From assembly GCA_019352035.1 (NCBI GenBank), contig JABBNZ010000003.1, positions 24,063 to 88,062 of the forward strand: a stretch of 64,000 nucleotides of DNA, written 5' to 3'. The position numbers and the translations under genes were made by a program. Positions 1 to 64,000 of the stretch are shown here, piece by piece. Source of the stretch: Pseudomonadota bacterium (lineage in GTDB: Bacteria; Pseudomonadota; Gammaproteobacteria; Steroidobacterales; Steroidobacteraceae). Position 1 is the stretch's first letter. Each line of letters starts with the position of its first letter. The notes below the pieces were generated by a model that saw only the letters and a list, made by a program, of their open reading frames with translations, did not search any database and was not told the DNA's origin.

Positions 1-1248
1 CTTGATGGAGCGGGTGTTCAGATTTTCCCGCATCTTGGTGTCGTTGGCGATGCGGATGGCGTCTTCCTCGTCGCGATAGGGCAGGATCGCCAGCACGGGG
101 CCGAATATCTCCTCGCGCGCGATGGTCATGTCGTTGCGCACGCTGGAGAAGATCGTCGGCCGGACGAAGTACCCTTTCTCGATTCCCGGGGGCCGGCCTA
201 CGCCGCCGATGATGACTTTGGCGCCTTCGGCGATGCCCTGGGCGATGTAGCCCTGGACCCGCTCGAATTGGATCTTCGACACCACGGGCCCCACGGCTGT
301 CGTTTCCGACGCGGGGTCTCCGACGACCACCTCTTCAGCTGCTTTTTTGGCGAGCGCCTCGACCTCGGCCAGGCGGCCGGCAGGTACCAGGAGCCGGGTC
401 GGCGCATTGCAGGACTGACCCGAGTTCTCGAACACGTGCTGTACCGTGTCTTTCACGGCGCGCTCGAAATCCGCATCCTCGAGCAGGATATCCGGTGATT
501 TGCCGCCGAGCTCCTGGTGAACGCGCTTGACCGTGGCGGCGGCGATCTTCGCGACCTCGGTGCCGGCGCGGGTCGAGCCGGTGAAGGAGACCATGTCGAT
601 GTCGGGATGCGCGGCGAGGGCTGCGCCGACTTCGGGGCCCGTGCCGTTGATCAGATTGAACACGCCCGCGGGAACTCCCGCATCGTGCATGATTTCCGCC
701 CAGATCGCCGCGCTGAAGGGTGAGAACTCCGAAGGCTTGAGCACCATGGTGCAGCCGGCGGCGAGCGCCGGGACGACTTTCGCCGCGACCTGGTTCATGG
801 GCCAGTTCCAGGGAGTGATCAGGGCGCATACACCGACGGGCTCCAGCGCCAGTCGGGCGGAGCCGCGTCGCTCCTCGAACTCGAACGTCTTCAGCAGCTC
901 GATCATCGCCGTGATGTGGCCGAGACCGGCACCGGCCTGCGACCCCTTGGCCAGAGCGGCCGGAGCCCCCATTTCGGCGCGCATGGCGGCCGCGATCTCC
1001 AGGTAGCGCTTCTTGTAGATCGTGCGGACCCGCTCGAGGAGCGCGCGCCGCTCCTCGCGCGAGGTCTCGGCGAAGGATTCGAACGCCCGGCGCGCGGCGG
1101 CGACCGCCCGATCGACGTCCTTGGCGCAGCCCAGGGAAATGACTCCGGCGGGCGCCTCGGTCGCGGGGTCTATGACCGTGAACTCCCTCGGCTCGACCGG
1201 CTCGACCCAGCGGCCGTCGATGTAGAACTTGCGGTACTCGTACGCCAT
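1..1248 (-). CDS. Aldehyde dehydrogenase, CddD-like (cut by window edge)
   Basis: NAD(P)-dependent oxidation of an aldehyde to an acid in the cytoplasm. The 416 residues present carry the family order: WNWP with N148, the ELGGKS segment with general base E246, and the active-site motif GQSCNAPTR with nucleophile C280. The wording around C280 and the FEFEERRG segment match the 6-oxolauric-acid dehydrogenase-like (CddD) ALDH group; the substrate is unknown. Start ATG at 1248 gives the usual N-terminus (FYIDGRWVEP). The C-terminus lies off the window. Odd: after EEIFGPVL and IANDT the family almost always continues xYGL, but here the last residues read KMRENLNTRSIK and no frame restores YGL, so the first about 36 bases look foreign to the gene. 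Confidence 0.9.
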   Translation of the reverse strand, partial: MAYEYRKFYIDGRWVEPVEPREFTVIDPATEAPAGVISLGCAKDVDRAVAAARRAFESFAETSREERRALLERVRTIYKKRYLEIAAAMRAEMGAPAALAKGSQAGAGLGHITAMIELLKTFEFEERRGSARLALEPVGVCALITPWNWPMNQVAAKVVPALAAGCTMVLKPSEFSPFSAAIWAEIMHDAGVPAGVFNLINGTGPEVGAALAAHPDIDMVSFTGSTRAGTEVAKIAAATVKRVHQELGGKSPDILLEDADFERAVKDTVQHVFENSGQSCNAPTRLLVPAGRLAEVEALAKKAAEEVVVGDPASETTAVGPVVSKIQFERVQGYIAQGIAEGAKVIIGGVGRPPGIEKGYFVRPTIFSSVRNDMTIAREEIFGPVLAILPYRDEEDAIRIANDTKMRENLNTRSIK

Positions 1249-1385
1249 GGCGGCCTTGCTGCTCGATGGAATTGATGCGGGGATCTTACTACGCCCACGG
1301 GGTGGCCCAGCACTTTCGCGGATTCCACCCATCGCGGCCTGCGGCATCCCCCCTCGAGGGAGTTTGGCTCGAGGAAGTCAGACGT

Positions 1386-1784
1386 TCAGTGCGATTCTCC
1401 GACGCGGGCGATCGCCGCCGACAGAAGCTCCCGCACCTGCTCCGCTGTCGCGCGTAGAGCCGGATTGCCCGTCCGTTCCAGGCTGGCCACGGGGTCCACG
1501 CCGGCAACTTCCACGCGGTGGTCCGGAGTCTCGCGCACGATCACATTGCAAGGCAGGAGGACGCCGAGCCGCTCCTCGGCCTTGAGCGCTTCGAAAGCCA
1601 GGCGCGGATTGCAGGCACCGAGGATGCGGTACTTGGGACTGTCCACCCCGAGCTTCGTCTTGAATGTCGCTTGCACGTCGATGTCCGTCAGGACTCCGAA
1701 CCCCTGTTCCTTGAGCCTGGCCGTGACATCGGCGACAGTGGTGTCGAAATCCTTCGAAACGGTCTTGGCCAGGTAATAGCTCAT
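1386..1784 (-). CDS. DUF302 domain protein
   Basis: Small soluble protein of 132 residues covering one DUF302 domain (MSYYLAKTVSKDFDTTVADV at the start, then a GFGVLTDIDV strand and a GACNPRLAFEAL helix). Family members bind small ligands or metals poorly defined so far; no function is assigned. I chose the second of two ATGs (1784) because GGAG lies 6 bases upstream of it, while it would touch the first ATG (1790). The cysteine in GACNP and the one in LLPCNV are family features. It stands alone between the aldehyde dehydrogenase and the transpeptidase, which is divergent. Confidence 0.85.
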   Translation of the reverse strand: MSYYLAKTVSKDFDTTVADVTARLKEQGFGVLTDIDVQATFKTKLGVDSPKYRILGACNPRLAFEALKAEERLGVLLPCNVIVRETPDHRVEVAGVDPVASLERTGNPALRATAEQVRELLSAAIARVGESH

Positions 1785-1966
1785 GGGCATCTCCAATTTC
1801 AGGATGCGCGCCTGGAACGCGCGCGACGGGTGATCGTGGGCCCCGGGGGCGGGCTGGGCGGAAACACCCGAAGCAAAAACCGAAGTCACCCCGCCGGGCA
1901 ATCAGTACTTCTGCGCACGGGCGGCAGGCGAGGCGCATGGCAGAGTTGGCGCTGGAGGTCGGTGAC

Positions 1967-3010
1967 ATGGAATCGTGGGAATTGCGGCAGGGCTTCTCCT
2001 CGAAGGCGCGGGCTTCGCTTTGCGCGCGTTCGATGCTCGCGCTGCTGACGCTGGGATTCGCGCCGGCGGCGTTCGCAGCGCCGGTCCCGAATACCTGCGA
2101 GATTCACTATCCGGGCGATGCCGGCATTGCGTGGAGCTGTCACCGTATCGCGCGCCGCAACACGCTCACCGGCCTCTTTGGCTCGCATTGGCCGGAGGTC
2201 CTGCGCTTCAACCGCATCGACCGGCGTCATGTTTATCCTGGGGTGCGCATCAAGGTGCCGGACGACCTGCGGCAGGTGCGAGACTTCACGCCCTTGCCGG
2301 CAACCTACGCACCCGCGGCCGAGGACGCCAAAGTCATTCTCATCAACCTCACGGAACAGTTCCTGGGCGCCTACGCGTACGGCAAGCGGGTCATGTCCTT
2401 TCCGATCACCTCGGGAAATAACACCGTGCCGGCGCTGCGCACGCCGGATGGCAATTTCAGGGTGACCGCCTACGACCGGCTGCACAGCTCATCGCTCTAC
2501 GATATGGCCGACTCCGGCAAGCCGTATCCCATGCATTACGCGCTGAGATTCCTCATCGACAGCCGTGGGGTCGCGGTCTGGATCCACGGGCGCGACGTTT
2601 CGGGCTACGCGGCATCGCACGGGTGCGTGGGGCTTTATGACGAGCAGATGCAGAAGGACTATTACCGCTATCCCGATCATCCGGTCCTGGAGGATGCGCG
2701 GACGCTCTACGAATGGGCGATCGCGCCGCATCCCGACGACGGGCACTTCCATGAGCTTGCGAACGGACCGACGGTACTGATCGTGGGGCAGGCCCCGGAC
2801 TTCCCGCCGCTGCGGCCGGGGAGCGCGCAGCCGCCGCCGTCTCCGAAGACGGCCGCCGCGATCGCGCCCGCGTTGGGGTGCGGCATCGGGCGCGAGTCGG
2901 TCCTAACTCTCAGACTGCCGCCGCAGGCCCACCCAGAGGAAGAGGAACGGCATGAGGTACATCAGGACATTGCCGAGGACGTTGCCGCGGACTCCTGTTC
3001 CGGCGGTTGA
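1967..3010 (+). CDS. L,D-transpeptidase (YkuD), exported
   Basis: Periplasmic peptidoglycan cross-linking or lipoprotein-anchoring enzyme of the YkuD family, 347 residues from ATG 1967, which follows GGAGG by 8 bases. Residues 1-35 form a signal peptide ending AAFA. A LysM-like segment (TLTGLFGSHWPEVLRFN and YPGVRIKVP) precedes the catalytic domain, which starts near VILINLTEQ. The active site is IHG followed by SHGCVGL with S217, H218, G219 and nucleophile C220. The last 35-40 residues after a proline-rich stretch are acidic and low in complexity, and are encoded antisense to the end of the DoxX-like gene, so the native stop may have been lost. Substrate specificity cannot be read from the sequence. 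Confidence 0.9.
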   Translation: MESWELRQGFSSKARASLCARSMLALLTLGFAPAAFAAPVPNTCEIHYPGDAGIAWSCHRIARRNTLTGLFGSHWPEVLRFNRIDRRHVYPGVRIKVPDDLRQVRDFTPLPATYAPAAEDAKVILINLTEQFLGAYAYGKRVMSFPITSGNNTVPALRTPDGNFRVTAYDRLHSSSLYDMADSGKPYPMHYALRFLIDSRGVAVWIHGRDVSGYAASHGCVGLYDEQMQKDYYRYPDHPVLEDARTLYEWAIAPHPDDGHFHELANGPTVLIVGQAPDFPPLRPGSAQPPPSPKTAAAIAPALGCGIGRESVLTLRLPPQAHPEEEERHEVHQDIAEDVAADSCSGG

Positions 3011-3838
3011 GTAGGGGCCGCCGAACGCCTCCGCGGTCGACCAGACGGCCAGAGAGTAGGCGATGCCGAATGGAATGGCGAGGCGCAGCCAGCGCCCGCT
3101 CAACAGCGCCACCGCGATCGCGGTCTCGGAAAGTCCCACGAGGATGGCGATCGGAACCGCCCCGATGGCGTGGATGACCGTGGCGACGAACCCGAGCCAG
3201 GCCGCGATCCAGGCAGGCTGCCCCGGGATGGCCGAGGTGATCTGGCTGGTGAAATGAAACAGGAAGGCCGGCACCCACTTCAGGGCGGCATCGAACAGCC
3301 ACAACAGCCCGAAGCTGATCCGGCCCGCCTGCCACAGCCGCTCCGAGGAGCCGGGCGCTGCGGTCTTCGCGCCTTCGATGGCCGGCGCCACTGACAGCAC
3401 GAAGAGGAAGGCGATCGCATAGGCCACGAACACACCCGGGTCTGTCTGGCCGCCGGCGTAGGGAAACCCAAACCCGTTGAGGAATACCCAGCAGATCGCG
3501 CTGTAGACGATACCGGCCTTCGCCGCGAGGCCGACGTGCCTGCGCGCCAACAACGCGACGCCGAGCAGCAACGCGATTACGACCATGCAGCCTGCGACGA
3601 TCCGCGGACCGAGCGCCTCGGTGCCGTGCACCGCCGCCAGCAGCAACGGCCGAACACCTTCCGGGACCTTCGAGGCGGGCTTTGCGAATGCATGGATGAG
3701 GTTCGCCTTGGCCGCCGGGACGGCCAGCCACGCCATGGCCTGAAAGGCGGCGTTCGCCAGCCAGATCGCGCCGAATACCCCCGTCAGAACGCCAAAGGCC
3801 GCGCTCTGCGCGCCGTCGAGTCGAGCTGCCAACTTCAT
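2903..3838 (-). CDS. DoxX-like integral membrane protein
   Basis: Predicted inner-membrane protein of 311 residues with about eight hydrophobic segments, including FGVLTGVFGAIWLANAAFQ near residue 15, IVAGCMVVIALLLGVALLA near 80, and YLMPFLFLWVGL at the end. The layout of two four-helix halves resembles DoxX/terminal oxidase subunit-like proteins, but no redox or metal ligand set is obvious, so the function is unknown. Start ATG 3838 has AGGAAAGGATC just upstream. It converges on and overlaps the transpeptidase gene by 108 bases at its 3' end. The permease gene on the same strand ends 42 bases upstream, so the two may be co-transcribed. Confidence 0.7.
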   Translation of the reverse strand: MKLAARLDGAQSAAFGVLTGVFGAIWLANAAFQAMAWLAVPAAKANLIHAFAKPASKVPEGVRPLLLAAVHGTEALGPRIVAGCMVVIALLLGVALLARRHVGLAAKAGIVYSAICWVFLNGFGFPYAGGQTDPGVFVAYAIAFLFVLSVAPAIEGAKTAAPGSSERLWQAGRISFGLLWLFDAALKWVPAFLFHFTSQITSAIPGQPAWIAAWLGFVATVIHAIGAVPIAILVGLSETAIAVALLSGRWLRLAIPFGIAYSLAVWSTAEAFGGPYSTAGTGVRGNVLGNVLMYLMPFLFLWVGLRRQSES

Positions 3839-3879
3839 TTTGATCCTTTCCTACGGACACGCATTCGAAGGAGCTTACA

Positions 3880-5262
3880 TCAAGATCGAGGCGCATGGCG
3901 CGCGCCACGGGCGGACGGCGGGGGCGCCCCGGCCTGCCTGGGGCGGCCGCGCGCACAGGCCGCAAGGCCGATGTAGTAGACGATGCCTGCGGCAATCCAG
4001 CAGCCGCCGAGTACCTTGGCGGTGCGATCCATTCCGTAGAGCACATACAGGATCACGGCGAAGCCGGCGAGCGGCAGGAGCAGATGCCGCAGCCAAGCGC
4101 CGCTGCGCTGGCGGATGAAGTGATGCCAGGCGACCGCCAGATGCAGGAGCGCGAAGCTCGTGAGCGCGCCGAAATTGACCACGCGAGTGAGGTCGTCGAT
4201 GCGATGCGTGAAGAGCAGCCCGACGAGCAACGATATGCTTGCGACGAGGAGTGTGCTGACGTAGGGCGTCTTGAAGCGGGGATGCACCGCGGCGAGGACG
4301 GGCGGCAGCTTGCGATCGCGCGCCATGGCGAAGAGCACGCGGGCGACCGCGGCCTGGGCGGCCATGGCGTTGGCGATCCCGAATGAGATCACCACGGCCA
4401 GGATCGCCGTCAGACTGAGAGCGGGGCCGCCGGCGCGGGCGGCGATCTCATAGAACGCCGTCGCCGCGGAGGCAAACCGCATGCCGCGCGCGAGATCGGC
4501 GGCGATCCAGGTCTGCAGTATGAAGAGCGCTCCGATCAACACCAGCGAGAGCAGCGTCGCCCTGGCGATGGCGTTTCGCGCTCCAGCGCTCTCCTCCGAC
4601 AGTGTCGAGATGCCGTCGAAGCCGAGAAACGACAGGACGGCGATGGAGGTCGCGCCCGCCACGGTGCTCAGTGAGAAGTGGCGCGGGTCGTAGAGCGGGG
4701 CGAGCGTCAGCCGGCCGGCTCCCGCGCCTGCATGCAGCGCCAGCGCCCCGAAGATCACGAACAGCGCGAGCGTCAGGAGCTCCAGGGCGAGGAGCACCTT
4801 GTAGAGGCGCGCCGTGAAACGGATGCCGAGCAGATTGGCCGCCGCGTTGAACGTGACGAAACCCACGAGCCAGGCCCACTCGGGGACGGCGGGCAGGATC
4901 GGTTGCAGGGCAATCGCCGAGAAGAGGTAGAGCAGAGCGGGCACCAGGATGTAGTCGAGCAGGATGAGCCAGCCAGCGAGAAAGCCGGCGAATTCGTGCA
5001 GCCCCCGCTGCACATAGGCATACACCGATCCTGCCAGAGGGAATGCCTGTGACATCGCTGCGTAGCTGAGCGCGGTGAACAGCATCCCGGCCAGACCGAT
5101 CAGGTAGGCGAGGGCGACCATGCCTCTGGCGTCCTGCCACACGAACCCGAAGACCGCGAACGGGGCGATCGGCACCATGAAGATCATCCCGTAGACGATC
5201 AGGTCGCTCAGGGTGAGCGCGCGATCGAGCTGGTCCTGATAGCCGAATTGCTCGAGTGACAT
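3880..5262 (-). CDS. APC-family amino acid/polyamine permease
   Basis: Inner-membrane secondary transporter of 460 residues and about 12 transmembrane helices. The N-terminus (LTLSDLIVYGMIFMVPIAPF) is the APC-superfamily TM1 with its unwound GM motif, followed by YLIGLAGMLFTALSYAAMSQ and the FLGFDGISTLSEES signature of TM6, where amino acid and amine binding residues lie in AdiC/PuuP-type proteins. The substrate is probably an amino acid or amine. The gene is divergent from the acetamidase/formamidase at 5340, and the shared 77-base gap suggests joint control and a nitrogen-scavenging role; this is inference from context. Confidence 0.85.
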   Translation of the reverse strand: MSLEQFGYQDQLDRALTLSDLIVYGMIFMVPIAPFAVFGFVWQDARGMVALAYLIGLAGMLFTALSYAAMSQAFPLAGSVYAYVQRGLHEFAGFLAGWLILLDYILVPALLYLFSAIALQPILPAVPEWAWLVGFVTFNAAANLLGIRFTARLYKVLLALELLTLALFVIFGALALHAGAGAGRLTLAPLYDPRHFSLSTVAGATSIAVLSFLGFDGISTLSEESAGARNAIARATLLSLVLIGALFILQTWIAADLARGMRFASAATAFYEIAARAGGPALSLTAILAVVISFGIANAMAAQAAVARVLFAMARDRKLPPVLAAVHPRFKTPYVSTLLVASISLLVGLLFTHRIDDLTRVVNFGALTSFALLHLAVAWHHFIRQRSGAWLRHLLLPLAGFAVILYVLYGMDRTAKVLGGCWIAAGIVYYIGLAACARGRPRQAGAPPPSARGARHAPRS

Positions 5263-5323
5263 GTACTTGCTTTCGCGGCCCCGCGGGCCTGCCTGCGACG
5301 ATCGAGTCTAGCCCACCGCACGT

Positions 5324-5331
5324 GCTAGAGT
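5324..5331 (+). promoter_or_regulatory. Extended -10 element, possible leaderless start
   Basis: TGCTAGAGT is an extended -10 (TGnTAnnnT). Transcription would begin about 7 bases later, practically at the ATG at 5340, which lacks a Shine-Dalgarno sequence. No convincing -35 is visible. This suggests leaderless mRNA. Confidence 0.35.
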
Positions 5332-5339
5332 GCAACGGC

Positions 5340-6272
5340 ATGGCGCACCGTCATACGATCCACGCGCAGCACTACGGCTGGGACAATAGCCTCGAGCCGG
5401 TGGTGCGTATCGCGCCTGGCGAGTCGCTCGAATTTGAGGTGACGGATGCCTCCGGCGGCCAGCTGTCCCGGGCGTCGGCCGTCGAGGACGTCGGCCGGTT
5501 GGATTTCGCCCGGGTCAACCCGGTCGCAGGTCCGGTGTACGTGGATGGCGCCGAGCCCGGCGACATCCTCAGGGTGACAGTGCTGTCCTTTGCGCCATCC
5601 GGGTGGGGTTGGACGGCGAACATTCCCGGCTTCGGGCTCCTGGCGGAGGATTTCAAGGAGCCGGCGCTGCATCTGTGGAGTTACGACAGTCAGGCATTGA
5701 CCGCTGCCGCTTTCGGCTCATGGGCCAGAGTGCCGTTGAAGCCGTTTGCGGGCACAATCGGAGTCGCCCCTGCGGAGCCCGGATGCCATAGTGTCGTGCC
5801 CCCACGCCGGGTCGGCGGCAATATGGACCTGCGCGACATCGCGTGCGGAAGCGAGCTGCATCTGCCCGTCGAAGTGGCCGGCGCGCTGTTTTCCGTAGGG
5901 GATACTCACGCGGCGCAAGGCGACGGCGAAGTCTGTGGCACGGCGCTCGAGAGCCCCATGCGCGTGGCGCTGAGATTCGACCTGATGAAGCAGACGCCGC
6001 TGGCGTTTCCCCGGTTGCTCACATCCGGTCCCGTGACGCGCCATCTCGATCAGCGGGGCTACCGGGTGACGACGGGCATCGGTCCGGATCTGATGGAAGC
6101 GGCCCGCGCGGCCCTGCGCTCGGCGATCGACTGGCTCACGCGCGAGCGCGGCATGCCGGCGATCGACGCCTACCTGCTTTGCAGCGTCTGCGGCGATCTG
6201 CGCATCAGCGAGATCGTCGATATGCCCAACTGGACCGTGTCCTTCTACTTTCCGCGCCTCGTGCTCGACTGA
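5340..6272 (+). CDS. Acetamidase/formamidase family protein
   Basis: Hydrolase of the FmdA/AmdA family (310 residues, usual length about 300), which releases ammonia from formamide or acetamide in the cytoplasm. Family features: a start with HTIHAQHYGWDNSLEPV, the WGW-type segment GWGWTANIPGFG, the GVAPAEPG turn, and the metal-site region GGNMDLRDIACGSELHLPV. The C-terminal part contains AYLLCSVCGDLRISEIVDMPN, typical of the family. ATG 5340 was chosen because the family N-terminus starts there. It is divergent from the permease, consistent with uptake and breakdown of small nitrogen compounds. Confidence 0.88.
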   Translation: MAHRHTIHAQHYGWDNSLEPVVRIAPGESLEFEVTDASGGQLSRASAVEDVGRLDFARVNPVAGPVYVDGAEPGDILRVTVLSFAPSGWGWTANIPGFGLLAEDFKEPALHLWSYDSQALTAAAFGSWARVPLKPFAGTIGVAPAEPGCHSVVPPRRVGGNMDLRDIACGSELHLPVEVAGALFSVGDTHAAQGDGEVCGTALESPMRVALRFDLMKQTPLAFPRLLTSGPVTRHLDQRGYRVTTGIGPDLMEAARAALRSAIDWLTRERGMPAIDAYLLCSVCGDLRISEIVDMPNWTVSFYFPRLVLD

Positions 6273-6273
6273 C

Positions 6274-8631
6274 TCAGCTGGACTCGACACTCTCCTCGGT
6301 GATGAAGCCGGCCGGCAGAATCAAGGTCGGCGAATCGTCTTCTTCGGAGTCGAGCTCCTGCGGCGGCAGCACGCCCGCACCGCCGGCGCCGAGACACCGC
6401 AGAGCTTCCTCGGCCTCGACCGGGCCGCAGTAGAAGTTTCCCTGGCCGAAGTGGCAGCCCATCGCCTCCAGCGCATCGGCGGTGGCCTGCGACTCGACCA
6501 CCTCGGCGATGGGCGTGAGCCCGAGGCTCGAGGCGAGCTGGACCATAGCCGATGCGAGGCTCGCGCCGCCGTGCTGCGAGGGGCTGGCGCCCACCCACGG
6601 CCGGTCGATCTTGACGTAATCGAACGGGAAGAGCTGCAGGTGGTTGAGCGAGGAGTAGCCGGTGCCGAAGTCATCGAGCATCAGCTCCACCCCGGTCTGG
6701 CGCAGTCGCTCGAGCGTCTCGCGGGCGGCCACCACGTTGCTGATGAGTCCGCCCTCGGTGAGCTCGAATTTGAGCGCCTGCGGCGGTATGGCGCTCTCGG
6801 CCAGCTGGCCCGAGACGTAGTCGCTGAGCTGCGGGTCGCGCAGCACCGCCGCCGACAGGTTGACGCTCAAATAGAAGTCGGTGCCGGCAGGCAGGCGCCG
6901 CCGCCATTCTCTGGCGAGCATGCAGACGGTGCGGATCGTCCAGCGGGTGATCGGCACGATGATTCCGGTCTCCTCGGCGATCGACAGGAATCGCTCCGGG
7001 CCGAGCATGCCCTCGATGGGATGCCGCCAGCGCAGCAGCGCTTCCGCGCCCACCGCCTTGCGGCCGCGCAGATCGACGATCGGCTGGAAGAGGAGCTTCA
7101 GCTCGCGGCGCTCCAGGGCAACAAACAGGTCGGCTTCCAGGCTGACGAGAGTCGCCGCGTCACCCGCCATGGCGGGTGAGTAGGCGATGCTCGCGATCTG
7201 TTCCTGACGCTGGGCCACGGACAGGGCGACCTGCGCTTCCTGCATGAGCTGCTCCGCGCGCTGCGGCCAGCTCTCGAGGCAGCTCATCCCGATGCGGGCG
7301 GTGATCGCGAGGCGGTGGCGCCTGAGCTCGAACGGCTCCTGCAGCAGCGCCTGCAGCTCGCTCGCGAGCCGCGGGGCCGCATCGCCCGAGCCGAGATCCG
7401 GCACCAGCAGGGCGAACTGATCGCCGCCCCAGCGGGCCAGCACGGAGGAGGGGGGCGCCGCGCGTTGGAAACGGCGGCCGGCCTGCACCATCAGCTCATC
7501 CCCGGCCGTATGGCCGAGCGTCTCGTTGATCAGCGGGAAGCGCTCGATGCCGATCAGGAAGACGCCGATGCGGCGGCCGCGGCGGGTGCGCAGCCCGCGC
7601 AGCGTGCGATCGAGCTGTTCCATGAAGTAGTAGCGGTTCGGCAGCCCGGTGAAGGCATCATGGAAGCGCGCGCGATCGACGCTCTGCTGCAGGTTCTCGC
7701 GCTGCTCGATCTCGTGCGCGAGACGCTGGTTGGCCGCATGCAGCTGCCTGCGCGCCGAGGAGAGCGAGGCGCGCAGGCGCAGTGTCCGATGCGTCAGGTC
7801 GTGGGCGGTGAACGTCAGCAGCCAGGCGATCACGGCGAGAAGGCCGATGTCGGTGGCGAGCGTGCGCGTCGGATACCAGCCTCCATGAGGGCGTATCTCC
7901 AAAGCCAGCGCGCCAGGTGAGGCGAATGGGAAGCCCGGCGGCGCGTGAATCACGCCGACGGCCGGGTCGCTCAACGGCGTGATTCGCGATGCGGCGAACG
8001 TCCTGGCATATCCCCCCGCGGGATCCCGCTGCACGAGCGCGAAATCGCTGCCGGCGCCCACCGCGCGCGTGAGCTGCGCGCGGGCCAACAGGCGATCGAG
8101 GTTTGCATAGGCGACCGCCCATCCCCCGTGCGGCGCCGCGCCGCGCGTGGCCTGACGGGTGAGCGGCGCGCGCGCCGCGATCAGCCACTCGCTGCCCTCG
8201 CGAACCGGTCCCAGCAAAGCCGCCGAGGGCGCGCCGCGCGCGGCGGCCTGCCACTCACGCATGATCGCCTTGGCGACCTCGGCGTTGGAGCGGCCGTAGG
8301 CGAGGATGCCGCCGCCGTTCGCCGCCTCGAACACTCTGAAACCGGACTTGGCCGGTCCGTTCGAGGTGCCCTGGGTGGCAGGGGGCGTGGCGCCCCGTGC
8401 AGCTTTCGCCGCGCGTGCGGCGAGCTCTTGGAGCTGCCGCTCCATGGCTCGGGCGCCGTGTGCGGCGGCGGCCTGAGCGGCATTGCGAGCCTGTTCCGCC
8501 CGCTGTTGCACGCTCAGGACGATGAGTCGGGATCCTGCGGCCACGACCGTCACGAGCACCAGGAGCGCCGGAAGCCAGGTCGAGCGACGCCTGAGAAACT
8601 GAGGGAGGTTGAGGCTCATGGGGCCGATCAT
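6274..8631 (-). CDS. Membrane GGDEF/EAL c-di-GMP enzyme, likely phosphodiesterase
   Basis: 785 residues: TM helix about 17-38, a 220-residue periplasmic sensor region of no recognised family, a second TM about 258-276, a short coiled coil, GGDEF domain about 305-470, EAL domain about 510-760. The GGDEF signature is GGDQF (402-406) and the preceding RxxD inhibition site is absent, so cyclase activity is doubtful. The EAL domain keeps EAL (530-532), SVNLS, FELTE, LDDFGTG, VKID, AEVVE and GQG, the full metal and catalytic set, so hydrolysis of c-di-GMP is likely. ATG 8631 overlaps the upstream stop as ATGA; the next in-frame ATG is 8619. Last gene of the three-gene operon, so the sensor and barrel upstream probably act on the same signal. 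Confidence 0.9.
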   Translation of the reverse strand: MIGPMSLNLPQFLRRRSTWLPALLVLVTVVAAGSRLIVLSVQQRAEQARNAAQAAAAHGARAMERQLQELAARAAKAARGATPPATQGTSNGPAKSGFRVFEAANGGGILAYGRSNAEVAKAIMREWQAAARGAPSAALLGPVREGSEWLIAARAPLTRQATRGAAPHGGWAVAYANLDRLLARAQLTRAVGAGSDFALVQRDPAGGYARTFAASRITPLSDPAVGVIHAPPGFPFASPGALALEIRPHGGWYPTRTLATDIGLLAVIAWLLTFTAHDLTHRTLRLRASLSSARRQLHAANQRLAHEIEQRENLQQSVDRARFHDAFTGLPNRYYFMEQLDRTLRGLRTRRGRRIGVFLIGIERFPLINETLGHTAGDELMVQAGRRFQRAAPPSSVLARWGGDQFALLVPDLGSGDAAPRLASELQALLQEPFELRRHRLAITARIGMSCLESWPQRAEQLMQEAQVALSVAQRQEQIASIAYSPAMAGDAATLVSLEADLFVALERRELKLLFQPIVDLRGRKAVGAEALLRWRHPIEGMLGPERFLSIAEETGIIVPITRWTIRTVCMLAREWRRRLPAGTDFYLSVNLSAAVLRDPQLSDYVSGQLAESAIPPQALKFELTEGGLISNVVAARETLERLRQTGVELMLDDFGTGYSSLNHLQLFPFDYVKIDRPWVGASPSQHGGASLASAMVQLASSLGLTPIAEVVESQATADALEAMGCHFGQGNFYCGPVEAEEALRCLGAGGAGVLPPQELDSEEDDSPTLILPAGFITEESVESS

Positions 8632-9461
8632 CCCGCGTGAAGCGTGCAGACGACGGTGAGCGTGATGCGCGTCTGACCGGCGACTTTCAGGTAATCCCCG
8701 AGGATCGACCAGTCCGTGCGGCCGAAGGATTTGGAGAGGCCGAGATATCCTTCGCGCAACTGCGGCGCCGGCCCCGTCAATCCGGTGTAGAGGTTGACGA
8801 CCGGAGGTGCCACATGGCCTGCCGCTCCCCCGAGCAGCCAATTCACCGCCCTGCCGTAGTGATTGATCTGCAGCGTCTCGATCTCGGTACCGAGGTTTCC
8901 GGTGACCGACCGCGAATACGAGACGGTCGTCTGCAGTTGCCGTGTCCAGAGCACACCCAGAGCCACCTTGGGCAGTGCGCCGTGCGACGTGTCGATATCG
9001 TACTGATGAGCCTGGAGCTGTACCGTGACCCGGCCGCCGAACGTGCCGGCCACCCCGGCGCCTTCCACCTGGTACTTGAAGTGGTGAGCACCCTGATACA
9101 AGTCGATGTCGCCGCTGCCCAGGTGGACCTCGCCGGAGAAGCTCCATTTCGCGGCCGCGTTGCCGGTGTTGACCGAGCCGGAAAGCGAGCCGAATGCCCA
9201 ATGCGCGTCCGCGAGCCGTTGGTATTCGCCTGCCACGCCCAGCACGCCGGAGTTGAAATCATGCAGCCAGGTGAGCGAGCCGCCGCCGCCGCCGTTCGCG
9301 CCGGTCAGCGTCGAGCCGTTGGCGCTGAAGATCAGGCTGTCGGTGGACGGGGCCGCCGGTGGCGGAGGAGGGACCGCGGGGGAAGCGGCCGCGGCGGCGG
9401 GTTGGGGCGAGAGGCAGGTCGCCGCGAGGACGAGCAGGGGCGAGTATCGCAAAGGTCTCAT
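8628..9461 (-). CDS. Predicted outer-membrane beta-barrel protein
   Basis: 277 residues with a signal peptide (MRPLRYSPLLVLAATCLSPQ, cleavage after PAAAAA) followed by a proline-rich spacer and then alternating hydrophobic strands separated by short polar turns, such as WAFGSLSGSVNTG, KWSFSGEVHLGSG and VTVQLQAHQYDID. This is the pattern of a 10-12 strand outer-membrane barrel. A terminal aromatic residue is missing (the end is CTLHAG). No family is recognised. Both ends overlap neighbours by ATGA, so it is translationally coupled between a PAS sensor and a GGDEF/EAL enzyme. A role as surface pore or signal input for c-di-GMP control is inference. Confidence 0.75.
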   Translation of the reverse strand: MRPLRYSPLLVLAATCLSPQPAAAAASPAVPPPPPAAPSTDSLIFSANGSTLTGANGGGGGSLTWLHDFNSGVLGVAGEYQRLADAHWAFGSLSGSVNTGNAAAKWSFSGEVHLGSGDIDLYQGAHHFKYQVEGAGVAGTFGGRVTVQLQAHQYDIDTSHGALPKVALGVLWTRQLQTTVSYSRSVTGNLGTEIETLQINHYGRAVNWLLGGAAGHVAPPVVNLYTGLTGPAPQLREGYLGLSKSFGRTDWSILGDYLKVAGQTRITLTVVCTLHAG

Positions 9462-10855
9462 CGTATCCTCGGCAGTGAGGCGCCCGGGAGGCGGGCGCCG
9501 AGGAGGGGTTCGTCCAGGCTCTCCGCCCGCGCGATCGGCAGGAAAGCGACCACACACAGCCGCTCCTGCTCGCCGGGGAGCGCTACGGCCGTGCTGGTCA
9601 CCTGGAAGATGCGCGGCACGATGCGCACGTGCATCTTGCGCCGGCCGGTCAGTCCGGGCTCCCACCAGCGCGGCGGGGCATCCGGCTGCGCGAGCAGCGT
9701 CGAGGCGTCAGCACCGACTCGAGCCGCGCTGAAGAGCGCGTGCGCCGGCCTGTTGAAAGCGAGCACCCGGTCCTGCGCGTCGACGAGGATCGCCTGCTCC
9801 GCCACGTCGAGCGCGGCCCGTGCGGCGAAGGCATCCGTCATCTCCTCGATGAGGATCAGCGCGAGACGCCGCCCCTTGTACGGGATGTGCTGCACCCGGA
9901 TCCGCGCGAGGCAGACCTCCCCGCCGCGGCGAAATACGACATGCTGTGCCTCGCCGCCCGTCCCGTTGACCAGCTCCTCGACGATCTCAGGATAGGAGAA
10001 CTCGACCGCCTCCGTGAGCTTGCGGCCGACCGCGGGCGCCCCGCCGGCGGTGAGACGCGCGAGCTCGGCGCTTTCCGATACGACATGATGGGTGCGCGCA
10101 TCGACCAGCATGGCCGGAAGCGGCAACTCCTCGATGAGGCTCGCCCACAGCTGCCGCCCGCGCTCGGCCTCCGCGCGTGCGGCGGTCAGGTCGGCGTGAA
10201 GGCGGTCGAAGACGGTGCCGAGGTATTCGGCGGCAAACGCGCATGCGATCATCAGCACGCCGAATCCCTCGAGCAGCACGAGGAAGTAGCCGGGAGGGGC
10301 ATAGAACCCTGGGAAAGGCCCGCTTGCCGCGGAAGGGCCGCCAAAGGGGCCGGTGAGCCAGGAGGCCCGCGGAGCGAGTCCGCTCGCATACCAGCGCAGC
10401 TCCGGCGACTCCATCAGCGCGACCGCCGACACCGCGAGTATGGCCAGAATGGCAACGGCATAGGGTTGCCAGCGGGAGAGGAAGATCGCGCCGATGACGG
10501 GCAGCACGAACACGAGCAGGAATGCCGGATTGTGAACCCCGCCCGCGTAATGCCAGATGAGGGCGACCACCACCACGCCCACCGCGTGCAGGATCGCCAG
10601 CGCGCGCTTGCGCCAGCGGTTGACCCCCGGGGCGGGCGCGGTGAGCATCGTGAATCCGACGTGAATCCCGGCGAGGGCGAGCAGCCCGAGCAGTGCCGCG
10701 CCGACCTTGATATCGAATGAGCCGAGGATCCAGGGAAGGCCCGCGGCGAAGAGCATCGAGAAGATCGCGAGCAGCCACAGGTCATCGAGCAGGTGCACGC
10801 GCGGATCGATCCACGTGGGCACGGGGAGGAGCTGGGTGCTGTCGGGAGACTTCAT
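9458..10855 (-). CDS. Membrane PAS sensor without output domain
   Basis: 465 residues. About six hydrophobic helices fill residues 25-215 (for instance LWLLAIFSMLFAAGLPWILG and NPAFLLVFVLPVIGAIFL). A short coiled coil (LHADLTAARAEAERGRQLW) leads to two PAS-like domains around 240-350 and 355-450. There is no histidine kinase, GGDEF, EAL or helix-turn-helix output, so it must pass its signal to a partner. First gene of the operon; ATG 10855 is preceded by AGGA, itself directly after a large hairpin. The overlap with the barrel gene is ATGA. The design resembles the sensory half of membrane histidine kinases or diguanylate cyclases. Confidence 0.8.
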   Translation of the reverse strand: MKSPDSTQLLPVPTWIDPRVHLLDDLWLLAIFSMLFAAGLPWILGSFDIKVGAALLGLLALAGIHVGFTMLTAPAPGVNRWRKRALAILHAVGVVVVALIWHYAGGVHNPAFLLVFVLPVIGAIFLSRWQPYAVAILAILAVSAVALMESPELRWYASGLAPRASWLTGPFGGPSAASGPFPGFYAPPGYFLVLLEGFGVLMIACAFAAEYLGTVFDRLHADLTAARAEAERGRQLWASLIEELPLPAMLVDARTHHVVSESAELARLTAGGAPAVGRKLTEAVEFSYPEIVEELVNGTGGEAQHVVFRRGGEVCLARIRVQHIPYKGRRLALILIEEMTDAFAARAALDVAEQAILVDAQDRVLAFNRPAHALFSAARVGADASTLLAQPDAPPRWWEPGLTGRRKMHVRIVPRIFQVTSTAVALPGEQERLCVVAFLPIARAESLDEPLLGARLPGASLPRIR

Positions 10856-10863
10856 CCGATCCT

Positions 10864-10905
10864 CGGCGCTTCCTCTCCAGCATTCATGCTGGAGAGGAAG
10901 CGCCG
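10864..10905 (-). promoter_or_regulatory. Perfect 19-bp hairpin before sensor operon
   Basis: Left arm 10864-10882 and right arm 10887-10905 are perfectly complementary, with loop TTCA. On the leftward transcript the hairpin ends directly before AGGATCGG and the ATG at 10855, so folding would stack against the ribosome binding site. No U-run follows, so it is not a classical terminator. It could be a translational control element or an operator; the sequence is seen, the role is inferred. Confidence 0.7.
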
Positions 10906-11107
10906 CCTCTCAATTGCAAGGTATCGCGGACCTGTGTTAATACACAGCCCGTCGGCATATCGGCCCTCAGGCCATCGGCAGGCGATCGATGATTTGTCGG
11001 GCGGCTCGTGGAAAGCGAGTGCAACGGCACGGTGGCTTCGGCTGCGAGTGTGCGTTGGGTAAGGGTACATGGTTGTTTCCGGGCTAGAACGTTAGCCTCC
11101 TGATTCT
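10906..11107. other. Intergenic stretch between two leftward operons
   Basis: About 200 bases without a credible gene. It contains TGTTAATACAC near 10936, the most AT-rich spot, and ATTTGTCGGGCGG near 10991. I see no clear -35/-10 pair for the leftward sensor operon. Confidence 0.4.
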
Positions 11108-11140
11108 GGAAATCCCCTCCTTTGAAGGAGGGGAAGACGT
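11108..11140. repeat. Dispersed hairpin element, copy 1
   Basis: GGAAAT, then an 8-bp stem (CCCCTCCT / AGGAGGGG, loop TTGA), then AAGACGT. Shares GGAAA, a GC stem of the same size and GGGGAAGACGT with the element at 42249-42280. It begins 10 bases past the stop of the beta-helix gene. It could act as a terminator stem, but repetition of the flanks points to a mobile palindrome, like the ends of IS200/IS605-type elements or REP sequences. Confidence 0.6.
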
Positions 11141-11150
11141 TAAGAGACTC

Positions 11151-12389
11151 TCATCGCCACCAGCTGCCGCCCTGTCGGGCGGCGACGGTCGCCGAGGACG
11201 GACCGAAGGAGTTGTGGTCGAGGAAGGGCGCGCTCGCCACTTTGCGCCCGTCGGGACCCTCGAAGTCTTCCACGCGAAGCGCAAAGGCATGCGGCTTGAG
11301 GACATGATTGCGCCGCAGGATCGGGGCATCTCCGATGACGTCGATGCCGTCATAGCGCGGCTCGATGATGATGTTGTCCACCACCGTGCTCGGGTCACGG
11401 GCATCGCCGAGCACGAACGCCATGCCGTAGGCACAGTCGTACAGCCGGTTGGCGCGCACGAGCGTATCGCTCGAGCCGCGCACCATGATGCCGTACGCGG
11501 TGAGCCCATTGATCTCGTTGTGCTCGATCAGCACGGCATGCGCGCCATCGGCGAGGATGCCCATCCCCGCGCCGCCGCTCACGCGGTTGCCGCGAACGAT
11601 GGCCCCGCCGCCCACCAGATCGACGGCCGCCGACTGCGAGCCGGCGATCTGGTTCCGCTCGATGAGGATGTTGATATTGCCGGTGACAATTCCGGTGTGA
11701 TCCTGATCGAACCGGTTGTCACGAACGCTGATCGCCCCTGCGCGCAGGTTGGTTGCGCCGCGCACGGCCCAGAGGCCGGCGTCGCGCTCGCCCGAGAACC
11801 GGTTGGCGGTGACGGTGGTGTCGGGGCTCGAGGCGGAGAAGCGGACCCCGATGCGATCATCCGTGAAGCGGTTGTGCTCGATGAGGAGGTCGTGCGCATT
11901 GCCGGCGACGTCCACTCCCACGTCGCACGATGTCAGCGTCGTGCTCTGGAGGCTCACGTGGACCGCCCGCACCAGTATGGCCGCGCCCCGGCAGTTGCGG
12001 ATGGCGAGGCCCTCGAGCGATACATTCGCCGCCGCGACGTCGAGCACCGGGCCGCCGCTCAAGCCGCGCGCATCGATCTCGCTGCCGGCCTGTCGCGCCA
12101 CGATGCGCACGCCGTGCGAGTTGACGATCGGCGGCAGCGCGCTCGAGAGCGTGATCCGCGGCACATCGAGGGAAATGCGCGCCGGTCCCGGCGCGGTGGC
12201 GACCACGAACAGCGCTTCGCGCAGCGTGCCCGGGCCGCGGTCGGCGCCGTTGGTGACGCTCAGCTCGATGCGGTTGGAAAGCCGCCGGCCGCCGGCGTGC
12301 CGTGACTCCAGCGACCAGCCGGCGAAGATGAGCGCCGCGACGCCGAGGAATACGGCAACCGAGAGCATGGAGCGGCGGCTCAGGCTCAC
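11151..12389 (-). CDS. Exported right-handed beta-helix protein
   Basis: 412 residues. An N-terminal hydrophobic helix (MLSVAVFLGVAALIFAGW) serves as signal or anchor; the rest is a parallel beta-helix with about ten rungs of the kind VRDNRFDQDHTGIVTGNINI and LIEHNEINGLTAYGIMVRG, typical of NosD/pectate-lyase-like carbohydrate proteins. Such proteins act on or bind polysaccharides outside the cytoplasm; no catalytic set is recognised. I chose GTG 12389 because GGGAG stands 7 bases upstream inside the preceding gene; ATG 12368 is the alternative. Last gene of the radical SAM operon, so its target is probably the glycan or lipid made by the upstream enzymes (inference). Confidence 0.8.
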   Translation of the reverse strand: MSLSRRSMLSVAVFLGVAALIFAGWSLESRHAGGRRLSNRIELSVTNGADRGPGTLREALFVVATAPGPARISLDVPRITLSSALPPIVNSHGVRIVARQAGSEIDARGLSGGPVLDVAAANVSLEGLAIRNCRGAAILVRAVHVSLQSTTLTSCDVGVDVAGNAHDLLIEHNRFTDDRIGVRFSASSPDTTVTANRFSGERDAGLWAVRGATNLRAGAISVRDNRFDQDHTGIVTGNINILIERNQIAGSQSAAVDLVGGGAIVRGNRVSGGAGMGILADGAHAVLIEHNEINGLTAYGIMVRGSSDTLVRANRLYDCAYGMAFVLGDARDPSTVVDNIIIEPRYDGIDVIGDAPILRRNHVLKPHAFALRVEDFEGPDGRKVASAPFLDHNSFGPSSATVAARQGGSWWR

Positions 12390-12391
12390 GG

Positions 12392-13204
12392 TCAGTCTCC
12401 CGAGCCATGGCGCAGGACGAACACGGCGTGCCAGGAGCGCTCGGTCAGGAGCCGCCCGCAGAGAGCATCGAGGGGCGCGGAGAGAGCGGTCGCGAGGGCG
12501 AGCGCGATGATCCGCAGCGGCCGCGGGAGGCGCGGCAGATGCGGCAGCAGCCACGCCTTGAACGGGGCGGGGTCTACTCCCGAGACCGCGTGGACCCGTA
12601 GGCCGCATTCGCGGAAGAGCCGCAGATAAACGGCTCGGTGGCGTGCCGTGAATACCGCAGTGTTGCAGCGACTCTCCGTGCGCGCGGGCGCCGCCTCCAG
12701 GATGACGAGGCGGCCCTGGGGCGCCAGATGCTGCGCCATGCGCCGCAGGGCGCAGCGCATCGCCCCGAGATCGAGCATGTGTTGAAGCATGGTGACGCAC
12801 AGGATCAGATCGAACGATCCGCCGATCTCGAGCGCCGCGCAGTCCTGCACGATGAAGCGGCACCGGCTCGTGAGCCCGGCGGCCGCCGCCCTTCGTCCGG
12901 CCTCGGCGATCATGGTGGGACTCAGATCGACTCCGGTGACGCGGGCGCCGCGCGATGCCAGCAATCGGCTCCAGCGGCCGATTCCGCATCCTACGTCGAG
13001 CACCTTCGCACCGGCCGCGGTTCTCAGCCACGGCTCGAGCGCGCGCCGCTGGGAGAGATGGATGAGCCTGTTGTAGAAGCCCGGCATTCCGTAACTGCAG
13101 ACGGCGGCGAGACCGTCCCCTTCCACGGCATATCGCCGGGCACGCGCTTCCCAGTACTCAGCGGGGCGGCAGCCCGTCAAGGAGGATGCTGCGCCAGCGG
13201 TCAT
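12392..13204 (-). CDS. Class I SAM-dependent methyltransferase
   Basis: 270 residues with a Rossmann methyltransferase fold: motif I VLDVGCGIGRWSRLLASRGA near residues 68-87, the acidic end of strand 2 GVDLS, and motif II/III LILCVTMLQHM and LVILEA. The N-terminal ARRYAVEGDG helix and the C-terminal hydrophobic HLPRLPRPLRIIALALATAL segment suggest a membrane-associated or lipid-linked substrate. The substrate is unknown. It starts one base after the glycosyltransferase stop (TGAGATG) and ends two bases before the beta-helix start, so it is part of the four-gene operon. Confidence 0.88.
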   Translation of the reverse strand: MTAGAASSLTGCRPAEYWEARARRYAVEGDGLAAVCSYGMPGFYNRLIHLSQRRALEPWLRTAAGAKVLDVGCGIGRWSRLLASRGARVTGVDLSPTMIAEAGRRAAAAGLTSRCRFIVQDCAALEIGGSFDLILCVTMLQHMLDLGAMRCALRRMAQHLAPQGRLVILEAAPARTESRCNTAVFTARHRAVYLRLFRECGLRVHAVSGVDPAPFKAWLLPHLPRLPRPLRIIALALATALSAPLDALCGRLLTERSWHAVFVLRHGSGD

Positions 13205-13205
13205 C

Positions 13206-14654
13206 TCATCGCCTCGTCGCGAGCATATGTACGCCATGCACGCCCTGGGGCTCGTGCGCATCGCCGGGCTCGGGCTCGTAGTGATCGCGATACAACCGTC
13301 GGCCGATGAGCTTGAGCGCGATCCAGTTCGCATATCCGACCGTCATGGGCGCGATGTGCACGAGCGCGTAGAAAAGATACAGCGGCACGATGGGCGCCGC
13401 GTACGCACGCTCGCTCTTGGGCACCACCGTGAACATCGCCACCGCCCCGAGGACCAGATAGCTGCCGATCGCAGCCATGAAATACGCCGGATTCGTCCAG
13501 GTATGGAGCTGCGGCTGCCCGTGCGCGAAGAATAGGCTCTCGATGCCGCTCAGGAAGCTCGCGAGCAGCAGCAGCGCACTGAAGGTCTTGAGCAGGTGCA
13601 GGCAGATCGTGAGCCCCCCCACATAGACGATGTAGTGGTACAAGGCGAAGGGCGTGCGTCTCGCGATGCGCCACACGGAGCCGAGGCGCTCGATGAAGAC
13701 CTTCAGCAGCCCGTGGTACCAGCCCACGCGCTGCGAGAACCATCGGGTGAAGGAGCCGGGCCCTTCGGTGCCGACGACGAGCCGGCCGTCGTAATAGATC
13801 CGCTCGCCCCGATCGAGCAGAATGACGGCGTTCTCGAAGTCTTCCGCGTACACCGACAGCGAGTGCTCCTTGAGCGCCTGGGCGAGTGCGTCGCGGCGAT
13901 AGACCGAGACGCCGGAGGTGATGCTGTAGTCCGCGAGGCTCTGCCGGCCGGCCCGAAACGCCAGCGCGTACTCGAACGACTGGAACCGCGCAAGAAAGCC
14001 GTCCGGCTCGATCATCACGCGCGGGCAGGCCGCCGCGGCTCCGGACTGCTGGAACTCGCCGATGAATTGCTCGAGGTCGATCTCGCTGCCGGCCCCCGGC
14101 TCGAGGATGCGGATGTCCGGATCGATGACCATCACGGTCTCGATGTAATCGGGCAGAGTCTCGAGCAGGCGGCGCACAGCGGCGGGCTTGCGCCGATTGA
14201 CCCCGTCATCGAAGCAGCGCCAGCCCGCCTGGCGCAATCGCAGCAGCGTGTGGTCGGTGGAGCCGTCGCTGATGAGCCACATGTGCTCCCGGTAGGGCGC
14301 ATAGTTGGCGGCGAACTCCTCGATCCGCTCCTCCAGATTGTGGACCGAGGCGATGATGGCGTAGGGCTCGATGGGCACGACCGCTTGCGCGCCCGCCGGC
14401 AGCGCGGTGGCGAGATCGATCGAGATCTCGCGCTCCCGCCCGGTGCCGCGCGCCGTCGCGGTGTGGCGCCGCCTCATGTAGAGCCGCAGCGCGAAATCGA
14501 GCGCGTCCGTGTAGACGATCAGATTCGCGAGCGCATACACCAGCATCGAGAAGCTCGCGGCCTCGGCATTCGCCGCGGAGAGGGCGATCCAGCCGCCGAG
14601 CAGCGCGCAGACCGCGAGCGGCGCGGCGAGGCTGACGAAGCGGCGGGTCGTCAT
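13206..14654 (-). CDS. Membrane glycosyltransferase family 2
   Basis: 482 residues. Two N-terminal helices (about 8-28 and 34-55) and about four C-terminal helices (from residue 330) frame a cytosolic GT-A domain. Visible GT2 features: nucleotide-binding ISDGSTDHT, the metal motif region VMVIDPDIRI, the acceptor-site acid in YAEDFE, and QRVGW in place of the QxxRW of processive synthases such as BcsA or NodC. It may be a synthase that extrudes a polysaccharide or transfers sugar to a lipid. It overlaps the radical SAM gene by ATGA and the methyltransferase follows at once, so all are likely translated together. Confidence 0.85.
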   Translation of the reverse strand: MTTRRFVSLAAPLAVCALLGGWIALSAANAEAASFSMLVYALANLIVYTDALDFALRLYMRRRHTATARGTGREREISIDLATALPAGAQAVVPIEPYAIIASVHNLEERIEEFAANYAPYREHMWLISDGSTDHTLLRLRQAGWRCFDDGVNRRKPAAVRRLLETLPDYIETVMVIDPDIRILEPGAGSEIDLEQFIGEFQQSGAAAACPRVMIEPDGFLARFQSFEYALAFRAGRQSLADYSITSGVSVYRRDALAQALKEHSLSVYAEDFENAVILLDRGERIYYDGRLVVGTEGPGSFTRWFSQRVGWYHGLLKVFIERLGSVWRIARRTPFALYHYIVYVGGLTICLHLLKTFSALLLLASFLSGIESLFFAHGQPQLHTWTNPAYFMAAIGSYLVLGAVAMFTVVPKSERAYAAPIVPLYLFYALVHIAPMTVGYANWIALKLIGRRLYRDHYEPEPGDAHEPQGVHGVHMLATRR

Positions 14655-16270
14655 GCGATCGCGACGGCCCGCAGGACCGTCGCTCCTGGGAGCCGCGGCA
14701 GGCGCGCATCGAGCTCCGCCTCCACCTCACGCGCATCCGCGATCGGCAGTCCGTGCGCGGCGAGCACGGAAAGCGAGCTCAGAATCCAGACGAGAGAGCG
14801 AACCCGGGAGGGCAGATGCGCCGCTCTCTCCTCGAGGGCGGCGATCCTGCGCTCGAAGTCGCTCTCGATCCGCAGCACCGCCTCGCGTACGGCCGGATCG
14901 ATCGGCAGGATCTTCGCCGGCTGCTCCCACTCCAGCTCGGTCCCGGCAACGCGCCTGCGGGCATAAATCGTGTGGGCGGCGAGGGAGCTGTCGCGGGCGA
15001 AGGCGGCGCCGGAGAAGGGGATGACATAGGGATACATCCCGATCTCGCAGCCGCGGCGCAGCCAGCGATAGCCCTCGCGCAGCGTCTCGGCGAGATCCTC
15101 CAGGCCCGCCCGGGGGGAGCTCAGGATGAGATCGAGGAAGGGGGTGATGCCGAGGCCGAGCGCGGCCTCGAGCATCGGCTCGATGTGGCGGTGGATCGCC
15201 GCCTTGTTGAATTCGGCGAGCACGCGCCGGGAAAAGCTTTCGATCCCGAACCCGAGCACGCGAAAGCCGGCGCTGCGCATGGCCGCGAGACGCTCCACCG
15301 ACATCGCGTCGATGCGGTTCGTGCTGATGAACTGCAGCTCCTGCGGCAGCGCGCCGCGGGCCTTGGCCGCCACGATGCCTTCGCAGAGCGGCAGGAGCCG
15401 CCGATCCTGGGTGAAGGTGAAGATGTCGTCCTGGAAGATGATGGTGCGCACCCCGGGATGGGCGGCGACGATGCGCTCGATCATCGTGAGGCACTCCTGC
15501 GCCTGCAGCCGCGCCACGGCGGCGACGCGGCCCTCGGCCTCGTGCAGGAAGTTCGTCGCGGAGCAGAAGCTGCAGCCCATCGGGCAGTAGTTGAGAGTGA
15601 TCAGCCGCACGGAGCGGATTTCCGCCAGACGGGCCTCGCGAGCCGCCTTGACCGGCAGCTGGCCGACGCGGTACGCCTGCTCCAGGCGGCTCCAGTATGC
15701 CGGGTAGGGCATTCTCGAGTAGGGCGTACTGAAGATGGCCGCGCGCAGCTCCTCCCGGTTCAGAGCGCGTTGCGTGCGCTTGACGATCGTGCCGTCCACC
15801 TTGACGGCGGTGCCGGGCAGAGCGCCGAGCGGCTCGCCGCCGCGCAGGCGTCGGACGATTTCGGTCAACGGCCGCTCGCCTTCTCCCAGCACCACCAGAT
15901 CGAACGGACCGAGCTCGAACATCAGTTCCGGCCGGAATGTCGCCTCCATGCCGCCGGCGACGATGAGCGCACCGGGCGCGAGGCGGCGCGCAACGTGAGC
16001 CAGCTCGAGGTCGAACCGCAGCGTCATGCCGGTCGTCGACACCCCGATGAGGTCCCAGTGCGACTGCAGGATCTCGCGCTCGAGCGCCCGCTGCGGCGCG
16101 ATCGCGCAACAGTTCGGATCGAACACCTTGACGTACGCGCCGCAGGACTCCAGCACGCCGGCGAGCCGCCACACACCGAGCGGAGGCGCGAGAAACGTGT
16201 ACTCGCCGCAATGCGGGTCGTAAGGCCCGATCAACAGTACTCTCGGCGGCCGCGTCCCCAAGTTGTTCAT
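14651..16270 (-). CDS. B12-binding domain radical SAM enzyme
   Basis: 539 residues. An N-terminal cobalamin-binding Rossmann domain (VLLIGPYDPHCGEY through GEGERPLTEIV, about 10-150) is followed by a radical SAM domain with the [4Fe-4S] motif C229-PMG-C233-SF-C236 and the strand FQDDIFTF. A C-terminal region from about 430 is family-specific. Such enzymes methylate unreactive carbons or rearrange rings; substrates include phosphonates, hopanoids, lipids and peptides. The exact DxHxxG cobalamin motif is not present (DPHCGE is close). First gene of the four-gene operon. Product unknown: co-translation with GT2, a methyltransferase and an exported beta-helix suggests a modified surface glycan or lipid. 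Confidence 0.88.
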   Translation of the reverse strand: MNNLGTRPPRVLLIGPYDPHCGEYTFLAPPLGVWRLAGVLESCGAYVKVFDPNCCAIAPQRALEREILQSHWDLIGVSTTGMTLRFDLELAHVARRLAPGALIVAGGMEATFRPELMFELGPFDLVVLGEGERPLTEIVRRLRGGEPLGALPGTAVKVDGTIVKRTQRALNREELRAAIFSTPYSRMPYPAYWSRLEQAYRVGQLPVKAAREARLAEIRSVRLITLNYCPMGCSFCSATNFLHEAEGRVAAVARLQAQECLTMIERIVAAHPGVRTIIFQDDIFTFTQDRRLLPLCEGIVAAKARGALPQELQFISTNRIDAMSVERLAAMRSAGFRVLGFGIESFSRRVLAEFNKAAIHRHIEPMLEAALGLGITPFLDLILSSPRAGLEDLAETLREGYRWLRRGCEIGMYPYVIPFSGAAFARDSSLAAHTIYARRRVAGTELEWEQPAKILPIDPAVREAVLRIESDFERRIAALEERAAHLPSRVRSLVWILSSLSVLAAHGLPIADAREVEAELDARLPRLPGATVLRAVAIA

Positions 16271-16606
16271 GGATGCGAGGACCCTCCCGGAGCCGTTATG
16301 GCTATATATCGCCAGGGTGCAGGTCCACCTCAGGCGTGAACCGGACGCAGCAAGCGCTGTACCTGAGCCGAAATCAGGTGACGTCGTGCGCGCCGATCTG
16401 CGCGATCAGCCGGGCAGCGAGAATGTCGATTGCCCCGTGAGGACGAGATCGGGGCGCGGACGGAATCGAGGGCGCCGCTTCCGTCGGCGGCGAATCGCGC
16501 CGTGCGCGTATTAAGTGCCGATGGCTAAATGCCGTGCTACGGAAGCGCGAACCCCGTCCAATATCGCGGATCGGGAAACGGCTAGGCTGGTGGGTGGAGG
16601 TAAGCA
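16271..16606. other. Divergent intergenic region, radical SAM operon and motA
   Basis: 336 bases with no believable gene. The left end carries a probable leftward promoter (16313-16340). The right end carries GGTGGAGG before motA. CGTATTAAGTGCCGATGG near 16506 recalls the sigma-28 -10 (GCCGATAA) but has no matching -35. Confidence 0.5.
16313..16340 (-). promoter_or_regulatory. Possible promoter of the radical SAM operon
   Basis: Reading leftward: TTCACG (16340-16335), 16-base spacer, TATATA (16318-16313), about 43 bases before the ATG at 16270. It is the only AT-rich island in this gap. The -35 matches consensus at 4 of 6 bases. Confidence 0.35.
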
Positions 16607-17470
16607 ATGCTTCTGATCGTCGGCGCGGTCGTCGTCCTGGGATGTGTCCTCATCGGGTTCCTGATGGGTGGCGGGCATCTCCTGCTCCTGTGGCATCCGA
16701 CCGAGGCGCTCATCATTTGCGGCAGCGCGCTCGGCGCGTTTCTGATCAGTAACCCGCTGAAGGTGGTCAAGTCCGCCGTGGCCGGCATAGTTGCCCTGCC
16801 CAAGGGTCCCCGCTACAAGCGCGAGGACTACGTGATGCTGCTCAAGCTTCTGCACGATGTGTTGCAGAAGATCCGCAAGGCGGGCCTGCTCGGGATCGAG
16901 GCCGACGTCGAGCGGCCGGGCGAGAGCGCGCTTTTCAAGAAGTACGCGAGCATCCTCGCCGATCATCACCTGATGGAGTTCATCACCGATTGCCTGCGCC
17001 TCATGGCCGGCGGCAACATGAATCCGCATGAGCTCGAGAGTCTGCTGGAGTACGAGCTCGAGACGCACCACCGGGAGGCGCACGAGCCCGCGCACGCGGT
17101 GCAGAAGGTCGCCGATGCGCTGCCCGGATTCGGAATCGTCGCCGCGGTGCTCGGGATCGTCAACACGATGGCATCCCTCGCCGGAGCGGATACGGCGACC
17201 ATCGGCGCCAATGTGGCGGGGGCGCTCGTCGGCACCTTCCTCGGCATCCTGGTCTCGTACGGCTTCGTGGGTCCCATCGCATCGGCCATGGAGAGCCGCG
17301 CCACCGAAGAGGGCAAGGCGTTCGAGATCGTCAAGATGGCGCTCGTCGCCAGCGTTCGCGGCTATCCCCCGACCGTGGCCATCGAGTTCGCCCGCAAGCT
17401 TCTGTTCGCCGACGTGCGCCCTTCGTTCGGCGATCTGGAGTCGCATCTGAAGGCGAAAGCAGCGGCCTGA
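16607..17470 (+). CDS. motA: Flagellar stator protein MotA
   Basis: Inner-membrane proton channel subunit of the flagellar stator, 287 residues with four TM helices (2-22, 34-52, about 170-190, 200-222) and a large cytoplasmic loop. Visible hallmarks: the first helix GAVVVLGCVLIGFLMGGGHL, the loop segment with charged residues used for rotor contact (KAGLLGIEADVERP), and the conserved proline region ADALPGFGIVAAVLGIVNTM near helix 3. GGAGG lies 7 bases before ATG 16607. It forms a pair with motB 10 bases downstream. No other flagellar gene is in the window, so this is a separate stator locus. Confidence 0.96.
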   Translation: MLLIVGAVVVLGCVLIGFLMGGGHLLLLWHPTEALIICGSALGAFLISNPLKVVKSAVAGIVALPKGPRYKREDYVMLLKLLHDVLQKIRKAGLLGIEADVERPGESALFKKYASILADHHLMEFITDCLRLMAGGNMNPHELESLLEYELETHHREAHEPAHAVQKVADALPGFGIVAAVLGIVNTMASLAGADTATIGANVAGALVGTFLGILVSYGFVGPIASAMESRATEEGKAFEIVKMALVASVRGYPPTVAIEFARKLLFADVRPSFGDLESHLKAKAAA

Positions 17471-17480
17471 CGGGACGATC

Positions 17481-18464
17481 ATGGCATCTTCAGGTCAGTC
17501 CCCCCAGGACAACCGTCCGCTGATCATCGTCAAGCGCTACCGGCGCGCCGAAGGCGCCCATCACGGCGGCGCCTGGAAGATCGCCTACGCGGATTTCGTC
17601 ACCGCGATGATGGCCTTCTTTCTCGTCATGTGGCTCGTCGCATCCGTGTCCAAGCAGGAGCGGGCGGCGATCTTCCAGTACTTCAAGAATCCGAGCATGC
17701 AGCAGGGAAAGAGCGTCCAACCGGCGCCGGGCATGGACGGGCCGGGCGGAGCGAGCACGAGTCCCATCAACCTCGGGGGCGGCCTCGATGCGCCGCGCAC
17801 CAGCCTCATGGGCACGCCGACGCAGCTGGGGGCGGGGCCGCACAGTGCCGCCGCCGCGCCCTCATCGGGCGCGCCTGAGAAGCCCGCGCCGAGCACGGGC
17901 AACCAGCCCTCGCCGACCCACGCGGGACAGCCGATCTCTCCCCGGGCGGAGGAGCACAAGCGGCTCGAGGCGCTGCTGAGTCAGCTCCGCGAGGCGGTGG
18001 CGAAGAGTCAGGCCCTGAAGCCCTTCAAGGACCAGCTGCTGATCGACATCATGCCGCAGGGTCTGAGGATCCAGATCATCGATGCCCAGAACCGGCCGAT
18101 GTTCGATGTCGGCAGCGTGAAGCTCAAGAGTTATACGGTCGCCATTCTTCGCAAGCTTGCACCGTATCTGGCGTCGGTGCCGAACAGCATCAGCATCACG
18201 GGCCATACAGACGCGACGCCCTACATCGGCTCGCCAGGCTATACCAACTGGGAGCTGTCAGCGGATCGGGCGAATGCCGCACGGCGCATTCTCGTGGCAT
18301 CCGGGTTGCCCGAGGGCAAGATCGCGCGCATCGTCGGGCTCGCCGACTCGGCGCCCATGGACCGGGCGCATCCGTTCAGCCCGGTGAACCGCCGAATCAG
18401 CATCATCGTGATGACTCGCGAAGCGGCCAACACGCCGGAAGGTCTGGTGCATTCGTCCCATTGA
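17481..18464 (+). CDS. motB: Flagellar stator protein MotB
   Basis: Peptidoglycan-anchored stator subunit, 327 residues. The N-terminus has the basic cytosolic end and one TM helix in AYADFVTAMMAFFLVMWLVA, with proton-carrying aspartate D38 (the equivalent of E. coli D32). A long Gly/Pro/Ser linker (about 75-155) follows, longer than in enteric MotB, then the OmpA-like domain with ITGHTDATPY and NRRISIIVM. Works with MotA to form the torque-generating ion channel. Directly downstream of motA, hence co-transcribed. Confidence 0.96.
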   Translation: MASSGQSPQDNRPLIIVKRYRRAEGAHHGGAWKIAYADFVTAMMAFFLVMWLVASVSKQERAAIFQYFKNPSMQQGKSVQPAPGMDGPGGASTSPINLGGGLDAPRTSLMGTPTQLGAGPHSAAAAPSSGAPEKPAPSTGNQPSPTHAGQPISPRAEEHKRLEALLSQLREAVAKSQALKPFKDQLLIDIMPQGLRIQIIDAQNRPMFDVGSVKLKSYTVAILRKLAPYLASVPNSISITGHTDATPYIGSPGYTNWELSADRANAARRILVASGLPEGKIARIVGLADSAPMDRAHPFSPVNRRISIIVMTREAANTPEGLVHSSH

Positions 18465-18489
18465 CTCCCGGGCGAGGGGGCAATTCTGA

Positions 18490-18885
18490 GATCACGCGCA
18501 CTTCCCAGCGCCGTGCCGTTGGCTTCGGTCCCGTGCAGATGCGCTTTCGAGCCGCGGCCCGCATGCATCGGCCCGAGCAGATCGAAGCGACTCGGACGAC
18601 CCGCGCTTCAGTGGCTTTCGTCTCCTGTGGCGGTTCGAGGACGCCGGCCGCGGTGAATGTCAGGTTCAGCTTCGAGTCGAGCTCGAGCCGCGTTCCCGCT
18701 TCCCGCGGGGCTGGCTCAAGCGTGCCGGTACGGGCACGGCGGCCGATGGGCTGCGCGCGTTCGACCAGCGTGCCCGGCAGCTGCGCGGGACGTCCCGCTC
18801 GGACCGCTTGAGGATAGCGATGATTGCGGAAACCCACTATGTCGCGTGCCTGGCCTATGACGGAAGATCCCGGGCGGAGGATTGA
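18490..18885 (+). pseudogene. Open frame, possible SRPBCC-family remnant
   Basis: A 132-codon open frame without a good start lies in the 424-base gap after motB. Its middle (FRLLWRFEDAGRGECQVQLR and VELEPRSRFPRG) has the strand and helix pattern of the C-terminal half of SRPBCC/START-like proteins, but the N-terminal half is missing. A short alternative is the 21-residue ORF at 18820-18885, whose ATG follows GAGGATAGCG. The frame ends 3 bases before uspA, so it may matter for coupling. The family call is weak. Confidence 0.3.
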
Positions 18886-18888
18886 GAG

Positions 18889-19332
18889 ATGTACGCAAGA
18901 ATCCTGGTCGGGATCGATGGCAGCTACCCCTCGGTGCTCGCGCTAGATGAGGCCATCAGGCTCGCGAAGGAGCAGGGGTCGAAGCTGCGGATCGTCCATG
19001 TCGTGGACGAGGGCCTGGTGGTCTCGCCGAACGTTCCCAGCGCCAACCTCGGGGAGACCGAGCCGGCGCGGCTCGAGGAGGGCCGCTCGATTCTGGAGTC
19101 GGCCCGGGACCGTGCCCGCAAGGAAGGGGTCGAGCCCGAGACGGTGTTGCTCGAGGAGATGACCCATCAGCCCGGGAGCCTCCTCATCGACCAGGCCGTT
19201 GAATGGCCCGCGGACCTCATCGTGTGCGGCACCCACGGCCGAAGCGGCGTGCAACGGCTGCTTCTAGGCAGCGATTCCGAATACGTCGCGCGCCATTCCG
19301 CGGTTCCGGTATTGCTCGTGCGCGGGAAGTAG
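18889..19332 (+). CDS. Universal stress protein, UspA family
   Basis: 147 residues, one Usp domain. N-terminal strand YARILVGIDGSYPS carries the first nucleotide-contact aspartate, and the ATP-binding signature GTHGRSGVQRLLLGS (pattern G-2x-G-9x-G-S) is intact, so this is the ATP-binding subclass. The end AVPVLLVRGK is the dimer strand. GGAGG lies 9 bases before the ATG. Cytoplasmic; usually induced by starvation or oxygen stress. It stands between motAB and the MetE-like gene with no obvious functional link. Confidence 0.92.
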   Translation: MYARILVGIDGSYPSVLALDEAIRLAKEQGSKLRIVHVVDEGLVVSPNVPSANLGETEPARLEEGRSILESARDRARKEGVEPETVLLEEMTHQPGSLLIDQAVEWPADLIVCGTHGRSGVQRLLLGSDSEYVARHSAVPVLLVRGK

Positions 19333-19556
19333 CGAAGACACGGGGAGCGGGCGGCCTTCAACGCGGCGGGGCGGCCTGCCGGATCTGCGACGAGGAGATG
19401 AAGCGTCGCGTTTGGCGCTCTCTCGATCGGCACGATCTGGGAGCCGCGCAGCGTCCCGACTTGCGCAAATCCGTCGGGCTCGCTTAAATCAGGCGACGCT
19501 CGAGCTCGGCCGCGAGCGCCGTTCCGCCCGCCGACTCCGAACCCTGGGGACGCGAC

Positions 19557-20582
19557 ATGCTCTTCCCGACGACGCTCGTAGGAAGCTATCCGCAGCCTGA
19601 CTGGCTGATCGACCGCGAGAAACTGGCCGGCCGCTTCCCGCCGCGCGTGCGCATGCGCGAGCTCTGGCGCATTCCCGAGCCATTCCTGGCGCAGGCGCAG
19701 GATGATGCGACGGTGCTGGCGATCAAGGCGCAGGAGGAGGCCGGACTCGACATCGTGACCGACGGGGAGATGCGCCGGGAGAGCTACTCGAACCGGTTCG
19801 CGACGGCGCTGTCAGGGGTGGATCTCGATAATCCCGGCACGGCGCTCGATCGGTCCGGACACCCCAACCCCGTGCCGCGCATCGTCGGCAAGATCCGCCG
19901 CCTGCATCCGGTGCAGGTGGCGGACCTCGAGTTTCTCAAGCGGCATACGCGCCGCACGGTCAAGATCACCGTGCCGGGACCTTTCACCATGAGCCAGCAG
20001 GCGCAGAACGAGTTCTACCCGAGCGAGGCGGAGCTGGCGCTCGATTACGCCGCCGCCGTCAACGAGGAGATCCAGGACCTCTTCGCCGCGGGCGCCGACA
20101 TCGTGCAGCTCGATGAGCCTTACATGCAGGCCCGCCCGGAGAAGGCGCGCTTGTACGGATTGCAGGCGCTCAATCGCGCCTTGGAGGGTGTGACCGGGCG
20201 TACCGCCGTGCACATCTGCTTCGGCTACGCCGCCATCATTCACCAGCGCCCGTCCGGGTACTCGTTCCTACCGGAGCTCGCCGCCTGCCCGTGCCGTCAG
20301 ATCTCGGTGGAGACCGCGCAGTCGCACCTGGATTGCGAGGTGCTCTCGAAGCTCGGCGGCAAGCAGATCATGGTCGGCGCCATCGATCTTTCCGACATGA
20401 CCGTCGAGTCGCCGCAGACGGTCGCGGAGCGAGTCCGCCGGGCGCTGAAGTACGTGAGCCCCGAAAACGTGATCATCGCTCCGGACTGCGGTATGAAGTA
20501 CCTGCCGCGCGAGGTCGCCTTCGGCAAGATGAGAGCGATGGCCGAGGCGGCGAAGATCCTGCGCCAGGAATTCGGCGGCTAG
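19557..20582 (+). CDS. MetE-like cobalamin-independent methyltransferase (core)
   Basis: 341 residues matching only the catalytic C-terminal half of MetE, the size of archaeal-type core-MetE. TTLVGSYPQPDWL opens the barrel. Candidate zinc ligands are H219 and C221 (HIC), E252 (SVETAQ) and C311 (PDCGMKYL). Known members transfer a methyl group from a folate or corrinoid donor to a thiol such as homocysteine; without the N-terminal domain the donor here is uncertain. No riboswitch is visible in the 224 bases upstream. The 3' end overlaps the convergent DUF6496 gene by 4 bases. Confidence 0.85.
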   Translation: MLFPTTLVGSYPQPDWLIDREKLAGRFPPRVRMRELWRIPEPFLAQAQDDATVLAIKAQEEAGLDIVTDGEMRRESYSNRFATALSGVDLDNPGTALDRSGHPNPVPRIVGKIRRLHPVQVADLEFLKRHTRRTVKITVPGPFTMSQQAQNEFYPSEAELALDYAAAVNEEIQDLFAAGADIVQLDEPYMQARPEKARLYGLQALNRALEGVTGRTAVHICFGYAAIIHQRPSGYSFLPELAACPCRQISVETAQSHLDCEVLSKLGGKQIMVGAIDLSDMTVESPQTVAERVRRALKYVSPENVIIAPDCGMKYLPREVAFGKMRAMAEAAKILRQEFGG

Positions 20583-20794
20583 CGCGGCGGCTTCTGGCGC
20601 CCTGACTGCTTCTTCCGGCTTTTCTTGGCCGGGACTTTCGCTCCCGCGCGGCGCGCCTCCGAGAGGCCGATGGCGATCGCCTGCTTGCGGCTCTTGACCT
20701 TCCGTCCGGAGCGGCCGCTGCGCAGCGTCCCGCTCTTGCGCTCGTGCATCGCGCGTTTGACCTTGCTCTGGGCCTTTTTCCCGTAGCGTGCCAT
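20579..20794 (-). CDS. Small basic DUF6496 protein
   Basis: 71 residues, strongly basic (Lys/Arg rich), with the family core KVKRAMHERKSGTLRSG and KQAIAIGLSEARRAG. Function unknown; the charge suggests nucleic-acid contact. Start ATG 20794 is chosen because homology begins at MARYGKK; an upstream in-frame ATG would add 20 residues without family character. Convergent with the MetE-like gene. Confidence 0.8.
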   Translation of the reverse strand: MARYGKKAQSKVKRAMHERKSGTLRSGRSGRKVKSRKQAIAIGLSEARRAGAKVPAKKSRKKQSGRQKPPR

Positions 20795-20961
20795 TGGGAT
20801 TACTCCGGCTTTGGCTGTGCGCGCCGGAGCAGCAGGAAGCGGACCCGCGCACATCGCCGCGCGGCTCGCGCCGCAGGCCGATGATCGCCCGCGCGCGCGT
20901 AGAATGGACCGGACTGACTCACGCGATATGGCGATGCCACAGCATCGGGGAGGCGTTTTTC

Positions 20962-21996
20962 ATGACAACCACCAAGCGTTCCGCGAAGACCATGAGGGCG
21001 GTGCAGGTCTGCGCGGCGGGAGCGGATTTCCAACTCATAGAGCGCGAGATTCCCGAGCCCGGCGCCGGGCACGTGCGCATCAGAGTGCAGGCCTGCGGCA
21101 TCTGTCACAGCGATGCGCTCACCAAAGACGGTCAGTGGCCCGGTATCCAATATCCCCGTGTCCCGGGCCATGAAGTCGCTGGCGTGATCGATGCGCTGGG
21201 GGCGGGCGTCGGCGGCTGGAGTCAGGGACAACGTGTCGGCGTGGGTTGGCACGGGGGCCACGACAACACCTGTCCGCAGTGCCGGCGAGGGGACTTCCGC
21301 AACTGCCGCAATCTCAAGGTCGCCGGCATCAGCTACGACGGCGGCTATCAGGAGTACATGATCGCGCCCGTGGAGGCGCTCGCCGCCATACCCGAGAGCC
21401 TGAACGCCGCCGAGGCGGCGCCGCTTCTGTGTGCCGGCATCACCACCTACAACGCGCTGCGGCATAGCGGCGCGCTTCCGGGGGACCTCGTGGCAGTGCT
21501 CGGCGTCGGCGGTCTCGGCCACCTCGCGATCCAGTTCGCCAGCAGGTTCGGCTACAGGGTCGCGGCCATTGCCCGCGGTCCGCAGGACGCCCCGCTGGCG
21601 AAGAAGCTCGGAGCGAGCCTCTACATCGATGGCAGGGCGGAGCGCGCCGCACAGGTGCTTCAGCGAGAAGGGGGCGCCCAGGTGATCCTCGCGACCGCCC
21701 CGAGCTCCAAGGCGATGTCGGAAGTGATCGATGGCCTGGCGCCGAACGGCAAGCTCATCGTGCTCGGTGCGACACTCGAGCCGATCGAGGTTTCCCCGCT
21801 GCAGCTGATCTCCGGCAGTCGCACCCTCCAGGGCTGGGCTTCGGGCACGCCCGCCGACTCGGAGGACACCTTGCGATTCGCCGAGCTGTCCGGGGTGCGC
21901 CCCATGATCGAGACCTATCCGCTCGAGATGGTGGCGCAAGCCTATGCGCGCATGATGAGCGGCAAAGCGGAATTCCGCGTCGTACTGACGATGTGA
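20962..21996 (+). CDS. Zinc-dependent alcohol dehydrogenase
   Basis: 344-residue medium-chain dehydrogenase/reductase. Catalytic zinc site: C in CGICHSD, GHE, and the later cysteine in LLCAGITTY. The Rossmann motif is LGVGGLGHLAIQFA. Oxidises or reduces an alcohol/aldehyde pair with NAD(P). Odd: the structural zinc loop reads HDNTCPQCRRGDFRNC, so the first of the four usual cysteines is an aspartate. ATG 20962 follows GGGGAGG by 7 bases; the frame is open further upstream but without homology. It stands alone on the plus strand, divergent from the DUF6496 gene. Confidence 0.9.
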   Translation: MTTTKRSAKTMRAVQVCAAGADFQLIEREIPEPGAGHVRIRVQACGICHSDALTKDGQWPGIQYPRVPGHEVAGVIDALGAGVGGWSQGQRVGVGWHGGHDNTCPQCRRGDFRNCRNLKVAGISYDGGYQEYMIAPVEALAAIPESLNAAEAAPLLCAGITTYNALRHSGALPGDLVAVLGVGGLGHLAIQFASRFGYRVAAIARGPQDAPLAKKLGASLYIDGRAERAAQVLQREGGAQVILATAPSSKAMSEVIDGLAPNGKLIVLGATLEPIEVSPLQLISGSRTLQGWASGTPADSEDTLRFAELSGVRPMIETYPLEMVAQAYARMMSGKAEFRVVLTM

Positions 21997-22238
21997 TTGC
22001 GGCGGGGGCTGAGGCGCCCGAGAGCACCTCACGCCCCCGTGCGCTCCCTTCGAAGCGTCGGGGCGGAATGGGCGGCGATGGAAGCAGACCCGGGGCGGGG
22101 CGATCTGCAAGCGGAGGGATCCGCAGGCGGAGGGATTCTCGGGATACCGAGGGCGATGGGGTGCCTCCTTCGGGCCTTGAGCTCCCGGGCGGAAAGGGGG
22201 TCCCGCTCGAACGGCTCCGCCGCGGTAACGATTGGGAT

Positions 22239-22244
22239 TATAGT
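22239..22244 (+). promoter_or_regulatory. -10 element abutting a start codon
   Basis: TATAGT ends 6 bases before the ATG at 22251, which has no ribosome binding site. Transcription would start at or next to the ATG, which suggests leaderless mRNA for the FAH-family gene. No -35 is recognisable. Confidence 0.35.
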
Positions 22245-22250
22245 AAGCGC

Positions 22251-22952
22251 ATGCGCTACATCTTCGCTCCGCCGCCCCACGCGGCCGTGCGGATCGTCGG
22301 CTCCACCGGATGGTTTCCGGTACACCGCATCTACTGCGTCGCCCGCAATTACCCCGACCACGCGCAGGAGATGGGCTCTTCCGGCCGCGAGCCGCCCTTC
22401 TTCTTCATGAAGCCCCCCGATGCCGTGCTCTCCGTGAACGAGGGCGAGACCGGGGTGCTGCGTTATCCAACGCTCACGCGCGAGCTGCACCACGAGGTCG
22501 AGCTGGTGGTCGCCCTGCGGGAAGGCGGCACGAACCTCACGCCCGCCGATGTCGAGCGCTGCATCTATGGCTACGCCGTGGGGCTCGACATGACGCGCCG
22601 CGACCTGCAGAGCGAGGCGAAGAAGCTCGGGCGGCCGTGGTGCATCGCCAAGGCATTCGACCGCTCCGCGCCCGTGGGCGGCCTCACGCCCGCGGCGTGG
22701 ATCGATGACATCTCCAAGATCGAGATCACCCTGGAGGTCAACGGCGTGCGCCGCCAACACGGCAGGGTGCGAGACCTCATCTGGAGCATTCCGGAGATCA
22801 TCGCGCACCTCTCCACCGCCTGGGAGCTCAAGCCCGGCGACCTCATCTTCACCGGCACACCGGCCGGCGTGGGTCCGGTGAGCCTCACCGACCTCATGAC
22901 CGCCCGTGGGACCGGCCTTGCGGAGCTGCGCGTGCGCGTCATGCGCGCTTGA
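22251..22952 (+). CDS. Fumarylacetoacetate hydrolase family protein
   Basis: 233 residues, the size of the short FAH group (acylpyruvase/YcgM type). Family features: VARNYPDHAQEMG, FFMKPPDAV, the metal ligands in HHEVEL (two glutamates) and the aspartate in GLDMTRRDLQ, and the closing TGTPAGVGPV loop. Hydrolyses or decarboxylates a beta-diketo acid. The substrate cannot be told. A decarboxylase gene follows 9 bases later, so the two probably form an operon that may degrade an aromatic compound (inference). Confidence 0.9.
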   Translation: MRYIFAPPPHAAVRIVGSTGWFPVHRIYCVARNYPDHAQEMGSSGREPPFFFMKPPDAVLSVNEGETGVLRYPTLTRELHHEVELVVALREGGTNLTPADVERCIYGYAVGLDMTRRDLQSEAKKLGRPWCIAKAFDRSAPVGGLTPAAWIDDISKIEITLEVNGVRRQHGRVRDLIWSIPEIIAHLSTAWELKPGDLIFTGTPAGVGPVSLTDLMTARGTGLAELRVRVMRA

Positions 22953-22961
22953 TCAGCGGTC

Positions 22962-24386
22962 ATGGACGTCGAGGAATTCCGGCGGCGGGGACACGAGGTC
23001 ATCGACTGGATCGCGGACTATCGGGCGCGCACCGCGCGCGGTGAGCTGCCGGTGATGTCTCGCGCCGCCCCGGGCGATGTGCGGGGCGCGCTGCCGGCAA
23101 CTCCCCCTGCAGACCCGCAATCTCTCGACGGTCTGCTCGATGAGCTGACCAGCCTGATACTGCCCGGATGCACCCATTGGCAGGACCCCCGATTCTTCGC
23201 CTACTTTCCTTCGAACAGCTCGCTCGCCGCCGTACTCGGTGACTTTCTCAGCACCGGGTTGGCGCAGCTCGGTCTTAACTGGCAGGCGAGCCCGGCACTC
23301 ACCGAGCTCGAGGAGCTCGCCACCGACTGGCTGCGGCAGATGTTGGGTCTTTCAGACAACTGGAGCGGCGTCATCCAGGATACGGCCTCCACTGCGACCC
23401 TGGTGGCGCTGATCTGCGCCCGCGAGCGCACCACCGATTACGCCGCGGCGCGCGGGGGGCTGCAGGCGAGTGAGCGCCCGCTCGTGGTTTACGTCTCGAG
23501 CCAGAGCCACAGCTCCGTGGAGAAGGCGGCGCTCCTCGCCGGATTCGGGCGCGAGAACCTGCGCACCGTCGCCATCGATGATGCCTTCGGCATGAGCGCA
23601 CAGGCGCTGCGCCGCGCAGTCGAGACCGATCGCGCGGCGGGGCACTCGCCCTGTGCCGTCGTCGCGACGGTGGGCTCCACGGCCACCACCGCCGTCGATC
23701 CACTGGAACAGATCGCGGGCGTTGCGGGCGCGCATGGATTGTGGCTGCACGTCGATGCCGCCATGGCGGGCTCCGCCATGATCCTCCCGGAGTGCCGGCG
23801 CCTCTGGCACGGGATCGAGGCGGCGGACTCCCTGGTGCTGAATCCTCACAAGTGGCTCGGCGCGTCCTTCGACTGCTCCACGTATTTCGTGCGTGATGCC
23901 CAGCACCTCGTGCGCGTGATGTCGACCAATCCGAGCTACCTGCGCACCGCGGCGGATGCCAGGGTCAGGAATTTCCGCGACTGGGGCATACCGCTCGGGC
24001 GCCGCTTCCGGGCGCTGAAGCTCTGGCTCCTCATCCGCGAGCAGGGGGTGAGCGGCCTGCAGCGGCGTTTGCGCCGGGACCTCGAGCACGCCCGATGGCT
24101 CGCCGCGCAGGTCGATGCCGCGCCCGGATGGGAGCGCCTGGCGCCGGTGCCGTTTCAGACCGTCTGCGTGCGGTACGCGCCGGCAGGGCTCGAGGGCGAG
24201 GCTCTCGATACGCATACGCTCGCCTGGGTGCGGCACATCAACGAGTCGGGCCGCGCGTTTCTCACGCCCGCCATGCTCGGGGACCGCTGGATGGTCAGGG
24301 TGTCGTTCGGAGTCGAGGCGACGGAGCACGAGCACGTCGCGGCGCTCTGGAGCCAGATGCGCGCCGCGGCCGAGCGCGGCGGCTGA
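22962..24386 (+). CDS. PLP-dependent aromatic amino acid decarboxylase family
   Basis: 474 residues of the group II decarboxylase fold. The PLP lysine is K297 in NPHKWLG. Other marks are HWQDPRFFAYFPSNSS, the histidine in SSQSHSSVEKAA that stacks on PLP, and the aspartate in LHVDAAMAGSA. Members act on tryptophan, DOPA, phenylalanine or similar amino acids, releasing CO2 and an aryl amine. Directly downstream of the FAH-family gene. Substrate unassigned. Cytoplasmic. Confidence 0.9.
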   Translation: MDVEEFRRRGHEVIDWIADYRARTARGELPVMSRAAPGDVRGALPATPPADPQSLDGLLDELTSLILPGCTHWQDPRFFAYFPSNSSLAAVLGDFLSTGLAQLGLNWQASPALTELEELATDWLRQMLGLSDNWSGVIQDTASTATLVALICARERTTDYAAARGGLQASERPLVVYVSSQSHSSVEKAALLAGFGRENLRTVAIDDAFGMSAQALRRAVETDRAAGHSPCAVVATVGSTATTAVDPLEQIAGVAGAHGLWLHVDAAMAGSAMILPECRRLWHGIEAADSLVLNPHKWLGASFDCSTYFVRDAQHLVRVMSTNPSYLRTAADARVRNFRDWGIPLGRRFRALKLWLLIREQGVSGLQRRLRRDLEHARWLAAQVDAAPGWERLAPVPFQTVCVRYAPAGLEGEALDTHTLAWVRHINESGRAFLTPAMLGDRWMVRVSFGVEATEHEHVAALWSQMRAAAERGG

Positions 24387-24673
24387 TTCAGCTCTGGCGC
24401 GGCGTGTTGGCGAGCGGGGGGAGTCGATCGCCGGCTGTTGCGCTCGATCCGGGCGAGGAGGTCGGGACGGGGCAATCCGGCGCCGCCGAGCCGATAGAGC
24501 GCGACACCGCCGAGCGTCCCGGTGATCGTCACCCCGAGAGTGACCCAGATGGCGAACCGCAGCCCGGCCGCGTTGGGATGCATCGCGCCGGAAGCGACCC
24601 GCGCGACGGCCAACATGACCGGCGCCAGAATGAAGTCGGCGACGGAGCGCGCCGGCTCCACCTCGCGAGCCAA
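24155..24673 (-). CDS. Hypothetical two-helix membrane protein
   Basis: 172-codon frame. Residues 12-34 (FILAPVMLAVARVASGA) and 44-66 (WVTLGVTITGTLGGVALYRL) look like real transmembrane helices and lie in the 370-base gap between two plus-strand genes. The C-terminal 75 codons run antisense to the decarboxylase, so either the overlap is real or the gene has lost its stop. No family recognised. Confidence 0.35.
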   Translation of the reverse strand: MAREVEPARSVADFILAPVMLAVARVASGAMHPNAAGLRFAIWVTLGVTITGTLGGVALYRLGGAGLPRPDLLARIERNSRRSTPPARQHAAPELNQPPRSAAARIWLQSAATCSCSVASTPNDTLTIQRSPSMAGVRNARPDSLMCRTQASVCVSRASPSSPAGAYRTQTV

Positions 24674-24756
24674 CGCCGGCGCGGCGTCGCGCTTTTGCCT
24701 CGCGCCGCGGCGCAGTTTAGTCTGGGAACAGGCCGTTCGCAGTCGTAAGGCGCTCC

Positions 24757-25758
24757 ATGACCCGCTTCAAGGCGTTACGCGTATTTCAGGAGGCCTCGGG
24801 ACGCTTTGCGCGTCTCGAGTCGCTCACGCTGGATGATCTCACCCCCGGGGACGTGCTCGTCCGGGTGGCTTACTCGGGCCTCAACTACAAAGACGCGCTC
24901 GCCGTGACGGGCAAGGGCGCCATTGCCCGTGGGTATCCGAGAACGGCCGGGATCGACCTCTCGGGCGTGGTCGAGGCCAGCTCCGATCCCGCCTACCGGC
25001 CCGGCGACCGGGTGCTCGCCACCGGCGCGAGCCTCGGCGAATCGCTCGACGGCGGGCTCTGCGAGCTCGCCCGGCTTCCAGCCGCGGCGCTCGTGCCGCT
25101 CCCCGCCGGATTGAGCCTGCGCGAGGCAATGGCGCTCGGCACCGCGGGCTTCACGGCGGCGCTCGCGCTGCGCAGGCTCCTCGAGAATCATCAGGTCCCG
25201 CAGCTCGGCCCGGTCGCAGTCACCGGGGCGACCGGCGGCGTCGGCGGGATCGCGCTGGGACTGCTCAAGCGGGCCGGGTTCACCACGGCGGCCATTACCG
25301 GCAAGCCGGACTCGGCCTCGTATCTTCGCGAGCTCGGCGCCGACGAAGTGGTGCCGCGCGCCTCGCTCGCCACCGCCGGCAAGCCTCTCGAGACGGCCGT
25401 CTGGGGCGGGGCGATCGACAACCTGGGCGGGGAGACGCTGGCGTACCTCACCCGCACGGTCAAGCCCTGGGGCAACATCGCCTGCATCGGTCTCGCCCAA
25501 TCGCCGGTCCTCCACATCACGGTGATGCCGCTCATTCTGCGTGGTGTCAGTCTCCTCGGCATCCACTCCGTCGACGTGCCGCGAGCCTGGAGGCTCGCCG
25601 TCTGGGAGAAGCTCGCCGGAGAATGGAAGCCGCCCGGGATCGAGCGTCTCATCGTGCGCGCCGTCATCGGCTTGGAGGAAGTGCCGAAGGCCTGCGAGGA
25701 GTTGATCGCGGGTGGGGCGCGCGGCCGTTATGTCGTACGCCTCGCGGGCGACCTGTGA
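24757..25758 (+). CDS. AcuI/YhdH-type quinone oxidoreductase
   Basis: 333-residue zinc-free medium-chain reductase. The N-terminus ALRVFQEASGRFARLESLTL and the motif VTGATGGVGGIALGLLKRAG (NADPH site) match the YhdH/AcuI group, which reduces acrylyl-CoA to propionyl-CoA. HSVDVPRAWR near the end is a group signature. AAGG lies before the ATG. Its role here may be detoxification of acrylyl-CoA, but no acrylate or DMSP genes are nearby. Confidence 0.88.
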   Translation: MTRFKALRVFQEASGRFARLESLTLDDLTPGDVLVRVAYSGLNYKDALAVTGKGAIARGYPRTAGIDLSGVVEASSDPAYRPGDRVLATGASLGESLDGGLCELARLPAAALVPLPAGLSLREAMALGTAGFTAALALRRLLENHQVPQLGPVAVTGATGGVGGIALGLLKRAGFTTAAITGKPDSASYLRELGADEVVPRASLATAGKPLETAVWGGAIDNLGGETLAYLTRTVKPWGNIACIGLAQSPVLHITVMPLILRGVSLLGIHSVDVPRAWRLAVWEKLAGEWKPPGIERLIVRAVIGLEEVPKACEELIAGGARGRYVVRLAGDL

Positions 25759-25803
25759 GGCTACCCCCCACCGGTGAGGCTGCCCCCTGGATCGCGCGCA
25801 GGC

Positions 25804-26417
25804 TCACGCGGCCTGCCGCCGCGCGATGCCGCGGAGGAGCCGCCCGAGAAGATCGGCGCCGGTGACGATGCGCTTGCGTGCTCCCCAGAGCAGAATGACA
25901 TCATCGTCGACCACGTCGTCTCGCTCCGTTCGGGGACGCACGTTCAGCAGGCACAAAAGGTCTCCGAGCGGTGTCTCGCCTCGGTCCCGAGCCAGAGATC
26001 GAGTACGAGCGCCGTAGGGCGCGTCAGCGGATACAGAAGGATGCCGTAGAGCCTGAGCGCTGGCGCCAGCCGCGCCGCCATACGCAACGCATGCCGTGAG
26101 AAGTAGGCCTGCGGGGCGATCTCACACACGCAGGTGATGATGAAGGTGGAGAAGACGAACGCCAGCGCTGCGCTCAGCACCGATTTCGAGAGGAGAGTGA
26201 TGAGCACGTCCGCTCCAACCCCGCCCCACAAGATGGTGGCCAGCGTGAAGTTCGAGTTGCGGCGCAGCTCGTGCACGGTCGCCGCGCTCGCATTGCCGCT
26301 GCTCGCTTCGATCTCGAGCCGCAGGCGGCTCAAGCTGAAGACCGCGAGATTGAGGCCCGAGAACATCGCTGCGTGCACGACCGCCGCCGCGATACCGAGC
26401 CAGATGATGAGTTGCAT
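25804..26417 (-). pseudogene. CNNM/DUF21 membrane protein gene with internal deletion
   Basis: From ATG 26417 (GGAGG 6 bases upstream) a normal DUF21 transmembrane domain is read: LGIAAAVVHAAMFSGLNLAV, SNFTLATILWGGVGADVLIT, ALVLDLWLG. It then stops at 25944. In another frame the DNA continues with TPLGDLLCLLNVRPRTERDD and ILLWGARKRIVTGADLLGRL, ending at 25804, which is the normal C-terminal tail of short CNNM proteins. The roughly 100 or more residues usually between these blocks are missing. The simplest reading is an internal deletion that also shifted the frame. Confidence 0.75.
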
Positions 26418-26708
26418 CGTCGCCTCCAGAGCGAGCCGGTACGATAATCCTCGCCGCGGCGAGAGCGGGCGCAAGATCTGCGGTTTCACCGTGATGCGCC
26501 GCAGAGTGCTCGCCGCCCCCTGGTCGCGGTGGCCTGCGCGGCGGCGTGAGCTTATGTCGCATGGCTCGCCGGCCGGCCGAGCGCCGCGCAATCTGACTCC
26601 CTGGCTGTAGGGCCCTCACCGGACCGGACCTGAAGCGTGACCGCACGTTGGCATACCGCGTGCATGCTTGACCGCGGCACGTCAACGACTGACAAGAGGG
26701 GATCGCGT

Positions 26709-27134
26709 ATGACATGGCTCAACTCGGGGGTTCGCGTCCTTCTCCTGGCGCAGGGCACCGCGGCGCGGTGGCTTCGGGAGGAGCTCCAGTCACTGAAAGT
26801 ACGCATCCGGCTCACCGACGGCTGTATCGAGGAGCTGGCGCGCGAAGCCGATCGTGCCGCGCGGCGTGCCGCGGCGGCAGGCGGGCGAGCCTCCTACTCG
26901 CAGCTGCTGCGTGAGCAGGTCGTCGTGCAGGCGAATTGGGCGCGCCAATGGACGGCAACCGATGAGACAATGTCTGGCGGCGACCCGGCAGCGCAGGCCT
27001 TTGTAAGAATTGCGCGCAAATATGCGCTGCCGCGCCCCTGGAAGCTGTCAGAGCCCGTCGCGGTGGAAGTCGAGCGGCTGCGGCCGGCCTGGACTTGGGC
27101 TGCCGACTTTCGCCCGCAGCCCGCCGGTCACTGA
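26709..27134 (+). CDS. Hypothetical protein
   Basis: 141 residues from ATG 26709, with GAGGGG upstream. The first half is a long amphipathic, Ala/Arg-rich helix (LREELQSLKVRIRLTDG, then EELAREADRAARRAAAAG); the second half is Trp-rich (ANWARQWTA, PRPWKLSEP, RPAWTWAAD). No TM segment apart from a weak hydrophobic start, and no family recognised. Its end overlaps the convergent aldolase gene by 7 bases. Codon use is like that of the neighbours, so it is probably real. Confidence 0.5.
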   Translation: MTWLNSGVRVLLLAQGTAARWLREELQSLKVRIRLTDGCIEELAREADRAARRAAAAGGRASYSQLLREQVVVQANWARQWTATDETMSGGDPAAQAFVRIARKYALPRPWKLSEPVAVEVERLRPAWTWAADFRPQPAGH

Positions 27135-27769
27135 TTCGCGCGCCAGGCGGCCACCAGGGCGAGTGCGCGCCGGTGCACCTCGCCCGCGGGGTGGCCGCCA
27201 CGATAGAGGTCGCCTCCGACACCCAGACCCGCGCAACCTGCCTGACGCCACGGCGCAAGGTTGGATACGCCCACGCCGCCCACGGCAAACACGCCGGCGC
27301 TGCCCGGCAAAACCTCGCGCAGCGCCTTGAGGTGGCCGGGACCATAGCTCGCCGCCGGAAAAAGCTTGAGCAGTCCGGCGCCCGCGCCCAGCGCGGCAAA
27401 CGCCTCGGTCGCCGTGGCGAACCCCGGCATCACGATCATTCCGAGCGATACGGCACGCTCGATCACGGCCGGCACGGTGTTGGGTGTCACGATCAGGCGC
27501 GCGCCCGCGGCATGCACCGCATCGACATCGGCGGGGCTCAGCACCGTTCCCGCGCCGCAGAGGCAGCGGTCGCCGAATTTCCCGACGAGACGCGCGATGC
27601 TCTCGAGCGCCGAGGGGGAGTTGAGCGGCACCTCGATCGCACCGATCCCGGCATCGTGAAGCGCCGCGCCGACCTCGAGCACCTCCTGCGGCCGGATGCC
27701 GCGCAGGATCGCAACGAGGGGCAGAATCACTTCCGGCCAATGTTGGGGAACAGTGTTCACGGTTGTCAT
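27128..27769 (-). CDS. dgoA: 2-dehydro-3-deoxy-6-phosphogalactonate aldolase
   Basis: 213-residue KDPG/KDPGal aldolase fold. The catalytic pair is E46 (IEVPLN) and the Schiff-base lysine K135 (LLKLFPAA); GAGTVLSPADV is the substrate loop. Cleaves KDPGal to pyruvate and glyceraldehyde 3-phosphate. It overlaps dgoK by ATGA, which fixes the start and favours the galactonate isozyme over Entner-Doudoroff Eda. The DgoD dehydratase and a DgoR regulator are not in the window. Confidence 0.88.
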   Translation of the reverse strand: MTTVNTVPQHWPEVILPLVAILRGIRPQEVLEVGAALHDAGIGAIEVPLNSPSALESIARLVGKFGDRCLCGAGTVLSPADVDAVHAAGARLIVTPNTVPAVIERAVSLGMIVMPGFATATEAFAALGAGAGLLKLFPAASYGPGHLKALREVLPGSAGVFAVGGVGVSNLAPWRQAGCAGLGVGGDLYRGGHPAGEVHRRALALVAAWRANQ

Positions 27770-28683
27770 AGCGTGCGAAGTCCTGCGAGCGCGCAGTGCT
27801 CGCCGTCGAGGGAGGAGGCCGAGATGCCTTCGTGGCGCAAGGCCAGCGCATAGCGCTCGTTGAGCGCGCCATCGCCGATCAGAACGACTGGCTCGCGGGC
27901 GCCGAAGAGCGCAATCGCGCCGTGTACGTCGGTGCCGATCATCAGTCCTGAGAGATACGACAGCGCCCAGTCGCGGGAGCATCCGTCGATCAACTGCCGC
28001 GAACGAACGGAGAAGAGGGCGTGCAGCAGGCTCGCCTTCCCGAGGGTCGCGGCCGTCTCGAGCCCGCGCTCGAAGCCATCATCGGCGCTGACGGCCCCCG
28101 CGCTTGCCGCAGCAGCGGCGCTCGCCGCGCGCGTCAGGGTGCTCCCGTCGCGCAGCAATGCGAAGAGCTCGCCCGTGAGCGCCGTCAGGAAATCGCGCAC
28201 TTGGCCGTCCTCGAGCCAGGCCCACTTGGTGTGGGTGCCGGGCAGGCAGAGCAGATGGCGGCCGGCGCCGAGAGCCGGATGGAGAGTCAGGGCACCGGCG
28301 ATCTGGGTCTCCTCGCCGCGCATGACTTCCGGGGTGCCGAGCCGACCCTGGCAGGAGAGGCCGGGGGCGATGGTTACGGGCGCGCCCTGCGCCTCGAACC
28401 GCAGCGCCGCCTCACGCAGCGCGCGCAGGTCCGCGGGGCAGGGAACGTATGGGGCCTCTCGCCACCCGTTGCGGGAGCCCGCCATGCCGCAGAGCACGAG
28501 CGGCAGGGGCCCGTGGGCATCTCGCCATCCGGCCGTCAGTCGATGCAGCACCTCGGCGGGCGGCTCGCGCAGCGCGCCGATGCCCGGTCCTTCGCGGGTC
28601 TCGAGAACGCGCTCGCCGAGGCAGAGGGAAAGGCGCAGCCGGGAGGTGCCCCAGTCGCCGGTAATGTAGCGTTCAAGATCCAT
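27766..28683 (-). CDS. dgoK: 2-dehydro-3-deoxygalactonokinase
   Basis: 305 residues. The phosphate motif ITGDWGTSRLRLSL opens the DgoK family ASKHA fold; CGMAGSRNGW, LPGTHTKWAWL and IGDGALNERYALAL are further family marks. Phosphorylates 2-keto-3-deoxygalactonate before cleavage by the co-translated aldolase. It is divergent from murJ with 30 bases between starts. Not known: how galactonate enters the cell here, since no transporter is adjacent. Confidence 0.9.
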   Translation of the reverse strand: MDLERYITGDWGTSRLRLSLCLGERVLETREGPGIGALREPPAEVLHRLTAGWRDAHGPLPLVLCGMAGSRNGWREAPYVPCPADLRALREAALRFEAQGAPVTIAPGLSCQGRLGTPEVMRGEETQIAGALTLHPALGAGRHLLCLPGTHTKWAWLEDGQVRDFLTALTGELFALLRDGSTLTRAASAAAAASAGAVSADDGFERGLETAATLGKASLLHALFSVRSRQLIDGCSRDWALSYLSGLMIGTDVHGAIALFGAREPVVLIGDGALNERYALALRHEGISASSLDGEHCALAGLRTL

Positions 28684-28713
28684 TGAGGATCGGTATGGTA
28701 CCGTGGCGCCCGC

Positions 28714-30351
28714 ATGCCACAAACGGACATTCCCGCCGCGGCGCCCGGTACCGCCTCGGCGGCCCCTAGCCACGAGAAGCTCAATACCCGGGCCGCGGGG
28801 GTGGTCGCGCTGGCCGTGCTCGGCAGCCGCATTCTCGGCCTGGTGCGCGATCAGGTGTTCAGCATGCTCTTTGGCGGCGGGGAGGTCATGGACGCCTTCA
28901 TCATGGCCTTCCGCATCCCGAATCTGCTGCGGGATCTCTTCGCCGAGGGTGCGCTGTCGACGGCCTTCATCACCGTGTTCACCAAGACGACCGCGGTGCA
29001 GGGTGACCGTGCCGCTTGGGAGCTGGCGAACAAGGTGGCGACCGCCGCCACCGTGATCGTGAGCTTCCTCACGATCCTGGGGATCGTTTGCGCGCCCTGG
29101 ATCGTCTCGGTGCTGGCGCCCGGGTTCGATCCGGCCAAGGCGGCGCTCACCATCACTCTGACTCGCATCATGTATCCCTTCATCCTGCTGGTCTCGCTCG
29201 CGGCGCTGGTGATGGGGATGCTGAACGCGAGGAACGTCTTCGGCATTCCCGCGGCCGCTTCGAGCTTCTTCAACCTGGGCTCGATCATTGCCGGTGTCGG
29301 CATCGGCTGGCTGCTCGATCCGCATTTCGGGCGGCGGGCGACGATCGGGCTGGCCTTCGGCACGCTGATCGGCGGGGCGATGCAGCTTCTCGTGCAGCTG
29401 CCGTCGCTGCGGCGCCTGGGCTACCGGTTCCGCCCCGACTTTCACTGGCGCGACAAGGGGGTCAAGGCGATCCTGCGGCTCATGGGGCCCTCGGTGATCG
29501 CGGCGAGCTCCACTCAGGTGAACGTGCTGGTGAACTCCGTCTTCGCCTCGAGGCTCGGCAATGGGCCCGTCACCTGGCTGCAGTTCTCCTTTCGATTGAT
29601 GCAGATGCCTCTCGGCATTTTCGGCGTCGCGTTGGGGACGGTATCGCTGCCACTGCTTGCGCGCATGGCGGCGGGAGGGAACATCACGGGATTTCGCACG
29701 GAGCTCGCGCGTGGCATGCGCCTAGCGTTTCTGATGACCCTCCCGGCCAGCATTGGACTTATCCTGCTGGCCGAGCCCATCATGTCGGTATTGTTCCAAC
29801 ACGGACGCTTCAGTGCGTACGATGCGTACGAATCGGCCGCCGCGCTGCGGTTCTATGCCATCGGGCTGTGCGGATATGCCGCGCTCAAGGTGCTGGTGAA
29901 CGCGTTCTACGCCATCGATCGGCGCAAGACGCCGATGGTCGTGAGCTTCGCCGCGGTCGCGCTCAATCTTCTCCTCAACTGGATCTTCACCGTGCGGCTG
30001 GGCTGGGGGCACCAGGGACTCGCGTTCTCGACCGCTTGCATCGCGACGACCAACTTCCTCGTTCTCTACACCCTGATGCACCGGCACCTGGGGCGGCTCG
30101 AGTCGCGTGCGATGCTGACGCTCCTGCGGCGTCTCTCGGTGGCTTGCGCGGTCCTCGCCGGCATCTGCTGGGCCGGCAACCATTACCTTCTCGCCGACTG
30201 GGCGGTCGAGCGGTTCTGGCCGAAGGCGGCCTCGCTCGCCGCTGTCATCGTGGCGGGGGCGGGCGCGTTCTTCTTCTGCGCGAACGCGCTGCGCATCCGC
30301 GAGATGCAGGACATCGTGCAGGCGGTGCGGCGCAGGCTCCATCGGGCGTGA
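28714..30351 (+). CDS. murJ: Lipid II flippase MurJ (MviN)
   Basis: 545 residues, 14 predicted helices, usual length. Early signatures SRILGLVRDQVFSMLFG and DAFIMAFRIPNLLRDLFAEG include the essential arginines of the central cavity; LFQHGRFSAYDA and NAFYAIDRRKTPM follow in the second half. Flips lipid-linked peptidoglycan precursor across the inner membrane. In many gammaproteobacteria murJ sits by ribF/ileS; here it is between dgoK and an outer-membrane protein gene, so it is relocated. Confidence 0.96.
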   Translation: MPQTDIPAAAPGTASAAPSHEKLNTRAAGVVALAVLGSRILGLVRDQVFSMLFGGGEVMDAFIMAFRIPNLLRDLFAEGALSTAFITVFTKTTAVQGDRAAWELANKVATAATVIVSFLTILGIVCAPWIVSVLAPGFDPAKAALTITLTRIMYPFILLVSLAALVMGMLNARNVFGIPAAASSFFNLGSIIAGVGIGWLLDPHFGRRATIGLAFGTLIGGAMQLLVQLPSLRRLGYRFRPDFHWRDKGVKAILRLMGPSVIAASSTQVNVLVNSVFASRLGNGPVTWLQFSFRLMQMPLGIFGVALGTVSLPLLARMAAGGNITGFRTELARGMRLAFLMTLPASIGLILLAEPIMSVLFQHGRFSAYDAYESAAALRFYAIGLCGYAALKVLVNAFYAIDRRKTPMVVSFAAVALNLLLNWIFTVRLGWGHQGLAFSTACIATTNFLVLYTLMHRHLGRLESRAMLTLLRRLSVACAVLAGICWAGNHYLLADWAVERFWPKAASLAAVIVAGAGAFFFCANALRIREMQDIVQAVRRRLHRA

Positions 30352-30402
30352 GCGGCACAAATCGTGCGGAGCCGCATGGTTGAAGGAACCGGAGAATTCG
30401 AC

Positions 30403-31086
30403 ATGAGCAAACGCTATCTCTATCCGCTCGGTGCCCTGCTGTTCCTCGGAGCATGGGCGAGCGCGCAGGCGCAGAACTACTACGAGCGCTACTACGGACC
30501 TCAGGAGCATGTGCACTGGCACCTGGATGCGGGCTATGCGGCCACGAGCGGCCAGATCGCCGACTTTCTCGACAGCGGCTGGACGGTCGGCGGGGGTCTC
30601 TCCTGGCAGCCGGATTTCAGCTCGCCGTTCGCTCTGCGCGCCGACCTCAACTACAGCCGCTTCGATGCCACGCGCAAGCTTATCGCCATCAACCAGGCCG
30701 TCGACCAGACGCAGATCAATGACGGATTCGGCGAGATCTTCGGCCTCGACGTCGACGGCGAGTACAAGGTGCCGCTCACGCCTTACCTCACCGGCTTTGC
30801 GCTGGCGGGCATCGGCGTCGCTCACCGACGCATCGCGCTCACGCAGACGGTCGCGTTCGGGGATTACTTCTGCGATCCGTGGTTCGGTTACTGCGCCTAC
30901 GGCCTGGTACCAGGACAAGAGGTCGTCGCCACCGACAATGCCACCGGCTTCTCCTGGAACGCGGGGCTGGGACTCGACTTCGCCCTTAGGAACGGCGAGA
31001 CGTTCTTCGTCGAGGCCCGTTTCACGCGGATCCAGACCGCGCAGCCGACGGACTTCGTGCCGATCCGGGTGGGCCTGAGATTTTGA
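30403..31086 (+). CDS. Small outer-membrane beta-barrel protein
   Basis: 227 residues from ATG 30403 with GGAG 8 bases upstream. A signal peptide (LYPLGALLFLGAWASAQAQ) is followed by about eight amphipathic strands such as VHWHLDAGYAATSG and GFALAGIGVAHRR, and the chain ends in F (IRVGLRF), the BAM recognition signal. This matches OmpW/OmpA-barrel-like proteins of eight strands. A CFDY-type loop with two cysteines (YFCDPWFGYC) may form a disulfide. Function unknown. Confidence 0.8.
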   Translation: MSKRYLYPLGALLFLGAWASAQAQNYYERYYGPQEHVHWHLDAGYAATSGQIADFLDSGWTVGGGLSWQPDFSSPFALRADLNYSRFDATRKLIAINQAVDQTQINDGFGEIFGLDVDGEYKVPLTPYLTGFALAGIGVAHRRIALTQTVAFGDYFCDPWFGYCAYGLVPGQEVVATDNATGFSWNAGLGLDFALRNGETFFVEARFTRIQTAQPTDFVPIRVGLRF

Positions 31087-31089
31087 GTC

Positions 31090-31095
31090 TACAAT
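31090..31095 (+). promoter_or_regulatory. -10 element before CBS gene
   Basis: TACAAT 36 bases before the CBS start, just after the barrel stop, with no good -35. Suggests the CBS gene has its own promoter. Confidence 0.3.
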
Positions 31096-31125
31096 GAGAC
31101 CTGGGTAACCATTGGAGAGCGCTCC

Positions 31126-31572
31126 ATGAATGCCGGCAGCGTCTGCAAGCATGCGGTGGTGACGGTCACCCCGACCGACGATCTCATCGCGGCTGCGCAT
31201 GTCATGCGCGAGAAGCACGTCGGGTACCTCGTGGTATGCGACGCGGCCCTGGGTGGGAGAGTCGTCGGCGTTCTGACCGATCGCGACCTCGTGGTCGCGG
31301 TGCTGGCTCAGGAAGCGGACGTGCGCGCGCTCAAAGTGAGCGACGTGATGACCCGGGATCCGCTCGTCATCGACGGCGGCCAGTCGATCGAGGCGGTGCT
31401 GCGGCACATGCGTGAGGCGGGAGTGCGCCGGGTTCCAGTGGTGGACCGTTCGGGGGCGCTCGCCGGAGTCCTCTCCATCGACGATGTATTGGAGCGCATC
31501 GCGGAGCAGCTCGTCAATATCGCCGGGTCCATCCGCAACGAGCAGCGCATGGAGCGAGTGGTGCGCCAGTAG
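31126..31572 (+). CDS. Tandem CBS domain protein
   Basis: 148 residues holding two CBS motifs (about 8-60 and 70-130): GYLVVCDAALGGRVVGVLTD and RRVPVVDRSGALAGVLSIDD. Such pairs bind adenine nucleotides and act as energy or redox sensors, usually regulating a partner. No enzyme domain is attached. Cytoplasmic. Neighbours give no partner. Confidence 0.88.
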   Translation: MNAGSVCKHAVVTVTPTDDLIAAAHVMREKHVGYLVVCDAALGGRVVGVLTDRDLVVAVLAQEADVRALKVSDVMTRDPLVIDGGQSIEAVLRHMREAGVRRVPVVDRSGALAGVLSIDDVLERIAEQLVNIAGSIRNEQRMERVVRQ

Positions 31573-31585
31573 GCTGCGGTCGCGG

Positions 31586-32974
31586 ATGAGCGAGGGGGCG
31601 CTGCAGCTCTGGTTCGAGTCGGCCCTGCTGCCAGGCGGGTGGGCGAGGCGCGTGCGTATCACGAGCGAGGACGGAGTGATCCGCTCCGTGGAGCCGAACG
31701 CCGACCCGGGCGAGGGCGAGGAGCGCCACGCGGTGGGCGTTCCCGGGCTGCCCAACCTGCACAGTCACGCCTTCCAGCGCGCCATCGCGGGATTGACCGA
31801 GCGGCGCGGGCCCGGGCAGGACAGCTTCTGGACCTGGCGTGAGCTCATGTACCGGTTCGTGGAGCGGATCGACCCGGATCAGCTTCAGGCGGTCACGGCC
31901 CTGGCGTTCGCGCAAATGCTGGAAGGCGGGTTCACGCGCGTCGGGGAGTTTCACTACCTGCACCAGGATAAGTTGGGCGTGCCGTTCGCCGATCCGGGCG
32001 AGCTGGCCGGGCGCGTTGCCGCGGCTGCCGCCGAGACCGGTATCGCACTCACGCTGCTGCCGGCGTTCTACGCCCACAGCGGCTTCGGGGCGCCGGGCCC
32101 CAGCGCGCGTCAGCGGCGCTTCGCAACGGATCTCGATCGCTTTGCCCGAATCGTGGAATCGAGCCGCAAGGCGGCTCGTGAGCTGCCGGATGGCAACGTG
32201 GGCGTTGCACCGCACAGTCTGCGCGCCGTCACGCCGGAGGAGCTTGCAGCTGTTGTGTCGCTTGCCTCGGGAGGCCCCGTCCACATTCATGTTGCCGAGC
32301 AGGTCCGCGAGGTCGAGGAATGCGTCGCCTGGTGCGGACGCCGTCCGATCGAGCGTTTGTTCGAAGCCGCGACGGTAGATGGCCGATGGTGCCTCATACA
32401 TGCAACTCACGCGATACCGGAGGAGCTCGAGCGCATCGCGGCGGCGGGCGCCGTGATCGGGCTCTGTCCCATGACGGAGGCAAGTCTCGGCGACGGGGTG
32501 TTCCCGGCGTTGGAATTCCAGGGTTGCGGGGGCCGGATCGGGATCGGGACCGACTCCAACGTGCTGATCGAAGCCGGCGCGGAGCTGCGTGCATTGGAGT
32601 ATTCACAGCGCCTGACCCGGCGAATGCGCAATGTGCTCGCCGGTCAGTCGGGTCATTCGACGGGCCGGAGCCTGTTCGACGCGGCGCTCGCGGGCGGCGC
32701 TCAGGCGCTTGGCGGCGCGCCGGCGGGGACCCGGGCAGGTGTCGGGCTGGCCGTGGCCGCACCGCTCGATCTGGTGAGCCTGGATGCCGGACATCCCGCG
32801 CTGATCGAGCGCCGCGAGGACGAGATTCTCGATAGCTGGATTTTTGCTGCTGGGCGCGACGTCATCGACTGCGTATGGCGCGCGGGCGAGAAGGTGGTGA
32901 GCGGAGGGCGCCATCGCGGACGCGATGTCATCGTGGCGCGCTACCGTCGGGCGATGAAGACACTGCTCGCCTGA
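31586..32974 (+). CDS. hutF: Formimidoylglutamate deiminase
   Basis: 462-residue amidohydrolase. Metal site starts at NLHSHAFQRAI; HIHVAEQ, LIHATH and GTDSNV supply the later histidines and aspartate; DSFWTWRELMY is typical of HutF. Converts N-formimino-glutamate to N-formylglutamate in the five-step histidine pathway. Start ATG 31586 is 14 bases after the CBS stop. The rest of the hut pathway is not in the window. Confidence 0.92.
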   Translation: MSEGALQLWFESALLPGGWARRVRITSEDGVIRSVEPNADPGEGEERHAVGVPGLPNLHSHAFQRAIAGLTERRGPGQDSFWTWRELMYRFVERIDPDQLQAVTALAFAQMLEGGFTRVGEFHYLHQDKLGVPFADPGELAGRVAAAAAETGIALTLLPAFYAHSGFGAPGPSARQRRFATDLDRFARIVESSRKAARELPDGNVGVAPHSLRAVTPEELAAVVSLASGGPVHIHVAEQVREVEECVAWCGRRPIERLFEAATVDGRWCLIHATHAIPEELERIAAAGAVIGLCPMTEASLGDGVFPALEFQGCGGRIGIGTDSNVLIEAGAELRALEYSQRLTRRMRNVLAGQSGHSTGRSLFDAALAGGAQALGGAPAGTRAGVGLAVAAPLDLVSLDAGHPALIERREDEILDSWIFAAGRDVIDCVWRAGEKVVSGGRHRGRDVIVARYRRAMKTLLA

Positions 32975-33002
32975 CCGTCCGGCCGGCGGCAGGGGAGGAC
33001 GG

Positions 33003-33353
33003 ATGAAGAAGTTCACCGGGATTCTCCTGGGGGGCGCCGGCGCGGTCGCTCTGGGCGGAATTGCTCTACATCGTCACGAGCCGATCAATGCCTTGTGGAT
33101 CGTCACGGCCGCCCTGTGCCTCTGGGTGCTCGGCTATCGTTTCTACGCCGCGTGGGTCGCCGCGCGGGTGCTTTCCGGGGACGACTCTCGGCGAGGCTGC
33201 AGCCGCTCGCCCTCGCCGGGCGCAGCGGACGTTCCATGCCGAGCCGGAAGCGGGCAGGTGCAAGCGGCATCAGGCGCTGCTGCTGAGAACTGCGGCGATC
33301 CGCTTTCGCCAGTGCTTAGCGCCCGCGGAAACGGTAGAATTCACGGTTTTTAG
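33003..33353 (+). pseudogene. cstA: Truncated cstA (carbon starvation protein) stub
   Basis: The first about 61 residues are a good CstA N-terminus (GGAGAVALGGIALHRHEPIN, NALWIVTAALCLWVLGYRFY). The remaining 620 or so residues of CstA are absent; from base 33186 the frame turns into Arg/Ser-rich non-homologous sequence to the stop at 33353. The arn operon begins 37 bases later. This is the left end of a deleted gene. Confidence 0.8.
33335..33340 (+). promoter_or_regulatory. -10 element before arn operon
   Basis: TAGAAT 50 bases before the first arn start codon, with no strong -35 (GTGCTT at 17 bases). It is the only -10-like site in this short gap. Confidence 0.35.
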
Positions 33354-33389
33354 CAAGTGCCGGGCCCAGTCCGCGGCTTAAGGATTCCC

Positions 33390-34448
33390 ATGCCACTCAA
33401 GATCATGATCCTAGGGGCGAACGGCTTCATCGGCAGCGCCCTGACGAGTGCGGTCCTGCGCGAACGCGACTGGGAGGTCTTCGGCATCGACCTCTCCGAC
33501 AACAAGCTCGGGTCGCTGCCGAAGAACGACCGCTTCCACTTCGTCGAGGGCGACATCACCATCAACAAGGAATGGGTGGAGTATCACGTCAAGAAATGCG
33601 ACGTGGTCGTGCCGCTCGTCGCCATCGCGAATCCGGCGCAGTACGTGACCCATCCCCTCCGGGTGTTCGAGCTCGACTTCGAGGCGAACCTCGCCATCGT
33701 TCGCCACTGCGTCAAGTACGGCAAGCGCCTCATATTCCCCTCGACCTCGGAGATCTACGGCATGTCGCCCGATGCCGTGCTCGATGAGGAGACGAGCTCG
33801 CTCGTCTACGGCCCGATCGAGAAGCAGCGCTGGATCTACGCCGCCTCGAAGCAGCTCCTCGACCGCGTCATCTACGCCTACGGCGTGCGCGACAACCTCG
33901 ACTACACGCTGTTTCGCCCGTTCAACTTCATCGGGCCGAACCTGGACAACGTCGAGGAGCCGAAAGAGGGCAGCTCGCGCGTCTTCACGCAGTTCCTGTC
34001 GAACGTGCTCTACCGCCGGCCGATCAAGCTCGTCGACGGCGGCCGCCAGAAGCGCTCCTTCACCTACATCGACGATGCGATCGAGTGCCTGCTCACCATC
34101 ATCGAGAACGCGCGCAGCCGCGCCTCGCGGCGAATCTTCAACATCGGCAATCCCGCGAACTGCGTCTCGATCCGCGAGCTCGCCGAGCGCACCATCCGCA
34201 TCGCCCAGGAATTCCCCGTGCTGCGCGAGAGCGCGCGCGCCACGCAGATCGTCGAGGTCTCGGCGGGCGATTACTACGGCAAGTACTACCAGGACATCCA
34301 GGTGAGGGTGCCCGCCATCCACGCGGCCGAGCGCGATCTTGACTGGCGGCCCAGCACGGATCTCGACACGGCCATCCGCCGCACCATCGAGTTCTACGTG
34401 AAGCAGGAGAACTTCAGCGCCCGCGCCGCCGCCCTGGCGGGCGGCTGA
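33390..34448 (+). CDS. arnA: UDP-glucuronic acid decarboxylase (ArnA dehydrogenase half)
   Basis: 352-residue extended SDR enzyme equal to the C-terminal half of ArnA, here a gene of its own. NAD motif GANGFIG (9-15); catalytic TSEIYG and Y150-AAS-K154; RSFTYIDD with the arginine that assists decarboxylation. Oxidises UDP-GlcA and releases CO2 to give UDP-Ara4O, the first committed step to L-Ara4N lipid A. First gene of the operon. The formyltransferase half is a separate gene at 38725, so in this organism ArnA is split. Confidence 0.92.
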   Translation: MPLKIMILGANGFIGSALTSAVLRERDWEVFGIDLSDNKLGSLPKNDRFHFVEGDITINKEWVEYHVKKCDVVVPLVAIANPAQYVTHPLRVFELDFEANLAIVRHCVKYGKRLIFPSTSEIYGMSPDAVLDEETSSLVYGPIEKQRWIYAASKQLLDRVIYAYGVRDNLDYTLFRPFNFIGPNLDNVEEPKEGSSRVFTQFLSNVLYRRPIKLVDGGRQKRSFTYIDDAIECLLTIIENARSRASRRIFNIGNPANCVSIRELAERTIRIAQEFPVLRESARATQIVEVSAGDYYGKYYQDIQVRVPAIHAAERDLDWRPSTDLDTAIRRTIEFYVKQENFSARAAALAGG

Positions 34449-34487
34449 GCGCCGACCCAAGGACGACACACGAGAGGCGCAGACGGA

Positions 34488-36179
34488 ATGAGAACGACGA
34501 CGGGGGCTGGCGGCTCGAGCACGCGCGTGGGCGGGCTCAGGTGGTGGGGCTGGGTCGCGCTCGCGATCGTGTGGCTGGTCACCATTCAGATCCGGCCGAT
34601 GCTGGACCCGGACGAGGGGCGATACGCCGAGATTCCGCGGGAGATGGTGACGACCGGCAACTGGATCACCCCCAGGCTCGATGGCCTCAAGTACTTCGAG
34701 AAGCCGGCGCTGCAGTACTGGGCGACGGCGGCGATCTACTCCGTGGTGGGCCTGAGCAACTGGAGCTCGCGGCTGTGGACGGTGCTGCTCGGCTTCGCCT
34801 GCCTGCCCATGATCTATGCCTGGGTCGCGCGCCTGTATGACAGGCGCTCGGCGGTCGCCTCGGTCGTGCTGCTCGCGCTGAGTCCGTACTTCGGGATCGT
34901 CAGCCATCTGGATCTGCTCGATGCGGGCTTCACCTTCTGGATGTGCGCCACGGTGTTCGCCTTCACCCGGGGGCAATGCGCGCCGCCCGGCTCGCGCAGC
35001 GAGCGCAACTGGGTGCTCCTCTCCTGGGCGCTCGCGGCACTGGCGATCCTGAGCAAGGGCATCGTCGTCTTCGTCCTCGATGGCGGGACGCTCATCCTGT
35101 ACTCCATCCTGGAGCGGGACCTGAGGCCCTGGCGCCGAATGCACTTCGCGCTCGGGGTGCCGATCCTCCTGGCGCTGGCGGCGCCCTGGTTCATCCTGGT
35201 CTCGCTGCGCAATCCGGATTTCGCGCCGTATTTCTTCATCCACGAGCACTTCCAGCGCTTCCTCACGACGGAGGCCCATCGCGTCGAGCCGTGGTGGTAT
35301 TTCCTCCCGCTGCTGGCGATCGGCGCCTTCCCGTGGCTCGTGCCCCTGGGCCGCGCATCGCTCGCCGCCTGGCGTGAGCCTGCCTCAGATTTCCAATTCA
35401 AGCCGCTGAAATTCCTATTGATATTTTCAGCGCTGACGGTCGTGTTCTTCTCCATTTCGGACTCGAAGCTCGCGACCTACATCCTGCCGATGTTCCCGCC
35501 GCTCGCGGCCTTCACCGGCGTTGCCATTGCCGGCCGGCCGGGATTCCTGGGGCGCACGACCCGCGCCGCGGCGGGTTTCGCTCTCTTCGTCGCCGCGGGG
35601 CTTCTCATCTATTCCCACCATCGCAACGGGATGATCCCGGGGGCGGCCATCGACTGGGCCATTGCCGCCGCGGTCGCGTCGCTGCTCGCCGCCGTGGCGA
35701 GCTGGAGGCGCTGGGACGGGGTGAGAGCGGCGGGTTCCGGGAGTGACGGTGACCCTGCGGCAGGCATCGGCCGGTCGCTGGCCGTCGCGCTCCTTTTCGT
35801 CTTCGTCTGGCAGGCGCTCTTGTGTGAATACACGGTCATACCGCCTTCGCGCTCGGCATACGCGCTCGTTCAGGCTGTGGCTCCGCAGGTGCATCCAGGC
35901 ACGACGCTCTACAGCGTCGGCCAGTACCGACAGACCATTCCACCCTATCTCGGCCGCAAGCTGATCCTCGTCGGCTTTGCGGGCGAGCTGCACTTCGGCG
36001 AGATGCGCCAGCCCGGCCTCGAGCAGGCGACGCCGGAGCAGTTCGTCCGGCAATGGGAGGCCAGCCGTGATGCCATTGCATTCTTCGCGCCGAGCGTGTG
36101 GGATCATTACCGCCGGCAGGGGCTGGCGGGACACGTCATCGCGCGGGACAGCTTCACGGTCGCGGTGAGCCGCTCGTGA
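34488..36179 (+). CDS. arnT: 4-amino-4-deoxy-L-arabinose lipid A transferase
   Basis: 563-residue GT83 membrane enzyme with about 12 helices. The periplasmic loop after TM1 carries LDPDEGRYAEIPREM with the catalytic aspartate and glutamate pair, and then GLKYFEKPALQYW. Transfers L-Ara4N from undecaprenyl phosphate to lipid A phosphate on the periplasmic face, lowering negative charge and giving resistance to polymyxin and cationic peptides. Overlaps the next gene by GTGA. Confidence 0.93.
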   Translation: MRTTTGAGGSSTRVGGLRWWGWVALAIVWLVTIQIRPMLDPDEGRYAEIPREMVTTGNWITPRLDGLKYFEKPALQYWATAAIYSVVGLSNWSSRLWTVLLGFACLPMIYAWVARLYDRRSAVASVVLLALSPYFGIVSHLDLLDAGFTFWMCATVFAFTRGQCAPPGSRSERNWVLLSWALAALAILSKGIVVFVLDGGTLILYSILERDLRPWRRMHFALGVPILLALAAPWFILVSLRNPDFAPYFFIHEHFQRFLTTEAHRVEPWWYFLPLLAIGAFPWLVPLGRASLAAWREPASDFQFKPLKFLLIFSALTVVFFSISDSKLATYILPMFPPLAAFTGVAIAGRPGFLGRTTRAAAGFALFVAAGLLIYSHHRNGMIPGAAIDWAIAAAVASLLAAVASWRRWDGVRAAGSGSDGDPAAGIGRSLAVALLFVFVWQALLCEYTVIPPSRSAYALVQAVAPQVHPGTTLYSVGQYRQTIPPYLGRKLILVGFAGELHFGEMRQPGLEQATPEQFVRQWEASRDAIAFFAPSVWDHYRRQGLAGHVIARDSFTVAVSRS

Positions 36180-36547
36180 GGCTCTCGGCTTTTGGATTCC
36201 TATGCGGCGGCGTGTTGCTCAATGCCGTGGCGCAGCTCGGTCTGAAGGCCGCAACGGATGCCACCGGGCCACTGTTCGGCGGCGACGTGCCGGCGCTGCG
36301 CCGCGGGCTCGAGCTGCTCTCGGTGCCGTGGCTCTGGCTCGCGCTGGGATGCTATGGGTTGAGCGTCATCGTGTGGCTGGTGGGGCTCTCGCGCGTGCCG
36401 GTGAGTCAGGCCTACCCGCTGCTCTCGATGGGCTACGTCATCAACGTTGGCCTCGCCTGGTGGCTGCTCGGGGAGGTGCCCAACGCGCAGCGAGTGGCGG
36501 GCATCGCAGTGATCGTATTCGGAGTCGTGTTGGTGGCGAGATCATGA
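36176..36547 (+). CDS. SMR-type flippase subunit, ArnE/ArnF-like
   Basis: 123 residues, four TM helices, from a GTG that overlaps the arnT stop. YPLLSMGYVINVGLAWWLLG and RVAGIAVIVFGVVLVARS are the EamA/SMR-type third and fourth helices. In enterics ArnE and ArnF form a heterodimer that flips undecaprenyl-Ara4N; here only one gene is present, so a homodimer or an unlinked partner is implied. Confidence 0.82.
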   Translation: MRLSAFGFLCGGVLLNAVAQLGLKAATDATGPLFGGDVPALRRGLELLSVPWLWLALGCYGLSVIVWLVGLSRVPVSQAYPLLSMGYVINVGLAWWLLGEVPNAQRVAGIAVIVFGVVLVARS

Positions 36548-37671
36548 AGCCGTTCCTGCCGTTTACCCGGCCGACGATCGATGAGGAAACCATCCAGGGC
36601 GTGGTCGAGGTGCTGCGCTCGGGATGGCTCGCGAGCGGCCCGAACGTCAGGAAATTCGAGGCGGCGCTGTCGGAGTACCTCGGCGGCCGCCCCGTGCGCA
36701 CGCAGACCTCCGCGACGGCGAGCCTCGAGCACGCGCTCCTCGCCGCCGGGATCGGGGCGGGGGATGAGGTCATCACTCCCGCGATGAGCTTCGTCGCCAC
36801 CGCGAACGTCATCGTCCGGGTGGGCGCCCGGCCCGTGTTCGTCGACGTCGGCCTCGATACGCGCAACATCGACTTCGACCAGGTGGAGGCCGCCATCACC
36901 CCGCGCACCCGCGCGATCATGCCGGTGCATTTCGCCGGCCTGCCGGTCGACATGGAGCGGCTGTATGACATCGCCGCGCGCCACCGCCTGCGCGTCATCG
37001 AGGATGCCGCCCACGCGATCGGCTCCGCGTGGCGCGGCAAGCGCATCGGCAGCTTCGGCGACCTGGTCTGCTTCAGCTTCCATCCCAACAAGAACCTCAC
37101 CTCCATCGAGGGCGGCTGCGTCGCCGGCGGCTCCCCGGAGGAGGTGAGCCGGCTCGAGCTGCACCGCTTCCACGGCCAGAGCAAGGGGGCGGCGGATGAG
37201 TTCGACACGATCTTTCCCGCCGGCAAGGCCAACCTGTCGGACGTGTCGGCGCGGGTCGGACTCGGCCAGCTCGCCTCGCTGGAGCGGTTCAACGCCCGGC
37301 GCCGCGAGCTCGCCGCGCGTTATTTCAGGCTATGGGAACGCGATGCGCCCGTGCGTCTGCCGGCGCGCGGCGACGAGGGCCACAACTGGCACATTTTCGC
37401 GCCGCTCCTGCCGCTCGATCGGCTGCGCATCACGCGCCTGCAGTTCATCGAGCAGATGGCCGAGCGGGGCATCGGTGTCGGCATGCACTACGCGGCCATT
37501 CACCTCTTCACGGCCTATCGCGCCATGGGCTATCACGACGGTCAGTTCCCGAATGCCGAGCGGATCGGCCACGAGACGGTGACGCTGCCGCTCTTCCCGG
37601 CGATGGAGCTGCCGGATGTCGATCGCGTCGTCGAGGCGACGACCGACATCCTGAGGAGCGCGGCAAAGTGA
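36544..37671 (+). CDS. arnB: UDP-Ara4O aminotransferase ArnB
   Basis: 375-residue PLP aminotransferase of the DegT/DnrJ/EryC1 family. PLP lysine K183 in HPNKNLTS; the SATASLEHALLAAG helix binds phosphate; GMHYAAIHLF is a family mark. Transfers an amino group from glutamate to UDP-Ara4O, giving UDP-L-Ara4N. Start overlaps the upstream stop (ATGA), and the stop overlaps arnC (GTGA). Confidence 0.95.
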   Translation: MKPFLPFTRPTIDEETIQGVVEVLRSGWLASGPNVRKFEAALSEYLGGRPVRTQTSATASLEHALLAAGIGAGDEVITPAMSFVATANVIVRVGARPVFVDVGLDTRNIDFDQVEAAITPRTRAIMPVHFAGLPVDMERLYDIAARHRLRVIEDAAHAIGSAWRGKRIGSFGDLVCFSFHPNKNLTSIEGGCVAGGSPEEVSRLELHRFHGQSKGAADEFDTIFPAGKANLSDVSARVGLGQLASLERFNARRRELAARYFRLWERDAPVRLPARGDEGHNWHIFAPLLPLDRLRITRLQFIEQMAERGIGVGMHYAAIHLFTAYRAMGYHDGQFPNAERIGHETVTLPLFPAMELPDVDRVVEATTDILRSAAK

Positions 37672-38732
37672 CCGCGACGGTCTCGATCGTCATTCCGGTC
37701 TTCAACGAGGAAGCGGGCCTCGAGTCGCTCTTCGCGCGCCTCTATCCCGCGCTGGATGCGCTCGGGCGGCCTTACGAGGTGATTTTCGTCGACGACGGCA
37801 GCCGCGACCGCTCCGCGGCCGTGCTGCGGGAGCAGTTCGAGCGCCGGCCGGACGCCACGCGCGTGATGCTGCTCACCCGCAATGCCGGCCAGCACATGGC
37901 CATTCTCGCGGGCTTCGCCCATTCGCGCGGCGATTACGTCATCACGCTCGATGCGGATCTGCAGAATCCCCCGGAGGAGATCGGCAAGCTGGTCGCCGCG
38001 ATGGATCAGGGGGCCGACTACGTCGGGACCGTGCGCGCGCGCCGACATGACATCTACTGGCGCAAGGTCGCCTCGCGCTTGATGAACCGCATCCGCGAGC
38101 GCACCACGCAGATCCAGATCACCGATCAGGGCTGCATGCTGCGCGCCTACCACCGCACCATCGTCGATGCGATCAATCGCTGCGTGGAGGTGAGCACGTA
38201 CGTTCCGGCATTGGGGTACAGCTTCGCTCGTCATCCCGTGGAGATCGAGGTCGCGCATGCGCAGCGCACCGCCGGCCAGTCGAAGTACTCCGTCTATCGG
38301 CTGATCCGGCTCAACTTCGATCTCATGACCGGCTTCTCGGTGGCGCCGCTGCAGTTCTTCACCATGGCCGGGATGGCGCTCGCACTCCTCTCGCTGTTCT
38401 TCGTCATCGTGCTCGCGATCCGGCGCATCTTCATCGGGCCCGAGGTTCAGGGCGTATTCACCCTCTTCGGCATCGCCTTCTTCCTGATCGGAGTACTGCT
38501 CATCGGTCTTGGGGTCGTGGGCGAGTACGTCGGACGCATTTATGAACAGGTGAGGCAGCGCCCGCGGTATACCGTCTCCGCGCTGATGGAAGGAGACGAG
38601 GCGTCGCTCCGCTGGACCCGCCAGTCGAGCCCACAAAACCGGCACATCGAGCGCGTCGAAGGCCTGCGCTCGGAGATCGACCACACGGAGATGCTGCGCG
38701 CCGAGCGCGCGCAAGGCCCGACGGGTGAGTAG
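37668..38732 (+). CDS. arnC: Undecaprenyl-phosphate Ara4FN transferase ArnC
   Basis: 354 residues, GTG start overlapping the arnB stop. GT2 domain with SIVIPVFNEE, VDDGSRDRS and the DADLQNPPEEI metal motif, then two TM helices (about 225-275) typical of ArnC/DPM1-like enzymes. Attaches the formylated sugar to undecaprenyl phosphate. The C-terminal 35 residues are a hydrophilic extension. Stop overlaps the next gene by 8 bases. Confidence 0.94.
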   Translation: MTATVSIVIPVFNEEAGLESLFARLYPALDALGRPYEVIFVDDGSRDRSAAVLREQFERRPDATRVMLLTRNAGQHMAILAGFAHSRGDYVITLDADLQNPPEEIGKLVAAMDQGADYVGTVRARRHDIYWRKVASRLMNRIRERTTQIQITDQGCMLRAYHRTIVDAINRCVEVSTYVPALGYSFARHPVEIEVAHAQRTAGQSKYSVYRLIRLNFDLMTGFSVAPLQFFTMAGMALALLSLFFVIVLAIRRIFIGPEVQGVFTLFGIAFFLIGVLLIGLGVVGEYVGRIYEQVRQRPRYTVSALMEGDEASLRWTRQSSPQNRHIERVEGLRSEIDHTEMLRAERAQGPTGE

Positions 38733-39654
38733 CGCCCGGGCGGTCGTCTTTGCCTATCACGATGTAGGCGTCCGTTGCCTCAAGGTCTTGCTGTCCGCCA
38801 AGATCGATGTGCCTCTGGTCGTCACGGTCAAGGACGATCCGAAGGAGAACCGGTGGTACGCGAGCGTTGCCGACACGGCGCGCGAGTACGGGTTGCCGGT
38901 GATGATGCCGGACGGCGTCCGCGAAGAGGAGCTGAGCGAGCGGGTGGCGCAGCTCGCGCCCGATTTCATCTTCTCCTTCTATTATCGCTCGATAATCGGC
39001 GCGCCGATCCTGAGCAGCGCCCGCCGGGGCGCGCTCAACATGCACGGCTCGCTGCTGCCGAAGTACCGCGGGCGGGCGCCGGTCAACTGGGCCATCCTCA
39101 ACGGAGAGCTTCAGACCGGTGCGACGCTGCACTACATGGTGGAGCGCGCCGATGCCGGCGACATCGTCGATCAGCTCGCCGTGCCGATACTCGAGGACGA
39201 CGATGCGCGCGAGGTGTTCGGCAAAGTCACCGCCGCGGCGGAGATCGTGCTGGCCCGTTCCCTCCCGGGCCTCATCGAGGGCGACGCGCCGCGCAGGCCG
39301 CAGCTCATCGAGCCCGGACAGTACTTCGGCAGGCGAACGGCGCAGGACGGACGGATCGACTGGAGCCAGCCGGCGGTTCGCATCCACAATCTGGTGCGCG
39401 CCGTGGCGCCTCCGTTCCCTGGCGCGTTCACCGAGGTCAGCGGGCGGACCTGGTGGCTGCATCGCACGCGGATGGAGCCGAAGGCCATCACACCGTCGGA
39501 GCGGCCGAGACTCTTTGGTGCACAGGGGGGCTGTTATGCGGCCTGCCGGGATGGCGGCGTCCTCAGAATTCTTGCCGCCGCAAGCGCGGACGGGCCGCTC
39601 GATCTCCCGCGGCTGTCGCGTGAGCTCGAAATGCGCCCGGCGGCGTTGGGTTGA
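38725..39654 (+). CDS. arnA: UDP-Ara4N formyltransferase (ArnA N-terminal half)
   Basis: 309 residues from GTG 38725, overlapping arnC by 8 bases. N10-formyl-THF transferase fold with catalytic N105 and H107 (NMHGSLLPKYRG) and D143 (ADAGD); C-terminal OB-like domain with NLVRAVAPPFPGAF. Formylates UDP-Ara4N. In E. coli this is fused to the dehydrogenase; here the two lie 4.3 kb apart in one operon. Confidence 0.92.
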   Translation: MSSARAVVFAYHDVGVRCLKVLLSAKIDVPLVVTVKDDPKENRWYASVADTAREYGLPVMMPDGVREEELSERVAQLAPDFIFSFYYRSIIGAPILSSARRGALNMHGSLLPKYRGRAPVNWAILNGELQTGATLHYMVERADAGDIVDQLAVPILEDDDAREVFGKVTAAAEIVLARSLPGLIEGDAPRRPQLIEPGQYFGRRTAQDGRIDWSQPAVRIHNLVRAVAPPFPGAFTEVSGRTWWLHRTRMEPKAITPSERPRLFGAQGGCYAACRDGGVLRILAAASADGPLDLPRLSRELEMRPAALG

Positions 39655-39681
39655 TCCAGGATCCGGCTGAGAGCGCGGGAT

Positions 39682-40623
39682 ATGGGCACCATCGCGCTCA
39701 AGATCGACGTCGATACCTTTAGAGGCACGCGAGAAGGCGTGCCTCGCCTCGCCGCGGCGCTCGAGCGCGCGGGCGCTCGGGCAACGTTCCTGTTCAGCCT
39801 CGGACCCGATCACACGGGCAGGGCGATCAAGCGGGTGTTTCGCCGCGGGTTCCTGGGAAAGGTGCGGCGGACCTCGGTCACTCAGCATTACGGCGTCAAA
39901 ACCCTGATGTACGGCGTGCTCCTTCCGGGCCCCCACATCGCGCGGCGCTGTGCGGACACGCTTCGGGAAATCGCGCGGCGCGGATTCGAGGTGGGAGTCC
40001 ACACCTACGACCACATCAAGTGGCAGGACGGGGTGGCGCGGGCCAGCGAGCCGTGGACCCGGCGGCAGCTCGTGCTCGCGCGTGAGGAGTTCATTCGGGT
40101 ATTCGATCGGCCGCCGCAGTCGCACGGCGCGGCGGGCTGGCAGGTGAATCGCAGCGTGCCCGGGCTGGAGCGGGAGCTTGGATTTCGACATGCGTCGGAC
40201 ACGAGAGGGGAGGAACCCTTCGTGCCGGTGGTCGGGGGCAGCGAGGTCGACGTGCCCCAGTTGCCGACGACACTGCCCACGCTTGATGAGTTGATCGGGC
40301 GTGAGGAGCTTATGGCCACCGACCCGGTGGAGCATCTGCTTGCCCTCACCGCGGACGGCCGCGATCACGTATTCACGCTGCACGCGGAGCTCGAGGGCGG
40401 CGCCTACCTCGAGGGGTTCGAGCGGCTGCTGCGGACCTGGCGGGCGCGGGGATCGAATCTCACGGACCTGGGATCCTACGTGCGCGGCCTCGATCTATCG
40501 CGGCTGCCGCGCTGCGAGATCGCATCCGGCACGGTGGCGGGCCGATCGGGCACTCTCGCCGTCCAAGGGCGGCGCGTCCCGCGAGCGGGACCGGCCGGCA
40601 CCACTGCAAGGACCTCCCGGTAA
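39682..40623 (+). CDS. arnD: Undecaprenyl-Ara4FN deformylase ArnD
   Basis: 313-residue NodB-like polysaccharide deacetylase fold. Metal motif aspartates in LKIDVDTF, and histidines in VGVHTYDHIKWQD. Removes the formyl group from the undecaprenyl-linked sugar before it is flipped. It closes the arn operon. The final about 30 residues (after LPRCEIASG) are Arg/Gly-rich and may be a degraded tail. Confidence 0.93.
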   Translation: MGTIALKIDVDTFRGTREGVPRLAAALERAGARATFLFSLGPDHTGRAIKRVFRRGFLGKVRRTSVTQHYGVKTLMYGVLLPGPHIARRCADTLREIARRGFEVGVHTYDHIKWQDGVARASEPWTRRQLVLAREEFIRVFDRPPQSHGAAGWQVNRSVPGLERELGFRHASDTRGEEPFVPVVGGSEVDVPQLPTTLPTLDELIGREELMATDPVEHLLALTADGRDHVFTLHAELEGGAYLEGFERLLRTWRARGSNLTDLGSYVRGLDLSRLPRCEIASGTVAGRSGTLAVQGRRVPRAGPAGTTARTSR

Positions 40624-41193
40624 GCTCATTCAGGGACCTTGAATTCCCGGGCCAGAGCGCCTAGCTACCCGAACGCGCCGGAAAACAGCTCATCCAGGGC
40701 GGCCACGATCGCATCGGCCTCATCGGCGAGCGACCCGACACACTCGCCCAAGTTGGCGAGCGACACAATCTCCAACGGATGCAGCACTACTGCGGCTCCC
40801 TTCACCTTGAAGGTCGGATTGAGGCGCGGATCGGCAATTTGACCGAGCTCAACCTTCCGCGCGAGTGGGATCACGATACGGCGACGATAGAGAAGCGATG
40901 CGAGGACTCCAAAGAGGTTGTCCGTAACGCCCTCGATAGCACTCCGGCCGTCATCGGTCCAGCCTATTTCCGCGAGGCCGGCGAGGGCGTAAGTGCGGCT
41001 GCGAGCGCTCCGCCGAACGCCTCACGCTCAGCGGCAAGCGGCAGCGTCAGAGCGGCAAGAATGGCGAGTGTCCTCGTTGCCGAAGTCACGGGAATGCGAG
41101 CCCGGAAACCCGGTGTTGACTCCCTCCATGCCATTCATTCGCGTTGCGATTGCCGCTGGCATTGCGGAAGGCTCCGAGGGAGAATCAGTGCCC
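40624..41193. other. Degraded region between arnD and the oxidoreductase
   Basis: 570 bases. Contains the CcdB remnant (40665-41021, minus). From 41022 to 41193 I see nothing coding apart from the upstream in-frame run of the oxidoreductase, which has no family match before 41194. The GC content and codon pattern look less regular than in the flanking genes. Confidence 0.5.
40665..41021 (-). pseudogene. CcdB-family toxin remnant
   Basis: The C-terminal 65 codons read as CcdB: RRIVIPLARKVELGQIADPR, LNPTFKVKGAAVVLHPLEIV, then DAIVAALDELF at the end, including the VAAL(D)xLFxG tail that contacts gyrase in the family. The N-terminal FDVYxNP block is missing; the open frame continues upstream to 41021 without homology, and a GTG at 40874 would give only 69 residues. 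No CcdA antitoxin is visible nearby. Confidence 0.6.
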
Positions 41194-42192
41194 ATGAGTG
41201 ACATACCTGCTGCGATGACTGCGATCGAGATCGCCACCCCGGGCCCGCCGGAGGCGCTGCGGCCGGGCTCACGGCCGGTGCCGGAGCCGGGTCCGGGGGA
41301 AGTGCTGATCAGGGTCGCGGCGGCTGGCGTCAATCGTCCCGACGTGATGCAGCGCAAGGGCCTGTATCCGCCGCCGGCCGGCGTGACCGACATCCCGGGT
41401 CTCGAGGTGGCGGGGGAGGTCGTGCGGGCCGGCGCCGACGTCAGTACTCCTGCTGTCGGTGCGCGCGTCTGCGCGCTAGTGGCCGGGGGCGGGTACGCCG
41501 AATACGTTGCCGCGCCAGCGGCCCAATGCCTTCCCGTCCCCGGGACGTTGTCGATGGAGGAGGCGGCAGCGTTGCCGGAGACCTTCTTCACCGTCTACTA
41601 CAACGTCTTCATGCGCGCACGACTTCGTCCCGGCGAGACGTTGCTGGCGCACGGCGGCTCGAGCGGTATCGGCACCACCGCGATCATGCTGGGCAAGGCG
41701 TTTGGCGCGCGTGTCATCGTCACGGCCGGGACTGCCGAGAAGTGCGCTGCATGCCGGACGCTTGGCGCGGATGTCGCCGTCAACTACAAGGAGGAGGATT
41801 TCGCGGCGCGGACGCTCGAGGCCACGGGAGGGCGTGGGGCCGACGTCATTCTCGACATGGTCGGGGGCGAGTACCTGGCGCGCAACATGGCCGCGGCCGC
41901 GGTGAACGGCCGGATCTCGATCATCGCGACTCAGCGCGGCGCCAAGGCCGAGATCGACCTGCGCGGCCTCATGATGAAACGTCTCTGGGTCGGCGGCGCG
42001 ACCCTGCGGCCGCAAACGGTGGAGAGCAAGGGCGAGATCGCCGCCGCGCTTCGCAGGGAAGTCTGGCCGCTCGTCGAGTCGAAGTCGCTACGGCCCGTGA
42101 TCCATGCGCGTTTCCCGCTGCGCGAGGCGGCGCGGGCCCACGCCCTCATGGAATCCGGCGAGCACATCGGCAAGATCGTGCTGCTCGTCTGA
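41194..42192 (+). CDS. NAD(P)H quinone oxidoreductase (PIG3 type)
   Basis: 332 residues of zinc-free MDR. AAAGVNRPDVMQRKGLYPPP and GLEVAGEVV mark the PIG3/quinone reductase group; the NADPH site is HGGSSGIGTTAIMLGKAFGA; RISIIATQRG and the closing GEHIGKIVLLV complete the fold. Reduces quinones or enones with NADPH. GTG 41188 is an alternative start, 5 bases after GGGAGA, while ATG 41194 lies 11 bases after it. Confidence 0.9.
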   Translation: MSDIPAAMTAIEIATPGPPEALRPGSRPVPEPGPGEVLIRVAAAGVNRPDVMQRKGLYPPPAGVTDIPGLEVAGEVVRAGADVSTPAVGARVCALVAGGGYAEYVAAPAAQCLPVPGTLSMEEAAALPETFFTVYYNVFMRARLRPGETLLAHGGSSGIGTTAIMLGKAFGARVIVTAGTAEKCAACRTLGADVAVNYKEEDFAARTLEATGGRGADVILDMVGGEYLARNMAAAAVNGRISIIATQRGAKAEIDLRGLMMKRLWVGGATLRPQTVESKGEIAAALRREVWPLVESKSLRPVIHARFPLREAARAHALMESGEHIGKIVLLV

Positions 42193-42248
42193 ACGGTCGC
42201 GGAGCCGCCGGCGCGACGGCAGCGGCGCTCATCGGATCTCTCCGCGCC

Positions 42249-42280
42249 GGAAACCTCGCCCCTCAGGGCGGGGAAGACGT
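42249..42280. repeat. Dispersed hairpin element, copy 2
   Basis: GGAAACC, 8-bp stem (42254-42261 with 42266-42273, loop CTCA, one T-G pair), then AAGACGT. Shares GGAAA and the 11-base GGGGAAGACGT with copy 1 at 11108-11140. Its last base is the first base of the cysNC stop codon on the minus strand, so it forms the 3' end of that transcript. Confidence 0.6.
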
Positions 42281-44178
42281 CAGGAGATGACCTGTCGCTC
42301 CCGCAACGCCGCGAGGATGCGTTGGGCGGCATCCTCCGCGGAGCCCTGGTTGGTGTCGACGACGACCTCGGCGTGCTCCGGTGCCTCGTAAGGGGAGTCG
42401 ATGCCGGTGAAGTTCTTGATCTTGCCCGCGAGCGCCCGGGCGTAGAGACCCTTGGGGTCGCGCTGCTTGCAGATCTCGAGCGGCGTATCGACGTGGATCT
42501 CGATGAACTCGCCCTCCTCGACCAACTCCCGGACCATGCGCCGCTCGGCGCGGAAGGGGGAGATGAACGAGCAGAGCACGATCGCTCCGGCATCGACGAA
42601 GAGGCGCGCGACTTCGCCCACGCGCCGGATGTTCTCCACCCGGTCGGCATCGGTGAAGCCCAGGTCCCGGTTCAAGCCATGGCGCACGTTGTCCCCGTCC
42701 AGCATGTACGTGTGCGTACCCTGGGCGTGCAGCTCCCGCTCCACGATGTTGGCGATGGTGCTCTTGCCGGAGCCGGAGAGCCCGGTGAACCAGAGGATGG
42801 CGGGGCGGTGGCCGTTCAAGCGCGTGCGCGCCGCCTTGTCGACGAGCAACGCCTGGCGGTGGATGTTGGTGGCGCGGCGCAGCCCGAAGGCGATCATGCC
42901 GGCGCCGGCCGTGGCGTTGGTGAAGCGGTCGATCAGCACGAAGGCGCCGGTCTCGCGGTTCTCCGAGTAGGGATCGAAGGCGACCGGAGTCGCCGTCGCG
43001 AGATTGCAGAGGCCGATCTCGTTGAGCCCGAGCGTCCTGGCGGCGATGTGCTCCAGGGTGTTGACGTCGGTCTTGTGCTTGAGGCTCGTCACCCGCGCGG
43101 GCACGTATTGGGTGCCGATCCGCATGAGGTACGAGCGTCCCGGCAGCATCGGCTCCTCGATCATCCACAGCACCTGCGCGGCGAACTGATCGACGACCTC
43201 GGGCCGGGCCTGCGGCTGCGCAAGCATGTCGCCGCGCGCCACGTCCACCTCGTCGGACAGGGTGAGCGTGACGGCATCGCCGGCGCGCGCCTCAGGCAGA
43301 TCCCCATCCGCGGTCACGATGCGCGCGACGTGGGTATCGCGCCCGGACGCCGCGACGATCACGGGATCGCCCGGCCGCACCACGCCGGAGGCGACGGTGC
43401 CGCAGAAGCCGCGGAAGTCGAGGTTGGGGCGGTTGACCCACTGCACGGGGAAGCGGAACGGCTTGCCGTCGAGCCCTTCGGTCGCATCGAGGCCTTCCAG
43501 GTGCTCGATGATCGTAGGTCCCTCGTACCAGCCCGTCCGCGCCGAGCGCGCGGTGACGTTGTCGCCGTAGCGTGCCGAGACGGGAATCGGTGTGATCGAG
43601 CTGAAGGAGAGCGCCTGCGCGAAGCCGAGATAATCGCCGACGATGTGGTGGAAGCGCTCGCCGGAGAAGTCGACCAGGTCGATCTTGTTGACCGCGAGCA
43701 CGACGTGCCGGATGCCGAGGAGCGAGCAGATGTAGCTGTGCCGGCGGGTCTGGGTCAGGACGCCCTTGCGCGCATCGATCAGGATCACCGCGGCGTGGGA
43801 GTTGGAGGCACCCGTCGCCATGTTGCGCGTGTACTGCTCGTGGCCCGGTGTGTCCGCCACGATGAAGGCGCGGCGCGGCGTCGAGAAGAACCGGTATGCC
43901 ACATCGATGGTGATGCCCTGCTCGCGCTCGGCCTCCAGGCCATCGACGAGGAGGGCGAAATCGATGTCGTCCCCGGTGGTGCCGTGCTTGCGGCTGTCGC
44001 GCTCGAGCGCCGCGAGCTGGTCCTCGAGAATGAGCTTGGTGTCGTAGAGGAGGCGGCCGATGAGCGTCGATTTGCCGTCGTCCACCGAGCCGCAGGTGAG
44101 AAAGCGCAGCAGCCCCTTCGTAGGTCCCCCGCGGCCGCCCGGGCTCACCGTCACCTGATCGTGCGCATAAGCGGTCAA
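42280..44178 (-). CDS. cysNC: CysN-CysC fusion: ATP sulfurylase GTPase and APS kinase
   Basis: 632 residues. EF-Tu-like GTPase CysN: P-loop [10 protein letters not shown] (about 29-38), [17 protein letters not shown], and NKIDLVD. APS kinase domain from about 455 with P-loop [10 protein letters not shown] (K472) and [15 protein letters not shown]. Catalyses GTP-driven APS formation with CysD and then phosphorylates APS to PAPS. The only good start is TTG 44178 with GGAGG 7 bases upstream; ATG codons nearby are out of frame. It starts 13 bases after the cysD stop. Known for NodQ-type proteins. Confidence 0.93.
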
Positions 44179-44191
44179 GCTCTTGCCTCCA

Positions 44192-45118
44192 TCAGAAGTA
44201 CCCCTCGCGCTTCTTTTTCTCCATCGATGCCGCTTCGTCGCTGTCGATGAGCCTGCCCGAGCGCTCCGAGGTGCGTGAGATGAGCATCTCCTCGATGATC
44301 TCATCGAGCGTCGCGGCCTCGCTCTCGATCGCCGCCGAGAGCGGATAGCACCCGAGCGAGCGGAACCGCACCATGCGCACCTGCTCGAGCTCCTCGGGCG
44401 CGAGCGGCATGCGATCGTCATCGCGCATGATGAGGAGCCCGTCGCGCTCGATCACCGGGCGTGGGGCGGCGAAGTAAAGCGGCACCACCGGGATCTGCTG
44501 CGCGCGGGTGTACTGCCAGATGTCGAGCTCCGTCCAATTGGACAGCGGGAAGACGCGGATGGTCTCGCCCTTGTTGATCTTCGTGTTGTAGAGGCTCCAG
44601 AGCTCCGGGCGCTGGTTGCGCGGGTCCCATACGTGACCGGCGGAGCGGAAGGAGAACACGCGCTCCTTGGCCCGGCTCTTCTCCTCGTCGCGGCGGGCGC
44701 CGCCGAAGGCCGCGTCGAACTCCCATTTGTCGAGCGCCTGCTTCAGCGCCTCCGTCTTCATCACCTGGGTGTGCAGCTGCGATCCGGAGGTGATCGGATT
44801 GATGCCGCGCGCGACGCCCTCGGCGTTGGTATGGACGAGAAGCTTCAGGCCGTGGCGCGCCGCGATCGAATCGCGGTGGCGGAGCATGTCGCGGAACTTC
44901 CAGCCGGTGTCGATGTGCAGCAGCGGGAACGGGGGCTTCGAGGGGTAGAAGGCCTTCAGCGCGAGGTGCAGCATCACCCCCGAGTCCTTGCCGATCGAGT
45001 AGAGCATCACCGGGTTGCGAAACTCCGCGGCCACCTCGCGGATGATCGCGATGGATTCCGCCTCGAGGTGCTTGAGATGCTGCGAGAGCGCAAGACGCGT
45101 CTGGGTGTTCGTGCTCAC
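44192..45118 (-). CDS. cysD: Sulfate adenylyltransferase subunit 2
   Basis: 308 residues from GTG 45118. PP-loop pyrophosphatase motif [20 protein letters not shown] near residue 41, [16 protein letters not shown], and the C-terminal EKKKREGYF of CysD. Makes APS from sulfate and ATP with the CysN GTPase. Middle gene of the cysQ-cysD-cysNC operon; 7 bases separate it from cysQ. Confidence 0.95.
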
Positions 45119-45125
45119 GGGCGGC

Positions 45126-45947
45126 TCAGGCGGCGAGCGGCACGGGAGTCAGTGTGCCGCTCGCGATGAAGAACGAATTGCGGAATCCGGGCTTGCCGTA
45201 GGCGAGCGGCGCCCCGTCGGGGGCGAGCACCGTGCCGCCCGCGGCTGCGAGCACTGCGTGACCGGCGGCCGTGTCCCATTCCATCGTCGGGCCGAGGCGC
45301 GGATAGAGGTCCGCTTCTCCGGCGGCCACCAGGCAGAACTTCAGCGATGAGCCGACGGAGATCCGCTCGCTCACCGCGTAGTGACGCAGGTAGGACTCAG
45401 TCTCCGGCGTCGAGTGCGAGCGTGAAACCACCGCGGTAATCCCCGCCGTCGGGGCGGCCCGCACCCGAAGCGGCTCGCGCGGTCCGGGTGTTGCAGCGTC
45501 CGCGGGATGAGAGCAACGGAAGGCGCGCTTGGCGGCTACATCGCCAGCGTAGAGCGCGCCGCTCGTCGGAGCATAGACGACCCCGAGAGCCGGCATCCGG
45601 TGGCGGACGAGGGCGATGTTCACCGTGAACTCCCCGCGCCGGTGGATGAACTCCTTGGTGCCGTCCAGCGGGTCGACGAGAAAGAACTCCTCGCCCACCT
45701 GCGGCATGGAGCCGGCCGCGGCCGCTTCCTCCGCCACCACCGGCACCTTGGGCGCGAGCTGCGCCAGATGCTCGAGAATGATCTTCTCGGAGGCGTGATC
45801 GGCGGCGGTGACAGGGGACTGATCGGCTTTCTGGGTGACGGTGAAGCCGGCGCGGTAGATCTCGAGGGTTGCCCTGCCCGCCGCCACGGCGGCGGCAAGC
45901 AGGGCCTCGATCAGTTGCTCATCGGATACGGAAGGGGGCACGGGCAT
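45126..45947 (-). CDS. cysQ: 3'(2'),5'-bisphosphate nucleotidase CysQ
   Basis: 273-residue inositol monophosphatase fold. Metal sites: [14 protein letters not shown], and the [12 protein letters not shown] signature, with [10 protein letters not shown] closing the active site. Hydrolyses PAP, the product of PAPS use, so that sulfate assimilation is not inhibited; its place ahead of cysD fits this. Contains an internal insert ([16 protein letters not shown]). First gene of the operon; the ATG 45947 has no strong SD. Confidence 0.93.
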
Positions 45948-46066
45948 CGATGCTCATTCGGGGTTCTATCCAAAGTTTACACAATGCCCAGCCTCACGGC
46001 CGGCTGCCGCTCCGTCGTTCTCAGATTTCCTCGGAATATCGATACGCCGAAAAGCCCGGGCAAAGC

Positions 46067-46651
46067 TCAGCCTTGCCGCGCCGCTTCCACCTGGATCTTC
46101 AGGCGCACCCACATCTGGAAGCCGAACTGCTTGCCGAAGCTCATGCCGTAGCGATCGCGCTCGAAGTGACCCACGGCATCCGCGCCGCAGCGGTACTGAT
46201 GCATCATCGCCACCTCTTTGCACTCGAAGCTGCGCAGGGTCAGCGTCAGCGGATGGGTGAGGCCGTGCAGGGTGAGTTGGCCCAGCACCTTGGTGGGCTT
46301 GCCGCGCACGAAGTCCGCGAGCCTGCCCTTGTAAGTCGCCGTCGGGTACTTGGCCACGTCGAAGAGGATCGGTCCCTGCGCATCCTTGTTGAGCTTCGCC
46401 TGGCCGAAATCGATCGAGGAGGTATCGACCGTGACATTCACCGTGCCGGTGCGGCGTGCGCGGTCGAGCACGATCGTGCAGGAGGTCTTGCGGAACGTGC
46501 CGCGCCAGACCGAGAGGCCACCCATGTGATCGGCGGCGAAGCTCGGATGAGTGTGCGCAGGGTCGCACACGTAGGTGACGGGCTTGGCGAACGCGGTGCC
46601 GGCGTAGGCCGCCAGCAGCACCGCCGGCAGGGCGAGCTTGCTCAGGGACAT
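46067..46651 (-). CDS. YceI-family periplasmic protein
   Basis: 194 residues with a signal peptide (LALPAVLLAAYAGTAFA) and the YceI lipocalin-like barrel: THPSFAADHMGGLSVWRGTF, VDTSSIDFG, GPILFDVAKYPTATYKG and LTLHGLTHPLTL. Binds a polyprenoid or isoprenoid quinone in known members. AGGAGG lies 6 bases before ATG 46651. The function in this cell is unknown; the family responds to alkaline pH or osmotic shift in E. coli. Confidence 0.92.
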   Translation of the reverse strand: MSLSKLALPAVLLAAYAGTAFAKPVTYVCDPAHTHPSFAADHMGGLSVWRGTFRKTSCTIVLDRARRTGTVNVTVDTSSIDFGQAKLNKDAQGPILFDVAKYPTATYKGRLADFVRGKPTKVLGQLTLHGLTHPLTLTLRSFECKEVAMMHQYRCGADAVGHFERDRYGMSFGKQFGFQMWVRLKIQVEAARQG

Positions 46652-46731
46652 TCGGAGCCTCCTGTGATTGGGGCGTCCAGCGTACCGGCAGCGGCTCTGC
46701 CGCGCCAGCGGCGGCGGCCGATTATGGGGCG

Positions 46732-47850
46732 CTACGCGGCCGCGGAGCTCACCGGGTTGCGATGCGCCTTCAGATCGAGCGCCTGCGCCACCGCCTGGTG
46801 CGTGATCTGCCCCGCATGCACGTTGAGCCCGCAGGCGAAGCCCGGATCCTGCTTCAGCGCCGCCTGCCAGCCGTGGTCGGCCAGCATCCTGACATAGGGG
46901 AGAGTGGCGTTGGTCAGCGCGAAAGTGGAGGTGCGTGCGACGGCGCCCGGCATGTTGGCCACGCAGTAGTGCACCACGCCGTCGACCACGAAGGTCGGCT
47001 GCGCGTGGGTCGTGGCATGGCTGGTCTCGAAGCAACCGCCTTGATCGATGGAGATGTCGACCAGCACCGATCCCGGCTGCATGGTCGCGACCATGGCGCG
47101 GCTCACGAGCTTCGGGGCGGCGGCGCCCGCGATCAGCACGGCGCCGACGACGAGGTCGGCCTCACGCACCAGCCGCTCTATCGATTCGGCAGTGGAGTAA
47201 GCGGTGTGCAACGAGCCGCCGAACAGGCTCGAGAGCTCCCGCAGGCGATCGACCGACCGGTCGACTACGGTTACATCGGCGCGCAGACCAACGGCCATCT
47301 CCGCTGCATGGGTACCGGCGACGCCGCCACCCAGGATCACTACCTTGGCCGGGGGAACGCCGGGGACGCCGCCGAGCAGTACGCCGCGGCCGCCGTTGGC
47401 TTTCTGGAGGCAGGTGGCACCCACCTGGATAGACATGCGTCCGGCCACTTCGCTCATCGGCGTGAGGAGCGGCAGGGAGCCTTTACGGGTGACGGTCTCG
47501 TAGGCGATCGCAGTGGCGCCGGATGCCATCAGTCCACGCGCCTGGACAGGATCGGCCGCAAGATGCAGGTAGGTGAAGAGCACCTGGTCCGCTCGCAGCA
47601 TCTGGCACTCGGCCGGCTGGGGCTCCTTCACCTTCACGATGAGCTGCGCTTTGGCGAATACGTCGGCCGCGTTCGGCGCGATGGTGGCGCCCGCTGCGCG
47701 GTAGTCGGCGTCGGAGAGGCCGATGCCCTCGCCCGCGCCCGTCTCGGCGATGACTTGGTGGCCAGCCCCCGTGAGCTCGCGCACGCCGGCAGGCACCAGG
47801 CCGACCCGATACTCGTGGACTTTGATCTCGCGCGGAACACCGATCAGCAT
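46732..47850 (-). CDS. ald: Alanine dehydrogenase
   Basis: 372 residues, usual length. MLIGVPREIKVHEYRVGLVP at the N-terminus with the substrate arginine and lysine in RVGLVP and VKVKEPQ; NAD motif ILGGGVAGTHAAEMAVGLRA; the catalytic His and Asp in YLHLAAD and IDQGGCFETS. Interconverts alanine and pyruvate plus ammonia. Divergent from an Lrp/AsnC gene (47989), the usual regulator arrangement for ald. Confidence 0.96.
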   Translation of the reverse strand: MLIGVPREIKVHEYRVGLVPAGVRELTGAGHQVIAETGAGEGIGLSDADYRAAGATIAPNAADVFAKAQLIVKVKEPQPAECQMLRADQVLFTYLHLAADPVQARGLMASGATAIAYETVTRKGSLPLLTPMSEVAGRMSIQVGATCLQKANGGRGVLLGGVPGVPPAKVVILGGGVAGTHAAEMAVGLRADVTVVDRSVDRLRELSSLFGGSLHTAYSTAESIERLVREADLVVGAVLIAGAAAPKLVSRAMVATMQPGSVLVDISIDQGGCFETSHATTHAQPTFVVDGVVHYCVANMPGAVARTSTFALTNATLPYVRMLADHGWQAALKQDPGFACGLNVHAGQITHQAVAQALDLKAHRNPVSSAAA

Positions 47851-47941
47851 GGCTCAGCCCCCGGTTGAATGTATGCCTGCCAGATTAGGATGGGCGAGGA
47901 GGCGGGAGCTTGCGAACTGGCGGTCCGGGCGCGCCTCGGGA

Positions 47942-47984
47942 GCAGAATCTGCGCCAGAAGCATTAATTTGTGGCAGAATCCTGC
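47942..47984. promoter_or_regulatory. Paired palindromes, probable Lrp-type operators
   Basis: GCAGAATCTGC (47942-47952, perfect inverted repeat) and GCAGAATCCTGC (47973-47984) lie 31-32 bases apart between ald and the divergent Lrp gene, about three helical turns. AT-rich CATTAATTTG separates them. Sites and spacing fit a dimeric Lrp regulator acting on both genes. Confidence 0.5.
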
Positions 47985-47988
47985 GTCC

Positions 47989-48450
47989 ATGGAGCTAGAC
48001 CGCTACGATCGTGTCATCCTGCGCCTGCTGCAGCAGGATGCGCGCATGACGAACGCCCGTCTTGCGACGGAGGTCAGCCTGTCGGAGTCCGCCTGCCTGC
48101 GACGGGTACGGGCGCTGGAGGAGTCGGGCCTCATCGAGGGCTATACCGCGCTCATCAACCAGCAGAAGGCGGGCTATCCCGTGAACGTGTTCGTGAGCAT
48201 CACGCTCGACCGGCAGAGCCAGTCGGGTCTGACGGCGTTCGAGACCGCGGTGCGCAGGATTCCGCAAGTGATGGAGTGCTACCTGATGACCGGCGAGCAC
48301 GATTACCTGCTGCGGATCGTGGTCGCCGATCTCGCGGATTTCGAGCGCATCCACAGCCAACATCTGACGCGCCTGCCGAGCGTCGTGAGCGTGCAATCCA
48401 GCTTCGCCATGCGCACCGTGACCCGCTCGGCCGAGCTGCCCTTGCGCTGA
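47989..48450 (+). CDS. Lrp/AsnC regulator, probable AldR
   Basis: 153 residues: winged-helix DNA-binding half (LDRYDRVILRLLQQDARMTN, SLSESACLRRVRALEESG) and the RAM ligand-binding half with YLMTGEHDYLLRIVV. ATG 47989 was chosen because the family begins there. Divergent from ald, with two palindromes in between, so it probably senses alanine and controls ald. Confidence 0.9.
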   Translation: MELDRYDRVILRLLQQDARMTNARLATEVSLSESACLRRVRALEESGLIEGYTALINQQKAGYPVNVFVSITLDRQSQSGLTAFETAVRRIPQVMECYLMTGEHDYLLRIVVADLADFERIHSQHLTRLPSVVSVQSSFAMRTVTRSAELPLR

Positions 48451-48506
48451 GACTGACCGCCGCGGGCGGCCGGTGGGGCCACATGGCGGTCGCGCAAAGC
48501 CGCGCC

Positions 48507-48512
48507 TATACT
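48507..48512 (+). promoter_or_regulatory. -10 element before large GGDEF/EAL gene
   Basis: TATACT lies 22 bases before the GTG at 48535 with no clear -35. Confidence 0.35.
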
Positions 48513-48534
48513 GCCCCGGTCACCCGGCCAAACC

Positions 48535-51315
48535 GTGCAATCCGCACCCTCTTCAGCGGCGCTCCTGCAGCGGCTCCAGCCGCGGGGAGTCCTGCGGCCG
48601 GATGCTCGGCGGATCATCAACGTCGCGATCATCCTGCTCTCGATGCTCGTGATCGTGCTCGCGGTGCGCACGGGCTGGCGGTCGTTGCACCGATACGAGC
48701 AGGCGAGGCAGATCGCGCTGGTTGACGCCACCACGAACGATTTCATCGCTGCAGGCGGCTTGCTCGAGCTCGAGCTGACTTATGGGAGCGCGCTCCTCGG
48801 AGGGGAGCACCCCGATGCGGGCCGCCTGATGCAGCTGCAGCGGGCGCACCGTCAGGGCGATCTGCTCTGGCGCCGGGCCATGGACCGCACGCGCCTCATC
48901 GCAGCGCGCTCGCTGATGAATCGTGATCTGCTCGCGAGGCACGCGAGCGCCCAGGCCTCCTTCCAGGCGCTGAGCGCCGTGCGCCAACAGCTCGCAACCT
49001 GTCTTCGAGCGCGCCCCTGCGCGCTCGGAGAGGATGCGTGGCAACGCGCGGTCTCCCGGGTCATCCAGGACTCCGCGGCAGCGCGGGAAGCCGTTTACTT
49101 CAGCGTCGATGCACCGGAGCGTCCGGCCCGTCTCTATGCCGCTGTGCAGCGTACGGTATGGACGCTCACCGAGCACACGCGACGCGAGAGCGGACTCATG
49201 GCGTTCTACCTGAGCGCGAACCAGGCGCCTTCGGCCGCCGCTCGCGCGCAGCTCGACAGCGATAGCGCCGTGGCGCGGGAGGCCCAGGAGAGTCTGCGTG
49301 TGTTCGCACAGCTGCATCGTCTCGACGAGCATGTGCGGCGGGCCATCGAGGAGGCGGACCGCTCGTTGACCGGACGTTTCACACCGCTCGTCTCCGGGGT
49401 CCTCAGCGGCCAGCTGCATCCGGACGGCCGCAGCTGGCTGGCGCAGACCGCGCCCACGGCCGGCGCACTGGACCGGCTCTCCGTCACGGTGGAGAACGCG
49501 GTGGCGGCCTTCGCGGCGCACGCCATGCGGGAGAGCCGCAACGACATGCTCTTCAACGGGCTCTTCGTTCTGCTCGCCTGCTCGCTTGCGGCAGTGAGCG
49601 TGACCAAGGTCCGCCAGACGGCGAATGCTCTCTTTCATCAGAAGGAGCTCGCCGAGGTGACCATCCGCTCGATCGGTGATGCGGTCATCACGACGGATGA
49701 TCGCGGATGCGTCGAGTACATCAACCCCGCCGCGCAGCAGATGACGGGCTGGACGAGCTCCCAGGCGCGGGGTTTGCCGCTCGAGCGCGTGTTCGAGGTG
49801 GTGAACGGCGTGACCCTGGAGCGCCAGAGCAATCCGGTCGAGGTCTGCCTGCGGGAGAACCGGGTGGTGAGTCTCGAGGACAACTCGGTGCTCGTGCATC
49901 GGGACGGGACCCGCCGCGACATCGAGGACTCCGCGGCCCCGATCCGCGACCGTGCCGGCCATCTCGCCGGCGCGGTGCTCGTCTTCTATGACGCGACGGA
50001 AGTGCACCAGGCGGCGCATCTGATCTCTTATCGTGCGACTCACGATTCGCTCTCGGGGCTCATCAACCGCCGGGAGTTCGAGCACCGCCTCGCGGCGCTG
50101 CTCGCGCCCGGACAGGATCATTCCGCGCGGCATGCGCTGCTCTTCCTCGATCTCGACCGCTTCGCGGTCCTCAACGAGGCATGCGGCCCGCTTGCGGGCG
50201 ATCAACTGCTGCGGGAGGCGAGCCGCATTCTCGCCGAGCGCACGCGCTGCGGCGACGTGTTGGCCCGGCTCGGCGGCGATGAGTTCGGCCTGATCGTGCG
50301 CAACTGCACGCTCGATGAGGCTCGTCAGGCCGCGGAGTCGTTGCGCGCGGCGATTTCCGGCTATCGCTTCGAGTGGCAGGGCCTTCACTTTCAACCGCAC
50401 CTGAGCGCGGGCATCGTGCCGTTCGGCCTGGATTCAGGGGCTCCCGCGGCGCTCCTCAGCCGCGCCGAGGCCGCATGCCACCTCGCCAAGGAGAAGGGTC
50501 GGGACCGCCTGCAGGTCTACGACGCGAGCGACAGAGACATCGAGTTTCGCTCGGGCGGCCTGCAGTGGATGGCGCGGCTCAACGAGGCGCTGGCGCGGGA
50601 CCGGTTCACCCTCTACTGTCAGCCCGTCGTTCCGGTGGGCGGACGCGGACGCCGTCATGGGGAGGTGCTGGCGCGCATGCTCGATGCCGAAGGACGGCTC
50701 ATCCTGGCATCGCACTTCATTCCGCACGCGGAGCGCTATGGACTGATGCCGCGGCTGGACCGCTGGGTGGTGCGCAACGCGCTCGCGAGCCTCGGGGCGC
50801 TCTACGCGCAGGGGCACGGGGAGAAGGCAGGGGTGCTTGCGATCAATCTTTCCGGGGCAACGCTCACCGATCCTTCCCTGCTGCAGTTCATTCGCGAGCA
50901 GATGCGCAGTTGCGGCGTGCCGCCGAGCGCGCTGTGCTTCGAGATCACGGAGACCGCCGCAATCTCCAGCCTGCGCGAGGCGTCGGCGCTCATCAACTCG
51001 CTGCGACGGCTCGGCTGCGGTTTCGCGCTCGATGATTTCGGCCGCGGCATGTCCTCCTTCATGTACCTGAAGCAGCTGTCGGTCGATTATCTGAAGATCG
51101 ACGGCGCATTCGTCCGCAGCATGGCGGACGATCCGGTCTCGCGGGCGATGGTCAAGGCGATTCATGCGCTCGGGCAGGCCATGGGGATCGCCACGGTCGC
51201 CGAGTGCGTCGAGACGCCGGCCGTGCGCCGCCAGCTCGAGGGCCTCGGTGTCGATTACGTTCAGGGCCTCGAGGTCGGCCCGCCGCAGCCGCTCTCCCGG
51301 TATCTCGAGTCCTGA
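48535..51315 (+). CDS. PAS-GGDEF-EAL dual c-di-GMP protein
   Basis: 926 residues from GTG 48535. TM1 about 27-46, a periplasmic helical region to about 340 like the four-helix sensor of chemoreceptors, TM2 about 345-362, PAS about 375-500, GGDEF about 505-665 with intact GGDEF (580-584), EAL about 675-925. The EAL motif is EVL (710-712); INLSG, FEITE, LDDFGRG, LKIDG, AECVE and YVQG are kept, so both activities are possible. No SD is visible; the -10 TATACT is close upstream. It stands alone. Confidence 0.92.
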   Translation: MQSAPSSAALLQRLQPRGVLRPDARRIINVAIILLSMLVIVLAVRTGWRSLHRYEQARQIALVDATTNDFIAAGGLLELELTYGSALLGGEHPDAGRLMQLQRAHRQGDLLWRRAMDRTRLIAARSLMNRDLLARHASAQASFQALSAVRQQLATCLRARPCALGEDAWQRAVSRVIQDSAAAREAVYFSVDAPERPARLYAAVQRTVWTLTEHTRRESGLMAFYLSANQAPSAAARAQLDSDSAVAREAQESLRVFAQLHRLDEHVRRAIEEADRSLTGRFTPLVSGVLSGQLHPDGRSWLAQTAPTAGALDRLSVTVENAVAAFAAHAMRESRNDMLFNGLFVLLACSLAAVSVTKVRQTANALFHQKELAEVTIRSIGDAVITTDDRGCVEYINPAAQQMTGWTSSQARGLPLERVFEVVNGVTLERQSNPVEVCLRENRVVSLEDNSVLVHRDGTRRDIEDSAAPIRDRAGHLAGAVLVFYDATEVHQAAHLISYRATHDSLSGLINRREFEHRLAALLAPGQDHSARHALLFLDLDRFAVLNEACGPLAGDQLLREASRILAERTRCGDVLARLGGDEFGLIVRNCTLDEARQAAESLRAAISGYRFEWQGLHFQPHLSAGIVPFGLDSGAPAALLSRAEAACHLAKEKGRDRLQVYDASDRDIEFRSGGLQWMARLNEALARDRFTLYCQPVVPVGGRGRRHGEVLARMLDAEGRLILASHFIPHAERYGLMPRLDRWVVRNALASLGALYAQGHGEKAGVLAINLSGATLTDPSLLQFIREQMRSCGVPPSALCFEITETAAISSLREASALINSLRRLGCGFALDDFGRGMSSFMYLKQLSVDYLKIDGAFVRSMADDPVSRAMVKAIHALGQAMGIATVAECVETPAVRRQLEGLGVDYVQGLEVGPPQPLSRYLES

Positions 51316-51382
51316 GGCGCCGAGCCATGGAACGCGCTCGGCGACGGCATGCGGTTTGCTCGCCCCATGGGCGGAGGTGTCG

Positions 51383-52249
51383 ATGAATGCCAACATGAAT
51401 GCCTCGGCGGCCGGAGAGATCGCTCTCGGCGCCGATCTGAAGGTCCACCGCCTGGGCTTCGGCGCCATGCGCATCACCGGCCGCGGTATCTGGGGCGATC
51501 CGCCGGACCTTGCCACCGCGGTGCGCGTCCTGCAGCGGGCGGTGCGTGTCGGCGTGAACTTCATCGACACCGCGGACTCGTACGGGCCCGAAGTCAGCGA
51601 GAACCTGATCGCCCGCGCGCTCCATCCGTACTCACCCGACATCGTGATCGCCACCAAGGGCGGCCTGGTGCGTCCGGGTCCCGATGTCTGGGACCGGGAT
51701 GCCCGGCCGGAGCACCTGCGCAAGGCCTGCGAGTCGAGTCTGAAGCGCCTGCGGCGCGCCTCGCTCGACCTCTATCAGCTGCATTCGCCGGATCCCAACG
51801 TACCGCTCGAGGACTCGATCGGGGAGCTCGTGCGCCTGAAGAGCGAGGGCAAGATCCGCCACATCGGCGTCTCGAACGTCAGCCTCGAGGAGCTGAAGCG
51901 CTGCGAGCGGCTGACGCCCATCGTCTCCGTCCAGAACCGCTACAACCTGGAGGACCGCCACTGCGGCGAGGTGCTCGCCTACTGCGAGAGCCGGGCGATC
52001 GCGTTCATCCCCTGGGCGCCGCTCGGCTCCGGGCGGCACGCGCGCAGCTCCGGCGCCTCACGGGCGCTCGAGACAGTGGCCGAGCTGCACGGTATCACCG
52101 TCGGCCAGGCCGCCATCGCCTGGCTCCTCGCGCGCTCGACCGTGATGTTGCCGATCCCGGGAACCGGCTCCATCGAGCACCTGGAGCAGAACGTGGCAGC
52201 CGCTTCGGTGCGCCTGACGCCCCAGGACATGCACGAGCTCGGCGCCTAG
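51383..52249 (+). CDS. Aldo/keto reductase
   Basis: 288 residues, (beta/alpha)8 barrel. Catalytic tetrad: D in FIDTADSYG with its tyrosine, K in IATKGG, H in YQLHSPD. NADPH site in VMLPIPGTGSIEHLEQN. The group resembles YdhF/oxidoreductase types acting on broad carbonyls. GGAGG is 5 bases before ATG 51383. Ends 4 bases inside the Lrp gene. Confidence 0.9.
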   Translation: MNANMNASAAGEIALGADLKVHRLGFGAMRITGRGIWGDPPDLATAVRVLQRAVRVGVNFIDTADSYGPEVSENLIARALHPYSPDIVIATKGGLVRPGPDVWDRDARPEHLRKACESSLKRLRRASLDLYQLHSPDPNVPLEDSIGELVRLKSEGKIRHIGVSNVSLEELKRCERLTPIVSVQNRYNLEDRHCGEVLAYCESRAIAFIPWAPLGSGRHARSSGASRALETVAELHGITVGQAAIAWLLARSTVMLPIPGTGSIEHLEQNVAAASVRLTPQDMHELGA

Positions 52250-52728
52250 GCCTCCGCTGCCGCCGCCACCGGCAGCCGGGTCGTGAATTTCTTCGTGCGC
52301 AGCACGAAGCTGGTGTTGACGGAGCGCACGCCAGCCAGCTGCAGCAGGCGCGTGGAGAGAAACTGCTCATAGGCCTCCATGCTCGCGGCGACGATGCGCA
52401 GCAGGTAATCGTTGGGGCCGCTCATGGAGTGGCACTCCAGCACCTCCGGCCGCTCCTGCACCAGCTGATCGAACTGATGCACCGTCTGCGGATGATGGTT
52501 CTCGAGCGACACCAGCGCGTAGGCCTGGATGGGCAGGCCGATGGCGAGCGCGGACAGGAGCGTCGCATAGCCCGCGATGAAGCCTTCCTCCTCCAGACGG
52601 CGCAATCGCCTCCAGCAAGGCGCGGGTGACAGACCGATGCGTTGCGCCAGCTCCTGGTTGGATATGCGCGCATCGGACTGCAGCTCATCGAGGATGCGGC
52701 AGTCGAGGCGGTCGAGGGGCCTTGGCAT
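52246..52728 (-). CDS. Lrp/AsnC regulator, probable BkdR-like
   Basis: 160 residues: winged helix (LDCRILDELQSDARISNQEL, LSPAPCWRRLRRLEEEGFI) and RAM half with SMSGPNDYLLRIVA. It is divergent from the fused E1 gene, the arrangement of BkdR and the bkd operon in Pseudomonas, so it probably activates branched-chain 2-oxoacid dehydrogenase genes in response to amino acids. Convergent with the aldo/keto reductase. Confidence 0.88.
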   Translation of the reverse strand: MPRPLDRLDCRILDELQSDARISNQELAQRIGLSPAPCWRRLRRLEEEGFIAGYATLLSALAIGLPIQAYALVSLENHHPQTVHQFDQLVQERPEVLECHSMSGPNDYLLRIVAASMEAYEQFLSTRLLQLAGVRSVNTSFVLRTKKFTTRLPVAAAAEA

Positions 52729-52763
52729 GATCCAATGCTCATGTCAAATAAAGAAGAAAGGAT

Positions 52764-52792
52764 ATTGCCACCGCGTGGCCAAATAAGGCAAT
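52764..52792. promoter_or_regulatory. Inverted repeat between Lrp gene and E1
   Basis: ATTGCC (52764-52769) and GGCAAT (52787-52792) are perfect inverted arms 17 bases apart in an AT-rich island (52741-52795) of an otherwise GC-rich window. This is a likely Lrp operator or promoter region. Confidence 0.45.
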
Positions 52793-52860
52793 GAACGCAA
52801 GCTCATTTCCGCATGACCGCCCTAGGCTATGCCCGGCGTCAACCCAAGAGGGGAAATTCC

Positions 52861-54975
52861 ATGCCGGCCGTTGCTTCCGCGGCCCCGCGTCCGAGCGGGG
52901 TGGCCTCGATTGCGCACCGCGAGCCCGACTGGCGGCGGGTCAGCCAGCTGCTGCACGCCTCCCGCGCCCTGGACGATCTCGAGGAGTCGCGTCTCCTGCC
53001 GCAGCGGCAGGTGCTGTACCAGTTCTCGGCGCGCGGGCACGACTTCGCGCAGATCCTGCTCGGCCTGCAGCTGACCGATCCCCACGACGGCGTGACGGTG
53101 TACTACCGCTCACGCCCGCTCATGCTGGCGCTCGGCGTGGATCTCGAGGATGCCGCCGCCGGCCCGCTCGCACGCGAGGGCTCCTTCAGCGGCGGCCGCG
53201 ATATCGGCGTCGTTTTCAACAAGCCGGGACGCGGCGGCGCCACCGTGCTGCCGGCGAGCGGCGGTGTCGGTGCGCAATACACTCCGGCGGCAGGGTGGGC
53301 CCAGGCGATCCGCTACCATCACGAAGCGCTGAAGGATGCCTCGTACGCGCGCAGCATCGCCGTCGTGCTGGGTGGCGACGCATCGGTGGCGACCGGCGGA
53401 TTCTGGTCCGCGCTCACCATGGCGAGCACATTGCGCCTGCCGATGTTGTTTTACATCGAGGACAACGGCTTTGGCATCTCGGTCCCCTCGCAGCTGCAGA
53501 CGCCCGGCGGCAACATCGCCGCCAACCTGGCCTCGTTCTCGGGCCTGACGCTTCTCGAGGGCGACGGTGCGGATCCGATCCAGGCCGCGCAGCTCGTGGC
53601 CGAAGCGGTCGGCCGCGTGCGCGAGGATCGTGGACCGGTGCTGCTGCGGCTGGCGGTGCCGCGGCTCTGCGGACACTCCGGCCAGGATACGCAGGCCTAC
53701 AAGTCACCCGAGACGATCTCGCTCGAGCGGGCGCGGGATCCGCTGCATCGGCTGCAGCGCTGGCTCGTACCCCGCCTCCTCGCGGAAGAGGAGTGGACGG
53801 GCATCGGGAACGATGCGCGCCGCGACGTCGAGGCGGCGGTGGAGCGCGCGCTGGCGCGTCCGCACCCGGATCCCGGTCAGCTGACCCGCCACGTATTCTG
53901 CGAGTCGACGGCCGAGGGCATCGCGCAGGTCCAGGAACAGGGCGGCCTCGCTGCCGCCGGCTGCGCATTTGCGCCCTCGGCACGCGAGCCGCATCCCGAG
54001 CCGGCGCGAATCAACATGCTGACGGCCATTCGTCGCACGCTCGATGTGGAGCTCACCTTGAATCCGCGGATGGTCGTGTTCGGCGAGGACGTCGGTCCCA
54101 AAGGCGGCGTGCATGCGGCGACGCTGGGCCTGCAGGAGAAGCACGGCGCCTCGCGCGTATTCGATACCAGCCTCTCCGAGGAGGGCATCATCGGCCGCGC
54201 CGTCGGGCTCGCGCTCTCGGGCCTGCTGCCGGTACCGGAGATCCAGTTCCGCAAATACGCGGATCCCGCCACCGAGCAGTTGAACGACTGCGGGACGATG
54301 CGCTGGCGCACGCGCAATCGCTTCGCCGCCCCGATGGTGGTGCGGATCCCGGGCGGTTTCTTCAAATGCGGCGACCCATGGCACAGCCAGACGAACGAGG
54401 TCGCCTTTGTGCACGGCATCGGCTGGCGAGTGGCGGTGCCCTCGAATGCGGAGGATGCGGTGGGGCTGTTGCGCTGCGCGCTGCGGGGCAACGATCCGAC
54501 CCTCTTCTTCGAGCATCGCGCGCTGTTGGATGGTGCGTGGGCTCGCCGTCCCTATCCCGGAGACGAGTACGTCGTGCCGTTCGGTCTGGCGCGGCGCATC
54601 CGTGAGGGCACCGAGCTCACGGTCGTCACCTGGGGCGCCATGGTGGAGCGCTGCGAGCGTGCGGCGGGGGCATCGGGTGTCGATGCCGAAATCCTCGATC
54701 TGCGCACGCTCTCGCCCTGGGACCGTGAGGCCGTGCTCGCATCGGTGGCCAAGACGCACCGCTGCCTCATCGTGCACGAGGACAACCTGACCGCGGGGTT
54801 CGGGGCCGAGGTCGCGGCCTGTCTCGCCAAGGAGGCGTTCTTCAGCCTCGATGCCCCGATCGAGCGGCTCGCGATGCCGGATATTCCGAGCCCGCACAGC
54901 CCGCTGCTCCTCGAGGCGGCCGTGCCCACCGTGGACTCGATCACGCGGGCCATCCAGCAGATCGCGAGCGTCTGA
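52861..54975 (+). CDS. Fused E1 alpha-beta of 2-oxoisovalerate dehydrogenase
   Basis: 704 residues, E1 alpha and beta in one chain. Alpha part (about 35-370) has the thiamine diphosphate motif from GGDASVATG (D173) to EDNGFGIS (N202). Beta part (from about 400) has VVFGEDVGPKGGVH, IQFRKYADPATEQLND and HEDNLTAGFGAEVAA. Decarboxylates branched-chain 2-oxoacids and acylates the E2 lipoyl arm. ATG 52861 has GAGGGG upstream. Followed by E2 after 3 bases; no E3 in the window, so E3 must come from elsewhere. Confidence 0.92.
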   Translation: MPAVASAAPRPSGVASIAHREPDWRRVSQLLHASRALDDLEESRLLPQRQVLYQFSARGHDFAQILLGLQLTDPHDGVTVYYRSRPLMLALGVDLEDAAAGPLAREGSFSGGRDIGVVFNKPGRGGATVLPASGGVGAQYTPAAGWAQAIRYHHEALKDASYARSIAVVLGGDASVATGGFWSALTMASTLRLPMLFYIEDNGFGISVPSQLQTPGGNIAANLASFSGLTLLEGDGADPIQAAQLVAEAVGRVREDRGPVLLRLAVPRLCGHSGQDTQAYKSPETISLERARDPLHRLQRWLVPRLLAEEEWTGIGNDARRDVEAAVERALARPHPDPGQLTRHVFCESTAEGIAQVQEQGGLAAAGCAFAPSAREPHPEPARINMLTAIRRTLDVELTLNPRMVVFGEDVGPKGGVHAATLGLQEKHGASRVFDTSLSEEGIIGRAVGLALSGLLPVPEIQFRKYADPATEQLNDCGTMRWRTRNRFAAPMVVRIPGGFFKCGDPWHSQTNEVAFVHGIGWRVAVPSNAEDAVGLLRCALRGNDPTLFFEHRALLDGAWARRPYPGDEYVVPFGLARRIREGTELTVVTWGAMVERCERAAGASGVDAEILDLRTLSPWDREAVLASVAKTHRCLIVHEDNLTAGFGAEVAACLAKEAFFSLDAPIERLAMPDIPSPHSPLLLEAAVPTVDSITRAIQQIASV

Positions 54976-54978
54976 GTC

Positions 54979-56283
54979 ATGTCGAGAACAGCAGGGTGTG
55001 TGGAGATCAGGGCTCCCTCCGGACAGGAAGAGGGGACTCGATCGCAGGTGCTGCGCTGGTTGAAGGCCGTCGGCGAGCCGGTGGCCGAGCACGAGCCGCT
55101 CATCGAGCTCGAGACCGACAAAGTCACGGTCGAGGTGGCCTCGCCGGGCGCGGGCGTACTGACGGAGATCCTGAAGCAGGAGCAGGAGCAAGTCGCCCCG
55201 GGCGAGCTCCTCGGCCGGATCGGTATCGCCGCGGCAGCCGGCGCGCCTGGCACCCCGGCGGTAGCGGCGGTGGCGGCGGTGCCGGAGGGCGCCGTTGGCG
55301 CGCCCGCCACGGCATCGCGCGAGGCTGCGATCGCCGCCGCCGCCGCTGCGGCGGGCTCGGGCTCACCGGGCGGCGCGGCGGCGCGGCAGCTGAGTCCGGC
55401 CGTGAGGCGCCTGCTCGCGCAGCATTCGCTCGACGCCGCGAAGGTGCGGGGTACGGGCGAAGGCGGCCGCATCACCGTGGCCGATGTCCTGCGGGAAGCG
55501 TCGCCGTCTGCCCCGGGCGCTCCACAGACAGCATCGCGGGCCGCCGCCGTCGAGGGGAAGACTGATGCGAGCGGTGCGGACGGTGTTGCGGGTCATCGGG
55601 TGCCTCACTCGGCAGTCCGCAAGCGCATTGCGGCCCGAATGGTCGAGAGCCTGCTGCATACCGCTCCCCATGTGACCACGGTGTTCGAGGTCGACATGGG
55701 CGAGGTGCTCGCGCATCGGCAGCGGCATCGTGAGGAATTCGCACGTCGAGGCGTCGCGCTGACACTGACGGCGTACTTCGCACAGGCGGCAGTCACGGCA
55801 ATCCGTGCAGTGCCGGAGGCGAACAGCCGCTGGACCGATACCGAGCTCGAGATTTACGATACCGTCAATCTGGGAATCGCCACGGCGGCGCAAGGCGGAC
55901 TGGTGGTGCCGGTCCTGCAGCACGCCGAGTCCCTGGACCTGCTCGAGACCGCCCGCCGGCTCGAGGACCTGGTGCGCCGGGCGCGCGATGGCGCGCTCAC
56001 GCCCGCGGACGTGCGCGGCGGTACGTTCACTCTCTCCAATCACGGCGTGAGCGGCAGTCTCCTCGCCGCGCCCATCATCATCCCGCAGCCGCAGTCGGCG
56101 ATCCTCGGTCTCGGCAAGCTCGAGAAGCGGGCGGTGGTGCTCGAGGAGGGCGCAGAGGATCGTATCGTGGCACGCTCGCGCTGCTACGCGACTTTGACGA
56201 TCGACCATCGGGTAATGGATGGAAGCAGGGCCAACCGTTTCCTCGAGGCATTCACGGAACGCCTTTCCGGCTGGGAGGCCTGA
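54979..56283 (+). CDS. Dihydrolipoamide acyltransferase E2 (branched-chain type)
   Basis: 434 residues: one lipoyl domain with lipoylated K48 in ELETDKVTVEV, an Ala/Gly/Pro linker (about 80-130), a peripheral E1/E3-binding domain (LSPAVRRLLAQHSLDAAKVR, GTGEGGRITVADVL), and the catalytic domain with H410 and D414 in TIDHRVMDG. Transfers the acyl group to CoA. It starts 3 bases after E1. Confidence 0.93.
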   Translation: MSRTAGCVEIRAPSGQEEGTRSQVLRWLKAVGEPVAEHEPLIELETDKVTVEVASPGAGVLTEILKQEQEQVAPGELLGRIGIAAAAGAPGTPAVAAVAAVPEGAVGAPATASREAAIAAAAAAAGSGSPGGAAARQLSPAVRRLLAQHSLDAAKVRGTGEGGRITVADVLREASPSAPGAPQTASRAAAVEGKTDASGADGVAGHRVPHSAVRKRIAARMVESLLHTAPHVTTVFEVDMGEVLAHRQRHREEFARRGVALTLTAYFAQAAVTAIRAVPEANSRWTDTELEIYDTVNLGIATAAQGGLVVPVLQHAESLDLLETARRLEDLVRRARDGALTPADVRGGTFTLSNHGVSGSLLAAPIIIPQPQSAILGLGKLEKRAVVLEEGAEDRIVARSRCYATLTIDHRVMDGSRANRFLEAFTERLSGWEA

Positions 56284-56290
56284 GCGGCAG

Positions 56291-56319
56291 GTGACTCGCG
56301 ACAGCTGGGCCGCTAGTAT
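56291..56319 (+). promoter_or_regulatory. Candidate promoter of the Rieske gene
   Basis: GTGACT (56291-56296), 17-base spacer, TAGTAT (56314-56319), 50 bases before the Rieske ATG. Spacing is ideal; the hexamers match consensus at 4 of 6 or better. Confidence 0.4.
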
Positions 56320-56369
56320 GTGCGGATTGTTGCTGCCTTTCCTTTGGCTGTTTGGCGGAGGACTCGAGC

Positions 56370-57035
56370 ATGACCGAGAACGCACCCGCAATGCCCGGCA
56401 AGCCGGTCGAGGGCGAAGAGCCCGATCTCGACCGGCGGCGGATGCTCGCTACCACCACGGCGGCGGTTGGCGCCGTCGGCGTGGCACTGGCCGCGGTGCC
56501 CTTCATCGAGGCGCTGGAGCCCAGTGAGAGCGCACGCGCGGCGGGTGCCCCCGTCACCATCGATATCTCCAAGCTCGCGCCGGGCCAGATGCTGAGCGCC
56601 TCCTGGCGCTCGCGGCCCGTGTGGGTGCTGCATCGGACCGAGGCGCAGCTCGCGGAGCTGTCGAAGCTCAACAGGCAGCTGAAGGATCCCCTGTCGAAGG
56701 AGGACCAGCAGGCGCCGAACCTCGCCGCGTGGAACCCCGTCACGCGCGCCGTCAATCCCAAGTACCTCGTGGTGGTCGGCATCTGCACCCACCTCGGGTG
56801 CATCCCGAAATACAGGCCGCAGGTGAACGACCCGAGCCTGCCTGCGCACTGGCCGGGCGGCTTCTTCTGCCCCTGCCATGGCTCGCGCTACGATCTCTCG
56901 GGCCGCGTCATGGACGGCTCGCCGGCGCCGCTCAACCTGCCCGTGCCGCCCTACTACTTCAAGGATGCCAACACCATCACCGCCGGCGAGCTCGCCGACG
57001 GCAAAGAGCAAAACTGGGAGCCGAATACCTGGTAG
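56370..57035 (+). CDS. petA: Rieske iron-sulfur subunit of cytochrome bc1
   Basis: 221 residues. A twin-arginine type anchor ([20 protein letters not shown]) precedes the [2Fe-2S] domain with C139-T-H141-L-G-C144 and C167-P-C169-H170; C139, H141, C167 and H170 ligate the cluster and C144-C169 form the disulfide. Carries electrons from ubiquinol to cytochrome c1 at the periplasmic face. ATG 56370 follows GGAGG by 8 bases. Odd: petB and petC are not next to it, so this is an orphan copy or a moved gene. Confidence 0.94.
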
Positions 57036-57177
57036 ACGCCGCGGGTGCGCGCCAGCCCGAGCAGCGGGCGTAGCACCCCGCGCCGATCTCGGCGCGCGCA
57101 GGGAGTGACGGCCAGCGTCCGCTTAGGCGTATCCTACGCAGCTTTCCGGCCGCCCGGCGGCATGCGGGGGTTATTTC

Positions 57178-60100
57178 ATGCGGTCATGGCTCGTAGCGGC
57201 GCTCGCTCTCCTGCCCCTCGGCTCGGCGGGAGCCGCCGAGAGGCTTCTCCTGCGCGATCCGACGATGTCGAGGACGCAGATCGTTTTCGAGTACGGCGGG
57301 GAGCTCTGGAGCGTGCCGCGCAAGGGCGGGCAGGCGCATGTGCTGGCGAGCGGCATGGACCTCATGGCGAAGCCGATCTTCTCGCCCGACGGCGCGATGG
57401 TCGCATTCAGCGGCACTTACGACAAGAACACGGATGTCTACGTCGTACCGGCGATAGGAGGACAGCCGCGGCGCCTGACGTACCACCCGGACCCGGACGT
57501 TGCCGTCGATTGGACGCCTGACGGCAAGAACATACTCTTTACGTCGCATCGCTACAGCGTTTCCGATCCGTTCCAGCTCTTCACGATCCCCGTCACGGGC
57601 GGCTTCCCCACCGAGCTGCCGCTGCCGACCGGAATGGCAGGCGCCTATTCGCCCGATGGCAGCCATATCGCCTACGTTCCGGGGTTCCAATGGGAGCCGT
57701 TCTGGAAGGATTACAAGGGCGGCCAGCACGCCGAGATCTGGGTGACGCGGCTGTCGGACTCGCACACGGTGCGCATTCCCGACCTCAATTCCAACGAGAG
57801 CGATCCCATGTGGGTCGGGCACACGGTTTACTTCCTTTCCGACCGCGACGGCCCCACCACGCTCTTCGCCTATGACACGGACAGCGGACAGGTCAAGCGG
57901 CTGATCGACAACTCCGGATTCGACATCACCTCCGCTTCGGCAGGTCCCGGCGGCATCGTCTACTCGCAGTTCGGCGAGCTGCACATCTACGACTTCGCCA
58001 CCGGCGCGACTCATGCGGTGCCGGTGGCGGTCGCGGGCGACCTGCCGCAACGCCGGCCGCGGTTCGAGGACGTGGGCAAGGACATCATGTCGGCAGATGT
58101 CTCGCCGAACGGAGTCCGTGCGGTTTTCGAGGCGCACGGGGACATCCTCACCGTGCCGGCCAAGCACGGCAGCGCCGAGAATCTCACCCACAGCCCCGGC
58201 GTCATGGACCGCAACCCGGCCTGGTCGCCCAACGGGCAGCTCATCGCCTACTTTTCCGATCGTGCCGGGGAATACGATCTTTACATCAGGCACGAGGACG
58301 GTACCGGCGACGTGCGCCGCATTGCTCTCGGCCAGGATGACGCCTTTTACTACGCGATCCGCTGGTCGCCGGACAGTAAAAAGCTGCTCTTCAGCGATCA
58401 GAAGCTCAACCTCTGGTACGTCGACCTCAGCCAGGCCTCACCGCGCCCGGTGAAGGTGGCGACCGATGACTTCGATCCGCTGCATTCCCGGCGCGCCCGC
58501 TGGTCGCCCGACAGCCGCTGGATCGCCTACACCCGGGTGATGCCGAATTATCTGCACGCCATCTACATCTACTCGCTCGCGGACGGATCGACGCACCAGG
58601 TCACGGGGGGCGCGAGCGACTGCATCGACCCGGTGTTCGACGCCAACGGCAAGTACCTGTATTTCAGCTCGAGCACCAACGTCGGGCTGGCCGCGGGCTG
58701 GCTCGACATGACGCAGCTGGAGCGCCCGGTGACACGGCAGGTGTATGTCACGACCCTGCGGGCGAGCCTGCCTTCTGCGGTGGCGCCGCGCAGCGGCTAC
58801 GAGAAGGCGACCTCGCGCCACGAGCCAAAGGCCCAAAAGAAGGGCAAGGCCGCTGCCGGCGGACACCAGCCGCCGCTCGTCAGGATCGACTTCAAGGGCC
58901 TCGAGTCGCGCGCGGTGCCGCTGCCGATCCCCGCCGCCAACTATGTGGATCTCGAGGCGGGGAAGACGGGCGTGCTCTATCTCGCGAAGGCGCCGCTCGT
59001 GCTCGAGGAGTCCGACTCCGGCCCGCTCGGCCCGCCGCTCTCGATCCAAAGGTTCGAGCTCGGGTCGCGCAAGACCCGGACCGTGGTGGGCGGCATCACG
59101 AATTTCGTACTCGCCGCCAAGGGCGGGAAGATGCTTTACCGTCGCGGAGATGACTGGTTCATCTCCGACGCCAAGCCGGGCGCCAAGCCTGATCACCTGG
59201 ATACTCACGGTCTGCGCGTCTGGGTCGTGCCGCAGGAGCAGTGGGCGCAGATGTACCGGGACGCCTGGCGGATCGAGCGCGCCTTCTTCTACAACCCGAC
59301 TTTCGACGGCCTCGACATCGGCGCGGCGCAGAAGGAGTTCGCGCATTTCCTGCCCGGCATCGCCAGCCGCGACGGGCTGTCGTTCCTCTTCCGGGAGATG
59401 ATGAGCTATCTGTCCGTCGGCCACATGTTCATCTACGGCGGCTTCGAGCCGAAGATGCAGGAGATCAAGGTCGGGCTGCTCGGCGCCAACTACCGCATCG
59501 AGCATGGAGATTACCGGATCACCCGCATCTTCACCGGCGGGAAGTGGAATCCGGACCTCTACGCTCCGCTCGCGCAGCCCGGACTCAAGGTGAAGACGGG
59601 GGACTACCTGCTCGCCGTCAACGGCACTCCACTCGATGCCCATGAGAACCTCTACGAGGCCTTTCAGAATCTCGCGAACAAGACGGTCATCCTCACCGTG
59701 GGCCCGCGCCCCAGCCTGAGCGGCTCCTGGCAGATCACCGTCAAGACGATTCCGCGGGAGGAAGGACTGCGGCATGCGGCCTGGATCGATCACAACATCG
59801 AGCTCGTGAATCGTCTGAGCGGCGGGAAGCTCGGCTACGTGTATCTGCCGGATACCGAGTGGGGCGGTTACATCAACTTCAACCGCTATTTCTTCTCCCA
59901 GGTCGACAAGCAGGGCGTCATCATCGATGAGCGCTTCAACCACGGAGGCTTGCTCTCCGACTACATCATCGAGTACCTGACGCGCCGGCCCATGGCGCTC
60001 GACCTCAACCGGTGGGGACGGCCGGCGGTGAGCCCGCCGATGGCGATCTACGGGCCCAAGGTGATGGTCATCAACCAGTACGCGGGCTCGGGCGGCGATG

Positions 60101-60474
60101 CGCTGCCGTGGTATTTCAAGATGGACCACATCGGCACGCTGGTCGGCGAGCGCACCTGGGGAGGCCTCGTCGGCATCGACGGCTATCCGCGGCTGATGGA
60201 TGGCGGCCACATCACCGCGCCGCGGGAGGCGATCGAGGGGCTGAACGGCACCTTCCCCGTCGAGAATCACGGGGTCAGCCCCGATGTGAAGGTGTGGCAG
60301 GACCCCGAGCTCGTTCGCCGAGGCCACGATCCGCAGCTCGAGCGGGCCGTGCAAATCGCCATGCAGCAGCTGAAGGCCAATCCGCCCCCGCAGTATCACC
60401 GCGCTCCCTGGCGCGACTACCACCCGCGCCTGCCGCCGTTGCCCGAGCCGGCGAGGAGCCTCGGCAGCGAGTAG
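57178..60474 (+). CDS. Tricorn-type S41 protease, exported
   Basis: 1098 residues with a signal peptide (SWLVAALALLPLGSAGAAE). Two beta-propellers fill about 30-690 with repeated DGxxIAY/FxSD-type blades (FSPDGAMVAFSGTY, WSPNGQLIAYFSDRAG), then a core domain with H749 (SVGHMF), a PDZ near 785-860 (VKTGDYLLAVNGTPLDA) and the S41 active site with S971 in YAGSGGDALPW. Its size and H/S spacing match tricorn of Thermoplasma (H746, S965). Degrades oligopeptides; the signal peptide implies the periplasm. No SD is obvious. Confidence 0.9.
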   Translation: MRSWLVAALALLPLGSAGAAERLLLRDPTMSRTQIVFEYGGELWSVPRKGGQAHVLASGMDLMAKPIFSPDGAMVAFSGTYDKNTDVYVVPAIGGQPRRLTYHPDPDVAVDWTPDGKNILFTSHRYSVSDPFQLFTIPVTGGFPTELPLPTGMAGAYSPDGSHIAYVPGFQWEPFWKDYKGGQHAEIWVTRLSDSHTVRIPDLNSNESDPMWVGHTVYFLSDRDGPTTLFAYDTDSGQVKRLIDNSGFDITSASAGPGGIVYSQFGELHIYDFATGATHAVPVAVAGDLPQRRPRFEDVGKDIMSADVSPNGVRAVFEAHGDILTVPAKHGSAENLTHSPGVMDRNPAWSPNGQLIAYFSDRAGEYDLYIRHEDGTGDVRRIALGQDDAFYYAIRWSPDSKKLLFSDQKLNLWYVDLSQASPRPVKVATDDFDPLHSRRARWSPDSRWIAYTRVMPNYLHAIYIYSLADGSTHQVTGGASDCIDPVFDANGKYLYFSSSTNVGLAAGWLDMTQLERPVTRQVYVTTLRASLPSAVAPRSGYEKATSRHEPKAQKKGKAAAGGHQPPLVRIDFKGLESRAVPLPIPAANYVDLEAGKTGVLYLAKAPLVLEESDSGPLGPPLSIQRFELGSRKTRTVVGGITNFVLAAKGGKMLYRRGDDWFISDAKPGAKPDHLDTHGLRVWVVPQEQWAQMYRDAWRIERAFFYNPTFDGLDIGAAQKEFAHFLPGIASRDGLSFLFREMMSYLSVGHMFIYGGFEPKMQEIKVGLLGANYRIEHGDYRITRIFTGGKWNPDLYAPLAQPGLKVKTGDYLLAVNGTPLDAHENLYEAFQNLANKTVILTVGPRPSLSGSWQITVKTIPREEGLRHAAWIDHNIELVNRLSGGKLGYVYLPDTEWGGYINFNRYFFSQVDKQGVIIDERFNHGGLLSDYIIEYLTRRPMALDLNRWGRPAVSPPMAIYGPKVMVINQYAGSGGDALPWYFKMDHIGTLVGERTWGGLVGIDGYPRLMDGGHITAPREAIEGLNGTFPVENHGVSPDVKVWQDPELVRRGHDPQLERAVQIAMQQLKANPPPQYHRAPWRDYHPRLPPLPEPARSLGSE

Positions 60475-60519
60475 CACGGCTCGGCTGCGCGGCCGTACCG
60501 TAGGCGCGGCTTTCTGGAT

Positions 60520-60544
60520 GGGCGCCGGCGTAGTGCCGGCGCCC
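60520..60544 (+). terminator. Strong hairpin after protease gene
   Basis: Perfect 10-bp arms GGGCGCCGGC and GCCGGCGCCC around loop GTAGT. No T-run follows, so factor-independent termination would be weak, but its site 46 bases after the stop and before a new promoter fits a transcription boundary. Confidence 0.4.
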
Positions 60545-60602
60545 GCTCGTACGCATCTTCCACATGGAGGAGGCATCTGCACCCGTGCGAGCATGAGCAC
60601 AC

Positions 60603-60630
60603 CTTGACTTACCTCCCTGCGGCCGCATCT
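60603..60630 (+). promoter_or_regulatory. Probable sigma-32 heat-shock promoter
   Basis: CTTGAC (60603-60608), 14-base spacer, CCGCATCT (60623-60630). The -10 matches the sigma-32 consensus CCCCATNT at all but one position, and the -35 matches CTTGAA except one base. It lies 38 bases before the hsp20 start and upstream of lon, both classic heat-shock genes. Confidence 0.55.
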
Positions 60631-60667
60631 GAAGCCAGGTGCGGTCTTTGCGGACCCGGGTGTGTGA

Positions 60668-61093
60668 ATGAGCAGCGAGCGGCAATACGGCTGGATGTGG
60701 GTGGAGGCTTGCGAGGTCCTGGACAGGGCCGAGCGGCTCCAACGCCAGCTGCTGCGCTATGTGGGGCCCGGAGCCGACGCGGCCGTGTGGGAGCCGCCCG
60801 TCGATATCCAGGAGACAACGGAGGGGCTGATCCTGCTCTTTGCGCTCCCCGGGGTGGCGTCCGAGGACATCACCCTGACCCTCGGGCCGACGGAGCTCAC
60901 CCTGAGCGCCATGCGCCCGCTGAAGCTTGGCTCCGCAGAGGCGGTGATCCGGCGCCTCGAGATTCCACATGGACGCTTCTTGCGGCGCATCCCGCTCGCG
61001 GGCGTGCCGCTCAAGCTGATGTCGAGCCGCTACGAGAACGGTTGCCTCGAGGTCCGGCTGAGCCGGGAGGCGACCCAGGAGAGAGAGAGATAA
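60668..61093 (+). CDS. Small heat-shock protein Hsp20
   Basis: 141 residues with a short N-terminal arm and an alpha-crystallin domain (about 42-135): PPVDIQETTEGLILLFALPG, SEDITLTLGPTELTLSA, and IPLAGVPLKLMSSRYENGCL, the usual GVL-type turn being NGCLEV. Holds unfolded proteins for refolding. It is preceded by a sigma-32-like promoter and ends 2 bases before lon, so the two are co-transcribed. No strong SD. Confidence 0.88.
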   Translation: MSSERQYGWMWVEACEVLDRAERLQRQLLRYVGPGADAAVWEPPVDIQETTEGLILLFALPGVASEDITLTLGPTELTLSAMRPLKLGSAEAVIRRLEIPHGRFLRRIPLAGVPLKLMSSRYENGCLEVRLSREATQERER

Positions 61094-61095
61094 CC

Positions 61096-63582
<2,487 letters not shown>

Positions 63583-63600
63583 AGGCCGTACGGCAGCCGA

Positions 63601-64000
63601 TCAGGCCGTCATGACCTCATCGAGCGCGATCGGCGGCCGGGAGGCGGCTGTGCCGGCGGCCGCCAGCAAATCTCTTTGCTGCAGCCACTCGCGGCTGAAG
63701 AGGCGCGACTGATATTTTGCGCCGCCGTCGCAGAGCACGGTGACGACGGTGTGACCTGGGCCGAGCTCGCGCGCGAGGCGGGCAGCCGCGGCGACATTGA
63801 TGCCGCTCGTGCTGCCGAGGAAGAGGCCTTCCTCGCGCAGAAGGCGGTAGACGAAGCGCACGGTCTGCGAATCCTCGATGTGCAAGGCATCATCGATCGG
63901 CGCGTCCTTCAGGTTGGCCGTGATCCGTCCGATGCCGATGCCTTCGGTGATCGAGCTCGAGCCTGTCGCCTTCAGCGTCCCATTGCGTACGTACTCGTAG
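63601..64000 (-). CDS. Cysteine synthase (CysK family), C-terminal part
   Basis: 133 residues of the C-terminal part; the gene continues beyond the right edge. EGIGIGRITANL with the PLP phosphate neighbourhood, GLFLGSTSGINVAAAARLA (the SSGIN loop), VVTVLCDGGAKYQSRLFSREWL. Makes cysteine from O-acetylserine and sulfide. The lysine that binds PLP is off the window. It is convergent with lon. A cystathionine beta-synthase of short type is an alternative. Confidence 0.85.
   Translation of the reverse strand, partial: YEYVRNGTLKATGSSSITEGIGIGRITANLKDAPIDDALHIEDSQTVRFVYRLLREEGLFLGSTSGINVAAAARLARELGPGHTVVTVLCDGGAKYQSRLFSREWLQQRDLLAAAGTAASRPPIALDEVMTA

Follow-up and report, generated by a model that had tools for sequence, protein, structure and literature searches.

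A conserved seven-gene operon with a cobalamin-type radical SAM enzyme, a glycosyltransferase and c-di-GMP genes: a candidate surface glycan system of Steroidobacteraceae

Seven genes on the minus strand of the window (the whole stretch of 64,000 nucleotides that was analysed) form a conserved bacterial operon. With a probability of roughly 0.6 this operon makes, modifies and exports a cell-surface or extracellular glycan and carries a built-in c-di-GMP control module. The original prediction described four tightly packed genes at 11151-16270 as an operon of their own. Their packing was confirmed, with junctions of -4, +1 and +2 bases between RS and GT, GT and MT, and MT and BH, but the operon does not end at position 11151. 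The quartet is its front half, and three more genes at 6274-10855 make up the second half. From the first gene onwards the features are:

14651..16270, minus: RS, radical SAM enzyme with B12-binding domain, gene 1 (ATG start, 539 aa)
13206..14654, minus: GT, membrane GT2 glycosyltransferase (482 aa, ATGA overlap with RS)
12392..13204, minus: MT, class I SAM methyltransferase (ATG start, 270 aa, 1-base gap after GT)
11151..12389, minus: BH, right-handed parallel beta-helix protein (GTG start, 412 aa, 2-base gap after MT)
10856..11150, minus: 295-bp repeat element in the gap between the BH and PAS genes, with matches in its own genome
9458..10855, minus: PAS protein with six predicted transmembrane segments (465 aa)
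8628..9461, minus: OMP, putative beta-barrel of the outer membrane (277 aa, overlapping the PAS gene at ATGA)
6274..8619, minus: GGDEF-EAL membrane protein (781 aa, 8 bases after OMP)

Conservation of the operon

The comparison covered 43 loci from named genomes with a related RS gene (35-88% identity). All seven genes were present on one strand in 25 of them, and the quartet is indeed conserved as a linked set in distant genomes. In these 25 loci the c-di-GMP genes, originally taken for a separate neighbouring operon, continue the operon of the quartet as its second half; 14 more loci stop early at a contig end. In five of the seven-gene loci the last gene is truncated by the end of the sequence (L058, L069, L074, L076 and L087), and L087 also shows a 2-kb interruption of the run. 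The remaining four loci are variants. L090 encodes a fusion of the PAS protein to GGDEF, followed by OMP and, 1.5 kb further on, by an HD-domain gene; L088 has a CHASE hybrid kinase in place of the GGDEF-EAL protein; L094 has a 271-aa open reading frame at the place of OMP, which the OMP profile did not match; and L098 shows the order RS, YaiO barrel, GT, MT, with no c-di-GMP genes seen within its 14.6 kb of sequence.

The tight junctions are conserved as well, beyond what chance would give. RS overlaps the next operon gene by 4 bases in 31 of the 40 loci in which its end lies within the sequence (start calls being automatic). The gene that follows within 160 bases is GT in 32 cases and MT in seven, the exception among the 40 being L098 with its intervening barrel gene. 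The BH/PAS junction, which joins the two halves, measures -8 to +14 bases in all 32 loci in which both genes were called, Acidobacteriota included. In three loci (L071, L077 and L080) GT has been relocated behind the GGDEF-EAL gene and still lies within the run. The wider gap in the window consists of the repeat element, of which the genome holds six near-full copies including this one (85-100% identity) among 18 matches. A near-perfect palindrome of 42 nt within it ends 8 bases before the start codon of the PAS gene. The element is missing in the four close relatives compared, and a BH/PAS junction of 7 bp was found in L056, L058, L059 and L093.

Hosts were Steroidobacteraceae, including the cultured Steroidobacter gossypii S1-65, S. 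agaridevorans SA29-B, Peristeroidobacter soli JW-3 and P. agariperforans KA5-B, and metagenome-assembled genomes labelled as Acidobacteriota, Gemmatimonadota and others. Labels outside the Steroidobacteraceae are given as deposited, and some, such as those of L088 (Actinobacteria) and L089 (Rhodothermaceae), may be wrong. In the RS protein tree the genomes labelled as lying outside the Steroidobacteraceae did not form one group (3 changes). Across a profile of 60 genomes, that of the window included, orthologues of RS, GT, BH and PAS were found in 10, 11, 12 and 10 genomes, respectively, and 48 genomes had none. The four co-occur, with exceptions confined to incomplete genomes or contig ends: a single half was seen in G009, which is 63% complete, and in G005, G017 and G031, where the genes lie at contig ends. 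The divergence of the other six proteins tracks that of RS pairwise (r 0.84-0.96; none of 1000 permutations was as high), as is also expected from plain shared descent.

No eighth member emerged, since no other family of open reading frames of at least 90 aa, nucleotide-sugar genes included, occurred in more than 5 of the 43 loci. A GNAT-type gene was present in four (Pfam assignment from the L087 copy alone). The window itself gave no Rfam match at gathering score and no tRNA gene, and a promoter and terminator scan gave no signal exceeding that of shuffled sequences.

Proteins of the two halves

RS has the architecture of its class, an N-terminal B12-binding domain (Pfam, 57.7 bits) followed by a radical SAM core (41.6 bits), both above cut-off. 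The predicted CxxxCxxC motif at Cys229, Cys233 and Cys236 was borne out and is invariant in all 38 aligned rows. The closest solved folds to its AlphaFold model (pLDDT 90.8) are TsrM, OxsB, TokK, MgmA, CysS and AprD4 (Foldseek E values of about 1e-19 to 1e-14). RS shares domain order and fold with these enzymes at an identity of 12-18% and represents a subfamily of its own. The fold is equally compatible with cobalamin methylases (TsrM, TokK, CysS) and with the diol dehydratase AprD4. Assignment to hopanoid methylation, which had been named beforehand as an outcome speaking against a common system, was not supported: the HpnR model gave 39.5 bits where 650 are required, and the HpnJ model 37.7 where 577.6 are required. 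All 23 NCBIfam matches of RS, including those to other named radical SAM pathways, fell below cut-off.

The three next relatives of RS in a sample of 398 genomes across phyla (30-32% identity) have sugar or flagellin genes within 8 kb. At L109 these are flagellins and a TPR-GT, at L110 another TPR-GT together with DegT aminotransferases and a hexapeptide transferase, and at L111 a UDP-sugar dehydrogenase alongside a PfkB/cytidylyltransferase protein. A more distant relative from the same order (L112, 26%) is surrounded by open reading frames that by eye look like ketosynthase or fatty-acid-type genes, and paralogues of 23-26% identity occur in varied settings. The wider RS family is therefore not limited to sugars.

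The Pfam score of the window GT, taken alone, lies below the cut-off (23.8 against 27), and Glyco_trans_2_3 was matched by all 38 GT family members (E <= 0.01). Hydrophobic segments were located at residues 7-25, 350-368, 393-411 and 422-440. D130, D134, D178xD180, E271-D272 and a QRxGW motif were present in all covering rows (39-40 of 40). Thus the D, DxD and ED elements of the full signature of processive GT2 enzymes are kept, but its QxxRW motif is replaced by QRxGW, with Arg changed to Gly in 39 of 39 covering rows. This replacement raises the possibility that GT adds single sugars and does not polymerise. The sole PDB match of the GT profile was hyaluronan synthase 1 (E 2.5e-4).

MT matched Pfam Methyltransf_25 with 84.8 bits, and BH matched Beta_helix with 95.1 bits. 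None of RS, GT, MT and BH attained a function-level NCBIfam cut-off; for MT, no model among the best 25 of 65 matches did so. BH has an N-terminal hydrophobic stretch (residues 3-21) and conserved Asn residues that form a ladder; judging from this sequence it is probably exported and anchored by its N-terminus. Catalytic residues of known lyases or epimerases could not be named in it. Identity with the copper maturation protein NosD was not supported, since BH reached 49.4 bits against 300 with the NCBIfam NosD model, although it exceeds the cut-off of the broad Pfam NosD domain (71.9 against 23.6 bits). The operon was rejected as a defence system: PADLOC, run over the seven proteins, returned only a methyltransferase-domain match to mad2.

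In the second half, the PAS protein combines six transmembrane segments predicted from hydropathy with a PAS domain, and no output domain was found. PAS_8 was matched by 25 of 30 family members (Pfam, E <= 0.1), the window member being below cut-off at 0.014. OMP begins with a signal-peptide-like sequence and is modelled by AlphaFold as a barrel of 14 strands (pLDDT 84.9). Foldseek placed OmpG first, followed by FadL-type channels, CymA and AlgE, so that the fold is closer to a porin than to the exporter AlgE. No Pfam or NCBIfam family was found for the window OMP. Its own family profile matched in 28 of 43 loci; 13 of the other 15 end before the position of OMP, and the two exceptions are L094 and L098. 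The barrel between RS and GT in L098 belongs to the YaiO family (PF19413, 42.7 bits against a cut-off of 23.9). Kinship of OMP with YaiO, which we had initially suspected, was not supported by sequence: none of 25 members matched PF19413 at E <= 0.5, and profile comparison with the L098 protein gave a probability of 0.24%.

The GGDEF-EAL protein has Pfam EAL and GGDEF domains and two hydrophobic segments. The GGDEF motif is degenerate (GGDQF in the window), and its Glu is lost in 23 of 24 rows. By the motif list that we take to mark active EAL domains, E526, N587, E619, E622, D649, D650, K670 and Q726 are identical in all covering rows (22 or 23 of 25) and E709 is kept in 21 of 22. As read from sequence, the catalytic residues of the EAL domain are intact and the cyclase motif is lost.

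Product, related systems and alternatives

In the favoured reading GT would build a sugar chain from a nucleotide sugar at the cytoplasmic face of the membrane, while RS would introduce a radical change, most likely a C-methylation, and MT an O- or N-methylation into the sugar precursor or the growing glycan. BH, anchored in the inner membrane, may bind, epimerise or cut the glycan in the periplasm, and the 14-strand barrel would serve as its exit route. The GGDEF-EAL protein and the PAS membrane sensor would set or sense local c-di-GMP, so that synthesis follows the switch between attached and motile states. In its favour count the shared occurrence, order and divergence of the seven genes, the sugar or flagellin genes at L109 to L111, the loss of the GGDEF Glu beside intact EAL residues, and a cobalamin riboswitch present in the genome. 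Against it stand the QRxGW motif, the lack of TPR, PilZ and MshEN domains, the OmpG-like fold of the barrel, the want of nameable catalytic residues in BH and of an eighth gene, and the setting of L112. The building and trimming of a modified surface glycan, close to what was first proposed, stands as the best reading.

Alginate-type synthase-dependent systems comprise a GT2 synthase, a periplasmic right-handed beta-helix protein (AlgG), an outer-membrane porin and c-di-GMP control. The window operon shares with them the GT2 enzyme, the beta-helix, the predicted outer-membrane barrel and a putative link to c-di-GMP, but it differs in its smaller barrel of 14 strands and its two additional SAM-dependent enzymes. 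Searches for TPR, PilZ and MshEN domains in the seven proteins found none; of the hallmarks of synthase-dependent exopolysaccharide systems, the outer-membrane barrel is thus predicted here and the periplasmic TPR scaffold is missing. NfrBA-YbcH of E. coli is a second c-di-GMP-controlled pairing of a GT2 enzyme with an outer-membrane barrel. By its description it resembles the operon in having an inner-membrane GT2, an outer-membrane barrel, a membrane-anchored periplasmic protein and a local c-di-GMP enzyme (PMC8669469). The E. coli system differs in the MshEN c-di-GMP domain and the QxxRW motif that NfrB itself carries, in the TPRs of NfrA and in using a cyclase, DgcJ, as local enzyme; none of these features was found in the window operon. 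In the part of its description consulted, neither a radical SAM enzyme nor a methyltransferase or beta-helix protein is named (PMC8669469).

An unlikely alternative is a glycolipid product: GT would place one or a few sugars on a lipid of the membrane, methylation of this lipid or its sugar would fall to RS and MT, and the barrel and BH would move or handle the product at the outer membrane. The QRxGW motif, the FadL-type lipid channels among the fold matches of OMP, the setting of L112 and weak NCBIfam matches of RS to HpnR, HpnJ and a lipid-biosynthesis radical SAM model are in keeping with it. However, these NCBIfam matches are far below cut-off, the one PDB match of GT is a hyaluronan synthase, and the lack of a further recurrent gene means that no lipid gene is conserved in the loci.

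Still less likely is a switch for surface signalling or motility, in which the proteins would decorate an existing LPS, capsule or pilus/flagellin glycan and the c-di-GMP half would act as surface sensor, with no new polymer made. The flagellins at L109, the six-segment PAS sensor beside GGDEF-EAL and the adjacent motAB genes in the window would fit. Yet tblastn with MotA and MotB gave no match in any of the 43 loci (several with short upstream sequence), so the link to motAB suggested at first falls away and their adjacency is incidental. Moreover, the operon has its own barrel and beta-helix, which points to export of a product of its own. That quartet and trio are two independent units, adjacent by chance or through shared transfer, is very improbable: the 295-bp gap, the more variable sequences of the trio compared with RS and MT, and L098 could be cited for it, but the gap is a repeat element, the BH/PAS junction is tight throughout and GT can move behind the GGDEF-EAL gene within the run.

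If the operon does make a secreted glycan, it might tentatively represent an exopolysaccharide system of a new class: a cobalamin-dependent radical SAM enzyme, sharing its operon with synthase, porin and c-di-GMP control, would yield a carbon-methylated or otherwise radical-modified polymer, and the chemistry of the matrix would depend on vitamin B12. No description of the cluster was found among the titles and abstract beginnings of the literature matches listed, most subscription journals lying outside the search. Cobalamin-type radical SAM enzymes are known mostly from antibiotics, peptides, cofactors and lipids. Were the reading correct, radical chemistry would join the making of bacterial surfaces, and the supply of vitamin B12 would be tied to attachment in soil bacteria.

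The operon and its internal repeat

The original prediction described a set of four minus-strand genes running from 16270 to 11151 with junctions of -4, +1 and +2 bases, and this description was borne out. The border of the operon, which had been placed at 11151, has to be moved: the operon extends past the four genes, and three more of its genes lie on the same strand beyond a gap of 295 bases. It was probably because of this gap that the border had been drawn after the fourth gene.

Genes of the operon (window coordinates)
14651-16270, minus strand: B12-binding radical SAM protein (RS)
13206-14654, minus strand: membrane glycosyltransferase of family GT2 (GT)
12392-13204, minus strand: class I methyltransferase (MT)
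11151-12389, minus strand: right-handed beta-helix protein, anchored at the N-terminus (BH)
9458-10855, minus strand: PAS protein with six membrane segments
8628-9461, minus strand: predicted outer-membrane barrel (OMP), joined by an ATGA overlap
6274-8619, minus strand: GGDEF-EAL membrane protein

The gap between the BH and PAS genes (10856-11150) is a repeat, of which the genome carries six near-full copies with 85-100% identity, that of the window counted. There were 18 matches to the repeat in this genome in all, some being a palindrome that matches itself on the opposite strand. This near-perfect palindrome of 42 nt is located at one end of the repeat, 8 bases upstream of the PAS start codon. 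Four close relatives have no repeat at this site and show a junction of 7 bases. The repeat may separate transcription of the two halves of the operon. Elsewhere in the window there is a 65-nt inverted repeat pair (48262-48326 and 52385-52449), 77% complementary and 4058 nt apart.

Conservation of the gene order

One scan of named genomes yielded 50 loci, comprising 43 orthologues (L056-L098, 35-88% identity) and seven paralogues (L099-L105, 23-26%) that were excluded from the conservation counts. All seven genes were present on one strand in 25 of the 43 orthologue loci. The last gene of the run is truncated by the sequence end in five of these (L058, L069, L074, L076 and L087), and L087 has a 2-kb interruption from MT to GT. 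A contig edge was reached before the run could be complete in 14 loci. Since most of the loci on which the gene profiles were run had also gone into building them, the profiles represent confirmation, not discovery; of the OMP genes, those of L087 and L090 lay outside the building set.

The remaining four loci are variants. L088 possesses a CHASE hybrid kinase at the place of GGDEF-EAL, and the 271-aa ORF at the OMP position of L094 is unmatched by the OMP profile. In L090 (14053-18779) PAS is fused to GGDEF and followed by OMP, with an HD-domain gene 1.5 kb further on; between the latter two, ORFs resembling a histidine kinase and a regulator by eye were noted. L098, from an unclassified MAG, contains a distant version with the order RS-YaiO barrel-GT-MT in a single run (8992-13411). 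No beta-helix or GGDEF-EAL match was found within its 14.6 kb of sequence, and it may represent a pared-down version of the system.

Among the 40 loci having the RS 3' end, RS overlaps the next of the seven genes by 4 bases in 31, and is followed by GT in 32, by MT in seven and by the YaiO gene before GT in L098. GT sits after GGDEF-EAL in L071, L077 and L080, relocated yet still within the run. The BH-PAS junction measures -8 to +14 bases in all 32 loci with both genes called. A gene family of GNAT-type acetyltransferases, so classified by Pfam from the L087 copy only, recurs in L077, L080, L087 and L096. Possible broken or joined copies are a split PAS gene in the otherwise full locus L067 (6917-8198), a barrel that shares a single reading frame with GGDEF-EAL in L077 (14116-17316) and a stop within the beta-helix gene of genome G036 (contig 412), all of which may be assembly errors.

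Distribution and co-divergence

Within the order, 24 of the 396 genomes had an RS match at E <= 1e-12: the window genome, 22 further members of its family, which includes Peristeroidobacter soli, and a genome from a different family whose match was weak (26%). In the phylum (E <= 1e-30) matches were present in 4 of 398 genomes, namely the genome itself and three at 30-32%. The phylum of one Acidobacteriota host (E <= 1e-40) gave 4 of 297, three of them already among the named-genome loci.

RS (orthologues at >= 65% identity), GT, BH and PAS were profiled in 60 genomes, the window genome counted. RS was present in 10, GT in 11, BH in 12 and PAS in 10, and none of the four in 48. There were exceptions to joint presence: G005 is without RS, and its GT lies at base 41 of a contig; G009 (63% complete) has BH and PAS only; PAS was not found in G017 and G031, in both of which the contig ends close to BH.

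The divergence of RS is tracked by the other six proteins (r from 0.84 for GT to 0.96 for PAS; 0 of 1000 permutations as high), although this would also arise from shared descent alone. Mean identities between the window and loci labelled as other phyla were 0.62 for RS (9 loci), 0.54 for MT (8), 0.41 for GT (9), 0.32 for BH (7), 0.29 for GGDEF-EAL (3), 0.25 for PAS (6) and 0.24 for OMP (2). RS and MT are thus the best-conserved of the seven, which may point to a constant substrate for both.

Putative function

RS has B12-binding and Radical SAM domains, both above the Pfam cut-off, and its CxxxCxxC is invariant in 38 of 38 aligned rows. Its AlphaFold model, built on the 38-row alignment (pLDDT 90.8), matched the solved enzymes TsrM, OxsB, TokK, MgmA, CysS and AprD4 at 12-18% identity. 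A cobalamin riboswitch is present in the genome, which thus handles B12. In an NCBIfam comparison of RS, GT, MT and BH, none of the four reached a function-level cut-off (for MT, among the best 25 of 65 families); the sole model above cut-off was a generic parallel beta-helix repeat model.

The next three RS relatives (L109, L110 and L111; 30-32%) have genes for flagellin, sugar aminotransferase or UDP-sugar dehydrogenase less than 8 kb away, and a sugar substrate is therefore likely. Against this, a more distant relative in L112 (26%, 9309-10895) is found among ORFs judged by eye to be ketosynthase-, thioesterase- and reductase-like, and the 23-26% paralogues occur in varied settings. The B12-type radical SAM gene of L109 is close to flagellin genes and a TPR glycosyltransferase; near those of L110 and L111 lie the genes for sugar aminotransferase or UDP-sugar dehydrogenase. 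In these loci flagellin or surface sugars may undergo radical modification.

The sole PDB match of the GT profile was hyaluronan synthase 1 (E 2.5e-4). Of the GT2 residues, GT retains the Asp and the Glu-Asp, but the Arg of QxxRW is replaced by Gly in 39 of 39 rows; it may therefore not be a polymerising enzyme. The predicted OMP model has 14 strands and is most like OmpG, followed by FadL-type channels, CymA and AlgE. In the GGDEF-EAL protein the Glu of the GGDEF motif is lost in 23 of 24 rows, and every EAL residue checked is conserved, with at most one deviating row among those that cover it. On these residues the simplest reading would be a c-di-GMP phosphodiesterase or sensor. The PAS-GGDEF fusion in L090 ties the PAS protein to the c-di-GMP signal as well.

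We conclude that the seven-gene operon would build, modify and export a surface glycan under the control of c-di-GMP; this is inference as regards the product, the reaction of the radical enzyme and the transport. No description of the cluster was found in the open literature, by title, among the matches listed. The operon would work in a fashion similar to compact synthase-dependent exopolysaccharide systems, but is not classed as a plain member because neither QxxRW nor a TPR scaffold, two defining features, was found. It may also be likened to NfrBA-YbcH of E. coli (PMC8669469), in which a GT2 controlled by c-di-GMP is paired with an outer-membrane barrel.
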